64,000 nt of DNA from an uncultured Alphaproteobacteria bacterium (GTDB lineage: Bacteria > Pseudomonadota > Alphaproteobacteria > RF32 > CAG-239). The notes beneath the pieces are model-generated. The model searched no databases. It had not been told where the DNA came from and saw only the letters and a program-made list of their open reading frames with translations. The DNA lies in assembly GCA_944391515.1 (NCBI GenBank), contig CALXTW010000001.1, positions 65,378 to 129,377 of the forward strand, in the 5' to 3' direction. A program made the position numbers and the translations under genes. Numbering within the stretch: position 1 is the first letter of the stretch; each line of letters opens with the position of its first letter. Positions 1-64,000 of the stretch are shown here, one piece after another.

Positions 1-30
1 CAACTTAAAAATAGTGAAGAAAGCCTGAGT

Positions 31-1158
31 TTAGTCATTTATCATATCCTCAGGTTTTTTGCGGCGAACGAAAAAGGCTGGATTATAAAACAGCAGCATA
101 TAAATGCAAATTAACAGCGGTAGCAAGAAATTGAGATAAAGCAAGGGCAACAAGTATAAATGTTTGGTTGCCAAATTACCAAAAATAAGGTCGCAAGCTT
201 GGACGGCTACCATGCCGATAATTGAAATTGTAATGATTTTTCCTTGGCCGCGGCGGTTGAAATTGCCGACTAATAAACCTGTACAAGCCATAAGGGCAAA
301 TATGAGATTATACATCGGCATAAGGATGCGTTTGTTGCCTTCAACAATGTAACGATTAACCTCATTTTTGGTGAGAGTGGTATCATCTCTGGCGTTTAAT
401 AGCTCCCAAAGAGATCTTTCTCTGGCGCCGGTTTCTTTTTCATGTGTAGGGCTTTTGGTGTCAAAATCAACAGAATAACGATTGAATGACAATGATGAGA
501 ATTGTCCGTTATTGTAGTTTATTTCTTGCCTTACCCCGTTTATCATTATTAAGCGCGGACCTTTAGCCGTATAAATTACTCGCCCTTTTTGGGCAGATAT
601 GGTCATCTTGCTACCAGGGGTTCTTTCGTCATTTACCAAAATGCCGCTGACGGAGCCGTCTTTTTCGTGTTTTGTAATAAATACGGTTAAATTGTATTGA
701 ACATCTGTGAATTCACCTTCTCTAAACATAAGGTGTGATACATCGTTTTTGACTTCCCATTCTAATTCATTGAAGGCTTTTTCGGCTGCGGGAATAACAA
801 TATTGTTAACGTAAAGGTTAAAGAAAGACATAAATAAGCCTATGTACATTGCCCCTTTGGCGCAGGCCCACGGGCTAATGCCGGCAGCTTTCATAACAAC
901 AAGTTCTCGGTCTGAAAGCATCCGATTATATACGAAAAGTGTGGAAACGAATAATGCTATCGGGGCTAATATAACAAATATTCTGGGCATAAGCAAAGAG
1001 GTCATTTTGACGAACAAAATAACCGGTAAACCTTTGTTGGTGACCATTTCTACAAAACGCAATGATTGGGTTAACCAGATAATTGACATCAGAGAGAATG
1101 TCACTAACAGAAAACCAACCATTATCTGTTTTATTATATATTTGTTTAGTTTATTCAT
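31..1158 (-). CDS. lptF: LPS export permease LptF
   Basis: Inner-membrane permease subunit of the LptB2FG transporter, which lifts lipopolysaccharide out of the inner membrane toward LptC/LptA. The 375-residue product has the YjgP/YjgQ layout: N-terminal membrane segments (first at about residues 10-35), a large periplasmic domain in the middle and three C-terminal membrane segments. The N-terminal stretch IWLTQSLRFVEMVTNKGL is typical of alphaproteobacterial LptF. I start at ATG 1158 because the family begins just before the first membrane segment; an in-frame TTG at 1197 would add 13 residues, and neither start has a strong ribosome site. The partner lptG is not adjacent but near 29 kb, which is unusual. 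Position downstream of fabG, behind a terminator, suggests its own transcript. Confidence 0.92.
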   Translation of the reverse strand: MNKLNKYIIKQIMVGFLLVTFSLMSIIWLTQSLRFVEMVTNKGLPVILFVKMTSLLMPRIFVILAPIALFVSTLFVYNRMLSDRELVVMKAAGISPWACAKGAMYIGLFMSFFNLYVNNIVIPAAEKAFNELEWEVKNDVSHLMFREGEFTDVQYNLTVFITKHEKDGSVSGILVNDERTPGSKMTISAQKGRVIYTAKGPRLIMINGVRQEINYNNGQFSSLSFNRYSVDFDTKSPTHEKETGARERSLWELLNARDDTTLTKNEVNRYIVEGNKRILMPMYNLIFALMACTGLLVGNFNRRGQGKIITISIIGMVAVQACDLIFGNLATKHLYLLPLLYLNFLLPLLICIYMLLFYNPAFFVRRKKPEDMIND

Positions 1159-1278
1159 AAAATTTCTAGCTAGCTGTTTTGAGCCGATTATATCCAATTT
1201 TCTTAGAAAGAAAACTATTATTTTTCATATAATGCAAAATAAATGAAGATTTCGTAAGTTTTATGTTTTTTTTGAGAT

Positions 1279-1319
1279 AAAAAAACACCCTCTGTCAGGA
1301 GGCAGAAGGTGCTTTTTTT
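1279..1319 (-). terminator. terminator after fabG
   Basis: The arms CACCCTCTG (1286-1294) and CAGAAGGTG (1303-1311) form a 9-bp stem with one mismatch and an 8-nt loop. An A-tract lies on the left (a T-tract on the minus strand) and a T-tract on the right. It ends the fabD-fabG transcript before lptF. Confidence 0.75.
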
Positions 1320-1333
1320 GATTCTTTGGGCAA

Positions 1334-2071
1334 TTAAATCATTGCCATACCGCCATTAATGTTAATGGTTTGGCCGGTGATGTATTGAGCTTCATCTGAG
1401 GCCAAGAAAGCAACAACATTGGCGATATCTTGAGCTTCACCAAGTTTGCCTTCAGGAATCTTAGCCAAAAGGTTGGCTTTTACATCGTCTGGCAAAACAT
1501 CGGTCATCGGTGTACGAATAAAGCCAGGAGCAATGGAGTTTACGGTAATACCGCGAGAACCAACTTCTTGTGCCAAGCATTTGTTCATGGCAATCATACC
1601 GGCTTTAGAGGCTGAGTAGTTAGCTTGTCCGGCGTTTCCGGTTACACCAACAACAGATGCAATACCGATAATACGGCCAAAACGACGTTTCATCATGCCT
1701 CTGACAGCAGCTTTGGCTAATTTGAAACCGGCAGAAAGGTTAACGTCTAATACTAATTGCCAATCTTCATCGCTCATGCGAATGAAAAGGTTATCTCTGG
1801 TTAAGCCGGCGTTGTTTACCAAAATATCAATACGGCCTAATTTTTCTTCAACTTGTGATACCAAGTTTTTAACATCTTCCGGATTGGTCAAGTTAGCAGT
1901 GAAAATTTCTACTCTGTCGCCTAATTCGGCTTTTAATTTTTCCATTGGTTCGGCACGCATATCGGTCAAAGCCAAAGTTGCACCTTGTTTGTGCAAAGTG
2001 CGGGCAATTTTATCACCAAGACCGCCGGCTGCACCGGTTATCAAAGCTACTTTATCGTGTAATTCAAACAT
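1334..2071 (-). CDS. fabG: 3-oxoacyl-ACP reductase FabG
   Basis: NADPH-dependent reduction of 3-oxoacyl-ACP in the type II fatty acid synthase, cytoplasmic. This 245-residue short-chain dehydrogenase has the cofactor loop TGAAGGLG (residues 12-19), the NNAG motif (86-89) and the catalytic set N111, S139, Y152 and K156 (YSASK). Length is normal for FabG. The ATG is preceded by AAAGGA at good spacing. It follows fabD by 22 nt, as in the usual fab cluster, but acpP and fabF, which often come next, are absent here; a terminator and lptF follow instead. Confidence 0.96.
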   Translation of the reverse strand: MFELHDKVALITGAAGGLGDKIARTLHKQGATLALTDMRAEPMEKLKAELGDRVEIFTANLTNPEDVKNLVSQVEEKLGRIDILVNNAGLTRDNLFIRMSDEDWQLVLDVNLSAGFKLAKAAVRGMMKRRFGRIIGIASVVGVTGNAGQANYSASKAGMIAMNKCLAQEVGSRGITVNSIAPGFIRTPMTDVLPDDVKANLLAKIPEGKLGEAQDIANVVAFLASDEAQYITGQTININGGMAMI

Positions 2072-2093
2072 TTTGAATCCTTTCTTTGGGTTA

Positions 2094-3038
2094 TTATAAA
2101 TCTTTTGCCAGTGCTTCTATCTCGGCGACAGAACCAACTGATAGTGCGTTCATCTCTTTGTGTCCGCGTTTAATAATACCGGAGAGGACTTTTCCTGCTC
2201 CTAACTCAACAACATCCGTAACTCCTTGTTCGGACATATAATTTACGCTTTCTCTCCAACGAACAGAGCCGGTAACTTGTTCTACCAAGTGTTTGACGAT
2301 TTCTTTTTCGTCTTGAATAGATGTGGCTAATACGTTGGCGATTAAAGGAATTTCAGCGCGGTTGGCTTTAACTTCTGATAAGGCTTTAGCCATAACTTCA
2401 GCAGCCGGTTTCATCAAGGGGCTGTGGAATGGAGCACTTACCGGAAGTTTGATACAGCGTTTGGCGCCAAATTCGGAAGCAATTTCAACTGCTTTTTCAA
2501 TGGCTTTCATGTGGCCTGATAAAACAACCTGACCATCGGCATTGTCGTTTGCGGCAACACAGATTGTGTTTTCATCACTGCAAGCTTCAGCTAAGGCTTG
2601 AACATCTTGGTAAGAAACACCGATAACAGCTGCCATACCGCCAACTCCGACCGGAACGGCTTGTTGCATGGCTTCACCACGAGTGCGGAGCAATTTGGCC
2701 GTGTCGCTTAATGAAAATACTCCAGCTGCGCAAGCGGCGGAATATTCACCAAGAGAATGACCGGCAACAAAACTTGCCTTGTCTTTTAATTTTATGCCAA
2801 AATCTTTTTCCAAGACGCGAACAACAGCCATAGAATGTGCCATAAGAGCCGGTTGAGCATTGGCCGTTAAGGTGAGCTCATGTTCCGGTCCTTCAACCAT
2901 TAATTTGAATAAATCTTGTGAGATGGCTTCGTTGACTTCTTGGAAGACGTCTTTTGCAGACTTAAAGTTATCTGCCAATTCTTTTCCCATGCCGACAAAT
3001 TGTGAACCTTGGCCCGGGAATACGAAGGTATATTTCAT
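2094..3038 (-). CDS. fabD: malonyl-CoA:ACP transacylase FabD
   Basis: Transfers malonyl from CoA to acyl carrier protein and so supplies the extender unit for fatty acid synthesis. The 314-residue product starts MKYTFVFPGQGSQ, has the nucleophile Ser95 in GHSLGE and the catalytic His205 in APFHSPL. The reading frame stays open 156 nt further upstream, but ATG 3038 matches the family N-terminus and has an AGAGG ribosome site 8 nt before it; the upstream part also holds the predicted promoter, so it cannot be coding. Co-transcribed with fabG and divergent from ftsK. Confidence 0.96.
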   Translation of the reverse strand: MKYTFVFPGQGSQFVGMGKELADNFKSAKDVFQEVNEAISQDLFKLMVEGPEHELTLTANAQPALMAHSMAVVRVLEKDFGIKLKDKASFVAGHSLGEYSAACAAGVFSLSDTAKLLRTRGEAMQQAVPVGVGGMAAVIGVSYQDVQALAEACSDENTICVAANDNADGQVVLSGHMKAIEKAVEIASEFGAKRCIKLPVSAPFHSPLMKPAAEVMAKALSEVKANRAEIPLIANVLATSIQDEKEIVKHLVEQVTGSVRWRESVNYMSEQGVTDVVELGAGKVLSGIIKRGHKEMNALSVGSVAEIEALAKDL

Positions 3039-3075
3039 GTAAAAAACCTCTGTTGTTATTAGTCTTCGGATTTCA

Positions 3076-3103
3076 GATTTAGCTTTTTTCGCGCAAAAGT
3101 CAA
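3076..3103 (-). promoter_or_regulatory. promoter of fabD-fabG
   Basis: On the minus strand, TTGACT (3098-3103) and TAAATC (3076-3081) are separated by 16 nt, which gives a leader of about 30 nt before the fabD ATG at 3038. A TATAAT at 3168-3173 on the plus strand may serve ftsK, but I see no good -35 box for it. Confidence 0.5.
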
Positions 3104-3205
3104 GTTTTAATGACCATTTAGTCAGAATTCCTCCAAATAAATTAATAATCTGTTGATTATTTTCTTTTATAATGCTCTCAATTTTTAGATTCACAGGTGA
3201 GTTAA

Positions 3206-5569
3206 ATGGCTAAAAAAAAGGTAAAAAAGCAAAAATCTTGGTTGCGTAAATGGAGTGAAAGAGTGCTCGGCTTAGCTCTCTTTTTGTTTTGTTTGTTTGT
3301 GTTGGGGGCTATCTGCTCTTATCATACGGCCGATAGCGGTGCAAATGCTGTTAATGCCTTTCCTATTCAAAACTATTTAGGAAAAATCGGGGCTTATTTG
3401 GCTGATTGTGCCCTTGTGGGGCTCGGTTTGGCTGCTCCGGTATTTTTGATTATTCCCTTGAAATGGGGATATGATTTGGTGCGTCAAAGAGAGTTTTTTA
3501 GTCCTTATGCTCGGTTTTTTGCTTGGGTTATCGGTTTTAATACCTTTGCTGCTTTCTTGAGCTTGTTGCCTTCTTGGATGGGTGCTTTTGAAATGGGCGG
3601 TTTTATGGGCAAATTTTGGAGCCGCCATATTTTGAGCTTTGTTAATCTTATTTATACATATGGTTATGCGCAGGTGTGGGTCGGCGCGTTGTTGTTGATT
3701 TTGAGTATTTTGGCTTTTGATTTTGCTTTGGGTATTACTTATAAATCTTGGGCTTGGCTCGGAAAGAGTATTTCTTTGGCTGTTTTGGGGGTTGTATTAG
3801 CTTTGGCTAGAGCCTTTAAGGTGATGTTTGGATGGAGAAATAAATTTAACTTCCATTTGGATAAAGAAAATGACAATGAAGAAGAGGATATTCCTCAAAA
3901 AGCTAAAAAAGAGAAAAAGTCTAAAAAAGATAAGGAATCGTATGAGCGGATTGAACCGGGGTTTGGAGAAAGACAAATTGCAACTTCTGAAGAACCTAAA
4001 AAAGCTGATGTTAAGAAAAAAGAAGTTGCGTCAGGAAAGTCTTCTTCTGATAAAAAATTTGATAATGCGGATGATGGCTACCAACGCCCGAGCATTGACT
4101 TGTTAAAACGTCCGAAAGATACCGGTGGAAATAAGGTTAACAAGGAAGAATTAGACGCCATTGCCAGAGATTTGGAAAATGTATTGCAAGAATTCGGTGT
4201 GAACGGAAAAATCGTGAAAGTTCGTCCGGGACCGGTGGTTACTTTATATGAATTAGAACCTGCTCCTGGAACAAAATCGGCTCGCGTTATTGGTTTGGCT
4301 GATGATATTGCCCGCTCAATGTCGGTGATTTCGGTACGTATTGCCGTGGTGCCGGGGTGCAATACAATCGGTATTGAGTTGCCAAACAAAAATCGCGAAA
4401 CGGTTTGGTTGCGTGATTTGTTTGAAGACCCTGATTTTATGAATTCCAAAAACGAACTTAATGTGGTTTTGGGTAAAGATATCGGGGGTAAAGATGTTTA
4501 TGCCGATTTGAGTAAGATGCCGCACTTGTTGGTTGCCGGTACAACCGGTTCCGGTAAGTCGGTCGGGGTTAACTCGATGATTTTGTCTTTGCTGTTTAGA
4601 ATGCGTCCTGATGAATGTAAACTCATCATGATTGACCCGAAAATGCTTGAGTTTTCTATGTATAACGGAATTCCGCATTTGTTAACGCCGGTTATTACCG
4701 ATCCGGCTAAGGCGGTGGTTGGTCTCAAATGGGCGGTTAAAGAAATGGAAGATCGTTATCGGGCTATGGCTCAGCTCAATGTTCGAAATATTGCCGGCTA
4801 TAACCAAAAATTAGCCGAGCTCAGAGCCAGTGGAAAATCAGTCAAAAGAACGGTACAAACCGGATTTGACAGCGAAACCGGAAAGCCGATTTATGAAGAA
4901 CAAGAGCTTGATTTGACCCCGTTGCCGTATATCGTTATTGTGGTTGATGAAATGGCCGATTTAATGCTTGTTGCCGGAAAAGAAGTTGAAGCGGCAATTC
5001 AGCGTTTGGCGCAAATGGCGCGTGCTGCCGGTTTGCACTTGATTATGTCAACTCAACGTCCGTCCGTTGACGTTATTACCGGTACGATTAAGGCGAACTT
5101 CCCAACCCGTATTTCGTTCCAAGTTACATCAAAAATCGATAGCCGAACGATTTTGGGCGAGCAGGGTGCCGAACAATTGCTTGGTAAAGGTGATATGCTT
5201 TATATGCCGGCCGGTTTGCGTCCTATTCGTATTCACGGTGCTTTTGCCAGTGATGCCGAAATTGAAGGTGTGGTTGAATTTATTAAATCGCAAAAAGAGC
5301 CGGAATATGTGGAAGCCGTTACTGCCGGAGAACTTAATGAAAAAGATAGTGGCGCCGTGTTTGATAAAGGTGAATTTGGCGGCGGCGGTGATGATGACTT
5401 ATATGCTCAAGCCGTGGCGATTGTTCAGCAAGACAAAAAAGCTTCAACCAGCTATATTCAACGCAAGTTGAGAATCGGCTATAACCGAGCCGCATCGCTT
5501 ATTGACCGTATGGAACAAGAAGGTTTGATTTCGGCGGCTGACCATGTGGGAAGACGTGAAGTCTTGTAA
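3206..5569 (+). CDS. ftsK: DNA translocase FtsK
   Basis: Septal ATP-driven DNA pump that clears and resolves chromosome termini at division. The 787-residue protein has the family order: four or five N-terminal membrane helices (about residues 15-215), a short charged lysine-rich linker (about 215-300), the RecA-like motor with Walker A GTTGSGKS (445-452) and Walker B VVDEMADL, and a C-terminal winged-helix gamma domain (from YAQAVAIV to the end) that would read KOPS sites. The linker is short compared with enteric FtsK, as in other alphaproteobacteria. The ATG has AGGTGAG immediately upstream. It shares a bidirectional terminator with grpE. Confidence 0.97.
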   Translation: MAKKKVKKQKSWLRKWSERVLGLALFLFCLFVLGAICSYHTADSGANAVNAFPIQNYLGKIGAYLADCALVGLGLAAPVFLIIPLKWGYDLVRQREFFSPYARFFAWVIGFNTFAAFLSLLPSWMGAFEMGGFMGKFWSRHILSFVNLIYTYGYAQVWVGALLLILSILAFDFALGITYKSWAWLGKSISLAVLGVVLALARAFKVMFGWRNKFNFHLDKENDNEEEDIPQKAKKEKKSKKDKESYERIEPGFGERQIATSEEPKKADVKKKEVASGKSSSDKKFDNADDGYQRPSIDLLKRPKDTGGNKVNKEELDAIARDLENVLQEFGVNGKIVKVRPGPVVTLYELEPAPGTKSARVIGLADDIARSMSVISVRIAVVPGCNTIGIELPNKNRETVWLRDLFEDPDFMNSKNELNVVLGKDIGGKDVYADLSKMPHLLVAGTTGSGKSVGVNSMILSLLFRMRPDECKLIMIDPKMLEFSMYNGIPHLLTPVITDPAKAVVGLKWAVKEMEDRYRAMAQLNVRNIAGYNQKLAELRASGKSVKRTVQTGFDSETGKPIYEEQELDLTPLPYIVIVVDEMADLMLVAGKEVEAAIQRLAQMARAAGLHLIMSTQRPSVDVITGTIKANFPTRISFQVTSKIDSRTILGEQGAEQLLGKGDMLYMPAGLRPIRIHGAFASDAEIEGVVEFIKSQKEPEYVEAVTAGELNEKDSGAVFDKGEFGGGGDDDLYAQAVAIVQQDKKASTSYIQRKLRIGYNRAASLIDRMEQEGLISAADHVGRREVL

Positions 5570-5636
5570 CAAACGCAGCGCGTTTGAGCGCATAAACGTG
5601 GGACGTTTAATCCCAAAACTTGATGACACGAGTGTC
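5570..5636. repeat. three tandem short palindromes after ftsK
   Basis: Directly after the ftsK stop come three perfect inverted repeats: CAAACGC/GCGTTTG with a 3-nt loop (5570-5586), TAAACGT/ACGTTTA with a GGG loop (5593-5609), and GACAC/GTGTC with a 2-nt loop (5625-5636). None is followed by a T-tract. Their function is unknown. They could be mRNA 3'-end structure or protein-binding sites. Confidence 0.6.
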
Positions 5637-5673
5637 CATGCCTTGTTGTATGGGAGATAATCTGTCGCAAGAA

Positions 5674-5713
5674 AAAAAACAAAAGCGGGGAGAAAGCCCC
5701 GCTTTTGTTTTTT
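5674..5713. terminator. bidirectional terminator between ftsK and grpE
   Basis: A perfect 17-bp stem (5674-5690 with 5697-5713), GC-rich in the centre and with A/T outer parts, and a 6-nt loop. It overlaps the grpE stop codon at 5712-5714 and can end both convergent transcripts. Confidence 0.9.
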
Positions 5714-6287
5714 AAGCTTTGGTAACAACGACCATGGCTTCTCGCAAAATGCGGTCGTTTATCATATAACCGGTTTGCAGTTCGGCTATAATGGTTCCAT
5801 TGGGTTTGGTTTTATCTTCTACTTCTTGGATGACCTGATGATAGTTCGGGTCAAAAACGGTACCAAGAATTTCCATCTTCTTTATGCCGAATTTGTTGAA
5901 GACTTTGCTTAACTCGTTTTCGGTTAATTCAACACCCTTACGGAGTGCTTCGCAGTCTCCAGAATTTTGGTTATCAACAGCCTCAATCGCACGATGCAAA
6001 TTGTCGGCAACGCTTAATAAGTCTTTTGCAAAAGAGGAAATGGCGTATTTGTTGTTCTTTTCAATTTCTTGCGCACAGCGTTTTTTGGTGTTTTCCGCAT
6101 CGGCGTAAGCCCTTAGAAAGTCTTCTTTTAACTGACGATTTTCGGCTTTTAATTTTTCTAATTCCTCATCGTCGGTTGAGACTTCTTCCTCAGGTTTTTC
6201 TTCAGAAATTTCTTCCTCTGCTTCCTTGAGTTCTTCTGTCATTTCTTCTTTTTCTTCAGCCTGTTTTTTTTTGAACTTATTCATCAT
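5712..6287 (-). CDS. grpE: nucleotide exchange factor GrpE
   Basis: Co-chaperone that releases ADP from DnaK. The 191-residue product has a long acidic, lysine/glutamate-rich N-terminal tail (about residues 1-55), a coiled-coil region, and the C-terminal beta domain including VFDPNYHQVIQEVED and GYMINDRILREAMVVV. Two ATG codons are adjacent (6287 and 6284); AGAGGA lies 4-5 nt before the first and 7-8 nt before the second, so the second is the better start. In relatives grpE often follows hrcA and sits near rph; rph is close by on the other strand, but no hrcA is present here. Confidence 0.95.
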   Translation of the reverse strand: MMNKFKKKQAEEKEEMTEELKEAEEEISEEKPEEEVSTDDEELEKLKAENRQLKEDFLRAYADAENTKKRCAQEIEKNNKYAISSFAKDLLSVADNLHRAIEAVDNQNSGDCEALRKGVELTENELSKVFNKFGIKKMEILGTVFDPNYHQVIQEVEDKTKPNGTIIAELQTGYMINDRILREAMVVVTKA

Positions 6288-6330
6288 TTTTCCTCTTTAA
6301 ATTTTTTTTGAAAGCGTGTATATATTAGGA

Positions 6331-6359
6331 AATTTAGTAACTAATGTCTGACAAGTCAA
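6331..6359 (-). promoter_or_regulatory. promoter of grpE
   Basis: On the minus strand TTGACT (6354-6359) and TAAATT (6331-6336) lie 17 nt apart, about 45 nt before the grpE start. I see no complete CIRCE element and no clear RpoH-type promoter, so heat-shock control cannot be read from the sequence. Confidence 0.45.
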
Positions 6360-6450
6360 GAGCATATCTGCGATATATTCAAAAGAGGCATCGTTGTCGC
6401 TTGAGTTACCGTGAGTAGAAATTATTTTTTGTTGTTCTAGTGAGTGCGAG

Positions 6451-8493
6451 ATGAATGCCAATGCAGTGATTTTTGATGTGCAAAACCAATTTAAGCCTTT
6501 GCCAAAGGCATTTAATAAAAAGAAATTTCTCCTCTCTTACGGGGTGGTTAATGACCCCTTTCTCTCTGAAATTCAAAATTTTTCTAAAAAACAATGTTTG
6601 GGACGCGATCCTTGGCCAGAAATTAAAAATGTTAATGCTTGGATGATTTCTGCCGAAACGGCTCATTTTATGAAAATGGGCGGCTTGGGTATGGTGGCTT
6701 CGGAGTTGCCGGAAGTTTTTAATGAAGTTTTTGCTTCAAACGGTGATGAAATTTCGGTACTTACTCCTTTGTATTTGGGAAATACCGGTAAGAAAAAAAC
6801 TCTTTTCAATGGCGAAAATATTTATCTCGGCTCTGAAAACAAAGAAATTAATCTTCAAAAAATTATGACTTTAATCGTGCCTTTTTTGAGTGAAAAACAA
6901 GCGCTCGTTAAGTATAAGGTCAATGTTTATTTGGGCGAATTTAATCACGTTAAGCATATCTTTTTTGAAAATAATCGCTTTTTCTCGATTAATCCTCATA
7001 AAGATAATCCTTCGGCTCAGGATGGATGTTATGTTTATAATGAATTTGGGGTTAATGAGGTTGAGCGTTTTGCTTTCTTTTCTAAGTCGGTTTATTGTTT
7101 GCTTAAAGAAGTGTTTGATGGAAAACTTAGTCAAATTACACCGCCGAATGTTTTGTTGGCGAATGACTGGCACAGCGGTGCAATATCAGGTTTGACTAAG
7201 TATTTATCAAATGCTTTACTCATAAACCAAAAAATTTCTTCTGATTTAGCCAATAAACTTAAGACTTTGCCGATTGTTCATATTGCTCACCATTTGGGGT
7301 ATCAAGGTTGGGATTTTCATAATACGGCTAAAATCTTAAACTCACTTTACGAAGACGCGGCAACCGTGGTGTTTAAAAATGCAAAGGCCATTAAAAACAG
7401 CAATCCTAGGGCAACCAATACCTTGATTGTGCATGATACTTATAATCAGGCTTCTTGTAATTTTCATTTGGCGGACAGAGTGGTAACCGTATCCAAAAAC
7501 TATATGGAAGAAGTGTCTAAAGAATTGGGATTTGGTTTTGATTTTCGTGATATTTTGAAAATTAGAAAAGACCACAGAACCTTTTTTGGAATTGTGAACG
7601 GGTATGAGAAAAAATTTATCTCGCCCAATAAAGATAAAATTTCTGCAATTAATGATTATTTCAAAGTAACGGATTTTAGAGTGTTTGATGAAAATCAGTT
7701 GGATGCAAAAAATCATAATAAAGAAGAATTTATTAAACTTATTTCTAAAATTGCAGCTGATAAAACTTATAAAGATTCCGTTATTCCTTTAATTGATACT
7801 TATAAGTTTGAAGATATTTCTCAAGAGGTTAAAAATCCGGCTCAAACGCCGATTTTGTGTGCTACCAGTCGTTTGGTTGAGCAAAAAGGTTATGATATTT
7901 TGGCACAGGCTTTTTTGAAAATCGTTCATCAATTTGATGATTTCAAAAAAGAATTACCGATTTTGGTGTTGGGTGGTGCCGGTGATGATAAAAATTTTGC
8001 AATGTTGCAGAATTTGAAAGATAAAGTTGCAAAAATTAATCCTAAAGCAGCTAAGAGAATTTTTGTTTTCAGAGGTTATCGCGACCAGTTTGCATACGCC
8101 ATTCAGCTTGCGTCTGATTTCTATTTTATGCCTTGCCGATTTGAACCTTGCGGTTTAACCCAAATGGAGGCTATGGCTAAAGGAACTTTGCCGATTGCTA
8201 TGTCAACAGGTGGTTTGGTTGATACGGTTGAAGATGGGGTTGATGGTTTTAGAACCGAAGTATTTTTTGCTGACGGGCGTCGGGTCTATGGAGCTAATTT
8301 GACGGCGCAACGGCTGAAAAATAATGTTAATGCTTATGCTGAGACTTTACAGAAAGCCTTAAATACTTTTTATGAAAATGCAAATGTCATTACGGAAATG
8401 AAGAAAAATGCCATGATGAAAGATTTTGGCTGGAACGTTAAAGACGGGTCTTTGTATAAATATTATAATTTATTGAAATTCGGACATTTGTAA
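6451..8493 (+). CDS. glycogen/starch synthase, GT5 family, extended form
   Basis: Probable alpha-1,4-glucan synthase using a nucleotide-glucose donor. The N-domain donor loop reads KMGGLGMVASELP (the family K-x-G-G-L) near residue 75. The C-domain has SRLVEQKGYDIL (from about residue 468) and the acid pair in FEPCGLTQMEAM followed by STGGLVDTVEDG. At 680 residues it is about 200 longer than enteric GlgA: there is an N-terminal extension of about 60 residues and roughly 110 extra residues within the N-domain. No glgB, glgC or glgP lies nearby, so it is an orphan and its exact polymer product is open. The ATG has only a weak ribosome site (GCGAG). Confidence 0.8.
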   Translation: MNANAVIFDVQNQFKPLPKAFNKKKFLLSYGVVNDPFLSEIQNFSKKQCLGRDPWPEIKNVNAWMISAETAHFMKMGGLGMVASELPEVFNEVFASNGDEISVLTPLYLGNTGKKKTLFNGENIYLGSENKEINLQKIMTLIVPFLSEKQALVKYKVNVYLGEFNHVKHIFFENNRFFSINPHKDNPSAQDGCYVYNEFGVNEVERFAFFSKSVYCLLKEVFDGKLSQITPPNVLLANDWHSGAISGLTKYLSNALLINQKISSDLANKLKTLPIVHIAHHLGYQGWDFHNTAKILNSLYEDAATVVFKNAKAIKNSNPRATNTLIVHDTYNQASCNFHLADRVVTVSKNYMEEVSKELGFGFDFRDILKIRKDHRTFFGIVNGYEKKFISPNKDKISAINDYFKVTDFRVFDENQLDAKNHNKEEFIKLISKIAADKTYKDSVIPLIDTYKFEDISQEVKNPAQTPILCATSRLVEQKGYDILAQAFLKIVHQFDDFKKELPILVLGGAGDDKNFAMLQNLKDKVAKINPKAAKRIFVFRGYRDQFAYAIQLASDFYFMPCRFEPCGLTQMEAMAKGTLPIAMSTGGLVDTVEDGVDGFRTEVFFADGRRVYGANLTAQRLKNNVNAYAETLQKALNTFYENANVITEMKKNAMMKDFGWNVKDGSLYKYYNLLKFGHL

Positions 8494-8535
8494 CCTTTAA
8501 ATATTTATTTAATGTAACTGAAAAGAGATGTGAAA

Positions 8536-9246
8536 ATGAGACATTCAGGACGTCAAAATGACGAAATTCGTCAAGTCGAGATTATTCCTAATTTTAACCC
8601 TTATGCCGAGGGCTCTTGCCTGATTAAATGCGGTAATACTCATGTGGTTTGTACCGTGAGTATGGAAGAAAAAGTTCCAGCTTGGCTGAAAGGGCAAAAT
8701 AAGGGGTGGATTACTGCTGAATATGGTATGCTGCCGCGTGCAACCCAAGTCAGAGTACCTAGAGAATCCAAAAAACCATCAGGCAGAACGCAAGAAATTC
8801 AACGCCTAATAGGTAGGTCTTTGCGGGCGGTGGTTGACTTGACAAAGATGAAAGATATTTCTTTGTGTGTGGATTGTGATGTGATTCAAGCTGACGGAGG
8901 AACGCGCACAGCCTCTATTACAGGCGGATTTGTGGCTTTGTCTTTGGCTATGCAAAAACTCTTGGCTGAGAAAAAAATTAAAGAAAATCCCATTCAAGAA
9001 TATGTGGCTGCTATTTCTTGTGCTATTCATGAAGGAAATAAGGTTGCCGATGTGGATTATTTGGAAGATTCAAATGCTCAGGCAGATATGAACTTTGTGC
9101 TGACAGAAAGCGGCAAGATTGTTGAAATTCAGGGAACAGCTGAAGGAAATCCTTTTGAAGAAAGTGATTTTGCTGAATTGTTGAGTTTGGCAAAAGGTGG
9201 AATTAAACAATTAATTACCAAACAGCATGAGGCTCTCAAAGACTAA
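8536..9246 (+). CDS. rph: ribonuclease PH
   Basis: Phosphate-dependent 3'-5' exoribonuclease that trims tRNA 3' ends. The 236-residue protein begins MRHSGRQNDEIRQVEI, the classic RNase PH start, and has GMLPRATQVR and the C-terminal DSNAQADMNFVLTESG stretch. I choose ATG 8536 (AAGAG about 8 nt upstream) over the in-frame GTG at 8530. It is followed by rdgB, the common alphaproteobacterial order, with an 85-nt gap. Confidence 0.95.
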   Translation: MRHSGRQNDEIRQVEIIPNFNPYAEGSCLIKCGNTHVVCTVSMEEKVPAWLKGQNKGWITAEYGMLPRATQVRVPRESKKPSGRTQEIQRLIGRSLRAVVDLTKMKDISLCVDCDVIQADGGTRTASITGGFVALSLAMQKLLAEKKIKENPIQEYVAAISCAIHEGNKVADVDYLEDSNAQADMNFVLTESGKIVEIQGTAEGNPFEESDFAELLSLAKGGIKQLITKQHEALKD

Positions 9247-9331
9247 CCTTTACAAACAAAAATTATCTGATATTTTAGTGAAACTTTGAGATTATTAAAA
9301 TATTAGATGTTGAACCAAAAAAGCAGAAGTT

Positions 9332-9946
9332 ATGAAAAAAATTGAAAAACTCGTTATTGCCTCGCACAATCAGGGCAAAGTTGATGAAATCAGAAAAATG
9401 CTGAAACCTTTCGGCGTTGAAGTTGTATCTGCCGCAGAGCTTAATTTGCCGGATGTGGAAGAAACTGCAACGACTTTTGAAGGAAATGCTTCTTTAAAAG
9501 CTTTGGAAATGGCTAAAATGTCAGGGCTTCCTTGTTTGGCAGATGATTCTGGTTTGTGTGTTGATGCTCTTGGTGGTCGTCCGGGGGTTTATTCGGCTCG
9601 CTATGCGCCAAATCGTGACTTTGACAAAGGTATGGATATGCTCTTGGCCGAATTAAACGATGCTTTGGAAAAATCTCCCAAAAAAGGCAGAGGTGCTCAT
9701 TTTGCTTGTTGTTTGGCTTTGGCTATGCCCGAAAACTTGGAAAGCGCAGCTTTGTTTAAGGGTTTTGTTGATGGCGAAATTGCTTTGCAAAAGCAAGGAG
9801 ACGGTGGTTTCGGTTTTGACCCGATTTTTGTGCCCAAAGAGGGTGATGGTCGGACTTTTGCGCAGATGTCGCATGAAGAAAAAGATAAAATTTCTCACCG
9901 CGGCAGAGCTTTGGAAAAATTTGTTAATGAAATTTTTGGTAATTAA
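9332..9946 (+). CDS. rdgB: XTP/dITP pyrophosphatase RdgB
   Basis: Hydrolyses non-canonical purine triphosphates (XTP, dITP, ITP) to monophosphates, so that they are kept out of DNA and RNA. The 204-residue Ham1/RdgB protein has the substrate loop SHNQGKVDEI (residues 10-19), the metal-site motif ADDSGLCVDALGGRPG, GFGFDPIF, and the C-terminal MSHEEKDKISHRGRAL. Length is normal. A weak AGAAG lies just before the ATG. It is the second gene of an rph-rdgB unit that ends in a terminator. Confidence 0.96.
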   Translation: MKKIEKLVIASHNQGKVDEIRKMLKPFGVEVVSAAELNLPDVEETATTFEGNASLKALEMAKMSGLPCLADDSGLCVDALGGRPGVYSARYAPNRDFDKGMDMLLAELNDALEKSPKKGRGAHFACCLALAMPENLESAALFKGFVDGEIALQKQGDGGFGFDPIFVPKEGDGRTFAQMSHEEKDKISHRGRALEKFVNEIFGN

Positions 9947-9956
9947 CGTTAAAAAG

Positions 9957-9983
9957 AAAAGAGGGATTTTCCCTCTTTTTTTG
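9957..9983 (+). terminator. terminator after rdgB
   Basis: AAAAGAGGGA (9957-9966) pairs with TCCCTCTTTT (9970-9979) across a 3-nt loop and runs into a T-tract. It separates rph-rdgB from murU. Confidence 0.85.
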
Positions 9984-10005
9984 TTTTGATGAAAAGGATT
10001 GATTT

Positions 10006-10731
10006 ATGACGCAGATTACACAAGGGTTTATTTTGGCTGCCGGTAGAGGAAAGAGAATGTTGCAGTTGACGGATGATAAACCCAAACCTTTAGTCGAAGT
10101 GGCCGGAAAATGTTTGATTGACTATAATGTTAAACGTTTGAAAAATGCCGGAATTAAAGATTGTGTGGTTAATCTGTGCTATAAAGGCGATATGATTAAA
10201 GAGCATTTGCGCCAAGAAAATGCTTTGAATTTTATTTTTTCGGAAGAAGAAGAGGCTTTGGAAACCGGTGGCGGAATTAAACACGCTTTGCCGAAGATGA
10301 AGAGAGAGCCTTTTGTGGTGGTCAATAGCGATGCTCTGTGGACCGAGGCTGAAGGCGGTAATTTAATTAAAGAAATGATTGATGCCTGGGATGACGACAA
10401 ATTTGATATGATGTTGATGATGTTGCCGCTTGAAAATTCTTTCCAGACGATGAAAAACGGCGATTATGATATTGATGAACAAGGTCTTCCGGTGCGGAGA
10501 AAAACACCTGAAAAGCAATCAAAATATTTGTATGGCGGAGTTTTGATTGTTCATCCGAGAGTGTTTGATAATGAACCAGAAGGGCGCTATTGGCTGATTG
10601 ATATTTTTGATAAGCTCGAAAAAAATCATCGCTTGGGATATTATATCCATAAAGGAAAATGGTTCCATGTCGGAAATCCAGAGGCTACCCAAGTGGCGGA
10701 AAAATATTTTAGAGAGAATCCTCTGTTTTAG
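10006..10731 (+). CDS. murU: MurU-type N-acetylmuramate-1-phosphate uridylyltransferase
   Basis: Sugar-phosphate nucleotidyltransferase of 241 residues. The nucleotide loop LAAGRGKRM (residues 10-18) is followed by DKPKPLVEVAGKCLIDY, then VVNSDALW (acidic metal site) and a C-terminal YWLIDIFDKLEKNHRLGYY. This domain, placed just upstream of addB-addA, is characteristic of MurU, which activates MurNAc-1-phosphate to UDP-MurNAc in peptidoglycan recycling. The kinase partner AmgK usually sits beside it but is absent here. A generic NDP-sugar pyrophosphorylase is the alternative. The ATG has AAGGA upstream. It overlaps the 3' end of the convergent HD gene by 4 nt. Confidence 0.82.
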   Translation: MTQITQGFILAAGRGKRMLQLTDDKPKPLVEVAGKCLIDYNVKRLKNAGIKDCVVNLCYKGDMIKEHLRQENALNFIFSEEEEALETGGGIKHALPKMKREPFVVVNSDALWTEAEGGNLIKEMIDAWDDDKFDMMLMMLPLENSFQTMKNGDYDIDEQGLPVRRKTPEKQSKYLYGGVLIVHPRVFDNEPEGRYWLIDIFDKLEKNHRLGYYIHKGKWFHVGNPEATQVAEKYFRENPLF

Positions 10732-11468
10732 ATAATTGAGCGCTTGTTTTTATAAGCCATGTAGTTTTGAGCGGGCGGTAAAATCAAAAATACTGCGCGG
10801 TCATCATTGGTGTGTGTGTGCTTGTGCAGATTAAAGGTGTCAGCTACAATCTGTTCAACATCAATTTGGTATTTTTTATTGAAATAGTCACGCAGGTCAA
10901 AGGCTTTGTCTTCATAAGACAAGTTTTTGATGTGATAGAATTGTTTATTCTTATCCAGGCGTTGGCGAATGCTCATAATTTCTTTGCCGCGAGAAAATAA
11001 GTCTGCTAACTGAATAAGGCGGTCATAGTCATTATATTTTATTTTTTTGAGATAGTTTTGAGCAAACTTAAATGATTTTTCATCATAAGTAGGAAAGTCA
11101 TCTGCTTTGATGTTGGGATCAATAAAATTGTGTGTGATGCAGATGGGGGCAACGTCCGGATAACCGATTTTACGGAGATAGTTATACCCTTCCAGGCTAT
11201 GCGGAACTTTGGTTACCGTTTCATCTTTGATGCGGCCGATGTCATGCAAAAGACCTAAAACATAAGCTGTTTCGGGATTAAGAGTTTTGGTTTTGGCGGC
11301 AATGTTCTCCGCGATTTTGGCAACATTAAACACATGAATTCCATGCTCAAAGATGATTCTTTGATTGGAGCCATTGTAAACTCTTTCCTGTAAATAGGCA
11401 TTAGCTAAGCGTACTGCCGTAATTCGAGGCGGCAGGTAGCCTTTTTCGTAATTATTTAATGATGACAT
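10728..11468 (-). CDS. HD-domain phosphohydrolase
   Basis: A 246-residue protein with an HD metal-dependent phosphohydrolase domain: H42 in EHGIHVFNVA, the HD pair at 75-76 in LGLLHDIGRI, and a downstream H in CITHNFI. These residues suggest a divalent-metal site that hydrolyses a nucleotide or other phosphate ester; the substrate cannot be told. It contains no second domain. The ATG has GCGGAA upstream. It is a single gene on the minus strand between murU and addB, converging with murU by 4 nt, and is not part of the usual murU-addB context. Confidence 0.75.
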   Translation of the reverse strand: MSSLNNYEKGYLPPRITAVRLANAYLQERVYNGSNQRIIFEHGIHVFNVAKIAENIAAKTKTLNPETAYVLGLLHDIGRIKDETVTKVPHSLEGYNYLRKIGYPDVAPICITHNFIDPNIKADDFPTYDEKSFKFAQNYLKKIKYNDYDRLIQLADLFSRGKEIMSIRQRLDKNKQFYHIKNLSYEDKAFDLRDYFNKKYQIDVEQIVADTFNLHKHTHTNDDRAVFLILPPAQNYMAYKNKRSII

Positions 11469-11594
11469 TGTTTTCCGCTTTTTATAAATCTGCTTTGTAA
11501 TAACATTTTATTATCAAGAAAACAAGTTTAATTTTTGTTCTTGGCAAAATAATTTGTATTTGACTATTTCCTTATCTGTTTTAAACTCTCTTGC

Positions 11595-14480
11595 ATGATG
11601 AGTAATGTATTTAATATTCCGGCCGGTTGCGCACTGGCTGATGTCTTGGCTGAGAAGTTTTTGAGAGAATATCAGGATAATCCTTTGGGATTAACCGATG
11701 TGTTGTTTTTGTTGCCAAACAGACGTGCGGTTAAAACCCTCAAAGATGCTTTTGTGCGCTTGCAAGGAGCTCAGCCGACTTTGTTGCCGCAGATGTCGCC
11801 TCTTGGAGATGTGGAAGAAGATGAGCTGTTTTTGAGTGGGTTTGACTTAAGAGGTGTGTTAAAAGAGCTTTCTCCTGCCATCTCAAGAGTGGAGCGTTTA
11901 CTCTTGTTTACCAAAATTGTGATGGCAAAACCTGTTGAATACGGAATTGAAAAATTAGCCGCTAATCAGGCGTGTTTTTTGGCGCAAGAGCTTGCCTCTT
12001 TGATTGATATGGCTGATAATTTGGGGTTGGATTTTAAGAATTTATCTGATTTGGTGCCGGATGAATATGCAACCCATTGGCAAGAAACTCTCAAATTTTT
12101 GGAAATTATTACTACCTATTGGCCTGAAATTCTAAAAGAAAAGGGTAAGGTTGATGCTGCTTTTAGGCGCAATCAACTCTTGAAAGCTGAAATTGAGTAT
12201 TGGAAAACTTGTTCTACCCAAAAAAGAATCGTGATTGCCGGCACAACGGCTGCCTTCCCTTTGATGAAAGAGCTGGTTAAGACCGTGCTCGGGCTTGAAA
12301 AAGGTGAGCTTTATTTGGCCGGAATCGATAAGTATTTGGAAGATGAGGCTTGGGAAAAAATTGATGAAACACATCCTCAATTTGAAATAAAAGAATTGTT
12401 GGATTATTTGGAAATATCTCGCAGTGATATTCCTGATTTGCAAGCCCCGCAAAATGAGAATCGAAATATTTTGGTGAGTGAGATTATGCGTCCGGCGGTT
12501 ACAACCGATAAATGGCGCGATATTGCTCAAAAAGGAATTAAGTTTGATGCGGTCAACGGCATTGCTTTGGTGAATTGTACGGATATTCGCGAAGAAGCGC
12601 TCAGTATTGCCTTGATGATGCGAGAAACACTGGAAATTCCTGAAAAAACTGCTGCTCTTGTTACCTCTGACAGAAATTTGGCCAGACGCGTGGCGGCCGA
12701 GTTGCAACGCTGGAATTTGAAAGTTGATGATTCAGCCGGTTGTCCTTTGGGGTTAACCCCGCTTGGAATATTTTTACGGCTTGTGCTTGAGGTTTGTCAG
12801 AGCGATTTCAGAGATACGGTTTTGCTTGCGTTATTAAAGCACCCGTTGAATTGTTTGGGGCAAGGCGGTTTTAATGTGCGTAAATTGGCCAGAGAATATG
12901 AACGGCAAGTTTTGCGCAATGGCGGAGAGGTCAGCTCGGAAAGTCAAGCCTTGATTGATGGTATTAAAGAAAACTTGCGTCCGCTCTATGAGATGATTCA
13001 TGCACCGATGGTGGATTTTAAGCAATTATTGGCAACGCATATTCAGGTGGCTGAAAAACTGGCGGCAACGGAAGATAAAACCGGTGATAAAATCTTGTGG
13101 AAAGGTGATGCCGGAGAAGCCGGAGCAGCCTTTATTGCCGATTTGTATGCCGATGCGCAAGTTTTGGGGGCAATCGGCGGTGCGGAATATTTGGGCTTGT
13201 TTGAGGCTTTGATGACCGGAGTTACGGTTCGACCAAAATATGGAACACACCCGCGTTTGAGTATTTTGGGACCAATAGAGGCCAGATTTTCGCATTTTGA
13301 CCGCGTGATTATCGGTGAGGTTAATGAAAATATTTGGCCATTGGCGGTGAGTGCCGACCCGTGGATGTCAAGACCAATGAAAAGACAATTCGGGTTTCCT
13401 CTGCCGGAGCGAAATATCGGCGTCGGGGCTTATGATTTTAGCCAACTCTTGGCCAATGATGAGGTTTATTTGGTGAGAGCCGAGCGGGTGATGGGAACCC
13501 CAATGGTGAAGTCTCGTTGGTGGATGCGTTTGGAAACAGTATTGGCTGCCTTGAATATTCCGATTGAAAAACTGGAAGACAATGCTTTTCGGATGTGGGC
13601 GAGATTTTTGGATAGGAGCGAAGATTTTAAACGCCTTTTGCCGCCTTGTCCAAAACCGCCGGTTGAGGCTCGTCCGAGAGAACTTTCGGCCAGCGCCATT
13701 GAGAATTGGATGCGCGACCCGTATATTATTTTTGCAAAATATATTCTAAAACTCAAAAAACTTGATGATTTGGAGCAAGATGTGACTTTTGCCGATTACG
13801 GAACAATTATTCATGCCGTATTGGAAGAGTTTAATCGCAAGTATAATCACCAATTTCCGCAAAATGCCAAAGAAGAACTTTTGGCTTTGGGTGAAAAGTA
13901 TTTTAAGGAAAATGAAATTGCTTCTGAGACTAAGGCTTTTTGGTGGCCTAATTTTGAAAAAACGGTTGATTGGTTGGTAAGCAAAGAAGGCTCTTATCGC
14001 GATGAGGTCAGTACGGTTTATAATGAAGTTCAGGGATGTTATAGTTTTGAGGCGCCGGCCGGTGTGTTTACGGTAACAGCCAGAGCCGATAGAATCGATG
14101 AAACAAGAGATGGCAAAGTTAATATTATTGACTACAAGACCGGTCAGGCTCGTTCACCCAAAGAAGTGAAAGCCGGTTATGCGCCACAGTTGCCAATAGA
14201 GGGAATTATTGCGCAAAACGGCGGCTTTGAGGGGTTGAAAGCCAAAGAAGTGGCGGCTTTGATGTATTGGCAATTGGGCAAAAAAGAAACGGCTTTGGAT
14301 GAAGATATTGATGAAGTGCTCAATAAGAATTTGACCAATTTGCGAGAGTTGGTGAGCTTGTTTGATTTTCAAGATACGGCTTATATCAGCAAGCCAAACC
14401 CAAAATATGCGCCTAAATATTCGGATTATGAGCATTTGGCAAGAGTAAAAGAATGGTCGGTGGTGGAAGATGACGACTAA
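11595..14480 (+). CDS. addB: double-strand break repair protein AddB, alphaproteobacterial type
   Basis: Second subunit of the AddAB helicase-nuclease, which resects double-strand ends for RecA. The 961-residue protein has a helicase-like body (LLPNRRAVKTL near residue 40; ERNIGVGAYDF region) and a C-terminal PD-(D/E)XK nuclease with IIDYKTGQ near residue 850, in the RecB-nuclease family. Two ATG codons stand in tandem (11595, 11598), with no strong ribosome site. The end overlaps the addA start by 11 nt, which suggests coupled translation. Order murU-(HD)-addB-addA-trxA is the usual alphaproteobacterial one, with only the HD gene added. Confidence 0.95.
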   Translation: MMSNVFNIPAGCALADVLAEKFLREYQDNPLGLTDVLFLLPNRRAVKTLKDAFVRLQGAQPTLLPQMSPLGDVEEDELFLSGFDLRGVLKELSPAISRVERLLLFTKIVMAKPVEYGIEKLAANQACFLAQELASLIDMADNLGLDFKNLSDLVPDEYATHWQETLKFLEIITTYWPEILKEKGKVDAAFRRNQLLKAEIEYWKTCSTQKRIVIAGTTAAFPLMKELVKTVLGLEKGELYLAGIDKYLEDEAWEKIDETHPQFEIKELLDYLEISRSDIPDLQAPQNENRNILVSEIMRPAVTTDKWRDIAQKGIKFDAVNGIALVNCTDIREEALSIALMMRETLEIPEKTAALVTSDRNLARRVAAELQRWNLKVDDSAGCPLGLTPLGIFLRLVLEVCQSDFRDTVLLALLKHPLNCLGQGGFNVRKLAREYERQVLRNGGEVSSESQALIDGIKENLRPLYEMIHAPMVDFKQLLATHIQVAEKLAATEDKTGDKILWKGDAGEAGAAFIADLYADAQVLGAIGGAEYLGLFEALMTGVTVRPKYGTHPRLSILGPIEARFSHFDRVIIGEVNENIWPLAVSADPWMSRPMKRQFGFPLPERNIGVGAYDFSQLLANDEVYLVRAERVMGTPMVKSRWWMRLETVLAALNIPIEKLEDNAFRMWARFLDRSEDFKRLLPPCPKPPVEARPRELSASAIENWMRDPYIIFAKYILKLKKLDDLEQDVTFADYGTIIHAVLEEFNRKYNHQFPQNAKEELLALGEKYFKENEIASETKAFWWPNFEKTVDWLVSKEGSYRDEVSTVYNEVQGCYSFEAPAGVFTVTARADRIDETRDGKVNIIDYKTGQARSPKEVKAGYAPQLPIEGIIAQNGGFEGLKAKEVAALMYWQLGKKETALDEDIDEVLNKNLTNLRELVSLFDFQDTAYISKPNPKYAPKYSDYEHLARVKEWSVVEDDD

Positions 14481-17400
14481 TAACGGCACAAATAGGCAAG
14501 AAGAGGTTAAACTTCAGCGCGAAAAACGCGGTGGGCTGGCAACTTTGCAACAAAGAAAAGCGGCTAATCCGTTACGCTCGGTGTGGGTGGAGGCTTCTGC
14601 CGGAACGGGCAAGACCAAGGTGTTGTCAGACAGAGTTTTGAGAATTTTGCTAAACGGCGTAAAGCCTTCTAAAATCTTGTGCTTGACCTACACAAAAGCG
14701 GCGGCGGTGGAGATGAGCTCGCGTATTGCCGGAAGATTAAGTCGTTGGGCGGTGGCAAGTGAAGATGATTTGCACAAAGAACTGCAGGCTTTATTGGGGC
14801 AACTTCCGGCCGAACAAAAAGATTATGCCAAGCTGGAGGCAACGGCCAGACAGCTGTTTGCGGTGTTACTTGATACACCGGGTGGCATGAAAATTCAGAC
14901 CATTCATAGTTTTTGTCAGGAGATTTTGAAAAGATTTCCGTTGGAGGCTAAAATATCGCCTTATTTTGAGGTGATGGATGACAGAACCGCCGATGAGGCA
15001 TTGGCTGAAATTCAAAAAAAACTCCTCAAAAAAATTGAAGACGAGCCCATGAGTGATGTGGCGCAGGCGTTGGGGTATTTAACCAAAAAAGTCAGCGAAT
15101 TTAAGTTTCCGGAAATTATGGGAAGTTTGGCTGAGAATCGAAACAAAATCACTAAGCTCTTTTTGAATTACTCAAATAAGCAAGTATTGCTTGAAGCTTT
15201 GGCTGAAAAATTAGATGTTCGACTTGGCGATACGGAAGAATCTTTGGTGGCTGAGTTTATGAAAAACATTAGCCGCAGTGATTTGAAAGCGGTACAAAAT
15301 GCGTGGTTTCAGGGAAGCTCAACGGATGTCAAAAAAGCGGAAATTTTGGCTGGTTTAGCGGAAAGAGATTTTCCTCTGCAGGATTTTAAGGTTTATAAAA
15401 ATTTATTCTTAACCGAAGGAAAACCAAGAGCCAAAGCCGGAACAAAAGGCGCCTTGGCCAGTGAACCGCGCTTGGAAGAGATTTTCTTTGGACAAGCCGA
15501 AAAATTGATTGAGCTGGAAAGCAAACTGGCGGCAGTTAGAGTTTTTACCTCAACCTCGGCAGTGTTAACTTTGGCAGAAGAACTTATCGGCGGGTATAAT
15601 TATTTTAAGAAAATCCATTCGAAAATGGATTATGAAGATTTAATCGTCTTAACCAGAAATTTGCTGGAAGACAGAAGTGTTGCCGAGTGGGTGCTTTATA
15701 AGTTAGATGGTGGTATTGACCATGTTTTGATTGATGAGGCGCAAGACACCTCGCCAAACCAATGGGCGATTATTCGCGCTTTGACTGATGGCTTTTTTGA
15801 TAATTTGGATGAGGTTAACAAAACAGTTTTTGCCGTTGGTGACCGCAAGCAATCTATTTATAGTTTTCAGGGAGCCGACCCCAAAGAATTTGATAAAATG
15901 CGCCGGTATTTTGCTGAGAAAGCGCATAATTTTGATGAAGTAAAATTGGAGGTTTCATTCCGCTCAACCGCGGCGGTGCTCGATTGTGTTAATACGGTTT
16001 TTGGGGATGACTATGCCAAAAGCGGTGTGATTTCGGAAGGGGAAGATATTACGCATATTCCTTTTCGTATCGGTGATGGTGGCAGAGTGGAACTTTGGCC
16101 GGTTGTTGAGCCGGAGGAGGGCGATAATCCCGATATGTGGCGTCCGCCGGTGGAAAGAGTGAGCGGGGTTTCGACCTCGTCTCGTTTGGCAAAAATGATT
16201 GCCTTAAAGATTAAACAATCGGTTGAAAGCGGTGATATTTTAATTTCGCAAAATCGGCTGGTCAGGTATCGCGATTTTATGATTTTGGTGCAACGGCGCA
16301 ACAGTTTTGTAGAGGAAATGGTGCGCGAATGCAAAAATGTCGGTGTTAACGTTGCGGGCGTTGATAAAATTAAATTGTTAGAGCAAATCGGGGTGCAAGA
16401 TTTGGTGTCGTTGGGCAAGTTTTTGCTTTTACCCAGTGATGATTTGACTTTGGCAGAAGTGCTGAAATCACCTCTTTTCGGGCTTGATGACGATGATTTG
16501 TTTGAGCTTTGCTATAACCGCAAAGGAGCATCTGTTTGGACCAGATTGTGCGACAATAAAAAATATTTTGAAACCTATAAAAGCTTGCGTGAATTGTTGG
16601 ATTTGGCGGATTATGTGCGTCCGTTTGAGCTTTATTCCACGGTTTTGAATAAGCAAAAAGGGCGGTGGAAGTTTGTGCAACGTATGGGCTTGGAAGTTGA
16701 AGATGGTTTAGATGAATTTATGAATTTGACTTTGGCTTATGAGCAAGAACATATTCCGACAATGCAAGGCTTTATTCAATGGATTGGGTCTGATGAGGTT
16801 GAGATAAAACGTGAGTTGGAGCAAAGCGAGGCTGATGCAGTGCGGATTATGACAGTGCATGGCTCTAAGGGTTTGCAAGCGCCAATCGTGATTTTGCCGG
16901 ATACTATCAGAATGGTTAATGTTCGCAAAGAAGGCGGTATGCTTTGGGATGACGTGTTTTATTATCCCTTGTCATCGGCAGATTATGATAAAAACTGCAT
17001 TAAAATTAAAGATGAAGAAGTATTGTTGGCCAATGAGGAATACAAAAGATTGCTTTATGTGGCTTTGACCCGTGCTGAAGACAGGTTGTGTGTTTGCGGG
17101 TATCGAAAGAAAAATGCCGAAAAAGATGAATCTTGGTATGGAATCTGCAAAAAAGGTTTGAGCAAAATTGCCGAAGATGACGGTGCGGGCAATCTCCAAT
17201 ATCAAAACGAGCAAGTATTGGAAGTGAAGAAAAAAGGTGTTTCTCAGGTAAGAGATTTTATTAGACCTGAGTTTCCATGGATAAGCGAGGATGCTCCGGA
17301 GGAAAATCCGCTTGCAAAGCCTTATACGCCGTCTAAACCAGATGAAGATGAAAGTGATGTGGCTTTGGTTTCTCCTATCGGGGAGGATGGGGCGAATCGT

Positions 17401-17862
17401 TATCAACGCGGACGGATTATTCATAAATTGTTGCAATTTTTGCCTGATGTTCAAACTTTTGATAAAAGGCAAGTGATTGCCGAATTCTTGGCTAAAAACG
17501 CACCTGAATATTCTCATGCGCAAGTTGAACGAATCCAAAACGAAATTATGAAATTATTGGAAAACGAACAATTTGGAAAATTGTTTGGTGCGGATTCAAA
17601 GGCCGAAGTTCCGGTTATCGGGGAGGTTGATGGCAAGATTATTTCCGCTCAGATTGACCGTTTGGTAGTGAGTGGAGATGAGGTCTTGATTGTTGACTTT
17701 AAGACTAATCGTCCGGCGGCTAAAACTTTGGCCGAAGTGCCGGAAGTTTATTTTAAGCAGTTGCGGGCTTATAAGTCTTTGCTTGAAAAAATTTATCAAG
17801 GAAAAACAATCAAAACCTTTTTGTTATGGACGGATACAACCCAAATTATGCAGATAGAGTGA
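14470..17862 (+). CDS. addA: double-strand break repair helicase AddA
   Basis: Main motor of AddAB, a UvrD-like 3'-5' helicase with its own nuclease. The 1130-residue protein shows Walker A EASAGTGKT (41-49), motif Ia LTYTKAAAVEM, motif II LIDEAQDTSP, motif III GDRKQSIYSFQGAD, motif V VMTVHGSKGLQ-like IMTVHGSKGLQAP, motif VI LYVALTRAEDRL, and a C-terminal nuclease with LIVDFKTNR. Start ATG lies inside the end of addB. It ends in TGA, which is one of the facts showing that UGA is a normal stop in this genome. Confidence 0.96.
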   Translation: MTTNNGTNRQEEVKLQREKRGGLATLQQRKAANPLRSVWVEASAGTGKTKVLSDRVLRILLNGVKPSKILCLTYTKAAAVEMSSRIAGRLSRWAVASEDDLHKELQALLGQLPAEQKDYAKLEATARQLFAVLLDTPGGMKIQTIHSFCQEILKRFPLEAKISPYFEVMDDRTADEALAEIQKKLLKKIEDEPMSDVAQALGYLTKKVSEFKFPEIMGSLAENRNKITKLFLNYSNKQVLLEALAEKLDVRLGDTEESLVAEFMKNISRSDLKAVQNAWFQGSSTDVKKAEILAGLAERDFPLQDFKVYKNLFLTEGKPRAKAGTKGALASEPRLEEIFFGQAEKLIELESKLAAVRVFTSTSAVLTLAEELIGGYNYFKKIHSKMDYEDLIVLTRNLLEDRSVAEWVLYKLDGGIDHVLIDEAQDTSPNQWAIIRALTDGFFDNLDEVNKTVFAVGDRKQSIYSFQGADPKEFDKMRRYFAEKAHNFDEVKLEVSFRSTAAVLDCVNTVFGDDYAKSGVISEGEDITHIPFRIGDGGRVELWPVVEPEEGDNPDMWRPPVERVSGVSTSSRLAKMIALKIKQSVESGDILISQNRLVRYRDFMILVQRRNSFVEEMVRECKNVGVNVAGVDKIKLLEQIGVQDLVSLGKFLLLPSDDLTLAEVLKSPLFGLDDDDLFELCYNRKGASVWTRLCDNKKYFETYKSLRELLDLADYVRPFELYSTVLNKQKGRWKFVQRMGLEVEDGLDEFMNLTLAYEQEHIPTMQGFIQWIGSDEVEIKRELEQSEADAVRIMTVHGSKGLQAPIVILPDTIRMVNVRKEGGMLWDDVFYYPLSSADYDKNCIKIKDEEVLLANEEYKRLLYVALTRAEDRLCVCGYRKKNAEKDESWYGICKKGLSKIAEDDGAGNLQYQNEQVLEVKKKGVSQVRDFIRPEFPWISEDAPEENPLAKPYTPSKPDEDESDVALVSPIGEDGANRYQRGRIIHKLLQFLPDVQTFDKRQVIAEFLAKNAPEYSHAQVERIQNEIMKLLENEQFGKLFGADSKAEVPVIGEVDGKIISAQIDRLVVSGDEVLIVDFKTNRPAAKTLAEVPEVYFKQLRAYKSLLEKIYQGKTIKTFLLWTDTTQIMQIE

Positions 17863-17947
17863 GGTTTTTTGATAATAAGTCTTTAATAAATATTTTTTTC
17901 AATTATATTAGACGTATCTGGAATTAAAACTATGGGAGTAAATGACT

Positions 17948-18262
17948 ATGAAACAGATTACTGACAGCCAGTTTGAAGATGAAGTATTGAAAGCTAAAGG
18001 GCTGGTTTTGGTTGATTTTTGGGCTGAGTGGTGCGGTCCTTGCCGTCAATTGGGTCCGATTTTGGAAGAAGTTTCTAAAGAAATGGGCGACAAATGCCAA
18101 ATTTGCAAAATGAACGTTGATGAATCTCCTAATACTGCCGCTCAATATGGAATCCGCAGTATTCCGACAATGTTCTTGTTTAAGGACGGAAAACAAGTTG
18201 ACGTTAAAGTAGGTTTGAATTCTCAATCAACTTTGGTTAGTTGGTTAAATTCTCATCTCTAA
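17948..18262 (+). CDS. trxA: thioredoxin TrxA
   Basis: Cytoplasmic dithiol reductase. The 104-residue protein has the active site WCGPC (residues 28-32 from this start) in FWAEWCGPC and the cis-proline motif SIPTMFLFKDG. Two in-frame ATG codons exist: 17942 is only 3 nt from the GGGAG site, 17948 is 9 nt away, so I prefer 17948, which also gives the usual MKQITDSQF start. It lies 79 nt after addA, as in other alphaproteobacteria, and is closed by a strong terminator. Confidence 0.96.
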   Translation: MKQITDSQFEDEVLKAKGLVLVDFWAEWCGPCRQLGPILEEVSKEMGDKCQICKMNVDESPNTAAQYGIRSIPTMFLFKDGKQVDVKVGLNSQSTLVSWLNSHL

Positions 18263-18287
18263 TTTTTTTAGGGAAAGTATTGCAAAA

Positions 18288-18318
18288 AAAACCGCTTGGA
18301 GATGAACCAAGCGGTTTT
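18288..18318 (+). terminator. terminator after trxA
   Basis: Perfect 12-bp stem AAAACCGCTTGG (18288-18299) / CCAAGCGGTTTT (18307-18318) with a 7-nt loop, ending in T residues. The next 110 nt to the HTH gene hold no gene; the only structure I see is an 8-bp inverted repeat TTATGCGG (18322-18329) / CCGCATAA (18374-18381). Confidence 0.9.
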
Positions 18319-18431
18319 TGATTATGCGGTAAAGCCTATATGAGTTTATTTTGACGTTTAATCATCTCTTTGCCCGCATAACCTCCCCCAACACCCTCTC
18401 GACAAGACATTGTGAGATAAAAACTTATCAA

Positions 18432-18686
18432 TTATTTTTCTTTAATATTCAAGCTGACCTCAAGGTCATAATAATCAATCAAAGTTTCAATATCCAAGTT
18501 ATAAAGGCTTGATTGCCCTTTTTCGATTTTCTCTAAACTTTTAAGATTGATTTTGGTTTCTTTACAGACTTGTTCTGGGGTAATTTGGCGCTTTGAACGA
18601 ATAATCAAAAGCAAACTTCCCAGCACCCGCCCGATGGTTGTGCGCAAATCTTTGGCATTGATTTGCACATTTATTTTTTCAAACAT
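18432..18686 (-). CDS. small helix-turn-helix protein, XRE-like
   Basis: An 84-residue protein whose centre reads as an XRE-type helix-turn-helix: ITPEQVCKETKINLKSLEKI (about residues 35-54) followed by EKGQSSLYNLDIETLIDYY. It has no extra ligand or dimerisation domain. The ATG has a strong GAGGAG site 7 nt upstream. That site (AGCTCCTC on the plus strand at 18691-18698) is perfectly complementary to GAGGAGCT at 18750-18757, inside the structured RNA region just upstream, so translation could be controlled by pairing. Target genes are unknown. It may be a regulator of that locus. Confidence 0.65.
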   Translation of the reverse strand: MFEKINVQINAKDLRTTIGRVLGSLLLIIRSKRQITPEQVCKETKINLKSLEKIEKGQSSLYNLDIETLIDYYDLEVSLNIKEK

Positions 18687-18721
18687 TTTTAGCTCCTCAC
18701 TTTTATATGTTTTTATAAAAA

Positions 18722-18883
18722 AGCAAAACCACCTTTTAGGTAAAAGGTGGAGGAGCTGAAAAACTGTAATCAGAGACAGTCACGCTTATTCGACCAAAGG
18801 CTTATATCACGCACTCCTCCAAAGTGGAGGATTCTTTCTGACTAAGATGTTTTTCAGACACCACAACCGGTCTCCCTATTGCA
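18722..18883 (-). ncRNA. candidate structured small RNA of about 160 nt
   Basis: Between rplI and the HTH gene, the minus strand shows a complete transcription unit without an open frame: a promoter (18890-18917), structured RNA, and an intrinsic terminator (18729-18750). A 9-bp stem CTGAAAAAC/GTTTTTCAG joins 18848-18856 to 18757-18765. Inside it are a second helix TCAGA/TCTGA and a hairpin TCCTCCA/TGGAGGA with a 3-nt loop (about 18815-18831). The size and closed-rod shape would fit a 6S-like RNA, but I cannot recognise a family. It lacks the SRP RNA GGAAGGAAGCA signature and tmRNA features. The alternative is a long leader or attenuator of the HTH gene. Confidence 0.5.
18725..18750 (-). terminator. 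terminator of the candidate small RNA
   Basis: CCACCTTTTA (18729-18738) and TAAAAGGTGG (18741-18750) form a tight hairpin. Reading the minus strand, it is followed by a T-rich tract (TTTTGCTTTTTT). The stem sits 43 nt before the HTH start codon, so it could also act as an attenuator. Confidence 0.65.
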
Positions 18884-18889
18884 AGAAAC

Positions 18890-18917
18890 ATATTACTAAA
18901 ACTATTTTATTTTGCAA
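18890..18917 (-). promoter_or_regulatory. promoter of the candidate small RNA
   Basis: Minus-strand TTGCAA (18912-18917) and TAATAT (18890-18895) are separated by 16 nt. The -35 box overlaps the outer edge of the rplI terminator. Expected start of transcription is near 18883. Confidence 0.5.
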
Positions 18918-18960
18918 TTAAAAAACACCTCTGAAATTATCAGAGGTGTTTTTTAATTGC
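18914..18960 (-). terminator. terminator after rplI
   Basis: A perfect 21-bp stem (18914-18934 with 18940-18960) with a 5-nt loop. The core is CACCTCTGA/TCAGAGGTG, flanked by A6 and T6. It is symmetric and could work in both directions. It ends the rpsF-rpsR-rplI operon. Confidence 0.92.
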
Positions 18961-18979
18961 AAAAGTTTTTAGAAAACTT

Positions 18980-19468
18980 TTATTCTGCCGGAGAGTAAGC
19001 CTTTGCTTGCTTCTTAGCTTCATCTTCTGTTCTGGCAACGTTTACCAAAATAGTTTGTGAAACTTCAGGGTGCAAGTTAAGTTTTACTTCGTAAACACCC
19101 AAATCTTTAATGGTGTTTTCGAGGTAAACACAACGGCGTTCTACATCAAAACCAGAAGCTTTAATTGCAGCGGCAATGTCACGGATGGTAACAGAACCAT
19201 ACAATTGTCCGGTTTCAGCTGCTTGACGAATCAATACAGCGCTGTAACCTTTCAAAGCTTCAGCTTTAGCAGTAGCAGCATCCAACAATTGTTTGTTGTG
19301 AGCTTCTAACTCGGCTTTTTGTTTTTCAAAATAAGCAACGTTTGCTTCTGTTGCGCGCAATGCTTTGTTTTGTGGCAAAAGGTAGTTACGGGCATAACCG
19401 TTCTTTACGTTTACTTTGTCGCCCATTTTACCTAATTTATCGACATGTTCCAAAAGGATAATTTCCAT
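18980..19468 (-). CDS. rplI: 50S ribosomal protein L9
   Basis: Large-subunit protein that binds 23S rRNA and projects from the L1 stalk base. The product has the L9 N-terminal signature MEIILLEHVDKLGKMGD and VKNGYARNYLLP, a connecting helix, and the C-terminal domain ending in a lysine/alanine-rich tail. I start at ATG 19468 because AGGAG lies 7 nt before it; an in-frame ATG at 19474 is almost on top of that site. The resulting 162 residues are slightly longer than the enteric protein. It is the last gene of the rpsF-rpsR-rplI operon. Confidence 0.97.
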   Translation of the reverse strand: MEIILLEHVDKLGKMGDKVNVKNGYARNYLLPQNKALRATEANVAYFEKQKAELEAHNKQLLDAATAKAEALKGYSAVLIRQAAETGQLYGSVTIRDIAAAIKASGFDVERRCVYLENTIKDLGVYEVKLNLHPEVSQTILVNVARTEDEAKKQAKAYSPAE

Positions 19469-19483
19469 AGTCATTCTCCTTCA

Positions 19484-19711
19484 CTATTGAGCAACAAACG
19501 GCAACAAGCCGATGTAACGAGCACGTTTGATTGCCTTAGCCAATTCTCTTTGTTTCTTTGCGGAAACAGAGGTGATGCGGCTAGGAATGATTTTACCTTT
19601 TTCAGAGATGTATCTTGAAAGCAATTTTACATCTTTGTAGTCGATTTTGAGACCGTCTTCACCTGAAAACGGGCAAGCTTTTTTTCTCTTAAAGAAAACT
19701 TGTTTAGCCAT
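19484..19711 (-). CDS. rpsR: 30S ribosomal protein S18
   Basis: Small-subunit protein that forms a heterodimer with S6 on 16S rRNA. The 75-residue product has the family core [40 protein letters not shown] and YIGLLPF. GAGGAC precedes the ATG. It lies 11 nt after rpsF and 15 nt before rplI, so it is firmly operonic. Confidence 0.97.
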
Positions 19712-19722
19712 TACGTCCTCTC

Positions 19723-20058
19723 CTATTCTTCAACTGAATCTTTGTCGCTGGAAGATGAAGAATCTTTACTGAATTCATCAACTTTAATCGTCATGTAACG
19801 AATAATATCTTCGTTGAAACGCATAATTCTTTCAAATTCTGCGATGGCTTTTGCCGGAGCGGCAATGTTCATTACAACGTAGTGACCTTTGCGGTTTTTC
19901 TTAATGCGATAAGCGAGATTTTTTAAACCCCAGTTATCAACGCGAACAACCTCGCCGCCTTCTTTTTTGATGACATCGCTCAAGTCAGATACGATTGAGC
20001 TTACTTGAGAGGCACCGAGATCTTGACGTGCAATCAGCACGCTTTCATAATTTGCCAT
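19723..20058 (-). CDS. rpsF: 30S ribosomal protein S6
   Basis: Small-subunit protein that pairs with S18. The 111-residue protein has [35 protein letters not shown] and [15 protein letters not shown], followed by a serine/aspartate-rich tail that is common in S6. The ATG has AAGGAG 7-8 nt upstream. First gene of its operon, behind a structured leader that may be bound by the S6:S18 dimer. Confidence 0.97.
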
Positions 20059-20069
20059 ATATAAATCTC

Positions 20070-20150
20070 CTTATGGATTCTCAACAAATAGCCGACCTTA
20101 TTGGTCGACCGGTTAATGTATAGCCGATATTCCAATACCGGCAAGGACGT
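20070..20150 (-). promoter_or_regulatory. rpsF leader with two hairpins, candidate S6:S18 autoregulatory element
   Basis: The roughly 90-nt leader between the rpsF promoter and ATG folds, on the minus strand, into GCCGGUAUU/AAUAUCGGC and then CCG followed by GUCGACC/GGUCGGC (7 bp with one G-U, 5-nt loop AAUAA). Many bacteria have an rpsF leader with a CCG trinucleotide beside a stem, which S6:S18 binds to shut down its own operon. The CCG and stem here fit that idea, but the match to the family structure is my inference. Confidence 0.45.
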
Positions 20151-20154
20151 CCGA

Positions 20155-20182
20155 AATATACAACAAAATCCATAAATTTCAA
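20155..20182 (-). promoter_or_regulatory. promoter of rpsF operon
   Basis: Minus-strand TTGAAA (20177-20182) and TATATT (20155-20160) with a 16-nt spacer. Transcription would start near 20148, about 90 nt before the rpsF ATG. Confidence 0.6.
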
Positions 20183-20254
20183 GCATTATTTAAATATAAA
20201 TTAATCTTTTTGAGCTAAAAATAGCTTAAATTATCACTATAAACCGGTTGTGAA

Positions 20255-20584
20255 ATGAAAAAATGTTATCTTGCCATATTCGGATTGCTCCTGCTTGGTG
20301 CTTGTATGAACCAAGTTGAAACAACTTCCATACAGCCGCAGAGGCGCTTTCGCTATGCTAATGAGGAAACAGAAATTAGTCTGTTGCAGCCCTTTACGCG
20401 TGTGATTGTCAGATGCTATTCCACCAAATATGAACCGGCTGAAACTTGCGCCCAATTCTTTGAAGAAAAAGGATATGTGCGTTTTCGTAATATTCCTTAT
20501 AAAACCGCTAATTATGACTTTTTGAAGGCAAACGGGTATCCCTCACGTCGTTGGCGTCCGGGCGAAATTACCCCGCGTTGGTAG
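20255..20584 (+). CDS. small lipoprotein of unknown function
   Basis: A 109-residue protein with a lipoprotein signal: MKKCYLAIFGLLLLGAC, with the lipobox LGAC and the acylated Cys at position 17. The mature part is rich in Arg, Tyr and Pro (RRFRYANEETE; ending GYPSRRWRPGEITPRW) and contains two further Cys. I do not recognise the family. It probably anchors in the inner or outer membrane on the periplasmic side. It has no clear ribosome site and is followed 12 nt later by comM, so the two may be co-transcribed. Confidence 0.7.
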   Translation: MKKCYLAIFGLLLLGACMNQVETTSIQPQRRFRYANEETEISLLQPFTRVIVRCYSTKYEPAETCAQFFEEKGYVRFRNIPYKTANYDFLKANGYPSRRWRPGEITPRW

Positions 20585-20596
20585 CAGGTTAAAACA

Positions 20597-22120
20597 ATGC
20601 TGGCAAGAGTTAACACAGTTGCTTTTAACGGATTGGAAGTTTTAGATGTTGATTTGCAGGTTCAAATTTCTTCAGGTTTGCCTGCATTTACAATCGTTGG
20701 TTTGCCGGACAAAGCCGTAGCTGAAAGCAAAGAAAGGGTTAGAGCTGCCCTACAATCTTTGGGGCTTTCTTTACCGGCCAAAAGAATTACCATTAACTTG
20801 GCTCCTGCCGATATGCTCAAAGAAGGTTCTCATTTTGACTTGCCGGTGGCTTTAGGGCTGTTGGCCGGTATGGGCGTTGTGCCACAAGAAGAGCTATCGG
20901 GCTATGTGGTGTTAGGAGAACTTGGTTTAGATGGCTCAATCATTTCGGTCAACGGGGTGTTGCCGGTTGCAATTCATGCCAATTCTTTAGGTAAAGGGAT
21001 TATTTGCCCTGAAGCACAAGGGGCAGAGGCTATGTGGTCTGGTATTAAAGACATTTTGGCAACCGATAATCTCTTGAACCTTATCAATCATTTCAAAGGA
21101 AAAGGTAATATTCCTTTACCAAAAATAGTGGAACAAAAGCCTGATTTCGGCACTTTGGATATGAGTGACGTAAAGGGTCAGGAAAATGCCAAAAGAGCCT
21201 TAGAAATTGCTGCGGCGGGCGGGCATAATTTGTTGATGTCAGGCCCTCCGGGAGCCGGAAAATCTATGCTTGCGGCAAGGCTGCCTTCAATTTTGCCGCC
21301 TTTAACCCCGCAAGAGGCGCTTGAAACCAGTATGATTCACTCTATTGCAGGAGAGCTCAAAGACGGCAAACTTTGCTTTAATCGTCCGTATCGTGACCCG
21401 CATCATTCGGCATCAACGCCGGCTCTGGTTGGCGGCGGACGCAAAGGAATTCCGGGCGAGATTTCTTTAGCTCACAATGGGGTTTTGTTTTTAGATGAGT
21501 TGCCGGAGTTCAACCGCTCGACTTTGGAGGCTTTACGTCAACCTCTTGAAAACGGCTATGTAACAATCTCGCGCGTTAATGCGCATACGGTTTATCCGGC
21601 CAAATTTCAGTTGATTGCCGCCATGAATCCTTGTCGGTGCGGAAATTTCGGTAATCCGGAGCTGGAATGTGCAAGAGCACCTAAATGTGCCGAAGAATAT
21701 TTGGCGAAATTATCGGGACCGTTGCTCGACCGTATTGATATTCATATTGATGTTCCGGCGGTTAGCCCTTGGGAAATGGCTGATGTGAAGAAAGGTGAAA
21801 CTTCGGCTGTTATTAGAGAAAGAGTTATTAAAGCCCGCGAAATTCAAAGACAAAGATTTATTAAACTTGATGAGCCGCAACTTACAACTAATTCTCAGCT
21901 CAGAGGGCAGCTTTTGGAAGATGTTACCAAGCTGGACAAGGATGCTGAAGAGCTGCTTATCTCTTTTGCAAATAAAAATCACCTTTCGGCTCGGGCATAT
22001 CATCGCACTTTGCGGTTAGCAAGAACAATTGCGGACTTGCAAAATAGTACAAACGTTCTTAAAATGCATATTGCCGAAGCTCTGTCTTATCGAAGAAAAC
22101 AATCGGCGAAAACACGTTAG
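20597..22120 (+). CDS. comM: YifB/ComM family AAA+ ATPase
   Basis: Magnesium-chelatase-like AAA+ protein. In naturally competent bacteria ComM is a hexameric helicase that extends branch migration of incoming DNA. The 507-residue product has the N-terminal ChlI domain (ARVNTVAFNGLEVLDVDLQV), Walker A GPPGAGKS near residue 220, Walker B LFLDELPEF, and the C-terminal cysteine cluster region NPCRCGNFGNPELEC with LSGPLLDRIDIHIDVP. Length is normal. In the alphaproteobacteria its role is not tied to competence here, as no other competence gene is in view. Confidence 0.93.
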   Translation: MLARVNTVAFNGLEVLDVDLQVQISSGLPAFTIVGLPDKAVAESKERVRAALQSLGLSLPAKRITINLAPADMLKEGSHFDLPVALGLLAGMGVVPQEELSGYVVLGELGLDGSIISVNGVLPVAIHANSLGKGIICPEAQGAEAMWSGIKDILATDNLLNLINHFKGKGNIPLPKIVEQKPDFGTLDMSDVKGQENAKRALEIAAAGGHNLLMSGPPGAGKSMLAARLPSILPPLTPQEALETSMIHSIAGELKDGKLCFNRPYRDPHHSASTPALVGGGRKGIPGEISLAHNGVLFLDELPEFNRSTLEALRQPLENGYVTISRVNAHTVYPAKFQLIAAMNPCRCGNFGNPELECARAPKCAEEYLAKLSGPLLDRIDIHIDVPAVSPWEMADVKKGETSAVIRERVIKAREIQRQRFIKLDEPQLTTNSQLRGQLLEDVTKLDKDAEELLISFANKNHLSARAYHRTLRLARTIADLQNSTNVLKMHIAEALSYRRKQSAKTR

Positions 22121-22132
22121 GAGCCATAGTTA

Positions 22133-24841
22133 ATGAAAATTATAAAATCTGCGCTAGTGATAACTTTTATAACCTTGATTGCCATGAGTGTCGGAAATCC
22201 GGCATATTCAAGCGATACTGGCGAAGTAAAAATAATCAGTCGGCAGATTGATAGAAATCTTGAACGTGCTTATGGTGAGACAGAAGCCAGACGGGCAACT
22301 TTTAAAAATAATTTTAAACCAAATCCGAAAAAATCAAATCGTAAATTTTCAGGTCCGATATTTGGTGATAATGATTGTACCAGACGCTCTTGCGGAGGGG
22401 CTATGTTTGGGCCACAGACCTGTAAAAAAGTTGAAATCCCTTGTGAAGATTGCGGGGAGGCTCCCAAACCGGTTAAACCTCGTCCGAATATCAAAAATTA
22501 TGTAACCCTGGAAGAAGATATTTTTGAAGGTATTCATCATCGTTGCGGTGATTTTGCTCCTTTGCAATTGGAGTGGGTCGATTTTCGTATTAAAAAAGGT
22601 CGTGATATAGGGTATTCTCGCAATTTGGGTAATTACAGATTTCGGATTTTTGGCTGCCGGCGCGACCAAAAACATGCCATTTTAAATGAAGGGCGGATTA
22701 TGCAAAAAGATATGCAGTTTATCCGCATTTTTGAGGACAAAGTTAAAGACTGCTATAATATTGTGAAAATTCCGAATGATTTGTGTTTGGATAATACAAA
22801 TAAACCTTTGCCGGAATATGTCTTAACCGCAGAAATTACCGACTATTTTATGAATTTGTGCGATGAATATGATTGGAATGATGCAAAAAAAGAAAATTTG
22901 CGTACCGGTTCGGCTCAAATGACCATTACATGGCGTTTGATGGATTTGAGCAAATCAAATGTGTTATGGAAAGGTACTTCTGAGGGATATTCCGAAGTGA
23001 AAGACGGCGAATATAATGCCGAAATGATTTTGATTGAACGTGCCTTTGCCGATGCTGTTGATAATTTGCGTCAATTACCTGGTTTTGAGGCTCAGTTGGC
23101 GGTTCGCCAAAATCCTGATGATTTGGCTGAACAAAAACAAGCCCTTATTGCAATGGAAAGACTTAATGACCCAATTAAGTGCCAATATAAGCCAGAGCTT
23201 GAAAAAGCGCAAACAGTATGTCCTTTAACAGCCGAAGCTGAAGTTGAGGAAAAAGGCGGCGTTATTTCTGACGGAAAGGCTTGTCCTGCTGGCACAAATC
23301 CTGAATTATTGGCGTTCTGTCCGGCGGATAATCCAAACTGTAATGGTAGTTTGGAAGAATTAACTCTTACTCAAGCAGAAACTCCTCAAGACCAAACTTT
23401 GGTTGTTGAAAGTGTTGATGCTAACTCTGTCGATGAAGACGGAAATGCTGTTGATATGGGTGGCGGAGCATTCAATCAGGGTGATTTTGCTCAACAAGCT
23501 GGTAACGCAGAAGAAGCTAGCGGCGTTGTTGATATGGGCGGTGGTTTGAGTGAACGTGAAGCTGAAATTGCCGAAGCTGCTGCAAAAGCAAAAGAAAGAA
23601 CCGTTCAGTATGAGGTGGCTGAAAATACTCAAGATTTCTGCCCGTTGGATGAAGATGGTAATCCTCAATGCGGAGATGAAGTTGCTGTTGCCGAGGCTCC
23701 GGTTACACCTCCGATAGAATTTGTCGAAGAGGAATTTAACCAAGCAGATATGTTTATTGAAGGTGAAGATGCTGAAGAAGGTGTTTGGGTCGATGTTCCT
23801 TGCGATCAATTGTCCCCAGATGATCCGGATTATTGTGAGCCATCATTATTTGCTTTCTTACATGAGAAAGATTTGAGTTGTGAGCCATCTATCTTTGATA
23901 AGATGTTTGGAACTACGCCATCTTGTGAGTTGGAAACTGAACAGTTTATTGAAACCTCAGATTTTGTTGAAGAAAGCTGTGATGCAGAATCTTGCGGAAT
24001 TCAAGAAATTGAAGAAAGCTCAGGTTTTGTTGATATGAGCGGTGAGGCTACGACTGATGGTCAATCTTGGACAACATTAGAAGTGGCTCCGGAAGAAACA
24101 CAAGATATGTTGGAGAGAAATCAACTCTGCATTATCAATCGGGGACCTTATGATAAACTCACTCCTGAGAATATTTATAAAGTTCGTGCCTCGGTAGTCG
24201 GTGTTACTAATGCCAATGGTGTTAAAGGTGCTGGATTGCTTATTTCTGACCAATTTATCTTAACCTCAGCGGATTTGGTGGTTAAAGATAATAACCGCTA
24301 CACCATTAAGACGATTAACGGCGTTGAGATGAGTGGTCGTGCCGTTCGCGCTAATATCAAAAAGAACACTGCTCTCATCTTGTTAGACGAGAAGACCAAG
24401 TTTACGCCTTTGTCTTTGAACTTGGAGTTACCGACAGTCGGTCAAGGCGGTTTCATGGCCTTGGGCTTGTTTGAAGATGAAGAAGGCGGCGAAGGATATC
24501 TTGATAACAAAGGTAAAGTCAGCGGCTATCGCTACTCCGATGAAAAAGGAACCGAAGTTATTGTTGATACCTTTGTTCAACAAGTTACAATCGGTAGTGT
24601 ATTGATTGATAAGAACGGAACAATTGTCGGTTTGTCTCATATTGCTAAAAAGCAAAGTGATGATTCTGATTTGTTCTTGCCAATTAGCACGGCTATTAAT
24701 TCCGTTGGTTTGGATATTTGCGGACAGCTTGCAAAAGCCCCCAAAGTGCCGATGGCGGTAATTAAACCGGTATCAACGGCGATTGATAGTTTTACCGGTT
24801 CTAAAGAACCAAAACCGATGGATGCTAAAGGTCGTAAGTAA
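22133..24841 (+). CDS. large secreted protein with a catalytically dead trypsin-like domain
   Basis: A 902-residue exported protein. Residues 1-27 are a signal peptide (cleavage likely after NPAYS). Then comes a Cys/Pro-rich stretch (about 80-115), a globular region (about 120-320) that ends in a segment like the CsgG/lipoprotein-type fold (LWKGTSEGY, then an alanine-rich helix), an acidic, Cys-containing low-complexity linker (about 320-660) with VDMGGG repeated and a related VDMSGE, and a C-terminal trypsin/DegP-like domain (about 665-870). In that domain the His, Asp and Ser positions read D714 (LTSAD), N745 (KNTALI) and I820 (VTIGSVLI), so it cannot be a serine protease. GGAG precedes the ATG. 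Lies 12 nt after comM. Function unknown; a binding or scaffold role outside the inner membrane is plausible. Confidence 0.75.
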   Translation: MKIIKSALVITFITLIAMSVGNPAYSSDTGEVKIISRQIDRNLERAYGETEARRATFKNNFKPNPKKSNRKFSGPIFGDNDCTRRSCGGAMFGPQTCKKVEIPCEDCGEAPKPVKPRPNIKNYVTLEEDIFEGIHHRCGDFAPLQLEWVDFRIKKGRDIGYSRNLGNYRFRIFGCRRDQKHAILNEGRIMQKDMQFIRIFEDKVKDCYNIVKIPNDLCLDNTNKPLPEYVLTAEITDYFMNLCDEYDWNDAKKENLRTGSAQMTITWRLMDLSKSNVLWKGTSEGYSEVKDGEYNAEMILIERAFADAVDNLRQLPGFEAQLAVRQNPDDLAEQKQALIAMERLNDPIKCQYKPELEKAQTVCPLTAEAEVEEKGGVISDGKACPAGTNPELLAFCPADNPNCNGSLEELTLTQAETPQDQTLVVESVDANSVDEDGNAVDMGGGAFNQGDFAQQAGNAEEASGVVDMGGGLSEREAEIAEAAAKAKERTVQYEVAENTQDFCPLDEDGNPQCGDEVAVAEAPVTPPIEFVEEEFNQADMFIEGEDAEEGVWVDVPCDQLSPDDPDYCEPSLFAFLHEKDLSCEPSIFDKMFGTTPSCELETEQFIETSDFVEESCDAESCGIQEIEESSGFVDMSGEATTDGQSWTTLEVAPEETQDMLERNQLCIINRGPYDKLTPENIYKVRASVVGVTNANGVKGAGLLISDQFILTSADLVVKDNNRYTIKTINGVEMSGRAVRANIKKNTALILLDEKTKFTPLSLNLELPTVGQGGFMALGLFEDEEGGEGYLDNKGKVSGYRYSDEKGTEVIVDTFVQQVTIGSVLIDKNGTIVGLSHIAKKQSDDSDLFLPISTAINSVGLDICGQLAKAPKVPMAVIKPVSTAIDSFTGSKEPKPMDAKGRK

Positions 24842-24847
24842 AATAAT

Positions 24848-24875
24848 GCCCCTGCTAAAAAGCGGGGGCTATTTT
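24848..24875 (+). terminator. terminator after the 902-residue protein
   Basis: GCCCCTGC (24848-24855) pairs with GCGGGGGC (24862-24869) with one T-G wobble and a 6-nt loop, followed by a T-rich run. It separates the comM unit from hslV. Confidence 0.8.
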
Positions 24876-24959
24876 TATGATTAAAGCTAAATTAGACTTG
24901 CAAAAGTGAAGAGTTTTACCTAAATATTATAAGAAATAAAAATATCAAAGGGAAAATAA

Positions 24960-25484
24960 ATGACCACAATATTATGCGTTCGTAAGGGCAATGAAGTTGT
25001 TATGGCCGGAGACGGGCAGGCAACTTTAGGCGAAGCCGTCGTTTTTAAGTCAAAATCGGTTAAAGTGCGTCGTATCGGTAATGGTAATATCATTGCCGGA
25101 TTTGCAGGTGCGGCCGCAGACGGAATAACTCTTATTGAACGATTGGAAGAAAAACTTGAAAAGCATGCCAATCAGCTCAAAAGAGCGGCCGTCGAGCTGG
25201 CTAAAGATTGGCGGATGGATAAATATTTGCGCCAGTTGCAGGCATATATGATTGTGGCGGATAAAGATGTTTCTTTGGTGATTTCCGGCACCGGTGAGGT
25301 GATGGAGCCCGATGATGGTATTATCGGTATCGGCAGCGGCGGAAATTATGCCATGGCGGCGGCTAAGGCTTTGTATGATGTGGAAGGCTTGAGCCTTGAA
25401 GAAATTGCCCGTAAAGCCTTAAAAATTGCCGGTGATATTGATATTTACACCAATCATAATGTTATTGTAGAAAAGGTAAACTAA
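24960..25484 (+). CDS. hslV: ATP-dependent protease peptidase subunit HslV
   Basis: Proteasome-like threonine peptidase that works with HslU. The 174-residue product starts [24 protein letters not shown], so Thr2 becomes the catalytic N-terminal Thr after Met removal, without the short propeptide seen in some relatives. The motif [16 protein letters not shown] and the [15 protein letters not shown] ending are typical. AAGGGA lies at good spacing before the ATG. It is followed after 1 nt by hslU. Confidence 0.96.
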
Positions 25485-25485
25485 A

Positions 25486-26796
25486 ATGGCTGTATTTTCT
25501 CCGCGCGAGATTGTCTCGGAATTGGATCGTTTTATTGTTGGGCAGACCGAAGCTAAAAAAGCGGTGGCAATTGCTTTGCGCAACCGTTGGCGTCGTATGC
25601 AGTTGCCCGATAGGCTTAAAGAAGAAATCGTGCCGAAAAATATTTTAATGGTCGGACCGACCGGTGTCGGTAAAACCGAAATTTCTCGCCGGTTGGCAAA
25701 ACTGGCTAAGGCGCCTTTTATTAAGGTTGAGGCAACCAAATTTACCGAAATCGGCTATGTCGGAAGAGATGTGGAATCGATTATTCGCGATTTAGTGGAA
25801 AATGCCATTCACACCACAAAAGAAGAAATGCGCAAAAGTGTGGCTGCTAAGGCTGAAATTGCGGCCGAAGAACGCGTTTTGGAGGCTTTGGTCGGGGTTA
25901 ATGCCGGGGATGATACCAAGCAAAAATTCCGCAAACTGTTGCGTGAAAATCAACTCAACGATAAAGAAATTGAAATCAGCGTGTTGGATAACGGCAGTAC
26001 ATCCATGCCGACGATTGATATTCCGGGAATGCCGGGCGCACAAATGGGTATGATTAGTTTGGGCGATTTGCTCGGTAAGCCTTTTGGCGATAAATACAAG
26101 ACCAAGAAAATGACGGTCGGTGATGCCTATAAGGTATTGATGGATGAGGAAAGCGACAAGCTCTTGGATAATGACGCCATTACGCGCGAGGCCATCAAAG
26201 CAGTTGAAAATGACGGTATCGTCTTTATTGATGAGATTGATAAAATTGCCGGAAAAGATGACCGCAGAGGGTCGGATATTTCTCGTGAGGGTGTACAAAG
26301 AGACTTATTGCCTTTGATAGAAGGAACAACCGTTGCCACCAAATACGGTATGGTAAAGACCGACCATATTTTGTTTATTTGTTCCGGCGCATTTCATCTT
26401 TCAAAACCTGCCGATTTATTGCCTGAATTGCAAGGGCGTTTGCCAATTAGAGTTGAGTTGAAAGCCTTAAGCAGAGAAGATTTTGTAAAAATCTTAACCG
26501 AGCCGGAAGCAAACCTGATTGAGCAATATGAGGCTTTGCTCAAAACCGAGAATTTTGATTTGGAATTTACACCAGAAGCAATCGAAAAAATTGCCGATAT
26601 GGCGGTGATTATCAATGAAAATGTTGAAAATATCGGTGCCAGACGGCTGCATACGGTTTTGGAGATTTTGTTGGAGGACATCAGCTTTAGTGCCTCTGAC
26701 AGAAGTGGTGAAAAAGTTGTTATTACGCCGGAAATGGTGGAAGAAAAACTCTCCAAATATACCCAAGCCGGAGATTTGTCGAAGTTTATTCTCTAA
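25486..26796 (+). CDS. hslU: ATP-dependent protease ATPase subunit HslU
   Basis: AAA+ unfoldase that feeds substrates to HslV. The 436-residue protein has the start [16 protein letters not shown], Walker A GPTGVGKT, the intermediate I-domain (about residues 110-230, with a Gly/Met-rich stretch [13 protein letters not shown]), Walker [10 protein letters not shown], the sensor region [25 protein letters not shown], and the C-terminal tail ending SKFIL, which docks into HslV. Starts 1 nt after hslV; the ribosome site lies within the end of hslV. Confidence 0.97.
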
Positions 26797-26799
26797 AAG

Positions 26800-27921
26800 G
26801 TGAGCAAATCTTTGGAAAAAGCACCAAGTCAGCAACCTGAAAAAATCGCAATTTATGTGCATTGGCCCTATTGTTTGAGCAAATGCCCTTATTGCGATTT
26901 TTTTAGTAAGGTGGATAAGCACGTTAATCAAGATGAGATGATTGATGCATATCTTGATGATTTGCGCTTTTATCATAATTTGACGGCAGATAAACAAGTC
27001 CAAAGTATCTTTTTTGGCGGGGGGACTCCCTCTTTGATAGCCCCACAAAATATTGAAAAGATAATTGACTGTGTGAGCGCGTTGTGGCGGTGCCAAGATA
27101 AGGTTGAAATCTCGCTTGAGGCAAATCCCAATACCAACCATAAAAACCTTTTTGCTGATTTGAAAAAAGCCGGCATAAATCGTTTGTCGCTCGGGGTGCA
27201 AGCCTTAAATGACCAAGATTTGAAGTTTTTTGGGCGGACTCACAATTTAGCTCAAGCCTTACAAGCCATTGATGAGGTGGTGAGCGTTTTTGATAATCAT
27301 TCGGTTGATTTGATTTATGCCAGACCAAATCAAGAACTTGACCAATGGCAAAGCGAGCTTGAACAAGTAACAAATTTGGGGTTAAAGCACATCTCTCTTT
27401 ATCAGTTGACAATCGAGGAGGGAACGGTTTTTGCCCGCAAGGGAGTGAAACCTTTGGATGAAGAAAAAGCGGCCCAAATGTATGCCTTTACCCAACAGTT
27501 TTTGAGTGAAAAGGGTTACCCGCAATATGAGATTTCTAACTTCTCGCAGGAGGGGTATCAATCAATCCATAATTTGGCCTATTGGCGCGGTGAAGACTAT
27601 GTGGGAATCGGCCCCTCTGCACACGGACGATTGCATTTGAAAAATAAGATTTTGGCAACCACCTATCATTTGCAACAAGAAGAATTAATCCCAAGCGAAC
27701 GAGCCGAAGAACTCATCATTATGGGGTTGAGAATTGTTGAGGGAATCGATAAAAAACGGTTTTATCGGCAATGTGGTTTGAAGTTTGATGAATTTGTTAA
27801 TCAAAAGGCTCTGGAGAATTTGGTGTCGCAAGGCTATTTGCAAAATAATGATTTGTGTGTGCGTGCCACAAAGAAGGGATTTTTGGTGTTAGACAAGCTC
27901 ATTGAGGAGCTGTGTGCTTAG
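26800..27921 (+). CDS. hemW: HemW, radical SAM heme-trafficking protein
   Basis: Radical SAM protein, often misnamed oxygen-independent coproporphyrinogen oxidase, thought to bind heme and deliver it to target proteins. The [4Fe-4S] motif CxxxCxxC is C25, C29, C32 (CLSKCPYC), followed by GGGTPSLI and RLSLGVQAL, and the HemN C-terminal domain. At 373 residues it lacks the long N-terminus and the second cysteine of true HemN. The start is uncertain: GTG 26800 directly follows the hslU stop and has no ribosome site, while TTG 26812 has AGGTGAG 7 nt upstream. It closes the hslV-hslU-hemW unit. Confidence 0.92.
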   Translation: MSKSLEKAPSQQPEKIAIYVHWPYCLSKCPYCDFFSKVDKHVNQDEMIDAYLDDLRFYHNLTADKQVQSIFFGGGTPSLIAPQNIEKIIDCVSALWRCQDKVEISLEANPNTNHKNLFADLKKAGINRLSLGVQALNDQDLKFFGRTHNLAQALQAIDEVVSVFDNHSVDLIYARPNQELDQWQSELEQVTNLGLKHISLYQLTIEEGTVFARKGVKPLDEEKAAQMYAFTQQFLSEKGYPQYEISNFSQEGYQSIHNLAYWRGEDYVGIGPSAHGRLHLKNKILATTYHLQQEELIPSERAEELIIMGLRIVEGIDKKRFYRQCGLKFDEFVNQKALENLVSQGYLQNNDLCVRATKKGFLVLDKLIEELCA

Positions 27922-27934
27922 CTAAAAAAGTTGT

Positions 27935-28609
27935 TTAGTGGCAGTATTGTTCCGGAAAAAGTTTGAAGTGCAGCCATAAAATTAGAGAATAAGTAACAGT
28001 GGCTGAGAAAAAGACATCTGAGAAAAAGTGATAGCCTTCAGCTATACGTGAAATTCCGGTTAATACACCCAATAGAATAACGGTTGATATGCCTAATCCC
28101 CGCCAGCGGCGCGGCAAGAGGAGAGCTAAAGACAAACTCCAGAAGACAACTGCCGTGTGTCCCGACATAAAGGAACAATCCAGAGAGCATTGATTGCTAA
28201 TGACAAGCGGTGAGGTGAAGATTTTATCGCCACCGAATTCGGTGATTTGAAGAGGGCGGGCTCTTCCCCAAAAACTTTTGAATATGCCGTTGACAATTAT
28301 TATCGGTCCTAACAGCATAGAACCGGTGGTAAACAACATAACCTTGGTGTTGATGCCAAAAAGTTGGTGATGTCTTATTTTGCCAATACCCCATAAGATG
28401 CCAATACCTAAAGCAATTAAAATTAAAAACTCAGGCAAGCCTTTTCTTAATAAAGGAAAGAAACCCCAGTCGCTCAAAAAAAAGCGATTGTCTCGATAAA
28501 AATAAGAACTAATGCTCAAATCAAGATATGGCGAAACGGCAACAACCGAAAATAAAGCACAAATTATCCAAAAATTGAGCTTGGGAGGAATACAAACTTG
28601 TTTATGCAT
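27935..28609 (-). CDS. PAP2-family membrane phosphatase
   Basis: A 224-residue integral membrane protein with about six helices and the three phosphatase motifs of the PAP2 superfamily: K..R-P in KSFWGRARP, the SGH of SFMSGHTAV, and SR...H..SD in SRIAEGYHFFSDV. These enzymes remove phosphate from lipids on the periplasmic side. Candidates are lipid A (LpxE/LpxF-like), undecaprenyl pyrophosphate or phosphatidylglycerol phosphate; the sequence does not decide. Its ATG overlaps the lptG stop by 1 nt (TAATG), so it is translationally coupled to an LPS-transport gene, which favours a lipid A or envelope role. Confidence 0.85.
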   Translation of the reverse strand: MHKQVCIPPKLNFWIICALFSVVAVSPYLDLSISSYFYRDNRFFLSDWGFFPLLRKGLPEFLILIALGIGILWGIGKIRHHQLFGINTKVMLFTTGSMLLGPIIIVNGIFKSFWGRARPLQITEFGGDKIFTSPLVISNQCSLDCSFMSGHTAVVFWSLSLALLLPRRWRGLGISTVILLGVLTGISRIAEGYHFFSDVFFSATVTYSLILWLHFKLFPEQYCH

Positions 28610-29715
28610 TAACCGTCCTCTAAGTGTAAAAGAGCGGTTATACTTATCAATGCAGCAATAATAGTCGGTGTGCAGACGGCCATAAATGGCGGAATATAGC
28701 CGTTAAGTCCAAAGGCATAAATTACTTGTGATAAGAAGTAAAAAATAAAGCCGGTTGAAACACCGCCTACAATCAAATACATTACGCCGCCACGGCGATT
28801 GTTGGGGCGCAGAGCAAATACTGCCGCTATCAATATCATGGCGCAAAGCAAAAAGGGTGAGGCCAAAAGTGATAAATAGTGCATATAGTGCTTGAGGGCC
28901 GAGAAGCCTGACTTTTCATAAAAATTAATGGTGGCGGGTAAATCCCAAAAAGAGATGGCTTCCGGTTTAATGAAATTTTCTTTAATGCGGTCAAGGGTTA
29001 ATGTGGTTTTGTATTTGGTGTTGGGCAACGAAACAACTGGTTTGCCGGCTTCATAGACTTTGACATCTTTTAGCTCAAAGCCGTTTTTTTCATCCAATGT
29101 GGCGGCAAAGGCCTCAAGTCGTTTGAGAAGTTGAGAATCTCTGTCCATTTCCATAATACTGACATTTCTTAATAAAAGCGTATCTTGCTCTTGGTGCAAA
29201 CTTTTTGACTGAATAACCAAAACAGTGTCTTGGTCAGTTGCTTCTCTGGTCCATAAGCCTTTATCGCTGAATAATACGGCGTTGGGATTACGGGTTTTGA
29301 AGCGATAATCCATAACCTCATAAATCTCATACATTTTTGAGGATATAGGGTTAACTACCGTGATGTTCAGTATACCGACAATAAAGGTGGTGATGAGTAT
29401 CGGAGTTAAAAATCCCCAGATGGAAACGCCTGCCGCACGAATAATGACAAACTCGTTGCTCTTACTTAAACGCCAAAATGTTATCATGGCGGCAATCATC
29501 ATCACAAACGGAAAAACCAAGTCAATGGTTTGTGGTAGTTTGGTTATTGCCATTTGAATCACAAACAAAAATGTAACGTTTTCTCCTGAGGCACGACGCA
29601 ACATCTCTATCAGTTCAAAGATAAAGACAACGCCTAAAACCATCAGCAATACGCCGATAAAGTTTAGGATGATTTGCTTGCTTAAATAGCGGCCAAGAAT
29701 AGAGTTTAAGTTCAT
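28609..29715 (-). CDS. lptG: LPS export permease LptG
   Basis: Second permease of the LptB2FG complex. The 368-residue protein has the YjgP/YjgQ arrangement: N-terminal helices including FIFELIEMLRRASGENVTF (typical of LptG), a periplasmic domain (about residues 125-265) and three C-terminal helices with RPNNRRGG between two of them. The ATG has AGGGAA at good spacing. It heads an operon with the PAP2 phosphatase. Its partner lptF is about 28 kb away and in the same orientation, rather than adjacent. Confidence 0.92.
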   Translation of the reverse strand: MNLNSILGRYLSKQIILNFIGVLLMVLGVVFIFELIEMLRRASGENVTFLFVIQMAITKLPQTIDLVFPFVMMIAAMITFWRLSKSNEFVIIRAAGVSIWGFLTPILITTFIVGILNITVVNPISSKMYEIYEVMDYRFKTRNPNAVLFSDKGLWTREATDQDTVLVIQSKSLHQEQDTLLLRNVSIMEMDRDSQLLKRLEAFAATLDEKNGFELKDVKVYEAGKPVVSLPNTKYKTTLTLDRIKENFIKPEAISFWDLPATINFYEKSGFSALKHYMHYLSLLASPFLLCAMILIAAVFALRPNNRRGGVMYLIVGGVSTGFIFYFLSQVIYAFGLNGYIPPFMAVCTPTIIAALISITALLHLEDG

Positions 29716-29784
29716 TATTTTCCCTAAGTTTACTTTTTTGCTAAGATAAAAGAATTTCCTTTATTTGACAAGCCTATTTATTCT

Positions 29785-30711
29785 TTAAGCGATACAATCA
29801 AGTGAAAGGTATCTTTCTATCGAATCGGGCAAAATAACGACAATGTTTTTGCCTTTCATCTCTTCTCTTTGGCCAAGTTGAATTGCTGCCGAAAGTGCAG
29901 CACCGGAAGAAATGCCAATGGGGAGCCCTTCTTCAAGGGCGACTTCTTTGCAGGTGTCTATGGCATTTGTAGAGGCAATATCCATAACCTCGTTGACTAA
30001 GGTTTTATCATAAAATTTGGGAATAAATCCGGCGCCAATGCCTAAAATTTGGTGCGGACCGGCTTTGCCTCCGTTGAGGACGGCACTCTCAAGCGGTTCA
30101 ACCGCAACAACATATAAGTCCGGATTGCAGGTTTTGAGTGCTTGGGCTATACCGGTTAGAGTGCCAGACGTGCCGACAGAGCAGACCAAGCAATCAATAT
30201 TACCGCCGGTGTCTTCCATTATCTCCATGCTGGTGCCTAATTTGTGTGCTTCAGGGTTAGCCTCATTTTCAAACTGGCGCAATAAAATAACGTTGGGGTT
30301 CTTTTGTGCCAAAATTTCAGCTTTGGCAATTGAGCCTTTCATGCCGTCTTCCGCCGGTGTTAAAATAACCTCAGCGCCAAAGTGTTTCATCAAAATTATT
30401 CTTTCTTTTGACATGTTCTCCGGCATGATGATGACTAATTTGTAGTTTTTGGCGGCACAAAGTGCGGCTAAGGCAATACCGGTGTTGCCTGAGGTGGCTT
30501 CGACAAAAACACTATCCTCTGTGAGGCCTTGTTTTTCGGCTTGTTCCAGCATTTTAAGCGCAACGCGGTCTTTGCTTGAAAATAGGGGATTGTAAAATTC
30601 ACATTTGGCCAAAATGTTGGCTTTTACATGATGCTTGTGGGCGAGTTTTTGTAATCTTAAAAGCGGGGTGTGCCCAACCATCTCGGTTATGGAATTGTAG
30701 ATTTTTTTCAT
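29785..30711 (-). CDS. cysK: cysteine synthase
   Basis: PLP enzyme that makes L-cysteine from O-acetylserine and sulfide. The 308-residue protein has MVGHTPLLRL, the PLP lysine in NPLFSSKDRVAL, the asparagine loop EATSGNTGIALA, the phosphate-binding GTSGTLTGIA, and GISSGAA. The usual NPxxSVKDR reads NPLFSSKDR. Length fits CysK. A CysM-like or cystathionine-synthase-like role cannot be excluded. AGAGG precedes the ATG. It is a single gene with no cysE beside it. Confidence 0.9.
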   Translation of the reverse strand: MKKIYNSITEMVGHTPLLRLQKLAHKHHVKANILAKCEFYNPLFSSKDRVALKMLEQAEKQGLTEDSVFVEATSGNTGIALAALCAAKNYKLVIIMPENMSKERIILMKHFGAEVILTPAEDGMKGSIAKAEILAQKNPNVILLRQFENEANPEAHKLGTSMEIMEDTGGNIDCLVCSVGTSGTLTGIAQALKTCNPDLYVVAVEPLESAVLNGGKAGPHQILGIGAGFIPKFYDKTLVNEVMDIASTNAIDTCKEVALEEGLPIGISSGAALSAAIQLGQREEMKGKNIVVILPDSIERYLSLDCIA

Positions 30712-30809
30712 TTTTGCCTCTGAGGTGTTTATAAAGCTGAATTTGTGCTTTAATATGTGTTTTGCTTTGGGTAGTATAACAATAACATTAAAAAATTAAA
30801 ATTAAAAAA

Positions 30810-31388
30810 ATGAAAAATTTAAAAACGTGGGTTTTTATAGGATTTCTGGTTACTTTTCCGCTTGGTAACTCGCAAGCTATGAGCTTGGACGAGATTTATC
30901 GTGATGTGGTTAGAAGTGATAATCGCGGGTATCTGCCCATGTTTGTTAAAAATCGTGAAGCTCCGGATTTTGTGGTTGATACAAAAGCGTTGAAAGATGT
31001 GCCTGAGCCTAAGGCCGAAGATAAATCTCCGATTAAACCTGATTTGGAAATTGTTAAATTTGAAAATCAGCGCAAAATTCACGAAGAACAAGTCAGACAA
31101 AAATGGGCGGCTTGGAACAGAGTTATTCAAAATGTGAAAAATGGTAAAGTAACGGCTTCCGAACTGAGAGAGTTGGAAGTAAAAGCCGGAGAAAATAATC
31201 CGCAAGCCGTGGAAATTTTAGCTTGGGTTTATGCTAAAGGTGTAGGTGTTCAGCCTGATTTGATTAAGGCTTTTCGTTTGTATATGCAAGCAGAAGATTT
31301 GGGTGTTTCCGGTGCTAAACTCAATGCTGCTAAAGTCTATAAAGTTATGCCCAGACAAATGCGTGAGCAACTCGTTGCTTTTCAATAA
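30810..31388 (+). CDS. exported Sel1-repeat protein
   Basis: A 192-residue protein with an N-terminal signal peptide (FIGFLVTFPLGNSQA, cleavage likely near residue 23). The C-terminal third is a Sel1-like repeat: NPQAVEILAWVYAKGVGVQ, then a second partial repeat in FRLYMQAEDLGVSGA. Such repeats form helical protein-binding surfaces. The middle is charged and without known domain. The ATG sits behind a run of A/T with no ribosome site. It is divergent from cysK and converges with the Nudix gene with a 2-nt gap. The partner is unknown. Confidence 0.7.
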   Translation: MKNLKTWVFIGFLVTFPLGNSQAMSLDEIYRDVVRSDNRGYLPMFVKNREAPDFVVDTKALKDVPEPKAEDKSPIKPDLEIVKFENQRKIHEEQVRQKWAAWNRVIQNVKNGKVTASELRELEVKAGENNPQAVEILAWVYAKGVGVQPDLIKAFRLYMQAEDLGVSGAKLNAAKVYKVMPRQMREQLVAFQ

Positions 31389-31390
31389 AT

Positions 31391-31879
31391 TTATTTGAAT
31401 AAATGCTGAAAAGCCAGCCAATGGGCGTAATTTATTTTATGTGTTCCGGAAAAAATGTCTTCTTTCTTTAGCCAGGCAGCCGTTCCGTTTTCAGGTGTGC
31501 GCCATGGTTCTTTTGTGGTATCAAACCCATAAGCAGAAGCATCATAGACAATAAAAGTTTGCTCATAGACACAGTATTCTCCAAACGGGCGAGCATCATT
31601 GGCAAAATAGTTTATGGTTTGCGAATATGATTTTTCTCCTTGGGAAAGCGCAAATTCTATGCCCGTTTCTTCGTAAAGTTTACGGTAGAGGCAATCTCTA
31701 AAATCTTCTTTGCGAGAAACAGAACCTCCCGGAAACTCAGGAACTTTTACTTGCGGCGGATAGGTAACTAAAACTAAGTCGTCTTTTACCAAAATTGCAA
31801 AATATCCCTTTTGGTGCACGGGAATAATATCATCAGCATATTTTTCGCGACCGAAACGGTCGTAAAATACATCAGTCAT
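31391..31879 (-). CDS. Nudix hydrolase with an altered Nudix box
   Basis: A 162-residue Nudix-fold protein. The box G-x5-E-x7-R-E-U-x-E-E-x-G-U is matched at residues 52-74 (G52, E58, R66, L68, E70, E71, G73, I74) except that the Glu after R66 is Lys67. That Glu is a metal or base residue in MutT, so activity may be weak, lost or carried by another residue. Substrate unknown. I start at ATG 31879, which overlaps the end of gmk by 8 nt and has GGAAGAAG upstream; the frame extends to 31909. Confidence 0.75.
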   Translation of the reverse strand: MTDVFYDRFGREKYADDIIPVHQKGYFAILVKDDLVLVTYPPQVKVPEFPGGSVSRKEDFRDCLYRKLYEETGIEFALSQGEKSYSQTINYFANDARPFGEYCVYEQTFIVYDASAYGFDTTKEPWRTPENGTAAWLKKEDIFSGTHKINYAHWLAFQHLFK

Positions 31880-32534
31880 GTTTGGCTTCTTCCAACAATT
31901 CACCAACAAAAGATTGAAGGCCGGTTTGACGAACCCTCTTCATTCTTTCGCCAGATATTATTCTTTGGACTTTTTTGATGGTGTCTTCTAAGTTTACATT
32001 TACCAAAACATAGTCAAACTCATTCCAATGTTTGAGTTTTTCGGCTGTTAAGTTCATGCGCTTTTCAATGGTTTCTTTGCTGTCGGTGCCACGATTTTCA
32101 AGGCGAGAGCGCAGTTCTTTGATTGAAGGTGGGAGAAGATAGATGGTGACAACATCATCTTTGGCTTTGGCTTTCATTTGGCGAGCGCCTTCCCAATCCA
32201 TATCAAAAAGAACATCTTCTCCGACATTGATGAAACTATCAACCTCAGAGCGCAAAGTGCCATAGCGTGAGCCATATTGCGAATCGACATATTCATAAAA
32301 AGCGTCTTGTTTCAAATATTCATTGTACTGAGCATCGTCAATAAAATAGTAGTCTTTGCCGTCAACTTCGCCTTCTCTGGGTTTACGGGTGGTGACGGAT
32401 ACTGAAAATTTTATATTAGGGTCACAACGTAAAAGCTCTTTTACAACCGCGCTTTTGCCCGTACCGGACGGAGCTTCGATAATAAACATTGCTCCGCGGC
32501 GAACTTTTTTTAATCTGGTAATAATTTCATCCAT
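31872..32534 (-). CDS. gmk: guanylate kinase
   Basis: Phosphorylates GMP to GDP. The 220-residue product has the P-loop APSGTGKSAV, SVTTRKPREGEVDGKDYYFI (GMP site), and the lid region RLENRGTDSKETIEKRM. ATG 32534 is chosen because GGAG lies 6 nt before it; the upstream in-frame ATG at 32546 has no ribosome site. It ends in TGA and overlaps the start of the Nudix gene, which suggests co-translation. In many relatives gmk follows a YicC-family gene; that gene is absent here. Confidence 0.96.
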   Translation of the reverse strand: MDEIITRLKKVRRGAMFIIEAPSGTGKSAVVKELLRCDPNIKFSVSVTTRKPREGEVDGKDYYFIDDAQYNEYLKQDAFYEYVDSQYGSRYGTLRSEVDSFINVGEDVLFDMDWEGARQMKAKAKDDVVTIYLLPPSIKELRSRLENRGTDSKETIEKRMNLTAEKLKHWNEFDYVLVNVNLEDTIKKVQRIISGERMKRVRQTGLQSFVGELLEEAKHD

Positions 32535-32616
32535 AGCTTGCTCCATTTTACTGGTGATTTTTATTTTAATGCTTATACTATACCTTAATTTTTGAAAATG
32601 TCTTTAGGAAAAAACA

Positions 32617-33375
32617 ATGTTTACTTATAAAAATGTTTTAATTACCGGTGCAAGTTCGGGTATCGGTCAGGCTTTGGCAGAGTATTATGCGCAGAATGGT
32701 GCTGATGTGCTTTTTATTTGCGGGCGAAATGAAGAACGCTTAAATAAAGTTAAAGAGAATTGTGAAAAATGTGGCGCTAAAGTCTATGCGCAAGTGTTAG
32801 ATGTTTGTGACAGAGAAAAGGTTAAAAGTTGGTTGGAATTTTCCACCCAAACCGCGCCAATAGATTTGGTGATTGCCAATGCCGGAACAGGTAATGTCAA
32901 TGAGACTGATGATGCAATCTATAACACTTTTAATACCAATGTTTGGGGTGTGATTAATACCGTGTTGCCGATGGTGAAACTTTTTGCAAAAGACAAGAGT
33001 TTGCCTAAGGGAATCGTGATTATCAGCTCTATTGCCGGATATCATGGTTTGCCAACTTGTCCGGCTTATAGCGCAAGTAAGGCTTGTGTGAAAGCATGGG
33101 GGGAGGCAATGCGGCCGATTTTGGCTAAAGACAATATTCACCTGAGTGTGGTGTGTCCGGGGTTTGTTCGCTCCAGAATTACTGACCAGAATACTTGTCC
33201 GATGCCTTTTTTTATGGAAGCTCCGAAAGCTGCGGCAATTATTGCCAAAGGTGTAGCCAAAAATAAAGGAATTATTGCTTTTCCTTGGGTGTTGCGTTTT
33301 GTAACTTGGTTGGTTTCAATTTTGCCGAATTGTGTGAGCGAGTTTATTTATCGCTTGCTTCCGCCAAAGGCTTAA
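32617..33375 (+). CDS. short-chain dehydrogenase/reductase
   Basis: A 252-residue classical SDR: cofactor loop TGASSGIG (residues 10-17), NAG-type motif VIANAGTG, Ser in IISSIAG, and the YSASK pair (Tyr, Lys) that makes the catalytic site. The sequence ends with a hydrophobic stretch (FVTWLVSILPNCVSEFIYRLL) that could associate with membrane. Substrate cannot be predicted. Its last 32 nt overlap the 3' end of the convergent ampG. Confidence 0.82.
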   Translation: MFTYKNVLITGASSGIGQALAEYYAQNGADVLFICGRNEERLNKVKENCEKCGAKVYAQVLDVCDREKVKSWLEFSTQTAPIDLVIANAGTGNVNETDDAIYNTFNTNVWGVINTVLPMVKLFAKDKSLPKGIVIISSIAGYHGLPTCPAYSASKACVKAWGEAMRPILAKDNIHLSVVCPGFVRSRITDQNTCPMPFFMEAPKAAAIIAKGVAKNKGIIAFPWVLRFVTWLVSILPNCVSEFIYRLLPPKA

Positions 33376-34642
33376 GCGGTTTCTTTTGGCGTTCAACTCG
33401 CATTAAAATCCATAAAATAATCAGACCCGGTATCATCATTATGGTGGTGATGAGGAAAAAAGTCGGCCAGCTGGTGGCTGCTTTCATATATCCGCTGCTA
33501 GCGGCAAAAACATCGCGTGCCAAACTCATTAAAGATGAAAGCAGAGCATACTGTGTGGCGGTATAAGCAATGGAACAAAGTGAGGAGAGGTAGGCAACCA
33601 TAGCCGTTGAGGCCATGCCGCCGGCAATGTTGTCAAAAGATATGGTTAGCATGAGCATGGGTACGCTATGACCGATATAGGCTTGTAAGACATACATTAA
33701 ATTGGTTATACCTTGAAAAATTCCGCAAAGCATCAGACCTTTGAGCATGTTCATGCGGCTCATGACTATTCCGCCGACGAGACCGCCGAAAATGGTGGCA
33801 CCCATGCCGAATATTTTGGAGACAAAGGCTATTTCGCCTTTGCTAAAGCCCATGTCAGCATAAAAAGGAAAAGCCATCGGTCCCATGAAAGAATCACTCA
33901 TGCGGTAGAAAAAGATAAAAGCTAAGATGATTGCCCAATCGGATTTTTTGATAAAGTCAAGGAAAGGATTGTAAACGGCACATTGTAGAAAGTGCTTAAA
34001 ATCAGAATAATTCTGCTCTTGGTATTTTTGGGCTTTGGTCGGCTCATGGGATAAAAGAATCGTGAAGATACCAATGAGTGTACCAAAACACATCAGAAAA
34101 TAAACTTCGTTCCAACTCATAAATGAGGCCATCCAGATTGCTCCGGCTCCCGAAACAATTGTGCCTAAACGGTAGCCTATGATAAAAACTGCAACACCGG
34201 CGCCTTGTTCTTTGAAGTTAAAACTTTCAATACGATAGGCGTCTAAAACAATGTCTTGTGAGGCTGAGGCTATCACAACAATAATGCACAAAACCACAAG
34301 TGAACGAAGGCTTTCTTCAGGGTTGACGGTGGAGGTGGCGGCTAAACCAATAAAAAGTATAAGTTGAAAGAACAGAGCCCAGCCGCGGCGGCGACCCAAT
34401 CGCTCAAAAAACGGTAAGCTTAGGCGGTCAAGCAATGGAGCCCAGAGCCATTTGAAACTGTAGGGGAGCTTGACTAAAGAAAATAAGCCAATCGCAATAT
34501 AGGATATGCCGCAGTCTTTGAGCCATAAGTTAAGCGTGCTGAAGACCAATAGCAATGGAAAACCGCTCGAAAACCCTAAGCCTATCATGGTAAGCATTTT
34601 CGGGGTAAAGTATATTTTGAGCGTTTTTCCCAGTTGTGACAT
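33344..34642 (-). CDS. ampG: AmpG-type muropeptide permease
   Basis: Major-facilitator transporter of 432 residues and about 12 helices. The signature of AmpG is clear: LGFSSGFPLLLVFSTLNLWLKD, LVKLPYSFKWLWAPLLDR and SQDIVLDAYRIE. AmpG imports GlcNAc-anhydroMurNAc peptides, the turnover products of lytic transglycosylases such as MltA, which is also in this window. The ATG has a strong AAGGAGA site. A hairpin lies in its leader (34655-34698). Confidence 0.9.
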   Translation of the reverse strand: MSQLGKTLKIYFTPKMLTMIGLGFSSGFPLLLVFSTLNLWLKDCGISYIAIGLFSLVKLPYSFKWLWAPLLDRLSLPFFERLGRRRGWALFFQLILFIGLAATSTVNPEESLRSLVVLCIIVVIASASQDIVLDAYRIESFNFKEQGAGVAVFIIGYRLGTIVSGAGAIWMASFMSWNEVYFLMCFGTLIGIFTILLSHEPTKAQKYQEQNYSDFKHFLQCAVYNPFLDFIKKSDWAIILAFIFFYRMSDSFMGPMAFPFYADMGFSKGEIAFVSKIFGMGATIFGGLVGGIVMSRMNMLKGLMLCGIFQGITNLMYVLQAYIGHSVPMLMLTISFDNIAGGMASTAMVAYLSSLCSIAYTATQYALLSSLMSLARDVFAASSGYMKAATSWPTFFLITTIMMIPGLIILWILMRVERQKKPLKPLAEASDK

Positions 34643-34654
34643 TTGTTTCTCCTT

Positions 34655-34698
34655 AAGCGTAATCTAAACCAAGAGTGGTTAAATTTTATCTAACGCTT
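34655..34698. promoter_or_regulatory. nested inverted repeat upstream of ampG
   Basis: The outer arms AAGCGT (34655-34660) and ACGCTT (34693-34698) enclose an inner hairpin AACCA/TGGTT (34667-34671 and 34676-34680). It lies between the ampG ribosome site and the XRE promoter and could be an operator or leader structure. No function can be read from it. Confidence 0.35.
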
Positions 34699-34791
34699 TG
34701 ATTTATTTTGCCTGAGGTTGAATTTGTGGAGTTTGATTTCTATTTTAAGGTGTGTATATTGTTTATTTCTAATAAAAGATTATATTCTTAC

Positions 34792-34820
34792 TTGCATTAT
34801 TTTTCTTTATGCTCTATTAG
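34792..34820 (+). promoter_or_regulatory. promoter of the XRE regulator gene
   Basis: TTGCAT (34792-34797) and TATTAG (34815-34820) have a 17-nt spacer, about 50 nt before the chosen start codon at 34869. Otherwise the stretch 34643-34868 holds no gene that I can see. Confidence 0.45.
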
Positions 34821-34868
34821 TAGATAAACTATGTTAATATGCACTTAATAGTTAAACGAGGTTGTATA

Positions 34869-35333
34869 ATGACTAACATGTCAAACATTTATAAAAATAA
34901 GAGGGAAAATGCTAATCAGCCAAATCCTGTCGATATTTATGTCGGAAATAGGCTACGTCAGAGAAGAATGTTGATGGGATTATCTCAAAAGCAGATGGCT
35001 AATGAGTTGGGAGTTACCTTTCAGCAAGTGCAAAAATATGAAAATGGTGTAAATCGTATTAGTGCCAGCAGATTATGGGATATCAGTAAAATTTTGAAAG
35101 CACCGATTGAGTTCTTTTTTGATGGTATGGATGAAGAAATTCGAAACCAAAGCCCAATGATGTTGCATAATGGTGGTTTGTCGGCAAATAATTATAAGGC
35201 TGATTTGTTGAATGATCCGATGATGAAGCCTGAGGCTATTAAGTTGGTTAAGGCTTATGCTTCAATTGATGATAAGAAGATTTCTCATCAGTTGTTGGAT
35301 TTGATGGTGGCTTTGTCAGCCGGAAACCACTAG
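34869..35333 (+). CDS. XRE-family transcriptional regulator
   Basis: A 154-residue DNA-binding protein. The helix-turn-helix covers about residues 23-77: VGNRLRQRRMLMGLSQKQMA, then LGVTFQQVQKYENGVNRISAS and LWDISKILKAP, followed by EFFFDGM. The domain is followed by a short C-terminal helix region. This size and layout match a regulator family widespread in Alphaproteobacteria, found near smr and mltA genes; its targets here are unknown. ATG 34869 has GAGG 8 nt upstream; the in-frame ATG at 34839 lies close to the promoter and lacks a ribosome site. It overlaps smr by 4 nt (convergent). Confidence 0.88.
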   Translation: MTNMSNIYKNKRENANQPNPVDIYVGNRLRQRRMLMGLSQKQMANELGVTFQQVQKYENGVNRISASRLWDISKILKAPIEFFFDGMDEEIRNQSPMMLHNGGLSANNYKADLLNDPMMKPEAIKLVKAYASIDDKKISHQLLDLMVALSAGNH

Positions 35334-35872
35334 CGTTGACGGCGGAGTAATATATATAAGGCTCCGCTACCGCCTAATTTTGCAGGTGGGTGATTGTAAG
35401 CTAATATCAGAGGGCGTAAATCTTTGCTGTTGAGCCAGAGAGGAACGCTCTCTTTTAATTTGCCTTTGGAAATTAGAAAATTGTCTTTGTCTTCACTGCG
35501 GCTTAGGCCTTTGCCGGTGATGATGATAATGCATCTTTTGCCGGAGAGATAGGATTTTTGCACAAACTCAAACACTGCCTCGCGGGCTTCATCTTCATGG
35601 TATCCATGTAAATCCAGACTTCCTTCTATCGGAAATTCGCAGCGCTTAAATCTTTTGGCTGTACCGGCGTCAATATTATCCGTGTTGCCTATTATGAGAG
35701 AGCTTAAATCTTCTCCACGATATGCTTGAGCTAGATTAATAGTCGGTTTAATCGGTGGGAGAGTAACTTCGGCTGTCGGCGGAACATCTTTGGGGGGAAG
35801 TTTTTGCACGTCTTTTGTCGCTTCTGCCCAAGCTTCTTCGTCTTCCGAATTATTCGGCGGCAGTTTTAACAT
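35330..35872 (-). CDS. Smr-domain protein
   Basis: A 180-residue protein with a C-terminal Smr (MutS2-type) nuclease-like domain: LDLHGYHEDEA, IIIITGKGL and GGSGALYILLRR. The N-terminal 80 residues are Pro-rich and probably disordered. Smr domains cut nucleic acid; in many bacteria stand-alone Smr proteins act on collided ribosome complexes or branched DNA, but no role is proven for this subgroup. It begins inside the 3' end of the preceding gene (23-nt overlap), with GGAAGAAG as the ribosome site, and belongs to the tim44-mltA operon. Confidence 0.88.
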   Translation of the reverse strand: MLKLPPNNSEDEEAWAEATKDVQKLPPKDVPPTAEVTLPPIKPTINLAQAYRGEDLSSLIIGNTDNIDAGTAKRFKRCEFPIEGSLDLHGYHEDEAREAVFEFVQKSYLSGKRCIIIITGKGLSRSEDKDNFLISKGKLKESVPLWLNSKDLRPLILAYNHPPAKLGGSGALYILLRRQR

Positions 35873-36353
35873 TTTCTTCTTCCGTAACTTTGGCTTCGGG
35901 AGTGCTTGTTACCATATAGTCGGCAAAGTTTTTAACGACAAATTCTTTCCAATCTCCTTCGGGGGAGACGCAACCGTGTCTTTTATCCTCGGCGTTAACC
36001 AATACGATGCCTCCGAAATTCCACAGAGTGGTGCAGTTGTCGTAACTTTTCATAAAGTAGTCTTTGGTGCGTTCAATGAGATAACGGTCAACTCTTTTTT
36101 TGAAGTAGGTAATGTAAACTAAAATCATGGCAATTATAAAGGCTAAGCCAAAAAAGACACTGACGGTTAATATCAATATCAAGCCAATAACAACCGGCGT
36201 TAAAACCGGAAGAAGATTTTCCCATACATCATATACCGGTGAGCCGGGGCGATTGATTTTTCCGTAATCAAGATATAAACGCAATTGATTTTTTTCAATA
36301 GCGGTTTGCAGCGCTTTATAGATTAGATAATCGGCTTTGCTTGGTTTGCTCAT
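35850..36353 (-). CDS. membrane protein of unknown function in the mltA operon
   Basis: A 167-residue protein with two adjacent membrane helices (about residues 48-82: LLPVLTPVVIGLILILTVSVFFGLAF and the next segment) and a cytoplasmic-looking C-terminal half with Trp, Cys and charged residues (GGIVLVNAEDKRHGC; DWKEFVVKNFADYMV). I do not recognise the family. Its ATG overlaps the mltA stop by 4 nt (ATGA), and its end overlaps smr by 23 nt, so it is tightly bound to the operon and likely to work in the envelope. Confidence 0.72.
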   Translation of the reverse strand: MSKPSKADYLIYKALQTAIEKNQLRLYLDYGKINRPGSPVYDVWENLLPVLTPVVIGLILILTVSVFFGLAFIIAMILVYITYFKKRVDRYLIERTKDYFMKSYDNCTTLWNFGGIVLVNAEDKRHGCVSPEGDWKEFVVKNFADYMVTSTPEAKVTEEENVKTAAE

Positions 36354-37570
36354 GGTCTGTTGCCTTCATTTTGCGGAATTAAAATGAAATATCTGCCTGA
36401 AGAGTTCATCTTGCCGGCTTTTTCCAAAACATCATCTTTGCCCGAGCCCCAGAAATAGTCTCCGCGAATCGGTCCTTTGATGGCACTGCCAATGTCTTGA
36501 GCTACGACTAATTTCTCAATTTTTTCGTTGTCGGGACCGGTGGTTTCCAGCCACATTAAAGCGCCTAAAGGAATGTATTCTCTATCAACCGCAATGCTTC
36601 GTCCGGCATGGAGCGGAACGCCTTGTGCGCCAATCGGACCATCGGCTTGAGAAATGCGGTGGAAGATGAATCTTTTGTTTTCCCGCATTTCTTTTTGGGC
36701 TATTTGAGGATTGTTTTTTAACCATTTTTTGATGTTGCCCATAGAGGTTTCGCCCGGTTTGATATAGCCTTTTTCAAGCAAAATACTGCCTATGCCTTTG
36801 AATGGGTGGCCGTTGTTATCGGCATAGCTTAAGCGAACTTGGCGTCCGTCTGGCAGAGTTGCAACCGCTGAGCCTTGAATTTGCATAATGTTGATGTCTA
36901 TATTGCTATCACCCCACAAAATAACCGGAGCGGAAATTTTGTTTTGTTCAATTTCTTCACGGGTGTAGTAAGGAATAAGTTTTTGCTCTTTAACACGGCC
37001 AAGCAATCTTTTGTTGGGAAGGCTTGGGTCAAAATCATGAGGGTTAAATTCTACCAAATCTAATGGCTTGCCATATATAGGATATTGATAAAGTGAGGTT
37101 TGTATCGGAGAAGCATTGATAGCGGCTTCGTAGTAAGAGGTGAATTTACCTTGGTCGGAATCGTCGGCAATGACCAAAAATGGCAAGAAATTGCTTTCCA
37201 GAAAATATTTAAACTCAACACCGGTTGTTATGTCTTGCGCAATGAGTTTTTGGCAAGCAATTTGGTAAGCCATTGTGGGAATGCGTAATTTGGAATTGGA
37301 CATATAAGTTGTGTTTTCTTTGAGGATTTTTAAGCAGCTGTATTTAAACCCGCTTAAGGCTTCTTCTAGATTGTCTTTGTTCCAATTCGGCAAGTCCTTA
37401 AAGTTATAGGCTCTTAACCTGACTTTGGGTGCCGGAGGAGTGAGCGGTTTGGTTGTGGTTTCCGTGATTTGCGGAAGTTCTTGCTCGTCGGGAGTTGGTT
37501 TCGTTTCTTCTTCTTTGCCGCAGGACGCCAACAATAGAAGAAGTGCAAAAAGACTAAATACTTTCTTCAT
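36350..37570 (-). CDS. mltA: membrane-bound lytic murein transglycosylase A
   Basis: Outer-membrane lipoprotein that cleaves peptidoglycan strands to 1,6-anhydro products, which AmpG can recycle. The 406-residue product starts MKKVFSLFALLLLLASCG with the lipobox LASC, has a Pro/Glu-rich linker, the MltA body, and a C-terminal 3D domain (GRSIAVDREYIPLGALMWLE and AQDIGSAIKGPIRGD, where the Asp in AQD is the expected catalytic residue). ATG 37570 overlaps the tim44 stop by 1 nt (TAATG). The frame extends to 37621, but the lipoprotein signal fixes the start. Ends in TGA. Confidence 0.94.
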   Translation of the reverse strand: MKKVFSLFALLLLLASCGKEEETKPTPDEQELPQITETTTKPLTPPAPKVRLRAYNFKDLPNWNKDNLEEALSGFKYSCLKILKENTTYMSNSKLRIPTMAYQIACQKLIAQDITTGVEFKYFLESNFLPFLVIADDSDQGKFTSYYEAAINASPIQTSLYQYPIYGKPLDLVEFNPHDFDPSLPNKRLLGRVKEQKLIPYYTREEIEQNKISAPVILWGDSNIDINIMQIQGSAVATLPDGRQVRLSYADNNGHPFKGIGSILLEKGYIKPGETSMGNIKKWLKNNPQIAQKEMRENKRFIFHRISQADGPIGAQGVPLHAGRSIAVDREYIPLGALMWLETTGPDNEKIEKLVVAQDIGSAIKGPIRGDYFWGSGKDDVLEKAGKMNSSGRYFILIPQNEGNRP

Positions 37571-38232
37571 TATTTTTTTGTCGATACCAATAGCCAATTC
37601 GGGCTGGTTGAGGTGAGACATCTTTCAAAGGTCCAGACATCGGTTATGTTTTGGATGAAGTTTTCATCGCCTTCTATAACTTCATCGTCTTTGTTCTTTA
37701 AGATATTTACTTGTTCGGAAACAAACTTAACCGTGATTTTGGCAATATCATCAGAGGTGATTTTGGCTGATGTGATTTCTGCCTCGTTAAAGCCTATTAA
37801 ATCTGTTTCTGCAGTAATCCCTTCAGCTTGGCGTTGGTTGATGATTTCTTGGAACTTTTTGTTTAATGTCTTACTGACTAAACTTTCAAGTGTTTCGGTG
37901 TCGCCCTTGCTGAATGAGGTAACAATTATCTCAAAGGCTTTTTTGGCTGAATTTATAAAACGCTCTTTGTTGAAATTAGGTATTTTGTTTAATACCTTGT
38001 CGGTTTCGCTTAACTCAACGGTAACCGGCTCTTCTTTTGCTTCTTTATTCTCAAGAGCTTGTTTTTGTTTTTCGGCTTCTTTGACAATCATATCAAAAAT
38101 TTTGGCAGCGTTTTCTTCCGTGATTTTGTTTTGACGAACAGAAACATCGGGGCGTGTGCCTAAAAGGCTTTTTAATTTCCCGAATATTAAGACCACTACA
38201 ATCAAGAGAATGATTATATCTAAAGAACCCAT
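37570..38232 (-). CDS. Tim44-like domain protein
   Basis: A 220-residue protein with one N-terminal membrane helix (SLDIIILLIVVVLIFGKL), a charged Glu/Lys-rich linker, and a C-terminal Tim44 domain (NKERFINSAKKAFEIIVTSF to VWTFERCLTSTSPNWLLVSTKK). Bacterial Tim44-like proteins (called TimA in some work) are inner-membrane proteins related to the mitochondrial import motor subunit; the bacterial role is unsettled. It stands divergent from secB, a conserved alphaproteobacterial arrangement, and heads the tim44-mltA-unknown-smr operon. Confidence 0.92.
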   Translation of the reverse strand: MGSLDIIILLIVVVLIFGKLKSLLGTRPDVSVRQNKITEENAAKIFDMIVKEAEKQKQALENKEAKEEPVTVELSETDKVLNKIPNFNKERFINSAKKAFEIIVTSFSKGDTETLESLVSKTLNKKFQEIINQRQAEGITAETDLIGFNEAEITSAKITSDDIAKITVKFVSEQVNILKNKDDEVIEGDENFIQNITDVWTFERCLTSTSPNWLLVSTKK

Positions 38233-38366
38233 TTTATTTCAGACCTTTCAATTTTAAATACTATTTTATATATAGCTTTTTATCCTCTATTTATCAACCA
38301 TAAATATTTGACCTCGGGGTTTATTTGTTGTAACTTAATGCAAAATAACTAAAAAGGATTTGATTG

Positions 38367-38828
38367 ATGAGTGATAATGCACAAAATACTGCCGGAAATG
38401 ACAATGTTAACCAACCGGCAATTATGATTCATACCCAATATATTAAAGATTTGTCTTTGGAAATTCCCCATGCTCCGGAAATTTTCAGAGGCTTGAATGA
38501 GGCACCGGCTGTCAGCGTGCATGTTGATGTTGATGCACAACATATGCATGATAATTTTTATAATGTCAGCCTCAAATTCAGAATGGATGGTGATGTTAAA
38601 GCGCAAAAATTGTTTATTCTGGAATTGGAATATTCGGCGATTACTTCTTTGCAAATTCCGCAAGAAAATTTGGAGCCGGTTTTGTTGGTTGAAATTCCGA
38701 GACTTATTTTCCCGTTTGCAAGAAATGTTATTACCAACTGTTTGACCGAAGGTGGTTTGCCGCCGTTCATGCTGACACCAATCGATTTTATGTCCCTCTA
38801 TCAACAAAGAAATCAAAATAAACAGTAA
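38367..38828 (+). CDS. secB: protein-export chaperone SecB
   Basis: Tetrameric cytosolic chaperone that keeps precursors unfolded for SecA. The 153-residue protein has IHTQYIKDLSLEIPHAPEIF, the central YSAITSLQIPQENL region and the end GLPPFMLTPIDFMSLYQQR, the family pattern. ATG 38367 has AAGGA 8 nt upstream; the frame includes a TTG at 38364 that is not needed. It is divergent from tim44 and closed by a terminator. Confidence 0.95.
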   Translation: MSDNAQNTAGNDNVNQPAIMIHTQYIKDLSLEIPHAPEIFRGLNEAPAVSVHVDVDAQHMHDNFYNVSLKFRMDGDVKAQKLFILELEYSAITSLQIPQENLEPVLLVEIPRLIFPFARNVITNCLTEGGLPPFMLTPIDFMSLYQQRNQNKQ

Positions 38829-38895
38829 AAAATACTGGATTATTTAATTTTTGTATGTTATAGATGTTGACATAAATACGAATAATATTATTGGA

Positions 38896-38920
38896 GTGGG
38901 GCCGAAAGCCCCGCTTTTTT
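38896..38920 (+). terminator. terminator after secB
   Basis: GTGGGGC (38896-38902) pairs with GCCCCGC (38908-38914) including one T-G wobble, loop CGAAA, followed by TTTTTT. Confidence 0.85.
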
Positions 38921-38949
38921 ATTAGAATCTACAGATTGGGAATTTGAGT

Positions 38950-39468
38950 ATGCAAAAAAAGCACCCTTTGCAAGATATGTTAGAGCCAGCCATTTCCGAG
39001 CTCGGATATGAAACTGTCAGAATTTTGACTATCGGTCAAGCGAATCCGACTTTGCAAATTATGATTGATAAGCTCGATGGCTCAGATATTGTCGTCGATG
39101 ATTGCGCTAAAGTCAGTCGCAAAATTTCGGAGATTTTAGATGCAAACGATCCGATAAAAGATAAATATAATTTGGAAGTCAGCTCTCCGGGGTTGGACAG
39201 ACCTTTGACTAAAGTTGAACATTTTAAGCGCTTTGTCGGCAATGAAGTGAAGGTTGAAACAGATGTTGCAATCGAAAATAGAAAGCGTTTCAGAGGTGTG
39301 GTAGAGAGTGTTGGTGATAATAACACCATTCTTATAAAAGCTGATGATGTTGAATATAGCGTTCCGTTTGATGCAATCAGTAAAGCAAAAATCGTTATGA
39401 CTGACGAGTTGTTGCAAAAGTATGTTGATGAGCATCCTGAATGCGGTGAGCATTTGATTGAGGAATAA
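38950..39468 (+). CDS. rimP: ribosome maturation factor RimP
   Basis: Assists 30S subunit assembly. The 172-residue product has EPAISELGYETVRI, the VDDCAKVSRKISEILDAND motif, YNLEVSSPGLDRPL and a C-terminal SH3-like part. I use ATG 38950; the frame includes a TTG at 38944. First gene of the rimP-nusA-ylxR-infB-rbfA transcription and translation operon; nusA follows after 39 nt. Confidence 0.94.
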   Translation: MQKKHPLQDMLEPAISELGYETVRILTIGQANPTLQIMIDKLDGSDIVVDDCAKVSRKISEILDANDPIKDKYNLEVSSPGLDRPLTKVEHFKRFVGNEVKVETDVAIENRKRFRGVVESVGDNNTILIKADDVEYSVPFDAISKAKIVMTDELLQKYVDEHPECGEHLIEE

Positions 39469-39507
39469 TTTTTTTAAGTTTTTAACTGCAAACTAAAGAG
39501 GGTAAAA

Positions 39508-41037
39508 ATGCAAAATATTGAAAATATGCCAAGACCGGAAATTATTTTGGTGGCTGATACCGTTGCTCGCGAAAAAAATATTGATAAAGAAGATGTTTTT
39601 GAAGCTATGGAAATTGCCATTCAAAAAGCCGCTCGTTCCAAATATGGTTTTGAACATGATATCAGAGCCGTGATTGATAGAAAAACAGGTGCTATCAGCT
39701 TGGCTCGCTATCGTGAAGTGGTTGATGAAATTGTTGCCGCTGAAGGTGAAGAGGATGATCGTCAAAACGCTACCAAGATTTTGCTCGAGGACGCTCAAGT
39801 TTATAATCCGGATATTAAAGTCGGCGAATTTTTGATTGATGAATTGCCTCCGATTGATTTTGGTCGTATTGCAGCCCAAACTGCTAAACAGGTTATTATG
39901 CAAAAAGTTCGTGATGCCGAAAGAAATAAACAATTTGAAGAATACAAAGAAAAAGTCGGCACTATTGTTAACGGTACGGTTAAAAGAATCGAATTCGGTA
40001 ATGTGGTTTTGGATATTGGTAAAGCCGAAGCTATTTTGCGCCGCGATGAAATTATTCCGCGGGAAAAATTCAAAAATGGTGACAGAGTTCGCGCTTATGT
40101 GTTAGATGTTCGTCGCGAAAACAAAGGTCCGCAAATCTTCTTGTCTCGTACTTGCCCTGAATTTATGGCTAAATTGTTTACGCAAGAAGTTCCCGAAATT
40201 TATGACGGTGTTGTTAAGATTATGGGCGTGGCTCGTGATCCGGGTTCAAAAGCTAAAATCGCCGTTAAAGCCGATGATATGACGATTGATGCCGTTGGTG
40301 CTTGCGTCGGATTGCGCGGTATTCGCGTTCAAGCCGTTGTTACCGAACTGCAAGGTGAAAAAATTGATATCGTTCCTTATTCTGAAGATAAGGCTCAATA
40401 TATTGTAAGCGCTTTGACTCCGGCCGAAGTTACCAAGGTGGTTTTGGATGAAGAAAATAATCGAATCGAAGCCGTTGTTCCGCAAGAACAATTCTCTATT
40501 GCTATTGGCAGAAGAGGTCAAAATGTTAAATTGGCTTCTCAATTACTCGGTTGCGATATTGATGTCTTGACCGAAGAACAAGAGCAAGAACGTCGCGCTA
40601 ATGAAAATAAAGTTCGTTCACAACGCTTTATGGAAGCTTTGGATGTTGATGAAATGATTGCTCATTTGCTCATTGCCGAAGGTTTCTCTACCGTTGATGA
40701 AATTGCTATGGTTTCTTTAAATGAATTGGCTGAAATTGAAGGCTTTGATGAAGATGTTGCTTCTGAATTGCAATCAAGAGCCAAAGCTTATGTTGAAAAA
40801 AGAAATGAAGAATTTGCCAAGAAAAGCCAAACTTTGGGTATTGATGAAAAACTCAAATCTATTGAAGGCTTGGATCAAGATATGATTTTGACACTTGCTG
40901 ACAAAGGTGTTAAAACTATTGACGACTTGGCTGATTTGGCTGCCGATGAGTTGATGGAAATGCTCGGTGAAAACGTGCTTTCCGAAGTAGAAGCCAATAA
41001 AGTGATTATGGCTGCTCGCGCTCATTGGTTTGAATAG
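39508..41037 (+). CDS. nusA: transcription termination/antitermination factor NusA
   Basis: RNA-polymerase-bound factor that tunes pausing, termination and antitermination. The 509-residue protein has the N-terminal polymerase-binding domain (to about residue 130), an S1 domain (from KEKVGTIVNGTVKRIEFGNVVLDIG), two KH domains (IGVGACVGLRGIRVQ-like VGACVGLRGIRVQAVV and SIAIGRRGQNVKLASQL), and two acidic C-terminal helix-hairpin-helix repeats (LNELAEIEGFDEDVA; LADLAADELMEMLGE) as in Proteobacteria. AGAGGG precedes the ATG. Operonic with rimP and ylxR. Confidence 0.97.
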   Translation: MQNIENMPRPEIILVADTVAREKNIDKEDVFEAMEIAIQKAARSKYGFEHDIRAVIDRKTGAISLARYREVVDEIVAAEGEEDDRQNATKILLEDAQVYNPDIKVGEFLIDELPPIDFGRIAAQTAKQVIMQKVRDAERNKQFEEYKEKVGTIVNGTVKRIEFGNVVLDIGKAEAILRRDEIIPREKFKNGDRVRAYVLDVRRENKGPQIFLSRTCPEFMAKLFTQEVPEIYDGVVKIMGVARDPGSKAKIAVKADDMTIDAVGACVGLRGIRVQAVVTELQGEKIDIVPYSEDKAQYIVSALTPAEVTKVVLDEENNRIEAVVPQEQFSIAIGRRGQNVKLASQLLGCDIDVLTEEQEQERRANENKVRSQRFMEALDVDEMIAHLLIAEGFSTVDEIAMVSLNELAEIEGFDEDVASELQSRAKAYVEKRNEEFAKKSQTLGIDEKLKSIEGLDQDMILTLADKGVKTIDDLADLAADELMEMLGENVLSEVEANKVIMAARAHWFE

Positions 41038-41107
41038 TTCAACCGCGGAAATCAGGGAGGAGTTTCTCCTCTCTGAATTTCCCTTTGTTTGAGATTGAAG
41101 AGAGTTG

Positions 41108-41677
41108 ATGAAAGAAGATAAAGAACGCAGAGATATTGTCAGTGGAAATGTTATGGAGAGTGCAGAGATGCTCCGTTTTACCATAACACCGGATAATATG
41201 GTTGTTCCCGATTTTAAGAAAAGATTGCCGGGAAAAGGAATATATGTTGCTTGTTCGAAATCTTCTCTTTCAATAGCTATTGAGAAAAATTTATTTGCCA
41301 AAGCTGCCAAAAAAAATGTGAAGTTGCCTTCAGATTTGTTGGAAATGGTTGAGAATTTGCTTCGGAAAAAAGGTTTGGAAGCTATTTGTTTGGCAAAAAA
41401 AGCCGGTGATTTATTGACCGGATTTGAAAAAGTGGCTGAAGCTCTTAAAAAAGGTAAGGTCGCTTTTTTGTTAGAGGCAAAAGATGCCGGTACAGACGGA
41501 CATGAAAAGTTATTGTCTTTAGCAAAAGATTTGAAAGTTTTTATGTTGTATGAAGTTGAGGAGTTAGACAAGGCGTTAGACAGGGTAAATACGGTGCATG
41601 TGGCATTTTTGAAAAACGATATGGCTAAAATGGTCTATAACGATTTGAAAAAACTTGATAAATTCTTGAACTCATAA
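41108..41677 (+). CDS. YlxR/L7Ae fused RNA-binding protein
   Basis: A 189-residue protein combining an N-terminal YlxR (DUF448) domain (MLRFTITPDNMVVPDFKKRLPGKGIYV, residues about 20-95) and a C-terminal L7Ae/L30e-like domain (ICLAKKAGDLLTGFEKVAEAL, then VAFLLEAKDAG). The fusion between nusA and infB is common in Alphaproteobacteria. YlxR normally has a Cys/Arg-type start CVVCR; here that Cys is absent and the N-terminus reads KERRDIVSG. It probably binds RNA in ribosome assembly or translation. ATG 41108 has AGAGAG upstream. Confidence 0.88.
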   Translation: MKEDKERRDIVSGNVMESAEMLRFTITPDNMVVPDFKKRLPGKGIYVACSKSSLSIAIEKNLFAKAAKKNVKLPSDLLEMVENLLRKKGLEAICLAKKAGDLLTGFEKVAEALKKGKVAFLLEAKDAGTDGHEKLLSLAKDLKVFMLYEVEELDKALDRVNTVHVAFLKNDMAKMVYNDLKKLDKFLNS

Positions 41678-41704
41678 AATATAAGTTACGGAGATTGTAA
41701 TATA

Positions 41705-44221
41705 ATGACAGAAGATAATGCAAAAAATAAACTAACATTATCAGGAAAATCTACCCTTACATTGAAGAATTTAGGGGATAAAACACATAATCATGACGGG
41801 AAAAAAGTTGTTCAGGTGGAAGTACGTAAAAAACGCGTAATTACTCCGGGTGTCCAAGCTCAACCCGAAAATAGTGTTAAAATTGATGAAGCTACAGCTC
41901 AAAAATTGCGCTTGATTGCAGAGGCTAAAGAGCATGAAGCAAAACGCCGCCAAGAAGAGGAAGAAAGAGAAAAACAACGCCAGATAGAGCGCGAAGAAGC
42001 TGAAAAAGCTCGCCAAGCCTTGTTGGCTGAGGAGGCGGCCAAAAAAGAAGCCGAAGCGAAAGAAAAAGCTAAACAAGAAGCTCAAAAAGAAATTAAAAAA
42101 GAGGTAAAGGCTCAACCAACCCCTGTGGTAGAGCGCGAAGATAAGTCTGTTCGTCAGAAAGATAAAAAATCTAAAGATTATGATGATGACTATGATGATG
42201 ACGATGATGAGGAAGTTAGCTCAAGTAAAAAGTTTCGTCGTTCTTCAGAGCAAGAAAAATCTCGTGAAGAAATTTTTGAGCAAGAACGCAAAAAGGTGAT
42301 GAAGCGTAGCTTTGAACCACAACGCAGAAGCGGAAAAGTAAATCTCCATAATATTATGGGGGCTGATGATGACGATGATGATGATTATGGGTTTGGTGCT
42401 CCGCGTCGCCGTTTTAAGAAAAAACAGCCAAAACCGGTTCAACCTGTTCAACCTCAAGAAAAAGTTGTTAAAGAAGTTATTATTCCTGAAATTATTACCG
42501 TTCAGGAATTGGCAAATCGTATGGCCGAAAAAAGTGCTGATGTTATTAAAAAATTGATGGCCTTGGGTGTTATGGCAACCATTAACCAACCGATTGATGC
42601 CGATACGGCGCAAATTGTGGTTGAAGAATTGGGACATAAGTTCAAACGTGTGGCCGATAGTGACGTTGAAGACGCCATTAAAGGCGCTGAGGATACTCCT
42701 GACCAATTATTGCCGAGAGCTCCGGTTGTTACGGTTATGGGACACGTTGACCATGGTAAAACTTCTTTGCTCGATGCGTTGAGAGAAACAAATGTTGCCG
42801 CTCGTGAAGCCGGTGGTATTACACAGCATATCGGTGCTTATCAAATCGAAACACCAAATGGTGATAAAATAACATTTATTGATACTCCTGGTCACGAGGC
42901 TTTCTCCGAAATGCGTGCCAGAGGTGCAAAAGTTACCGATATTGTGGTTTTGGTGGTAGCCGCCAATGATGGTATTATGCCGCAAACGGTTGAGGCTATT
43001 CGTCACGCACAAGCTGCCGAAGTGCCTATTGTTGTGGCAATTAATAAAATCGATTTGCCGGGCGCTGACCCAATGAAGGTTAAGACCGCTTTGTTGCAAC
43101 ACGGAATTGCCGTGGAGGAATTGGGTGGCGATTGCTTGTGTGCCGAAGTTTCTGCCAAGAAGAGAATCAATATTGATAAATTGCTTGAAGCTATTTTGTT
43201 GCAAGCTGAAATTTTGGATTTGAAAGCTAATCCGAACAGAACAGCTGATGGTACAGTAATTGAAGCCAAGATGGAAAAAGGGCGCGGATCGGTTGCAACC
43301 GTTTTGGTTCAAAGAGGAACTCTTAAGGTCGGTGATATTTTCATTGCCGGTAAAGAATGGGGTCACGTTCGTGCTATGTTTAATGAAATGGGACATAAAG
43401 TTCATGAAGCCGGACCGGCTACTCCGGTTGAGGTTTTGGGCTTGCAAGGTACTCCTGCCGCCGGTGATGATTTTACCGTTGTGGCTGATGAAAACCAAGC
43501 TCGTGAAGTAACAAACTATCGTATTCGTAAAGAGCGTGATGCGAAGTTGGTTAAGAGTGCAAAATCGGCTATGGAACAAATGCTTGATAAGATTAAGTCC
43601 GGTGAAATTAAGCATCTGCCGGTTATTATTAAAGCTGACGTTCAAGGTTCGATTGAGGCTATTGAGGGTACTTTGAACAAACTTTCTACGGATGAAGTCA
43701 GTGTTCAAATTTTACACTCGGCTGTTGGTCCGATTTCTGAATCTGACGTGACTTTGGCTAAGGCTTCTAACGCCTTTATTATCGGATTTAACGTTCGTGC
43801 AATTCCGCAAGCTCGTGATATGGCTCGCAGAGACGGAGTTGATATTCGTTATTACTCCATTATTTATGACGTGGCCGATGATGTTAAGAAAGGTTTGGAA
43901 GGCATGCTCTCTCCGGAATTGAAAGAGAAGATTCTGGGTTATGCCGAAATCAGAAACGTCTTTAATATTACCGGTGTGGGTAAAGTTGCCGGTTGTATGG
44001 TTACCGAAGGCCTGGTTAAACGCGGAGCAAAAGTTCGTCTGTTGCGTGATAACGTGGTTATTCATGATGGTAACTTGGGTCAACTGAAACGCTTCAAAGA
44101 TGACGTTAAAGAAGTTAAAGAAGGCTATGAATGCGGTATGAGTTTTGAAAACTATAACGATATTCAGGTCGGCGACTTTATTGAATGTTATGAAATTGAA
44201 GCAATTGCCGCTAAACTCTAA
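41705..44221 (+). CDS. infB: translation initiation factor IF-2
   Basis: GTPase that brings fMet-tRNA to the 30S subunit. The 838-residue protein has a long charged N-terminal part (Glu/Lys-rich coiled coil at about 75-150, then repeated aspartate runs), an IF-2 N domain (from [21 protein letters not shown]), the G domain with GHVDHGKT (346-353), DTPGHEAF and NKID, and C-terminal domains with the fMet-tRNA-binding end [24 protein letters not shown] lies before the ATG. It is followed by rbfA after 18 nt. Confidence 0.98.
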
Positions 44222-44239
44222 TTGGTTGTGAGGTGAAAT

Positions 44240-44629
44240 ATGGCAATAAAAGAACAATCTCAAAGACAGCTGCGCGTTGGGCAAGAAATTAAGAAAATTA
44301 TTGCCGGCGAAATTCAGCATGAAAATGTCAGAAATTTGGAGGGAATCGATGCTCTTGTCACGATTACCGATGTGCAAGTTTCTCCGGATTTGAAGTATTG
44401 TAATGTTTATTTTATCACGTCCAATAATGCTTTGAACCAAGAGGTTATGGGTGGTTTGCAATTGGCCGGCGGACATTTTCGTAAGGTTATCGGCAAAAAG
44501 ACGACCTTGCGTTATGTGCCAGAGATTAATTTCCGCTTAGATGATACTTTTGAGGAAGTTGATCGAATCGAAAAATTGCTTCATGACCCAAAAGTTCAAA
44601 GAGACTTACAAGCCAAAGATGAAGAATAA
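44240..44629 (+). CDS. rbfA: ribosome-binding factor A
   Basis: Cold-shock factor for late 30S maturation. The 129-residue protein has QRQLRVGQEIKKIIAGEI, VTITDVQVSPDLKYCNVYF and the C-terminal LRYVPEINFRLDDTFEEVDRIEKLL. The ATG follows GAGGTGA. In most relatives truB comes next; here a terminator and three unrelated genes intervene. Confidence 0.96.
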   Translation: MAIKEQSQRQLRVGQEIKKIIAGEIQHENVRNLEGIDALVTITDVQVSPDLKYCNVYFITSNNALNQEVMGGLQLAGGHFRKVIGKKTTLRYVPEINFRLDDTFEEVDRIEKLLHDPKVQRDLQAKDEE

Positions 44630-44633
44630 ATAA

Positions 44634-44661
44634 AAAAAGCCTCCGCAAGGAGGTTTTTTTT
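44634..44661 (+). terminator. terminator after rbfA
   Basis: CCTCC (44640-44644) and GGAGG (44649-44653) around a GCAA tetraloop, extended by A7/T8 flanks. It ends the rimP-rbfA transcript upstream of the inserted genes. Confidence 0.85.
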
Positions 44662-44724
44662 ATTGCCTAAAGAAAATAGAATGATATTCTTGTGCTAAAT
44701 TCTAATTATTAAAATTTAAGCATT

Positions 44725-45327
44725 ATGTTAAGTAAAGAAAACAAAGCTAAGTATTTGCCAACGCAAGACTTGCAAGAGTTGTATGAAAAAGATGAAAATT
44801 ATATCAGGTCTTTTATTGTTATGGATTTAAGAGAACTTGAGAGTATTCTTCTGGTGTCAGAATTTCGTAAGAAAAAAATGTCTATCAAAGAAGATGTGGT
44901 CAAATGGGCAGAAAAAATGCCGGAGTTCGCCTTTTATGTGTGGTCGCATCGGTTTGCGGATGAGGTTGTTTTGAGAATCAATCTTGAAAATTATTTAGCA
45001 AAAAAATTTGATAAGAAATTTAGAATTTTTGCTAAAGAAAACGGCTATGTTTGTGAGACGGATTTTTTTGATGTGAAAGTTTCAAAAAAACTCAAAAGCG
45101 AGGTGTTGCTTGTTAAAAATGGCGAGACTTATGATTTATTGTACTGTGTTGTGGCGGGATATTTCGATATGTTTGAAAAAGAACGTGAAGCCTGCTTTGC
45201 AAATGGGGTTTATGGAATTCAGGTTTATGAAGAAATGGCTCCGCGACCCATTTGGTGCTTGCAAATTGAAAGAGGCGTTTCTTTGCAAAATTTGGAGAAA
45301 TATGAACTTGAAACCTTGGTACGATAG
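44725..45327 (+). CDS. protein of unknown function
   Basis: A 200-residue protein, charged and Lys/Glu-rich, with aromatic-rich patches (EFAFYVWSHRFADEVVLRI; CLQIERGVSLQNLEKYELE). No signal peptide, membrane helix or motif that I recognise. The ATG follows AT-rich sequence (TTTAAGCATT) without a ribosome site. A possible extended -10 TGCTAAATT lies at 44694-44701. It sits in the gap between rbfA and truB and is closed by its own terminator, so it is a stand-alone unit. Confidence 0.6.
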   Translation: MLSKENKAKYLPTQDLQELYEKDENYIRSFIVMDLRELESILLVSEFRKKKMSIKEDVVKWAEKMPEFAFYVWSHRFADEVVLRINLENYLAKKFDKKFRIFAKENGYVCETDFFDVKVSKKLKSEVLLVKNGETYDLLYCVVAGYFDMFEKEREACFANGVYGIQVYEEMAPRPIWCLQIERGVSLQNLEKYELETLVR

Positions 45328-45351
45328 TTTGAAATTTTTAGGTATAAAAAT

Positions 45352-45384
45352 AACCGCCCGGAATTGAGCCGAGCGGTTTTTTTT
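45352..45384. terminator. terminator between unknown gene and amidotransferase gene
   Basis: AACCGCCCGG (45352-45361) and CCGAGCGGTT (45369-45378) pair with a single mismatch over a 7-nt loop, then T8. It serves the plus-strand gene and, by symmetry, may serve the minus-strand amidotransferase. Confidence 0.75.
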
Positions 45385-45395
45385 ATTAACAAAGA

Positions 45396-45476
45396 TTAGC
45401 GGGAGAGAAGAGATTTCTTCTGCCAGCTTTGTCTTTGCAGTTGGGCTTGTTTATGCTGGAGAGCTTTTGCTGCCAG
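45396..45476 (-). other. in-frame continuation of the amidotransferase after a UGA
   Basis: After the UGA at 45477-45479, the same frame continues for 26 sense codons to a TAA at 45396-45398. The peptide begins LAAKALQHKQ and ends KKSLLSR, is rich in Gln, Lys and Leu, and has a helix-like pattern. The UGA falls where IYD-W-L would be natural (TGA for TGG), so this looks like a former or read-through C-terminal tail. Whether it is translated cannot be told from sequence. Confidence 0.5.
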
Positions 45477-46289
45477 TCAGTCATAAATTTTTTGCATTTT
45501 GGTATCGCCTTGGGCGGCAAAATCCTCAGGATGCCACTGGATACACAAAATGTTTTTCTCTTCATTGCCCCAGGCTTCCGGTATGCCGTCAGCGGTGGAG
45601 GCATAGATTTTGAGGTCCGACATCTTATCGTTGGGCATCATTGCCTCACGGTGGCGTGAGTTGGTTTTAATATGCCCTTCGCCTAAGATTTTTGCCAAAG
45701 GCGTGTCTGGATAGATGAACACGTCGTGTGCCTCCAATTCTTTGGTTTTGTGTTCCAAAGAGGTGTTGGTGTACTCTCCGAGGTTAGGGTACATTTTCAT
45801 GCCGTGCATGCCACCTATTATCTGTGAGCCGGCGCAGATAGTAAGTATCGCAATACCTTCTTTTTCAGCCTTCATAATTGAAGTTATGTAGGCATAAGCG
45901 CGGGTTCCAGGAGTACTGTCAACTTTTTGTGGATCCACATAGAATTCTTTTGGAGAATCAAATGAGCCACCCGGCAAAATCAGACCGTCAATACCATCCA
46001 TTTGCGCCAGATTTTCATTATAAGTCAAAAATCTGGGACGGACACCTGATTGGGCAATTGCCTTGGCGTAAGGCATATCAATCGTATAATAGCCTTTTTC
46101 ACGCCCCATCAGGAAGCCAACGATTGGTTGGTTGGCAAGAGGTTCTTTATTTGCCAGTTGGGCATAATCTTCATCGGACAACTGCAAAATAGGGGTAATG
46201 CCTTCTTTTGCAAAAGCCGACATCTGTTCATCACTAATGCCGTAAGCATTATACTCCGGCAAAAATTCTAAGTTTACGTTTTGTTTCAT
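45477..46289 (-). CDS. class I glutamine amidotransferase, peptidase C26 type
   Basis: A 270-residue protein of the gamma-glutamyl-gamma-aminobutyrate hydrolase (PuuD-like) family. The catalytic triad is intact: C152 in LTICAGSQIIGGM, H253 and E255 in QWHPE. GLILPGGSF is the family oxyanion-side loop. Such enzymes cleave gamma-glutamyl amide bonds; the exact substrate is unknown. The frame ends at a UGA that seems to replace a Trp codon, with 26 more codons behind it, so the tail may be cut or read through. The ATG lies behind AAAACAAAATT with no ribosome site; a promoter TTGACA/TATCAT with 16-nt spacer lies upstream on the minus strand (near 46334-46361). It is opposite to its neighbours. 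Confidence 0.78.
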   Translation of the reverse strand: MKQNVNLEFLPEYNAYGISDEQMSAFAKEGITPILQLSDEDYAQLANKEPLANQPIVGFLMGREKGYYTIDMPYAKAIAQSGVRPRFLTYNENLAQMDGIDGLILPGGSFDSPKEFYVDPQKVDSTPGTRAYAYITSIMKAEKEGIAILTICAGSQIIGGMHGMKMYPNLGEYTNTSLEHKTKELEAHDVFIYPDTPLAKILGEGHIKTNSRHREAMMPNDKMSDLKIYASTADGIPEAWGNEEKNILCIQWHPEDFAAQGDTKMQKIYD

Positions 46290-46376
46290 AATTTTGTTTT
46301 TTAGGTTTATAAAAATAAGTTATTAAATTTATGATAGCAAAACGGGGTGTTTTGTCAAATGATTTGTCAAAAATAT

Positions 46377-46404
46377 TTGATTTTTGAAAAGTTTGATGTA
46401 TAGT
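46377..46404 (+). promoter_or_regulatory. promoter of the gene at 46438
   Basis: TTGATT (46377-46382) and TATAGT (46399-46404) with a 16-nt spacer, 34 nt before the chosen ATG. It makes the longer frame beginning at 46384 unlikely to be coding. Confidence 0.5.
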
Positions 46405-46437
46405 GGGCTCAATTCACTTATTATAAACGTTATAATT

Positions 46438-47454
46438 ATGAAAACAGAAATTAAAAAAGATTATGAGTTAAGAAAAGTCGGAAACAAAATTGTTTTGCGA
46501 CAGATGAGTATTCCGGACTATGAGATGAAAACAACCCTTGTGGCTGATGAGATTTTAGACGTTAGCGATAATGTGTTTGCTTTGAAGTATAATGAAAAAT
46601 TTTTCTGCTTGTGTCGGGAAGATAAAAAAGGCCATCTTTTGCATACGGTATCTATCGTTGAGAAGTATGAAATTTTGGGCGAACAAATTGTCTATTCGCA
46701 AAACGGAACCTGGCATTTGTGGCAAGAGGATTTTCAGGTCAAAATTCTGGGCAAAGCTGAAGATTTGAACAATTTTTTGTTCGTGTTAAAAGTGTTTGAG
46801 GGTAAACTCTGGAGCGGAAAATATCTTTTCAGCTATTTCCAAGATGGAAAGCTTTGCCAAAAGGAATGTTCGGATTATGAGAAATTAGCCTCACAGAGCG
46901 CTCAAGGCTTGGAAGCCGATATTATGAAAATTCGGCTAAAAGACGATTGGCGATTTGTTAGCTGTATGCGGCGTCGTAAAATGAGTGCACATTTGGGAAT
47001 GAAACTTCCGGAAAGCACCTTTGAAACCAAAATTATTTTTACGGAAAGTCCTTGTTCGAAGCTGGTGGAATATGCCAATTTTGTTGAGGATTTTCTGAAA
47101 AAGAAAGTAGGTTTTGGTAATGTCTTATCAGAAGATTCTGTTCTGGTGAAAGCTTTGTGGGACGGAAAAACTCCTGATGCAAAGAGGGTGTTAGTACCTT
47201 ATTTTGAGGGGTGTTTGATGCAGAATTTGGACTTGAATATCTATGCCGATGTGTGGCGGATGTTTCAAGGTCATAAACGTGAAGTTTATCAAGTGAGTTG
47301 TCCGACGCTTGGCTATGAGCAAAATGCTGATGACGTGTTTATGGATAAATATAACGGGCAGAGTTGCTTGTTTGTTTGTCGAGGCAAAAAATCGGATAAA
47401 TTTGTTTGCGTTAAAGAAGGAATGCGATATCGTCTGGAACTCATAAAAGACTAA
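46438..47454 (+). CDS. protein of unknown function
   Basis: A 338-residue soluble-looking protein with many aromatic and Cys residues, e.g. NEKFFCLCREDKKGHLLH, QNGTWHLWQEDFQVK and NGQSCLFVCRGKKSDKFVC. The first half may be beta-rich with repeated strand patterns; I do not recognise a domain. ATG 46438 follows AT-rich sequence without a ribosome site; its promoter (46377-46404) overlaps the upstream part of the frame. It is the third of three genes placed between rbfA and truB and has its own strong terminator. Confidence 0.6.
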   Translation: MKTEIKKDYELRKVGNKIVLRQMSIPDYEMKTTLVADEILDVSDNVFALKYNEKFFCLCREDKKGHLLHTVSIVEKYEILGEQIVYSQNGTWHLWQEDFQVKILGKAEDLNNFLFVLKVFEGKLWSGKYLFSYFQDGKLCQKECSDYEKLASQSAQGLEADIMKIRLKDDWRFVSCMRRRKMSAHLGMKLPESTFETKIIFTESPCSKLVEYANFVEDFLKKKVGFGNVLSEDSVLVKALWDGKTPDAKRVLVPYFEGCLMQNLDLNIYADVWRMFQGHKREVYQVSCPTLGYEQNADDVFMDKYNGQSCLFVCRGKKSDKFVCVKEGMRYRLELIKD

Positions 47455-47468
47455 ACTCTATTTGCTTG

Positions 47469-47502
47469 AAAGTGCTTCTTTTTGAAAGAAGCACTTTTTT
47501 GT
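47469..47502 (+). terminator. terminator after the gene at 46438
   Basis: A perfect 13-bp stem, AAAGTGCTTCTTT (47469-47481) with its complement at 47485-47497, a 3-nt loop and a T-tract. Confidence 0.9.
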
Positions 47503-47550
47503 TGCCAGTCGAAAACTTATCCTTTAAACAAGAGATAAGGATGATAGGGT

Positions 47551-48459
47551 ATGAAACATAAAAAAGGCGAAAATATAAACGGTTGGCTGATTGTCGATAA
47601 ACCTCGGGATATCGGCTCAACGCAAGTGGTTAATTTGACCCGCAAATGGTTGAATGCCAAAAAGAACGGGCATGCCGGTACGCTCGATCCTTTTGCAACT
47701 GGCGTGTTGCCGATTGCTTTTGGCGAGGCAACAAAGCTTTTACCTTATGTGACAGATGGAAAAAAAGAATATGAATTTATCATTCAATGGGGCAAAGCGA
47801 CCAATACCGATGACTCTGAAGGGGAGATTATCGGAGAATCGCAAAAAATTCCGACAAGAGAGGAAATTTTAAGCGTTTTGCCGCAATTTATCGGCAAAAT
47901 AAAACAGGTTCCGCCGGCTTATTCTGCCATTAAAATCAACGGGGAACGGGCTTATAATTTGGCCAGAAAAGGTGAAGAGGTTGCCATTCCGGAGCGAGAG
48001 GTTGAAATTTATGCTCTGGAACTTTTAGAAGAATTAGAGAATCACCAAGCGCGTTTTCGGGTGGAGTGCTCAAAAGGGACTTATGTGCGCACACTCGGGC
48101 ATGATTTAGCTCAAAAACTGGGGACTCTCGGCTATTTGCAGGAGCTAAGACGCACAAAATGCGGTAATTTCGGGCTTGAGTCGAAAATTTTACTGGAAAA
48201 TATAAAAAATTTAGTGCATAGTATCCCCCTAAAAGAATTTTTGCTTCCGTTAGAAACATCTCTGCGCGACATCGCGGTGATTGCTGTTTCGGAAGTTGAT
48301 GCAAACAAACTTAAACTTGGACAAGGTGTGTCGCCAAAGGCTTATCAAGTGCAAAATTTGATTGGTCATGAGGCTGCCGCTTATTTCGAGGATAATTTGA
48401 TTGCGATTGTGCGAATCGAGGAAAAAAGAATTTCTCCGGTTCGAGTGTTTAATCTTTAA
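47551..48459 (+). CDS. truB: tRNA pseudouridine-55 synthase TruB
   Basis: Makes pseudouridine 55 in the T loop of tRNAs. The 302-residue protein has the catalytic [25 protein letters not shown] (Asp as the nucleophile), [20 protein letters not shown], and [19 protein letters not shown]. Length and order are typical of the family. It starts the truB-rpsO-pnp block. Confidence 0.97.
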
Positions 48460-48479
48460 TATGTATAAAGGATAAATTG

Positions 48480-48749
48480 ATGTCGATTACTAATGAAAAA
48501 AAACAAGAATTAATTAAAGAATATGGTTTAACCCCAGGTGATACCGGTTCTCCGGAAGTTCAAATCGCTATTTGGACCTACAGAATTAACGCTTTGATTG
48601 AGCACTTCAATACTCATCAAAAAGATTTACACTCTCGCTTGGGCTTGATGAAGATGGTTAGCCGCCGTCGTCACTTGTTGGATCACCTGAAATCTAAGAG
48701 CGAAAGCAGATATCAGGATTTGATTAAGAGATTAGACCTCCGTAAATAG
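48480..48749 (+). CDS. rpsO: 30S ribosomal protein S15
   Basis: Binds 16S rRNA early in 30S assembly. The 89-residue protein has the family body [53 protein letters not shown] 48480 has AAGGA 8 nt upstream; a TTG 3 nt earlier is not the start. It lies 20 nt after truB. Confidence 0.97.
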
Positions 48750-49052
48750 GAATTTATTTAATGGGGCAATTAGGGCAATTTTATTTCGTCTCGCAATTAT
48801 GTACTTTGGTGTACGATATAATTTGTTTTGCCGTTAAAAAGAGCTCTCTTTGCTCCATTAAAATATTTTTTGATATGTGGAGAAGTCAGCCAAAATCAAC
48901 CTTTGGGATTGTTGCAGGCTGAACAAAGTTTGTTGAATGCGGGGCAGGGTGTTCCGCATTCGTTTTAAATCCTGCTTTCGGGCAGGTGGTCAGTTCGGGA
49001 AGGCTCGGATTGATTGATGTTTGTAAGAGAATATGAAAGAAAGGAAAGATAT
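48750..49052 (+). promoter_or_regulatory. pnp leader region without a gene
   Basis: A 303-nt stretch between rpsO and pnp. I find no credible gene. It contains a perfect hairpin GAATGCGG/CCGCATTC (about 48936-48962, 11-nt loop) and then CCTGC/GCAGG with a short loop (about 48972-48987). Smaller repeats with GTAC arms lie near 48800. In enteric bacteria pnp mRNA has a leader hairpin cut by RNase III and then by PNPase itself; a similar self-control here is an inference. Confidence 0.4.
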
Positions 49053-51173
49053 ATGATCAATTTTAATGTGGTTCGCAAAGAAATGGAATGGGGCGGACGC
49101 AAATTGGTATTGGAAACGGGTAAGCTGGCTCGTCAAGCGCAAGGGGCTGTCGTTGTTACCTATGGTGAAACCGAAGTTATTGCAACTGTTTGCGCAGCTA
49201 AAGAGGTAAAGGCTGATCAGGATTTCTTTCCTTTGACAGTTAATTATCAAGAAAAATACTATGCTACCGGTAAAGTTCCCGGCGGATTTATGAAACGTGA
49301 AGGTAAACCAAGCGAACGTGAAGTTTTGCTCTCTCGTTTGATTGACAGACCTATTCGTCCGCTGTTTCCGGATGCTTTCAAAAATGAAGTTCAAGTTATT
49401 TGTACCGTATTGTCTCATGACCAAGTAACCGATTCCGATATTCCGGCAATGATTGCCGCTTCGGCTGCTCTTAGCATTTCCGGTATTCCGTTTTTAGGCC
49501 CTATTGCTTCTGCTAAAATCGGCTATAAAGATGGTCAATATATTTTGAACCCAACAATTGAACAAATTAAAGAATCGGATTTGGAATTGGTAGTTGCCGG
49601 TACCAAAGAAGGTGTTTTGATGGTTGAATCCGAAGCTCAAGAATTGTCTGAAGAAACAATGCTTGGTGCTGTTATGTTTGGTTTTGAAAACTTCCAACCG
49701 GTTATTAAACTTATTGAAGAATTAAAAGCCGAAGCCGGAAAAGAACCTTGGAAAACTCCGGTATTTCCGCCTGAATTCGATGAACTCTACAAAAAATTGG
49801 CTGACGGATTTAGCGCTGATTTTGAAGAAGCCTTTAAGGAAACCGATAAGTTAAAACGTGGCGAACTCATTGCTCAAGCTTCTGAAAAATTCAAAGCTAC
49901 TTTGGATCCGGAAAACGAATTTGAACAACGCTATGCTCAAGATGCTATCGAAAAATTGATGCATCATGTTATGAGAGAAAAAGTTTTGACTACCGGTCAT
50001 CGTATTGATGGTCGTGATACCAAAACTGTTCGCCCAATTCAATGCGAAGTTGATGTTTTGCCGATGGCTCATGGTTCTGCCATTTTCACACGTGGCGAAA
50101 CTCAGGCTTTGGTTGTTACCACTTTGGGTACAGGTGAAGATGCGCAAGTTGTTGATGGTTTGATGGATGAGTATAAAGAAGACTTTATGCTGAACTACAA
50201 CTTCCCGCCGTTCTCAGTTGGTGAATGCGGTAGAATCGGTAGCCCGGGACGTCGCGAAATCGGTCATGGTAAATTGGCTTGGCGTGCAATTCATCCGATG
50301 TTGCCAAAAAATAAAGACAGCTTCCCTTATACCATTCGCGTGGTTTCTGAAATTATGGAATCTAACGGTTCTTCTTCAATGGCGACTGTTTGTGGTTCTA
50401 CCATGTCTTTGATGGCTGCCGGTGTGCCGATGACAAAACCCGTGGCCGGTATTGCTATGGGCTTGATTAAAGAAGATGATGGTCGTGTGGCTGTTTTGAC
50501 CGATATTTTGGGTGATGAAGACCACTTGGGTGATATGGACTTTAAGGTTGCCGGTACAAAAGACGGTGTGACCGCTTTGCAAATGGATATTAAAATTACC
50601 TCCATCACCAAAGAAATTATGGAAAAGGCTTTGGCTCAAGCTCATGAAGGTCGTATCCACATCTTGGGTGAAATGGCTAAGGCTATTGAAGCTCCTCGTC
50701 CGCATGTTTCTGACAAAGCTCCACGCATTATCGCTATTAAGATTCCGGTCGATAAAATCCGTGAAGTTATCGGTTCGGGTGGTAAGGTTATTCGTGAAAT
50801 TACCGAAAAGACTAACTCTAAAATCGATATTTCCGATGATGGTGTTATTCATATCGCTACCATGAAAAAAGAAGACGGCGATGCTGCTTTGGATTGGATT
50901 ATGGGTATTGTGGCTGAACCAGAAGAAGGCAAAATCTATAAAGGTGTTATTACCAAAATTATGGATTTTGGTGCTTTTGTTCGCTTCCTTGGAACGACTG
51001 AAGGTTTGGTTCATATCTCTGAAGTTAAAAATGAGAGAATTGCCTCTGTTTCTGACTTCTATAAAGAGGGTGATACCATTTGGGTTAAATGTATTGGCCA
51101 AGATAATCGCGGTAAGATTAAACTCTCTGCTAAAAGAGTTAATCAAGAAACCGGTGAAGACTTGGAAAAATAA
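49053..51173 (+). CDS. pnp: polynucleotide phosphorylase
   Basis: Phosphorolytic 3'-5' exoribonuclease and a core of the RNA degradosome. The 706-residue protein has two RNase PH domains (the first from [18 protein letters not shown]; the second from [13 protein letters not shown] with GEDAQVVDG), a helical linker, a KH domain ([14 protein letters not shown]-like [14 protein letters not shown]) and a C-terminal S1 domain ([19 protein letters not shown]). I start at ATG 49053, with AAGGA upstream and the family start [15 protein letters not shown]; the frame extends to 49014. Confidence 0.97.
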
Positions 51174-51191
51174 TTTAGTCTTAATTTCAAC

Positions 51192-51222
51192 AAAAAGGGG
51201 TGGCTGGGCTGCCCCTTTTTTG
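51192..51222 (+). terminator. terminator after pnp
   Basis: AAAAAGGGGTGGC (51192-51204) pairs through 51208-51220 with two G-T wobbles and a 3-nt loop, ending in T6. Confidence 0.88.
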
Positions 51223-51223
51223 T

Positions 51224-51252
51224 TTGACAGAAAAGGGAATTTTGGGTATAGC
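51224..51252 (+). promoter_or_regulatory. promoter of the membrane protein at 51297
   Basis: TTGACA (51224-51229) and TATAGC (51247-51252) with a 17-nt spacer, 45 nt before the ATG. It directly follows the pnp terminator. Confidence 0.6.
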
Positions 51253-51296
51253 TGAAAATAATAATTTATTATTGTATAACTTAAAAATTTTTAGCT

Positions 51297-51821
51297 ATGG
51301 ATTATGTTTTTTATTGGATTTTCGGAATCCTGATTGCTCTTAATGTGGGTAATTTTTTGTTTGCTCTATTCAAGAAAAAGGTTATGAGTATCACTTCGCA
51401 AAGAGGTTGGGCTTATTATCTGTTATTTAAGCTAACGTTGGATATTTTCTTTTTTGTGGGGTATTTTGTCTCGACAAATCCTTTTAGCCGTTTTGAATTG
51501 TTTTTCTGGTTGGGGTTGGCAATTTTAAGTCAGATTTTGGCATTGCTTTCTATGAGGATTTTTAGAAAGAAGTTTACAAAGAAACTAATGTCAGGCGTTT
51601 ATTACTTTATGGTGAATCATGTTTGTTATCGCTCTGAGAGAATTTTCGGAGAGTTTGATACAGATTTTTGCTACTATCCTATAAGTGCAGAGCTTGATGT
51701 TAAATCTTTTGACTTGTACCAGCAAAGAAAAGTATTTCCTGTCGTCGTTAAATCTTGTGATTACGATGTTTGGAATTGGTTTTATGATGAAGGAGTGTAT
51801 ATAGTGGTTGCTCCTTATTAA
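51297..51821 (+). CDS. membrane protein of unknown function
   Basis: A 174-residue protein with three likely membrane helices (about residues 4-25, 40-60 and 66-88) followed by a soluble C-terminal half rich in Tyr, Phe, Asp and Cys (FCYYPISAELDVKSFDLYQQR; SCDYDVWNWFYDEG). No known motif. The ATG follows ATTTTTAGCT with no ribosome site. Own promoter and terminator. It is the first of three small membrane-protein genes between pnp and rplY. Confidence 0.6.
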   Translation: MDYVFYWIFGILIALNVGNFLFALFKKKVMSITSQRGWAYYLLFKLTLDIFFFVGYFVSTNPFSRFELFFWLGLAILSQILALLSMRIFRKKFTKKLMSGVYYFMVNHVCYRSERIFGEFDTDFCYYPISAELDVKSFDLYQQRKVFPVVVKSCDYDVWNWFYDEGVYIVVAPY

Positions 51822-51833
51822 TAATTTTGAAAG

Positions 51834-51868
51834 AGGCTTTTATCTGATATAAGATAAAAGCCTTTTTG
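51834..51868 (+). terminator. terminator after the gene at 51297
   Basis: A perfect 12-bp stem AGGCTTTTATCT (51834-51845) / AGATAAAAGCCT (51852-51863), loop GATATA, then T5. Confidence 0.9.
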
Positions 51869-51873
51869 TTTGT

Positions 51874-51901
51874 TTGACATTTTATGTTTTTTGTCTATAA
51901 T
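51874..51901 (+). promoter_or_regulatory. consensus sigma-70 promoter for the gene pair at 51953
   Basis: TTGACA (51874-51879) and TATAAT (51896-51901), both perfect, with a 16-nt spacer and TGTC just before the -10. It stands 5 nt after a terminator's T-tract and 52 nt before the ATG. It is the best match to consensus in the window, for a gene of unknown function. Confidence 0.75.
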
Positions 51902-51952
51902 GACGCTAATTTGTAAGTATTAGGAATATTATTAACAAAAATTTTTAATAAA

Positions 51953-52486
51953 ATGAGTCAGATAGTAATTTTGATTTATTGGGCGGTGGCTGGTGTCATT
52001 GTCTGGTTGGCTAATCGGTTTTGGTTGGCAAAGTCTTTGCCCCGATTGCAAGATATGCAAATGCAGTTTTGCTTGTTCTTAGTTTGGGGGCTGTTGTTTA
52101 GTGCTAAAAACTTTATTGGTTGGATAGCGCTTATCTTGGCTTTTTGCTACAAGTTTTGGATTGATTTTCGTTTGTGGCATCGGGCTAAAACAGGTGCAAT
52201 GTATCCTTGCATTGTTGATAAAATTGACAGTGAATTAAAGGGGAGAATCCTGACACACTTGACGGTTATTCCGGTGGTGATTGTTCAGACTTTGAACGAT
52301 AAAAAACCTGAAGAAAACCAAACCTATTGGTGTCGGGTGTTGAAATATTCAGTCCTTTCTACAAGAGTGGAGGTTGAGCTCTTGGAAAAAATGGATTGGG
52401 GTGAAAGTGCTCGATATTTTGCTTCAAAGAAAAGGAAAAGCAAAAAACTGAATTTAGCAAATTTTTATAAATCTTTAAAAAATTAA
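51953..52486 (+). CDS. membrane protein of unknown function
   Basis: A 177-residue protein with two or three N-terminal helices (IVILIYWAVAGVIVWLANRF; FCLFLVWGLLF; WIALILAFCYKFWI) and a basic, soluble C-terminal half ending in a Lys-rich stretch. No family recognised. The ATG lies behind TTTTTAATAAA, with no ribosome site. It shares the overall plan (N-terminal helices, soluble tail) with the gene at 51297 and is followed 4 nt later by the gene at 52491, so the pair is an operon driven by the strong promoter at 51874. Confidence 0.6.
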   Translation: MSQIVILIYWAVAGVIVWLANRFWLAKSLPRLQDMQMQFCLFLVWGLLFSAKNFIGWIALILAFCYKFWIDFRLWHRAKTGAMYPCIVDKIDSELKGRILTHLTVIPVVIVQTLNDKKPEENQTYWCRVLKYSVLSTRVEVELLEKMDWGESARYFASKKRKSKKLNLANFYKSLKN

Positions 52487-52490
52487 TATC

Positions 52491-52790
52491 ATGGAACTAA
52501 TTGTTTTAATTGCAGTGCTGGTGTTTATGTTTGCTCTTGTTTATTGGAAAAATGTTAGAGTGGACATTGAGGCAAAAAAAGCTACTAAACAACCTGTAGA
52601 GGTTGAAGCCAAGTTGGAATTTTTTTCAGATGAAGATGGTTGGCATGCCGTCTTTTATAAAGATGAGGTTCTTTGCTATGGGGTTTTTATGAATCTTAGT
52701 GAAGGACAGGTAACAAAAGGAGTTACTGTTCCCGCGGTGATTGAAGAAGAACCTACGGCGGACAATGAGTTCTATCTTTTGAAGGCTTAA
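52491..52790 (+). CDS. small membrane-anchored protein of unknown function
   Basis: A 99-residue protein with a single N-terminal helix (MELIVLIAVLVFMFALVYW) and an acidic soluble part (KLEFFSDEDGWHAVFYKDEVLCYGVFMN). No motif recognised. The ATG follows ATTAATATC with no ribosome site, 4 nt after the preceding gene. The soluble part may be a small beta fold. Closed by a terminator. Confidence 0.55.
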   Translation: MELIVLIAVLVFMFALVYWKNVRVDIEAKKATKQPVEVEAKLEFFSDEDGWHAVFYKDEVLCYGVFMNLSEGQVTKGVTVPAVIEEEPTADNEFYLLKA

Positions 52791-52798
52791 AACTTTAC

Positions 52799-52827
52799 AA
52801 AGAGGAGGTGGAAACATCTCCTCTTTT
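52799..52827 (+). terminator. terminator after the small membrane-protein genes
   Basis: AAAGAGGAG (52799-52807) and CTCCTCTTT (52818-52826) make a 9-bp stem with a 10-nt loop that ends in T4. Confidence 0.75.
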
Positions 52828-52867
52828 GGTGTTTAAAAAGCTCTTGAAATATTGAAAATAAAGGTGT

Positions 52868-52925
52868 AAAAGAGTCCTACTCGTCGGACACCCCTGGAGG
52901 TCTGCGAGAGTTTAATTTTTTTATA
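52868..52925 (+). promoter_or_regulatory. rplY leader with two mutually exclusive hairpins
   Basis: The leader can form CTCG-(T)-CGGAC / GTCTG-CGAG (from about 52879), a 9-bp stem with one bulged T, followed by TTTAATTTTTT as in an attenuator. Alternatively GTCC pairs with GGAC using the same GGAC. The 3' arm contains TGCGAGAGT, as in loop E of 5S rRNA where L25 binds, but the other loop-E strand is not present. A regulatory role for L25 is an inference. Confidence 0.4.
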
Positions 52926-52937
52926 AGGAATATAAAG

Positions 52938-53228
52938 ATGGCAGATATTACTTTTGACGCTCAATTGCGTGAAAAAGCAGGTAAGGGGGCAGCTCGTGCA
53001 TGTCGTCGTGAAGGTCGCGTTCCTGCGGTTATTTACGGTGGTAACAAAGAAGCCCTGTTGATTAGCTTGGATCCGGTTCAATTGGAGAAAGCTTTGGATA
53101 TGGTCGGTTTCTATGATGCCGATATCGAAATCAATGTTGATGGCAAAAAACACAAAGTCGTTTGCCAGGATGTTCAATTCCATCCGGTTAGCGATAAGCC
53201 GTTACACGTCGATTTTCTTAGAAAATAA
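52938..53228 (+). CDS. rplY: 50S ribosomal protein L25, short form
   Basis: Binds loop E of 5S rRNA. The 96-residue protein has the L25 core: LREKAGKGAARACRREGRVPAVIYGG, DADIEINVDGKKHKVVCQDVQFHPVSDKPLHVDFLR. Most alphaproteobacterial homologues carry an additional CTC domain (about 200 residues in total); here only the N-terminal domain exists, as in the enteric form. AAGGA precedes the ATG. It is followed by pth, the conserved order. Confidence 0.93.
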   Translation: MADITFDAQLREKAGKGAARACRREGRVPAVIYGGNKEALLISLDPVQLEKALDMVGFYDADIEINVDGKKHKVVCQDVQFHPVSDKPLHVDFLRK

Positions 53229-53273
53229 CGGTTAAAATCTGTATAAAGGTTTACTCATACAGAAATTTTAAGA

Positions 53274-53324
53274 GGCGGAAAATTCACGTATCTAGGTGTA
53301 CGCTAAAATTTTCCGCCCTTTTTT
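53274..53324 (+). terminator. terminator after rplY
   Basis: GGCGGAAAATT (53274-53284) and AATTTTCCGCC (53307-53317) form an 11-bp stem with an inner CGTA/TACG pair, then T6. A smaller hairpin CTGTAT/ATACAG precedes it. Confidence 0.85.
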
Positions 53325-53392
53325 CTTATTATTAGATTCTTTTCCAGAACTTTAACGATTATGTTCTGAGGAAATGAAAGAAAAGGTCAAAG

Positions 53393-53980
53393 ATGTTTTT
53401 AATTGTTGGTTTGGGCAATCCCGGAGCGGAATATCAAAATACTCGCCATAATGTCGGGTTTATGGTGGTGGATGAAATTCATGAGGAATATCATTTCGGG
53501 CCATATAAGGCAAAGTTTGATGGGCTGATTAGTGAAGGTACGATTGAAGGCGAAAAAGTTTATTTGCTTAAGCCACAGACTTATATGAACTTATCCGGCA
53601 ACTCAGTGGTTAAGGCTGCACATTTCTATAAAATCTTGCCGCAAAATGTGATTGTCATTCATGATGATATGGATTTGAAAATTAATCAAATTAAAGCCAA
53701 AATCGGTGGTGGTGCCGGTGGGCATAACGGGCTTAAGAGCATTGATGCGCAAATTAGCCCTAATTATAACCGGGTTCGGTTAGGAATTGGTCATCCTGAC
53801 AGCAATTTGCCCCATGAGGCGGTGGTTAACCATGTTTTGACCGGTTTTTCTAAGGCAGACAAAGCAATTCTTGATGCTAATATCCGTTTGGTAGCAGAAA
53901 ATATCGGGGTTGTTTTGAAGGAAGGAATTGCCGCTTTTTCCAATAAAATCGGAAATTTACTCAGAAATAATGCTAAATAG
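53393..53980 (+). CDS. pth: peptidyl-tRNA hydrolase
   Basis: Frees tRNA from dropped-off peptidyl-tRNA. The 195-residue protein has GLGNPGAEYQNTRHNVGF (catalytic His in TRHN), LLKPQTYMNLSG, VIHDDMDL and GGGAGGHNGLKSI. Typical length. A weak AAAGG site precedes the ATG. rplY is upstream; ychF, normally the next gene, is displaced by a glycosyltransferase. Confidence 0.97.
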   Translation: MFLIVGLGNPGAEYQNTRHNVGFMVVDEIHEEYHFGPYKAKFDGLISEGTIEGEKVYLLKPQTYMNLSGNSVVKAAHFYKILPQNVIVIHDDMDLKINQIKAKIGGGAGGHNGLKSIDAQISPNYNRVRLGIGHPDSNLPHEAVVNHVLTGFSKADKAILDANIRLVAENIGVVLKEGIAAFSNKIGNLLRNNAK

Positions 53981-54041
53981 TTGACTTTTACTATTTATGG
54001 TTTAGCAATATAATTATCGTATTAATTTTAGAGGGCTTGCC

Positions 54042-55115
54042 ATGACAAATAACCCCTTAGTTTCCGTTATCATTCCTGTTTATAATGTTGAAAAATTTTT
54101 GCCGGATTGTTTGAAGTCGGTCATTGGGCAGACTTATGAAAATCTGGAAATTATTTGTGTGAACGATGGCTCGCCGGATAAGTGTGGCGATATTTTGCAA
54201 AAATTTGCTAATAAAGATAAACGCATTGTGGTTATAAATAAAGAAAACGGTGGGCAAGCATCTGCCAGAAATCAAGCAATAAAAATAGCTCGCGGTGAGT
54301 ATGTTTGTTTTTTAGATTCTGACGATTGGATTGATAAAAAATGTATCGAATCTTTGATGGAAACACAGTTGCGTACACATGCCGATATTGTTTGTATTCA
54401 TGATATTGTGGTGTATTACAGCCCTAAAAAAACGCAAAATGAACGGATGATTTCGGGACATTCAGAGGGAACTTTTCAAGTAACCAATGAAATTATTAAT
54501 CAGATGTGGGTGGTGCCTTGGGGTAAACTTTTTAAACGTCAACAAATTTTGGATTTAGGAATTTCTTTTCCTGAGGGGTGCATTTATGAAGATGAGTATT
54601 TTCATTTTGCTCTCATGGCTAATTTGCACAAAATTGCCGTTAGTGATGGCGGAAAAGTTTTTTATAGACAAAGAGAAAATTCTACCATGAGTTCTAAAAA
54701 ACTCAGAAGTGGTAAAGATAATTTGCTTATTTTTCAAAAAATATTTGAATATTATCAGGAAAATGGTTTTTTAGGAAAAATAGATTTGCCGGTGCGAATT
54801 TTGAGCAGTGGTTTTGCTCAAAATGCTAATCCGAAGCTTTATTACCAACAAGTGAAAGATTTGTTGTGTCATTTGGGGGTGACAAAAGACATGGTCAATC
54901 ACCATCAATTGGTGGGAAAACTTTTGGAAAGCGAGGATTTTGCCGGCTATTGCCGCTATGAGACTTTCTATCATGTTAAACAAGGTCTTAAAAAATGGCG
55001 TAAAAATATTATCCGTCTGAAGCTCGGAAAGAAAACGCATATTGCTCTGTTTGGTTTGACTTTGTTCCATTTGGCAAAAGGTGAAAAAACAGTTATCTTG
55101 GGTTGGAAGTTATAG
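54042..55115 (+). CDS. family 2 glycosyltransferase
   Basis: A 357-residue GT-A fold enzyme: VSVIIPVYNVEKFLPDCLKS at the N-terminus, VNDGSPDKCGDIL, NGGQASARNQAI, and the metal-binding FLDSDDWID. The C-terminal 140 residues have basic and helical stretches without a known domain. These enzymes add sugars to cell-surface polysaccharides; the donor and acceptor cannot be told. GAGGG precedes the ATG. It is a single gene inserted between pth and ychF, not part of a polysaccharide cluster. Confidence 0.85.
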   Translation: MTNNPLVSVIIPVYNVEKFLPDCLKSVIGQTYENLEIICVNDGSPDKCGDILQKFANKDKRIVVINKENGGQASARNQAIKIARGEYVCFLDSDDWIDKKCIESLMETQLRTHADIVCIHDIVVYYSPKKTQNERMISGHSEGTFQVTNEIINQMWVVPWGKLFKRQQILDLGISFPEGCIYEDEYFHFALMANLHKIAVSDGGKVFYRQRENSTMSSKKLRSGKDNLLIFQKIFEYYQENGFLGKIDLPVRILSSGFAQNANPKLYYQQVKDLLCHLGVTKDMVNHHQLVGKLLESEDFAGYCRYETFYHVKQGLKKWRKNIIRLKLGKKTHIALFGLTLFHLAKGEKTVILGWKL

Positions 55116-55151
55116 AATTGGCTTGAAATATCCTCCTCTATCAGATATAAG

Positions 55152-55189
55152 ACTCCTTAAGTTTAAACTAAAAATTTAAGGAGTTTTTT
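55152..55189 (+). terminator. terminator hairpin that contains the ychF ribosome site
   Basis: ACTCCTTAA (55152-55160) and TTAAGGAGT (55176-55184) form a perfect 9-bp stem with a 15-nt loop and T6. It can end the glycosyltransferase transcript. The right arm holds AAGGAG, the ribosome site of ychF at 55193, so the same hairpin would hide that site in any read-through mRNA. Confidence 0.75.
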
Positions 55190-55192
55190 GTT

Positions 55193-56302
55193 ATGGGGTT
55201 TAATTGCGGAATTGTCGGCTTGCCTAATGTCGGTAAATCTACTTTGTTTAATGCTTTGACGCAGACTATTGCGGCTCAGGCGGCCAATTTTCCTTTTTGT
55301 ACGATTGAACCAAATACCGGTCGTGTGGCCGTGCCTGATCCGAGATTGGATAAATTGGCTGAAATCGTTAAGCCCAGAATGGTTACCCCTACGCAATTGG
55401 AATTTGTGGATATTGCCGGTTTGGTTAAAGGTGCTTCAAAGGGCGAGGGTTTAGGCAATCAGTTCTTGGCTAATATTCGTGAAGTTGATGCTATTATCCA
55501 TGTTTTGAGATGTTTTGAAAACGATAATATTACTCACGTTGAAGGTTCGGTTGACCCTATTCGCGATGCAGAAATCGTAGAAACAGAATTGATGATTGCC
55601 GATTTGGAATCTTTGGAAAAACGCTATGACCAAGTGCAGAAAAAAGCCAAAAGCGGCGAAAAAGAATCCGTTTTAAGAGAATCGGTCATGCGTCCGGTGA
55701 TTGAGGCTTTGAAGGCTGGAAAACCGGCTCGGACGGCTGCGCCTGACCCCACAAATAAAGATGCCTGCAAAGAATATAAAATGTTGCAGCTTTTAACGGC
55801 TAAGCCGGTGCTCTATGTTTGCAATGTAGATGAAGAATCGGCTGCGAGCGGTAATAAGTTCTCCGATATGGTGATGACCAAGGCTGAAGCTGAAGGTGCA
55901 AGTGCGGTTATTATTTCAGCTGAAATCGAATCGGAAGTGGCTCAACTCGAATCCGAAGATGAGAAAAAAGAATTTTTGCAATCACTTGGTTTGGAAGAAA
56001 CCGGTTTGGCAAAGATTATTCGTGCCGGATATAAACTTTTGGGACTCGAAACCTATTTTACTGCCGGACCGAAAGAAGTACGTGCTTGGACGTTTTTGAA
56101 AGGTTCAAAAGCACCGGTTTGTGCCGGAATTATTCACTCAGACTTTGAGAGAGGCTTTATTCGAGCTGAGACAATCTCTTATGATGATTTTGTGAAATAT
56201 GGCAGTGAACAAGCCTGTAAAGATGCCGGAAAAATGCGCTCCGAAGGCAAGGATTATGTCGTTAAAGACGGCGATATGATGAATTTCTTGTTTAACGTTT
56301 AA
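55193..56302 (+). CDS. ychF: ribosome-associated ATPase/GTPase YchF
   Basis: Obg-family NTPase (OLA1 relative), which prefers ATP and associates with ribosomes. The 369-residue protein has the G1 motif [14 protein letters not shown] (residues 9-22), [20 protein letters not shown], the coiled region, and a C-terminal TGS domain with [27 protein letters not shown]. The ATG has AAGGAG 9 nt upstream, inside a terminator hairpin. Confidence 0.97.
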
Positions 56303-56331
56303 ATCGCGAAAAAATAGTTTTAGACAAAAAG

Positions 56332-56360
56332 TTGACAGCGTCGGTATTTTGTGCTATATA
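56332..56360 (+). promoter_or_regulatory. promoter of the gene at 56400
   Basis: TTGACA (56332-56337), 17-nt spacer ending TTTTGTGC, then TATATA (56355-56360), 40 nt before the ATG. The TGC before the -10 is an extended -10 element. Confidence 0.65.
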
Positions 56361-56399
56361 CCGCGTAAATATTTTATTATTTTAAAAAATTTATCTATT

Positions 56400-56915
56400 A
56401 TGTGTAAACAGACTGAAGAACTGGTTGCGAGCCAGTTTGAGAAATTAACAGGTGTGACAGGTAATCATAGTGATGTAATGAATTTAGAGGTTTATGCCCA
56501 AAAGCGAGAGCCTCTGACACAGTTATTACGACAGGTATTACCTGATTTGCGTATCTCTACTAGCCTTGGCTTGGTAAAGGTTTCTGATTTTGCGGCTTAT
56601 ATTGAGCGACAAGAAGAAAAGAAAGATGCCTTTTTCAAACAAGGATTGGTAATAGTGAGGGAAATCACCGGAAAAGAATATGGGTTGGATGATGACCTGT
56701 ATCATGAATTGCGTCCTGATGAGTCTACTCACGGCACAAATGAGTATCTCTCTCAGCAAAGCCGGTATTTTATTAAAGCAAATAAAGTCTATCAGGCTTT
56801 GTCTGTCGGTTTGAAGGGAGCGAGAAGTGCTTATTATCCGCCGACATCTTTGCTGGAAAAAGCAAAGACTATCCGCGAGGTAATTGATTTCTATTATCGT
56901 AGAGGGCGCTTTTAA
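56400..56915 (+). CDS. protein of unknown function
   Basis: A 171-residue protein, soluble and mostly helical by appearance, with segments LVASQFEKLTGVTGNHSDVM and LGLVKVSDFAAYIERQEEK and a basic tail ending RRGRF. No domain is recognised. ATG 56400 follows AT-rich TTATCTATT without a ribosome site, and the promoter at 56332-56360 rules out the frame start at 56349. Single gene with its own terminator. Confidence 0.6.
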   Translation: MCKQTEELVASQFEKLTGVTGNHSDVMNLEVYAQKREPLTQLLRQVLPDLRISTSLGLVKVSDFAAYIERQEEKKDAFFKQGLVIVREITGKEYGLDDDLYHELRPDESTHGTNEYLSQQSRYFIKANKVYQALSVGLKGARSAYYPPTSLLEKAKTIREVIDFYYRRGRF

Positions 56916-56934
56916 TCCGAAACTTTAGGGAAAG

Positions 56935-56970
56935 AACGGAGTTTGTTTTGAGGACAAGCTCCGTTTTTTT
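56935..56970 (+). terminator. terminator after the gene at 56400
   Basis: AACGGAG (56935-56941) with CTCCGTT (56959-56965), extended by TTGT/ACAA across a wobble, followed by T7. Confidence 0.85.
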
Positions 56971-57038
56971 GTTTTTTGCTTGCGAGAGAAGCGCTTTTGC
57001 GCTACAACTCATAAAAACTTTTATGAGAGGATAAGATT

Positions 57039-57515
57039 ATGCGTTTGGCACTGTTTCAACCTGATATTCCGCAAAATACGGGTACACTCTTGCGTTTGGG
57101 TGCTTGTTTGGATGTGGAACTCGATATTATTGAGCCTTGTGGTTATATTTTTTCAGAAAAAACGCTGAAACGTGCCGGTATGGATTATTTGCATTTGGTG
57201 AAATACAGACGCCATAAATCTTGGGAGCATTTTTTGCAATATCGTGCCGAATATCCGGATGAGTATGGACGAATCGTGCTTTTGACAACACATGCAACAG
57301 AGCCATATTATAATTTCAAATTTCAACCTAATGACATTATCTTAATGGGGCGCGAATCGGCCGGTGTTCCCGAAGAAGTTCATCACACCGCAGATGCTCG
57401 TCTTCTTATTCCGATGAATGAAAATGCGCGCTCGATTAACGTTGCCGTGTCGGCGGTGATGGTGGTGGGGGAGTGTTTGCGCCAAACGGGCGGATTTCCC
57501 TCTGTGACAAAATAA
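57039..57515 (+). CDS. trmL: tRNA (cytidine/uridine-34-2'-O)-methyltransferase TrmL
   Basis: SpoU-family enzyme that methylates the wobble nucleotide of two leucine tRNAs. The 158-residue protein has ALFQPDIPQNTGTLLRLGACL, RAGMDYLHLV, and the knotted SAM-binding part ILMGRESAGVPEEVH and RSINVAVSAVMVVGECLRQ. GAGG precedes the ATG. Single gene; no conserved neighbour. Confidence 0.93.
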   Translation: MRLALFQPDIPQNTGTLLRLGACLDVELDIIEPCGYIFSEKTLKRAGMDYLHLVKYRRHKSWEHFLQYRAEYPDEYGRIVLLTTHATEPYYNFKFQPNDIILMGRESAGVPEEVHHTADARLLIPMNENARSINVAVSAVMVVGECLRQTGGFPSVTK

Positions 57516-57550
57516 GGCAGATTTCACGGGTCAGAGATATTCCTTGCTTA

Positions 57551-57579
57551 TTGATTTTTCGTTTCTTTTGTGCTAGGTA
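57551..57579 (+). promoter_or_regulatory. possible promoter of thyA
   Basis: TTGATT (57551-57556), 17-nt spacer ending TTTTGTGC, then TAGGTA (57574-57579). The -10 box is poor, but the TTTTGTGC context repeats that at the promoter of the gene at 56400. Confidence 0.35.
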
Positions 57580-57626
57580 AAAGCAAAATTTGTTATTTTG
57601 TTTTTATCATTTTAATTTCAATTTTT

Positions 57627-58412
57627 ATGAAACAGTATTTGGATTTGTTATCAGATATCATGGAGCATGGTATTGATAAAATGGATCGTACGGGTGTTGG
57701 GACGCGAAGTGTTTTCGGAAGACAGTTGCGGTTTGATTTGACCAAAGGTTTTCCTTTGTTGACTACCAAAAAGCTCTATACCAGAGCAATTATTCACGAG
57801 TTGTTATGGTTCCTCAAAGGAGATACAAATATTAAATATCTCCACGACAATAAGGTAACAATTTGGGATGAATGGGCTGACGAAAACGGAGATCTCGGAC
57901 CGGTCTATGGTGCGCAATGGCGTAATTGGAACGGTGATGGAATCGACCAAATTGCTGATTTGGTAAAAAGGCTTAAAACTAATCCTAATGACCGGCGTAT
58001 GATTGTTTCGGCTTGGAATCCTTCGCAGTTGGCAGAAATGCACTTGCCGCCTTGCCATATGATGTTTCAATGTTATGTGGCAGATGGGCGTTTGTCTTTG
58101 ATGCTTTATCAGCGAAGTTGTGATTGTTTTTTAGGCGTGCCTTTTAATATCGCGTCTTATTCTTTATTGACGATGATGTTGGCTCAAGTATGTGGTTTAC
58201 AGGCTTATGAATTTATTCATACCTTTGGAGATACGCATATCTACTTGAACCACTTCAATCAAGTCAAAGAACAACTTGCTCGAGAGCCAAGAGAGCTTCC
58301 GCAGATGAGGCTTAATCCAGATGTAAAAAATTTGGAGGATTTTAGGTATGAGGATTTTTGTTTGGAAAACTATAATCCTTGGCCGTCAATCAAAGCACCC
58401 GTTGCGGTGTAA
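57627..58412 (+). CDS. thyA: thymidylate synthase ThyA
   Basis: Converts dUMP to dTMP with methylene-tetrahydrofolate. The 261-residue protein has [18 protein letters not shown], the catalytic Cys in [32 protein letters not shown], and an end close to PYPxxxIAV ([12 protein letters not shown]). Near the usual enteric length. The ATG follows TTTCAATTTTT without a ribosome site, unlike most housekeeping genes here. No folA beside it. Together with the promoter context this may mark it as a later arrival; ThyX, the other thymidylate synthase, is not in the window. Confidence 0.95.
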
Positions 58413-58420
58413 ACTCTAAG

Positions 58421-58465
58421 AAAACAGCCCTTTGCATGCGCAGAGCGGCTGTTTTAATTTTTTTT
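58421..58465 (+). terminator. terminator after thyA
   Basis: AAAACAGCC (58421-58429) and GGCTGTTTT (58447-58455) form a 9-bp stem around a 17-nt loop; a T-tract follows at 58458-58465. The following 120 nt to carD hold a possible -10 TATAGT and a GTCC/GGAC repeat but no gene. Confidence 0.75.
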
Positions 58466-58583
58466 GACAAAATTTTTTATTTTTAGACTAGATTTAAGCT
58501 TAAAAATGTGGTATAGTCCTGTTCGTAATTGGGACAATGTTGTTCTTTTCCATTAATTTCAGATATTTTGATAGGACAGATAA

Positions 58584-59090
58584 ATGATTAAAAAAACTTC
58601 ATCTGCTATTGCTTTTAACTCTGGTGATTTTGTTGTTTACCCGGCTCATGGGGTTGGTAAAGTATCCGATATTTCTAAGCAAAAAATTGCCGGTTCAGAG
58701 CTGGAATTAATTGTGGTTAATTTTGCTAAAGATAAAATGACTTTGCGTATTCCGATGGCTAAGGTCGAATCAGTCGGATTACGTAAAATCTCTGAGGCTT
58801 CTACCATGAGCGATGCTTTGAATGTCTTGAAGGGAAAAGCTAAAGTTAAGAAAGTTATGTGGTCTCGCAGGGCGCAGGAATATGAAAATAAAATTAATTC
58901 CGGAAACCCGGTTGCTGTCGCTGAAGTCGTTCGTGACTTGTATCGTAGTGAAAATTTGGCAGAACAATCTTACAGTGAACGACAAATTTATGAGCAAGCT
59001 TTAGACCGTTTGGCCAGTGAGGTTGCCGTTTGTGATAATACAAGCACTGAAGAAGCTACAAAAAAATTGCTTTCTATCTTAGCTAAATAA
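58584..59090 (+). CDS. CarD/CdnL-family transcription regulator
   Basis: RNA-polymerase-binding factor that stabilises open promoter complexes, chiefly at rRNA and housekeeping promoters. The 168-residue protein has the N-terminal Tudor-like domain (FNSGDFVVYPAHGVGKVSDISKQ) that binds the beta subunit and a helical C-terminal DNA-binding domain (VMWSRRAQEYENKINSGNPVAVAEVVRDLY). AGGAC precedes the ATG. Closed by a strong terminator. Confidence 0.93.
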   Translation: MIKKTSSAIAFNSGDFVVYPAHGVGKVSDISKQKIAGSELELIVVNFAKDKMTLRIPMAKVESVGLRKISEASTMSDALNVLKGKAKVKKVMWSRRAQEYENKINSGNPVAVAEVVRDLYRSENLAEQSYSERQIYEQALDRLASEVAVCDNTSTEEATKKLLSILAK

Positions 59091-59110
59091 TTTTTGTATG
59101 ATTTGAGATA

Positions 59111-59141
59111 AAAGGTCGGGAATTTATATCCCGACCTTTTT
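59111..59141 (+). terminator. terminator after carD
   Basis: A perfect 11-bp stem AAAGGTCGGGA (59111-59121) / TCCCGACCTTT (59129-59139) with a 7-nt loop and T-tract. Confidence 0.92.
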
Positions 59142-59191
59142 GTTGTTGGCGACTCCAGAGATGAAGAAATTTGAGCTTTGCAAGCCTTTTT

Positions 59192-59220
59192 TTGCCTTTA
59201 AAGATATGTGGGGATAATAC
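59192..59220 (+). promoter_or_regulatory. promoter of apaG
   Basis: TTGCCT (59192-59197) and TAATAC (59215-59220) with a 17-nt spacer, about 90 nt before the apaG ATG. Confidence 0.45.
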
Positions 59221-59307
59221 TGTGAACAAGTAAAGACTCAAATTGCGAATCAGCTAAGAGAAATTTATTAATAAATTATTAATTAATTATAAACGGGAGT
59301 TAGGTCC

Positions 59308-59718
59308 ATGTTTAGTGAATTTGAGCCGGTGGAGGCTTCTGCTGAGGATATTGTTATCAGAGCTTGTCCGACTTTGGTGGAAGAAAATCAAAATAAGCAA
59401 GAGTTTTTGTGGGGGTATTATTTCTGTATTGAAAATAATTCTTCACAAAGAGTACAGTTGCTTGGCAAAAATTGGAATATTACCGATGATAAAGGGAATC
59501 GCTTTTGTGATGATTCTCTTGGATTTAAGGGCGAAATTCCAATGCTTGAACCCGGTGAATTTTTTGAGTTTACAAGTATGGCTCCGTTGAGCTCTCCAAA
59601 TGCCGTGTTTTACGGAAGTTGCAAAATTCAAAAAGAAGGACAAAAGGAATCGAAAGATATTAAAATTCCGACCTTTATGATGTCAGTTAATGAGCCTGTT
59701 TCAGCTCAATTAAATTAA
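59308..59718 (+). CDS. apaG: ApaG-domain protein
   Basis: A 136-residue ApaG protein, a single FN3-like beta domain: FLWGYYFCIENNSSQRVQLLGKNWNITDDKGN, the GEIPMLEPGEFFEFTSMAPL core and GSCKIQKEG. In eukaryotes this domain occurs in F-box proteins and PDIP38; its bacterial role is not settled (linked to stress and cobalt resistance). GGAG lies before the ATG. In many Proteobacteria it sits beside ksgA and apaH; neither is here. Confidence 0.9.
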   Translation: MFSEFEPVEASAEDIVIRACPTLVEENQNKQEFLWGYYFCIENNSSQRVQLLGKNWNITDDKGNRFCDDSLGFKGEIPMLEPGEFFEFTSMAPLSSPNAVFYGSCKIQKEGQKESKDIKIPTFMMSVNEPVSAQLN

Positions 59719-59720
59719 AA

Positions 59721-59748
59721 AAAACTCCGGAGGTGGTCCGGAGTTTTT
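59721..59748. terminator. bidirectional terminator between apaG and lipoprotein gene
   Basis: AAAACTCCGGA (59721-59731) and TCCGGAGTTTT (59737-59747) form a perfect 11-bp stem with a 5-nt loop, with A and T flanks on the two sides. It serves both convergent genes. Confidence 0.9.
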
Positions 59749-59751
59749 TCT

Positions 59752-60363
59752 TTAGTATTCTTGGATGTAATTGCTGTTTTCAACATACATATTTAAGTAT
59801 TGATGAACGTTTTTCTCCATGCGGACATTGAATTCATCAAACAGTTTTTTTACCATGTTGTTCCAATATTTTTCTTTTTCTGAAATATCGTAGTCTGCCG
59901 GAATTTTGAGCTCTCTCCAAGCTTGAATTTCGGTTTCGGCGTTGGAAAGTTTTTGTGGGTCGCTGATGCGAATAACAACATTTAAGTTTGCTTTGTAAAC
60001 CATGCGGTCGCTTTCAAAAACTTTGTCCGTGGTTTCAAGTTCTTCTGTGACGCTTGCGTCTTTAATGATGAATTGTGCAACTTTGTCAGATGAAAAATCG
60101 ATAGCCTCTAAACGGTCATGAGCCCAGTTGCGAGCGGATTTTTCAATAGAAATTGGGAAGAGGTGTTCGACATTCGGACGACGAAATGTCGGTGTGAATT
60201 CCGAAATTACTTCTACTTTGTTGACTTTTAATTTTATTGGGCTCTGATTTTCAAAACGAATATCACCATAGCGGTTGGGTTCTTCTGGGGTGCCAAATAA
60301 TGCACAGCCGGCACTTAAGCCAAGTACGCATAAGGCTAAGAAAATTTTATTTAACTTTTTCAT
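59752..60363 (-). CDS. lipoprotein of unknown function
   Basis: A 203-residue lipoprotein: MKKLNKIFLALCVLGLSAGC with lipobox SAGC, so the acylated Cys is residue 20. The mature part (YGDIRFENQSPIKLKVNKVEV; ARNWAHDRLEAIDF; FIIKDASVTEEL) looks like an alpha/beta domain with regularly spaced charged strands. No named family is recognised; homologues in related alphaproteobacteria are likely. ATG 60363 has AGGAAG upstream; the frame reaches 60402. Orientation same as hslO. Confidence 0.72.
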   Translation of the reverse strand: MKKLNKIFLALCVLGLSAGCALFGTPEEPNRYGDIRFENQSPIKLKVNKVEVISEFTPTFRRPNVEHLFPISIEKSARNWAHDRLEAIDFSSDKVAQFIIKDASVTEELETTDKVFESDRMVYKANLNVVIRISDPQKLSNAETEIQAWRELKIPADYDISEKEKYWNNMVKKLFDEFNVRMEKNVHQYLNMYVENSNYIQEY

Positions 60364-60431
60364 TTTTCGACTTCCTAAAGTTATTTTTAGCTTAATATAC
60401 AAGCGGAAGTTTAATATATGCTTAATGCATA

Positions 60432-60456
60432 GAAAAAAGGCAGGGATTCCCTGCCT
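60432..60456 (-). terminator. terminator after hslO
   Basis: AGGCAGGG (60438-60445) and CCCTGCCT (60449-60456) with a 3-nt loop; on the minus strand a T6 run follows (A6 at 60432-60437 on the plus strand). Confidence 0.8.
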
Positions 60457-60532
60457 CGGAGAAAGAAATTTTTATTACTTCTTTTATTGTATCTTATTTT
60501 TAGATAATTCACTAGTGTTTTTTTATATTTTT

Positions 60533-61456
60533 TTAGTGAGAAATTAGTTCTCCTTTATCAAAGCTGTAAACAGTGCCGCAGAAGTGGCAAGTTGCTGTGA
60601 TTTTGTTGTTTTCACACATGTCTTCAATGTCTTTTGTGCTCATTGCATGCAAGGTGTTAAACAGCTTCTCTCTACTGCAACGACAACCAAATTTATATTC
60701 TTTTATATTACTTAAGCGAAGCTCATTGGCATGGAACAGGCGATGCAATATCTCTTCATTAGATAAATTATCGTCAAATACTTCTTCACGTTTTAGACTT
60801 TGGGCCAAAATTGTGGCTTCTTTCCAAGCTTCATCCAAAGCTTCGGTATCAGAGGAGATTTTACCGCCGTTGTCAGGTAATTTTTGCAGTAAAATTCCAG
60901 CGGCTTTCCATTTTTTATTGGCTTCGTTTGGGGCTTGCAAAAACAACTGAAGGTAGGTTTCGATTTGTTCAGATTGTTTGAAATAGCGGAGAGCACATTC
61001 ACTCAATGTTTTGCCTTGGAGGTCAACTATTCCTTGATATAAATCGGTTTTTGAGCCTTGATCAACAGTGAAAGCCAGGTGTCCGCCTCCCATGTAGTGT
61101 GGAGCTTCCAATAACTCGGTTTCGTCAGCTTTTCTTAAGGCAAGAGATTTTTTTAATGCTTCTTTGTTGAAATTGGCACAAGCTCTGATGAGCCCTTGAG
61201 AGGAAACGTCAACAACAACCATGCTGACCGGACCATTGGTTTGGGTTTGGAGGGTAAATAACCCGTCATATTTAATGGTGCTGGATAAAAGTGCGCCTAA
61301 AGCCGTACTCTCGGCAACAACGCCTGAAACTTGTAATGGGTATTGATGTTTGGAGAGTATGGTATTGATGACTTCATCCAAACGAACCAATCGTCCCATA
61401 AATGCTCCGTTTTCAATGTGAAAAGATGTGCACTTATCAAAATTATTGTTAACCAC
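60533..61456 (-). CDS. hslO: redox-regulated chaperone Hsp33
   Basis: Holdase chaperone switched on by oxidation. The 307-residue protein has the N-terminal chaperone domain (GRLVRLDEVINTILSKHQYPLQ, VSMVVVDVSSQGLIRACANF) and a C-terminal redox zinc site with four cysteines: CRC in FGCRCSREKL and C..C in ATCHFCGTVY. A GTG at 61456 is the best start: AAGGAA lies 9 nt upstream, and the alphaproteobacterial family has about 20 residues before GRLVRL. The internal ATG at 61399 would cut conserved residues. Confidence 0.93.
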   Translation of the reverse strand: MVNNNFDKCTSFHIENGAFMGRLVRLDEVINTILSKHQYPLQVSGVVAESTALGALLSSTIKYDGLFTLQTQTNGPVSMVVVDVSSQGLIRACANFNKEALKKSLALRKADETELLEAPHYMGGGHLAFTVDQGSKTDLYQGIVDLQGKTLSECALRYFKQSEQIETYLQLFLQAPNEANKKWKAAGILLQKLPDNGGKISSDTEALDEAWKEATILAQSLKREEVFDDNLSNEEILHRLFHANELRLSNIKEYKFGCRCSREKLFNTLHAMSTKDIEDMCENNKITATCHFCGTVYSFDKGELISH

Positions 61457-61523
61457 CGTTTTTTTCCTTTATATACTTAGTTTAACTTAGCTTAGATGTA
61501 GTATATTTTAGAGGATTTTGCAA

Positions 61524-62078
61524 GTGTTGGAAGATGAAATCAAAAAAATAAAGACCAGAGCTCCTAAAAAAATTACCAAGCAAAGGCTCAAAAATATTGC
61601 CTTGTATTATTTGGAACGTTTTGAATCTTCCGTTGATAATTTAAGACAAGTTTTGATGCGTCGTGTGAACGATTATGCTTACACTAACCCAGATTTTAAT
61701 AAGTCTGAGGCTCTTGTTTGGATTGAAGAAATTTTAAGCGATTGTGAAAGATATGGCTATATCTCAGATACTCGTTTTGCTGAAATGAGGATTAAAGGTT
61801 ATTTGGCGGCAGGAAAGTCGGCGCGATATATTAAATTGAAATTGTTGCAAAAGGGCGTAGAAGAATCTTTAATCGAAAACTTATTGCAAGAGCAAGACTA
61901 TAATCCTGAAGAATTGGCTTTGAATTTGGCAAAAAAGAAAAAAATCGGTCCATTCAGAAAAAATGAAGACGAACGAAAAGAATATCGGCAAAAGGATTTG
62001 GCAACACTCGTTCGCGCAGGGTTTGATTATGATGTGGCACAAAAGGTGTTGGGAAAAGAAGATTTTGATACCTTTTAG
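61524..62078 (+). CDS. recX: RecX-family regulator
   Basis: Small helical protein that modulates RecA filaments. The 184-residue product has the RecX three-helix repeats: KNIALYYLERFESSVDNLRQVLMRRV, DCERYGYISDTRFAEMRIKGYLAAGKSARYIKLKLLQKGV, and YRQKDLATLVRAGFDYDVAQKVL. The start is probably GTG 61524, as GAGGA lies 8 nt before it; a TTG at 61518 would be too close. Alone in orientation with the next gene; recA is not in the window. Confidence 0.85.
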   Translation: MLEDEIKKIKTRAPKKITKQRLKNIALYYLERFESSVDNLRQVLMRRVNDYAYTNPDFNKSEALVWIEEILSDCERYGYISDTRFAEMRIKGYLAAGKSARYIKLKLLQKGVEESLIENLLQEQDYNPEELALNLAKKKKIGPFRKNEDERKEYRQKDLATLVRAGFDYDVAQKVLGKEDFDTF

Positions 62079-62081
62079 TTG

Positions 62082-62110
62082 TTGACAAAAATTTTCGAAA
62101 AATATAAAAT
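62082..62110 (+). promoter_or_regulatory. promoter of the gene at 62145
   Basis: TTGACA (62082-62087) and TAAAAT (62105-62110) with a 17-nt spacer, 35 nt before the ATG. Confidence 0.6.
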
Positions 62111-62144
62111 CCTTTTGTTTTTAGCTTAAATTAAAGAGTTTTTT

Positions 62145-63416
62145 ATGCGGCAAGCTTCTATTCAAGATATTGCAAACGGTATTAATCGTCGTTTTGTGCT
62201 TCCGAGACGCCTGAATGCGTTGTTTTTGAGTCGGGTAATGGCTGATGGTGAAACAATGCGTAACTTGATTCATGGCTGTTCTGCGGCGGCAGATGATATT
62301 ATGAAGGCTTTGATTGCTTACTATGAAAATCATGATGCGGAAGAACTTATTGAAAAAATAGATACACTTTCTTTGGATTATCCGGCTATTACTTTTACCA
62401 AAAAAAGAAAAGAAGATTGTGATAGAGATGCTTCTCAGCCGACGCAACCTGAGCTTGATGAAATGAGGCGTTTAGCAGAATATTCAGCTTCTCAACCAGA
62501 TAAGTTTTGGGAGGATGAACGTCTTTATGAAAAAGCGGCTATCTTTGCTACCTATTATGGGGATTTCTTTTACTATAACAAAGAGGGGCATTATATTGTT
62601 GATGAAACAAAACCAATTGTGATTTATGAAAATAAACAGCCCTTTACATTATTTGACAATACATATAGGGAAAGTCATTGGCTTGATTTATCTCGTTATG
62701 ATGAAAAACATACTCTGGAAATTCAAGATAATTTTGCCGCTCCTTTTTTGAAAACAAAATATGTCGGAGAAAGTGTTATTGATGTGTTGCGGAAAACCGT
62801 AAGTATGCAAAAAATGGCAATTTACCGACGTCCTTATACAGGAGATGAGGTCTTAGATAAGGTTTGCGGTGAGATTTATGATGAAGAAAAGCTCTCGGCT
62901 CCGAAATTTGTGAAAGCCATAACTCTTTTTAATCGGCATTTGTTGTCGGCGTTAAAAGGCGAAAATTGTCTTGAAGACGGGGAATATGATGTGGCGGCAA
63001 TGTTAATTGATAAGGCTCCGCAATATTTTGGAAAAATAGATTATCCGCAACAATTCGGGTTTTATAAAAGTGATGCCGGACAAGAGTTGTTAAAATTTTC
63101 ATTTATGACGACTTTTACTCGCCAATCAAAGTTTGATGAGCAAGTGATGAATGATTATCTGTTTCGGGTTAGAAATGCCGGGCATTGGATGAATGGGCAA
63201 CATGTCATGACCCAAATGATTGTCGCTAATACCAATAATTTGGGTGGAATTAACAGAGGTTTGTTGGATCTTAATTTGATACGTCCGCGCCCAAAAGAAT
63301 TTCATGGGATGAAATCTCCCAGATTTTTACGAGCCATTAATGACTATTACGACCAAGATTTAGCAAAAATGAGCTATGCGCAATTGATTATACCTTTAAG
63401 AGGTAAATCCATTTAG
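62145..63416 (+). CDS. protein of unknown function
   Basis: A 423-residue cytoplasmic-looking protein with no signal peptide or membrane helix. Segments include DIANGINRRFVLPRRLNALFL, CSAAADDIMKALIAYYEN, IVIYENKQPFTLFDNTY, and NNLGGINRGLLDLNLIRPRP. It is acidic with many Tyr and Phe. I recognise no domain or catalytic motif. The ATG has AAAGAG 7 nt upstream and a consensus-like promoter. It converges with truA and overlaps it by 4 nt. Length and good expression signals argue that it is a real gene of the lineage. Confidence 0.7.
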   Translation: MRQASIQDIANGINRRFVLPRRLNALFLSRVMADGETMRNLIHGCSAAADDIMKALIAYYENHDAEELIEKIDTLSLDYPAITFTKKRKEDCDRDASQPTQPELDEMRRLAEYSASQPDKFWEDERLYEKAAIFATYYGDFFYYNKEGHYIVDETKPIVIYENKQPFTLFDNTYRESHWLDLSRYDEKHTLEIQDNFAAPFLKTKYVGESVIDVLRKTVSMQKMAIYRRPYTGDEVLDKVCGEIYDEEKLSAPKFVKAITLFNRHLLSALKGENCLEDGEYDVAAMLIDKAPQYFGKIDYPQQFGFYKSDAGQELLKFSFMTTFTRQSKFDEQVMNDYLFRVRNAGHWMNGQHVMTQMIVANTNNLGGINRGLLDLNLIRPRPKEFHGMKSPRFLRAINDYYDQDLAKMSYAQLIIPLRGKSI

Positions 63417-64000
63417 TAAATCACTTTAGTTAAATATAAGCCACAAGCAGGGGCATTGACACCGGCTGCTGAGCGTTTTTTGGCATCTAAAATACGTTTA
63501 ATGTCTTCGGGTTCAAGGTGACCATCGCCAACCATTTTTAGGGTGCCGACCATGTTGCGGACTTGGTGGTGCAAAAATGAACGGGCTTCGACAATAAAGT
63601 GGATTTCTTCGCCACAGACTTCAATATCTAATTTATCTAAAGTTTTTATCGGGGATTTGGCTTGGCAAGCTGCAGCGCGAAATGAGCTGAAGTCATGATG
63701 ACCAATAAGATATTTTGCTCCTTGGCGCATTTTTTCAACATCCAAAGGCACCGGGACCCACCAAACGCGGTTCTTTTCTAAAATTGCCGGAGCGCGGCGG
63801 TTGAGAATTCGATATAAATAGCCTCTTCCCTTGGCGCTAAAGCGGGCATGAAAATCAAGTCCGACTTTTTCAACGCTTATGATACTGACCGGAGCTTCCA
63901 TATCGCGTAGGCGAGCGTTCATAGCTTCACGCAATTTCCAATCCACCAAGTCTTCTTTTAGGTCAAAATGTGCGACCTGAGATGTAGCATGGACGCCGGC
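63413..64000 (-). CDS. truA: tRNA pseudouridine synthase TruA (5' part outside the window)
   Basis: Makes pseudouridine 38-40 in tRNA anticodon arms. The visible 195 codons begin AGVHATSQVAHFDL, which is the continuation of the GRTDAGVHA catalytic motif; the catalytic Asp lies just past the window edge. The rest shows GRGYLYRILNRRAPAILEKNRVWW, DFSSFRAAACQAKSP and the end RSFLHHQVRNMVGTLKMVG. The gene continues beyond 64000 on the minus strand. Its 3' end overlaps the convergent unknown gene by 4 nt. Confidence 0.95.
   Translation of the reverse strand, partial: AGVHATSQVAHFDLKEDLVDWKLREAMNARLRDMEAPVSIISVEKVGLDFHARFSAKGRGYLYRILNRRAPAILEKNRVWWVPVPLDVEKMRQGAKYLIGHHDFSSFRAAACQAKSPIKTLDKLDIEVCGEEIHFIVEARSFLHHQVRNMVGTLKMVGDGHLEPEDIKRILDAKKRSAAGVNAPACGLYLTKVIY

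Follow-up and report, generated by a model that had tools for sequence, protein, structure and literature searches.

A structured RNA between rplI and a small HTH gene

Within the window (the whole stretch of DNA analysed here, 64,000 nucleotides from an uncultured Alphaproteobacteria bacterium), rplI is followed by a structured RNA element and then by a gene (18432-18686) encoding an 84-residue protein of the XRE/Cro helix-turn-helix (HTH) type, with a match to HTH_19 that falls short of the Pfam cut-off (24.4 bits, E 2.7e-5); all three lie on the minus strand. An initial annotation of this interval had proposed a new small RNA gene with a promoter, a terminator and several helices, and the parts that it named were found where it had placed them. 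On the minus strand, a -35 element TTGCAA (18912-18917) and a -10 element TAATAT (18890-18895), separated by 16 nucleotides, precede the RNA; an intrinsic terminator hairpin CCACCTTTTACCTAAAAGGTGG (18729-18750) and a T-tract (18717-18728) follow it; and no minus-strand open reading frame of 60 or more codons is present within the element. The whole structured leader, including its terminator, occupies positions 18719-18885, and was recovered both by plain BLAST and by a covariance model, R1, which was built from relatives together with the window copy itself (138.2 bits, E 4.8e-28). The window copy folds better than its shuffles (z = -2.98, 1/200). A generic promoter scan did not list the leader promoter of this copy; among homologues, TTGCAA is the majority sequence at the same position, a TTGnnn-N15-18-TAnnnT promoter was found in 106 of 142 distinct upstream regions (against a mean of 17 after shuffling), and in 99 of those 106 the -10 element ends 3-4 nucleotides 5' of the RNA.

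Read on the minus strand, the RNA opens with a hairpin, P1 (TTGCAATAGGGAGACCGGTTGTGG, 18861-18884), in which 97.7% of the alignment cells are paired and two-sided changes were observed at seven of eight pairs. It is followed by hairpin A (18846-18862), which takes the form GGTGT(CTGAAAA)ACATC in the window and GGAG/CTCC in other copies, and which displays two-sided changes above all shuffles. The loop of hairpin A is the 5' strand of a long-range pairing, P2, formed by CTGAAAAAC (18849-18857) and GTTTTTCAG (18756-18764), with 98.5% of cells paired, two-sided changes in six of eight pairs, and covariation of its 3' strand; the tail of the same hairpin, TAGTCAGA (18837-18844), is the 5' strand of P3, which shows two-sided changes in all six of six pairs and a covarying 3' strand at 18767-18774 (TCTGATTA). 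Also present are a local hairpin, P4 (TCCTCCACTTTGGAGGA, 18815-18831), in which TCCTCC pairs with GGAGGA (90.7% of cells paired, two-sided changes in three of five pairs), and a P5/P6 stem (18781-18813; P5 98.3% paired) with a conserved internal loop, GAUAUAAG opposite CGAAUAA, whose residues are nearly invariant. Hairpin B (GACTG/CAGTT, 18762-18781) holds the 3' strand of P3 in its loop, and covaries in divergent copies. The remaining pairing, P7, joins GGAGGAG (18814-18820), which is common with the 3' strand of P4, to CTCCTCC (18749-18755), which overlaps the base of the terminator stem. The nine-base-pair stem of the initial annotation (that is, P2) is real, as are the TCCTCC/GGAGGA hairpin and the inner helices, but it is not a plain closing stem: it is one half of a switch, and its 5' strand doubles as the loop of a conserved hairpin.

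Distribution and downstream genes

The same annotation had made its proposal depend upon conservation in close relatives, and such conservation was found. A plain DNA search recognised the element in 18 of 56 relatives, often at several places in the same genome, and covariance modelling (the first model being built from 22 copies) located it in 119 of the 152 genomes of the family and in 15 of its 16 genera. Six copies are present in the genome from which the window is derived, and several genomes carry at least 23 copies according to the covariance model. A pattern scan of GTDB returned at least 88 places, all of them in uncultured Alphaproteobacteria or proteobacteria and mostly from rumen and gut, and a broader model, applied to a sample of 385 genomes from across the class, identified relatives in 35.

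The genes behind these RNAs are of several kinds. Where a gene could be read (77 copies), it was a small open reading frame of at most 130 residues in 44 cases and a larger one in 33. The small frames mostly encode HTH proteins of the XRE type, whose sequences are very diverged; the larger genes mostly encode surface proteins, chiefly BspA-like leucine-rich-repeat (LRR) proteins (14 of the 26 scanned), prepilins bearing an N-methylation motif (four), Cys-rich secreted proteins and one acetyltransferase of the LPS type. The same mix of XRE regulators, prepilins, lipoproteins and outer-membrane proteins recurs outside the family. The Shine-Dalgarno sequence of the downstream gene lies approximately 20-40 nucleotides past the terminator in nearly every intact homologous copy, and no promoter is evident between the terminator and that gene.

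Two further ideas concerning these genes were considered and rejected. The notion of immunity groups, in which different P2 pairings would be selected among the copies of one genome, found no support (11.7% against 11.3% expected), and a reading of the HTH proteins as components of defence systems turned up nothing in PADLOC beyond generic HTH or control-protein matches. A common C-terminal motif, KRIYTxxEA...NxxxIRYR/K, which is possibly a surface-anchoring signal, occurs in many LRR surface proteins (L085 4382-5596, L099 6725-7981 and others).

This genomic arrangement bears directly upon the question of whether the element is a free-standing small RNA that acts in trans and is only incidentally close to genes, as the initial annotation had supposed and as has also been published for sRNA-Xcc1. 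The element does possess its own promoter and terminator, its CUCC strand, complementary to Shine-Dalgarno sequences, could act on mRNAs, and sRNA-Xcc1 is itself a mapped RNA of 88 nucleotides (PMC2996969). However, its copies occur in the same position and orientation directly before start codons across many families, they have the geometry of an antiterminator, and the following gene has no other evident promoter, all of which render this explanation rather improbable. What stands of the earlier proposal is a structured RNA bounded by a promoter and a terminator; its status as a separate gene does not, and its supposed resemblance to 6S RNA, made on grounds of size, was contradicted by a 6S covariance model that gave no match in the window. 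Because nearly all intact copies directly precede genes, the element is read here as a leader, and as an attenuator that would also yield a short terminated RNA.

Several copies display local rearrangements. Two or three leaders stand in tandem, spaced within a few hundred bases, at L061 2324-2702, L149 1501-2136 and L201 42-708. At L089 1512-1677 (minus strand) a repeated sequence interrupts an HTH gene after approximately eight codons while the leader before it is intact, such that the RNA has outlived its gene. In one genome, two leaders (L004 163-324 and L019 1576-1732) are cut after hairpin B and continue into a common unrelated sequence at the ends of their contigs, as if an element had been inserted there.

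Covariation and two competing folds

The pairings described above fall into two sets that reuse the same strands. For the first (the set that includes P2, P3 and P4), two-sided changes that preserve pairing were observed in 34 of 40 pairs among 92 distinct copies, and compensatory cells numbered 987 as compared to 271.9 in shuffles, a signal that was destroyed when the partners were slid relative to one another; the alignments in question (A2 and A5) were fitted to the first-fold model, and these counts thus lean towards that fold. An alignment made with MAFFT only gave the same picture, with two-sided changes in 18 of 32 predicted pairs. The second fold, consisting of hairpins A and B and of P7, lies above all shuffles in the main measures. 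P7 joins the 3' strand of P4 to a CUCCNCC that lies just ahead of the terminator, and the dual use of the P4 strand is visible at column 138 of the alignment, which co-changes with its P4 partner in 58 cells and with its P7 partner in 49. Among divergent copies, the CTG/CAG of hairpin B is replaced by CAC/GTG, CTA/TAG or CCG/CGG (as in GACAC/GTGTT and CCGT/ACGG), and P7 takes the form of GAGGGG/CCCCTC or ACTGGAAG/CTTCCAGT. Covariation demonstrates that both of these mutually exclusive folds are conserved, although P2 and hairpin A could instead constitute a pseudoknot within a single fold.

These patterns also speak to the proposal that the element, with its fold as a by-product, is a repeat of a selfish or mobile kind or else a 5' cassette of surface-protein genes that recombination has homogenised. 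Its multiple and tandem copies, their frequent location at contig ends, and the occurrence of near-identical downstream genes within one genome would all be expected of such an element. Set against them are massive compensatory change and divergence throughout which both pairing and gene context are preserved, and the observation that in one group of genomes the RNA stems differ, with compensation, before paralogous HTH genes of nearly identical DNA; we regard the proposal as having very little chance of being correct.

At L093 564-728 and L034 3241-3412, a U-G contact between P4 (GGAGU) and the 3' strand (GCUCC) is replaced by C-A, formed by GGAGC and ACUCC; one wobble shape may have been exchanged for a similar one.

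Relationship to sRNA-Xcc1 and to phage leaders

At gathering scores, no Rfam family matched the window or 20 relatives, in agreement with the initial annotation, which had been unable to assign the RNA to a family. Below that threshold a relative nonetheless exists: the RF02221 (sRNA-Xcc1) model aligns over its full length (positions 1-87) with 18741-18820 of the minus strand, scoring 23.8 bits (E 0.1) where the gathering score is 53 bits. The structural hallmarks of that RNA, a closed domain composed of a stem with an internal loop and a second hairpin, are found in the alignment: the P7-closed domain, the P5/P6 internal loop (GAAUA.../GAAUAA) and hairpin B all correspond to parts of the model. 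Judged from sequence and predicted structure, the 3' domain of the leader is homologous to sRNA-Xcc1, and since the match is full-length but weak, the window copy is termed a homologous relative rather than a member. Unlike sRNA-Xcc1, the window leader has an additional 5' half (P1 and hairpin A) that pairs with the domain, together with a T-tract terminator, and leaders of its type precede XRE or surface-protein genes.

The correspondence extends well beyond a single copy. Searched over 33 genomes, RF02221 identified the same places and strands as our own models in most families (for example, G348:C1:311353, G440:C80:977, G000:C12:33124 and G012:C10:10948), scoring 56.2 bits on the copy in G348 and 24-52 bits on other alphaproteobacterial copies; it gave no matches in 14 control genomes. 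One 1.6-Mb genome (G440, family f160) carries 36 RF02221 matches, several of them with an IHVGQRLKQQR-type XRE gene or a 46-residue open reading frame behind them.

A pattern derived from the window type found nothing in viral contigs, and one derived from GC-rich relatives found phage contigs whose leaders fit the same model. RF02221 scored 77.6 and 65.0 bits on viral contigs, above its cut-off of 53, and 68-86 bits on phages Aaphi23, Rac-SA53 and Smp131, a Bordetella phage and an Acinetobacter phage. The gene following the phage RNA is an annotated antirepressor in five of six phage records and a KilA-N protein in the sixth; in Smp131 the antirepressor gene is annotated as starting ahead of the RNA match, so that annotation and RNA overlap. 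Both of the segments with which the 5' half of these phage leaders pairs find a further match, in a second copy at the antirepressor's ribosome-binding site (TCGAAAATAACAAACAGGAG in Aaphi23). The match of loop B to that site extends to at least 6 base pairs in ten of ten phage and prophage copies, whose segments were chosen by eye, and the P2 3' sequences match as well. Within the window's family no such copy was present at ribosome-binding sites, whether of the leader's own gene or of other genes, so a step acting in trans or at the ribosome-binding site is unsupported there. A clear T-tract terminator was not found in the phage leaders examined; in the window's family, an intrinsic terminator has taken the place of the second ribosome-binding-site copy. 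The window leader is best read as a host-adopted, terminator-coupled and multicopy variant of the phage antirepressor-leader RNAs, whose core, we infer, moved from phage to host and not in the reverse direction.

A proposed mechanism of attenuation

A conserved antiterminator that overlaps a terminator ahead of a gene is the mark of an attenuator leader, and such an arrangement is present here. Counted from the start of the conserved CUCC, the terminator stem begins approximately four bases further on, and in 79 of 81 copies the P7 strand reaches 1-5 bases into that stem (often only 1-3 nucleotides); because it does so, P7 competes with the terminator at its base, beside the T-tract. In addition, an AGCUCC strand (AGCTCCTC, 18750-18757) is complementary to the Shine-Dalgarno region GGAGCU of the downstream gene (GAGGAGCT, 18691-18698), with which it can form 8 base pairs in the window and 3-5 base pairs in about half of the copies. 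On the strength of this overlap, of the Shine-Dalgarno pairing, and of a conserved promoter 3-4 bases before P1, the leader is probably a cis-acting attenuator of the phage-immunity type that turns the small XRE-type DNA-binding protein gene behind it on or off, having a core in common with phage antirepressor leaders and a logic similar to that of C4, P4 CI and IsrK.

In the proposed mechanism, transcription would begin at P1. In an OFF state, the long pairing of P2 and P3 would form, P4 would close upon itself and strand AGCUCCUCC would be left free, with the result that the terminator would remain intact and any read-through RNA could have its Shine-Dalgarno sequence paired. In an ON state, hairpins A and B would form and the 3' strand of P4 would pair with CUCCUCC as P7, leaving neither the terminator base nor the anti-Shine-Dalgarno strand available. 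The P7 fold is the presumed ON state. The terminated short RNA, or the P7-closed domain, might furthermore act in trans, either on transcripts of its own leader or on those of sister copies, by analogy with IsrK and C4.

An alternative source of control would be a metabolite or second messenger, with the invariant GAKAUAAG/CGAAUAA loop of P5/P6 binding a small ligand that chooses between the folds. The loop is unpaired and nearly invariant, and may serve in binding a ligand or a protein; the leader has the anatomy of a switch; and a regulon of many genes (adhesins, prepilins and regulators) recalls that of the c-di-GMP riboswitches, which likewise place numerous surface and pilin genes under leader control. 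Those riboswitches nevertheless have another fold and gave no Rfam match, and relatives of the leader persist in genomes that lack GGDEF domains: the complete 0.9-Mb genomes G219, G338 and G508 carry three to six copies in the absence of GGDEF or RelA/SpoT domains, G057 and G063 have a copy without GGDEF, and GGDEF is present in several genomes that have no copy. These copy-bearing small genomes make c-di-GMP and ppGpp unlikely as universal ligands, the co-occurrence of leaders with GGDEF did not support c-di-GMP, and the phage relatives display ribosome-binding-site matches of an antisense type. Control by a small ligand consequently appears unlikely as compared to attenuation through competing RNA strands.

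Downstream of the terminator in many copies, among them L038, L046 and L051, ACAAAA follows the T-tract TTTTGTTTTA; in a read-through transcript the two could base-pair immediately ahead of the Shine-Dalgarno sequence.

Comparison with other RNA systems and significance

Among known RNAs, the IsrK leader of anrP in Gifsy-1 (RF01394) is similar in being a terminator-bearing leader before an antirepressor gene, with short and read-through isoforms and two folds (PMC4825925), but it employs a translation step at orf45 that is not seen in the window leader; its covariance model gave no match in the window, and a 15.7-bit hint only on phage contig L298. The C4 antisense RNA of P1 and P7 (RF01695) likewise controls the following gene through two short pairing segments, and its chromosomal derivatives are multicopy in Acinetobacter (PMC5320573); its model matched neither the window (E up to 10) nor contigs L298 and L300 (E up to 1), and segments matching the ribosome-binding site of the following gene, which characterise C4, are a property of the phage relatives and not of the window's family. 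As summarised in PMC4825925, the P4 CI RNA is a domain flanked by complementary segments (seqA and seqC) that decide transcription termination; compared by that description, the window's family differs in having upstream complementary segments only, with no downstream one. HTH_XRE leaders have been reported among human-microbiome RNAs (PMC8040213), where no Alphaproteobacteria are named, and no match to the window leader was made.

sRNA-Xcc1 has been described as a trans-acting small RNA, has been located upstream of symE in integron cassettes of Xanthomonas (PMC12444791), and appears close to C4 and isrK in a published table for Xylella fastidiosa De Donno (PMC12189769). With the present observations, this 88-nucleotide 'orphan', known mainly as a trans-acting RNA, becomes the core of a widespread superfamily of leader RNAs whose members precede antirepressor genes in phages and, in gut Alphaproteobacteria, genes for regulators and surface proteins, and it gains a concrete and testable function. 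The family is large, mostly unrecognised, and related to the RNAs with which phages control their antirepressor genes. Its existence suggests that the surface proteins of abundant uncultured rumen and gut bacteria are subject to a layer of control not recognised before, and that phage lysis/lysogeny control was likely domesticated. A more far-reaching version, offered tentatively and with somewhat more doubt than confidence, is that a phage-immunity type of RNA control was taken over by host-associated lineages of Alphaproteobacteria, in which dozens of attenuators act genome-wide on regulators, adhesins and pilins, and in which the short RNAs cross-talk or share a trans-acting RNA.

Upstream of the leader, rplI has a strong hairpin of its own, a 20-base-pair palindrome at 18914-18960 of the window, near copies of which occur elsewhere in the genome and in relatives (for example, G000:C12:9963-10002), and which may be a repeated terminator or a palindromic element.
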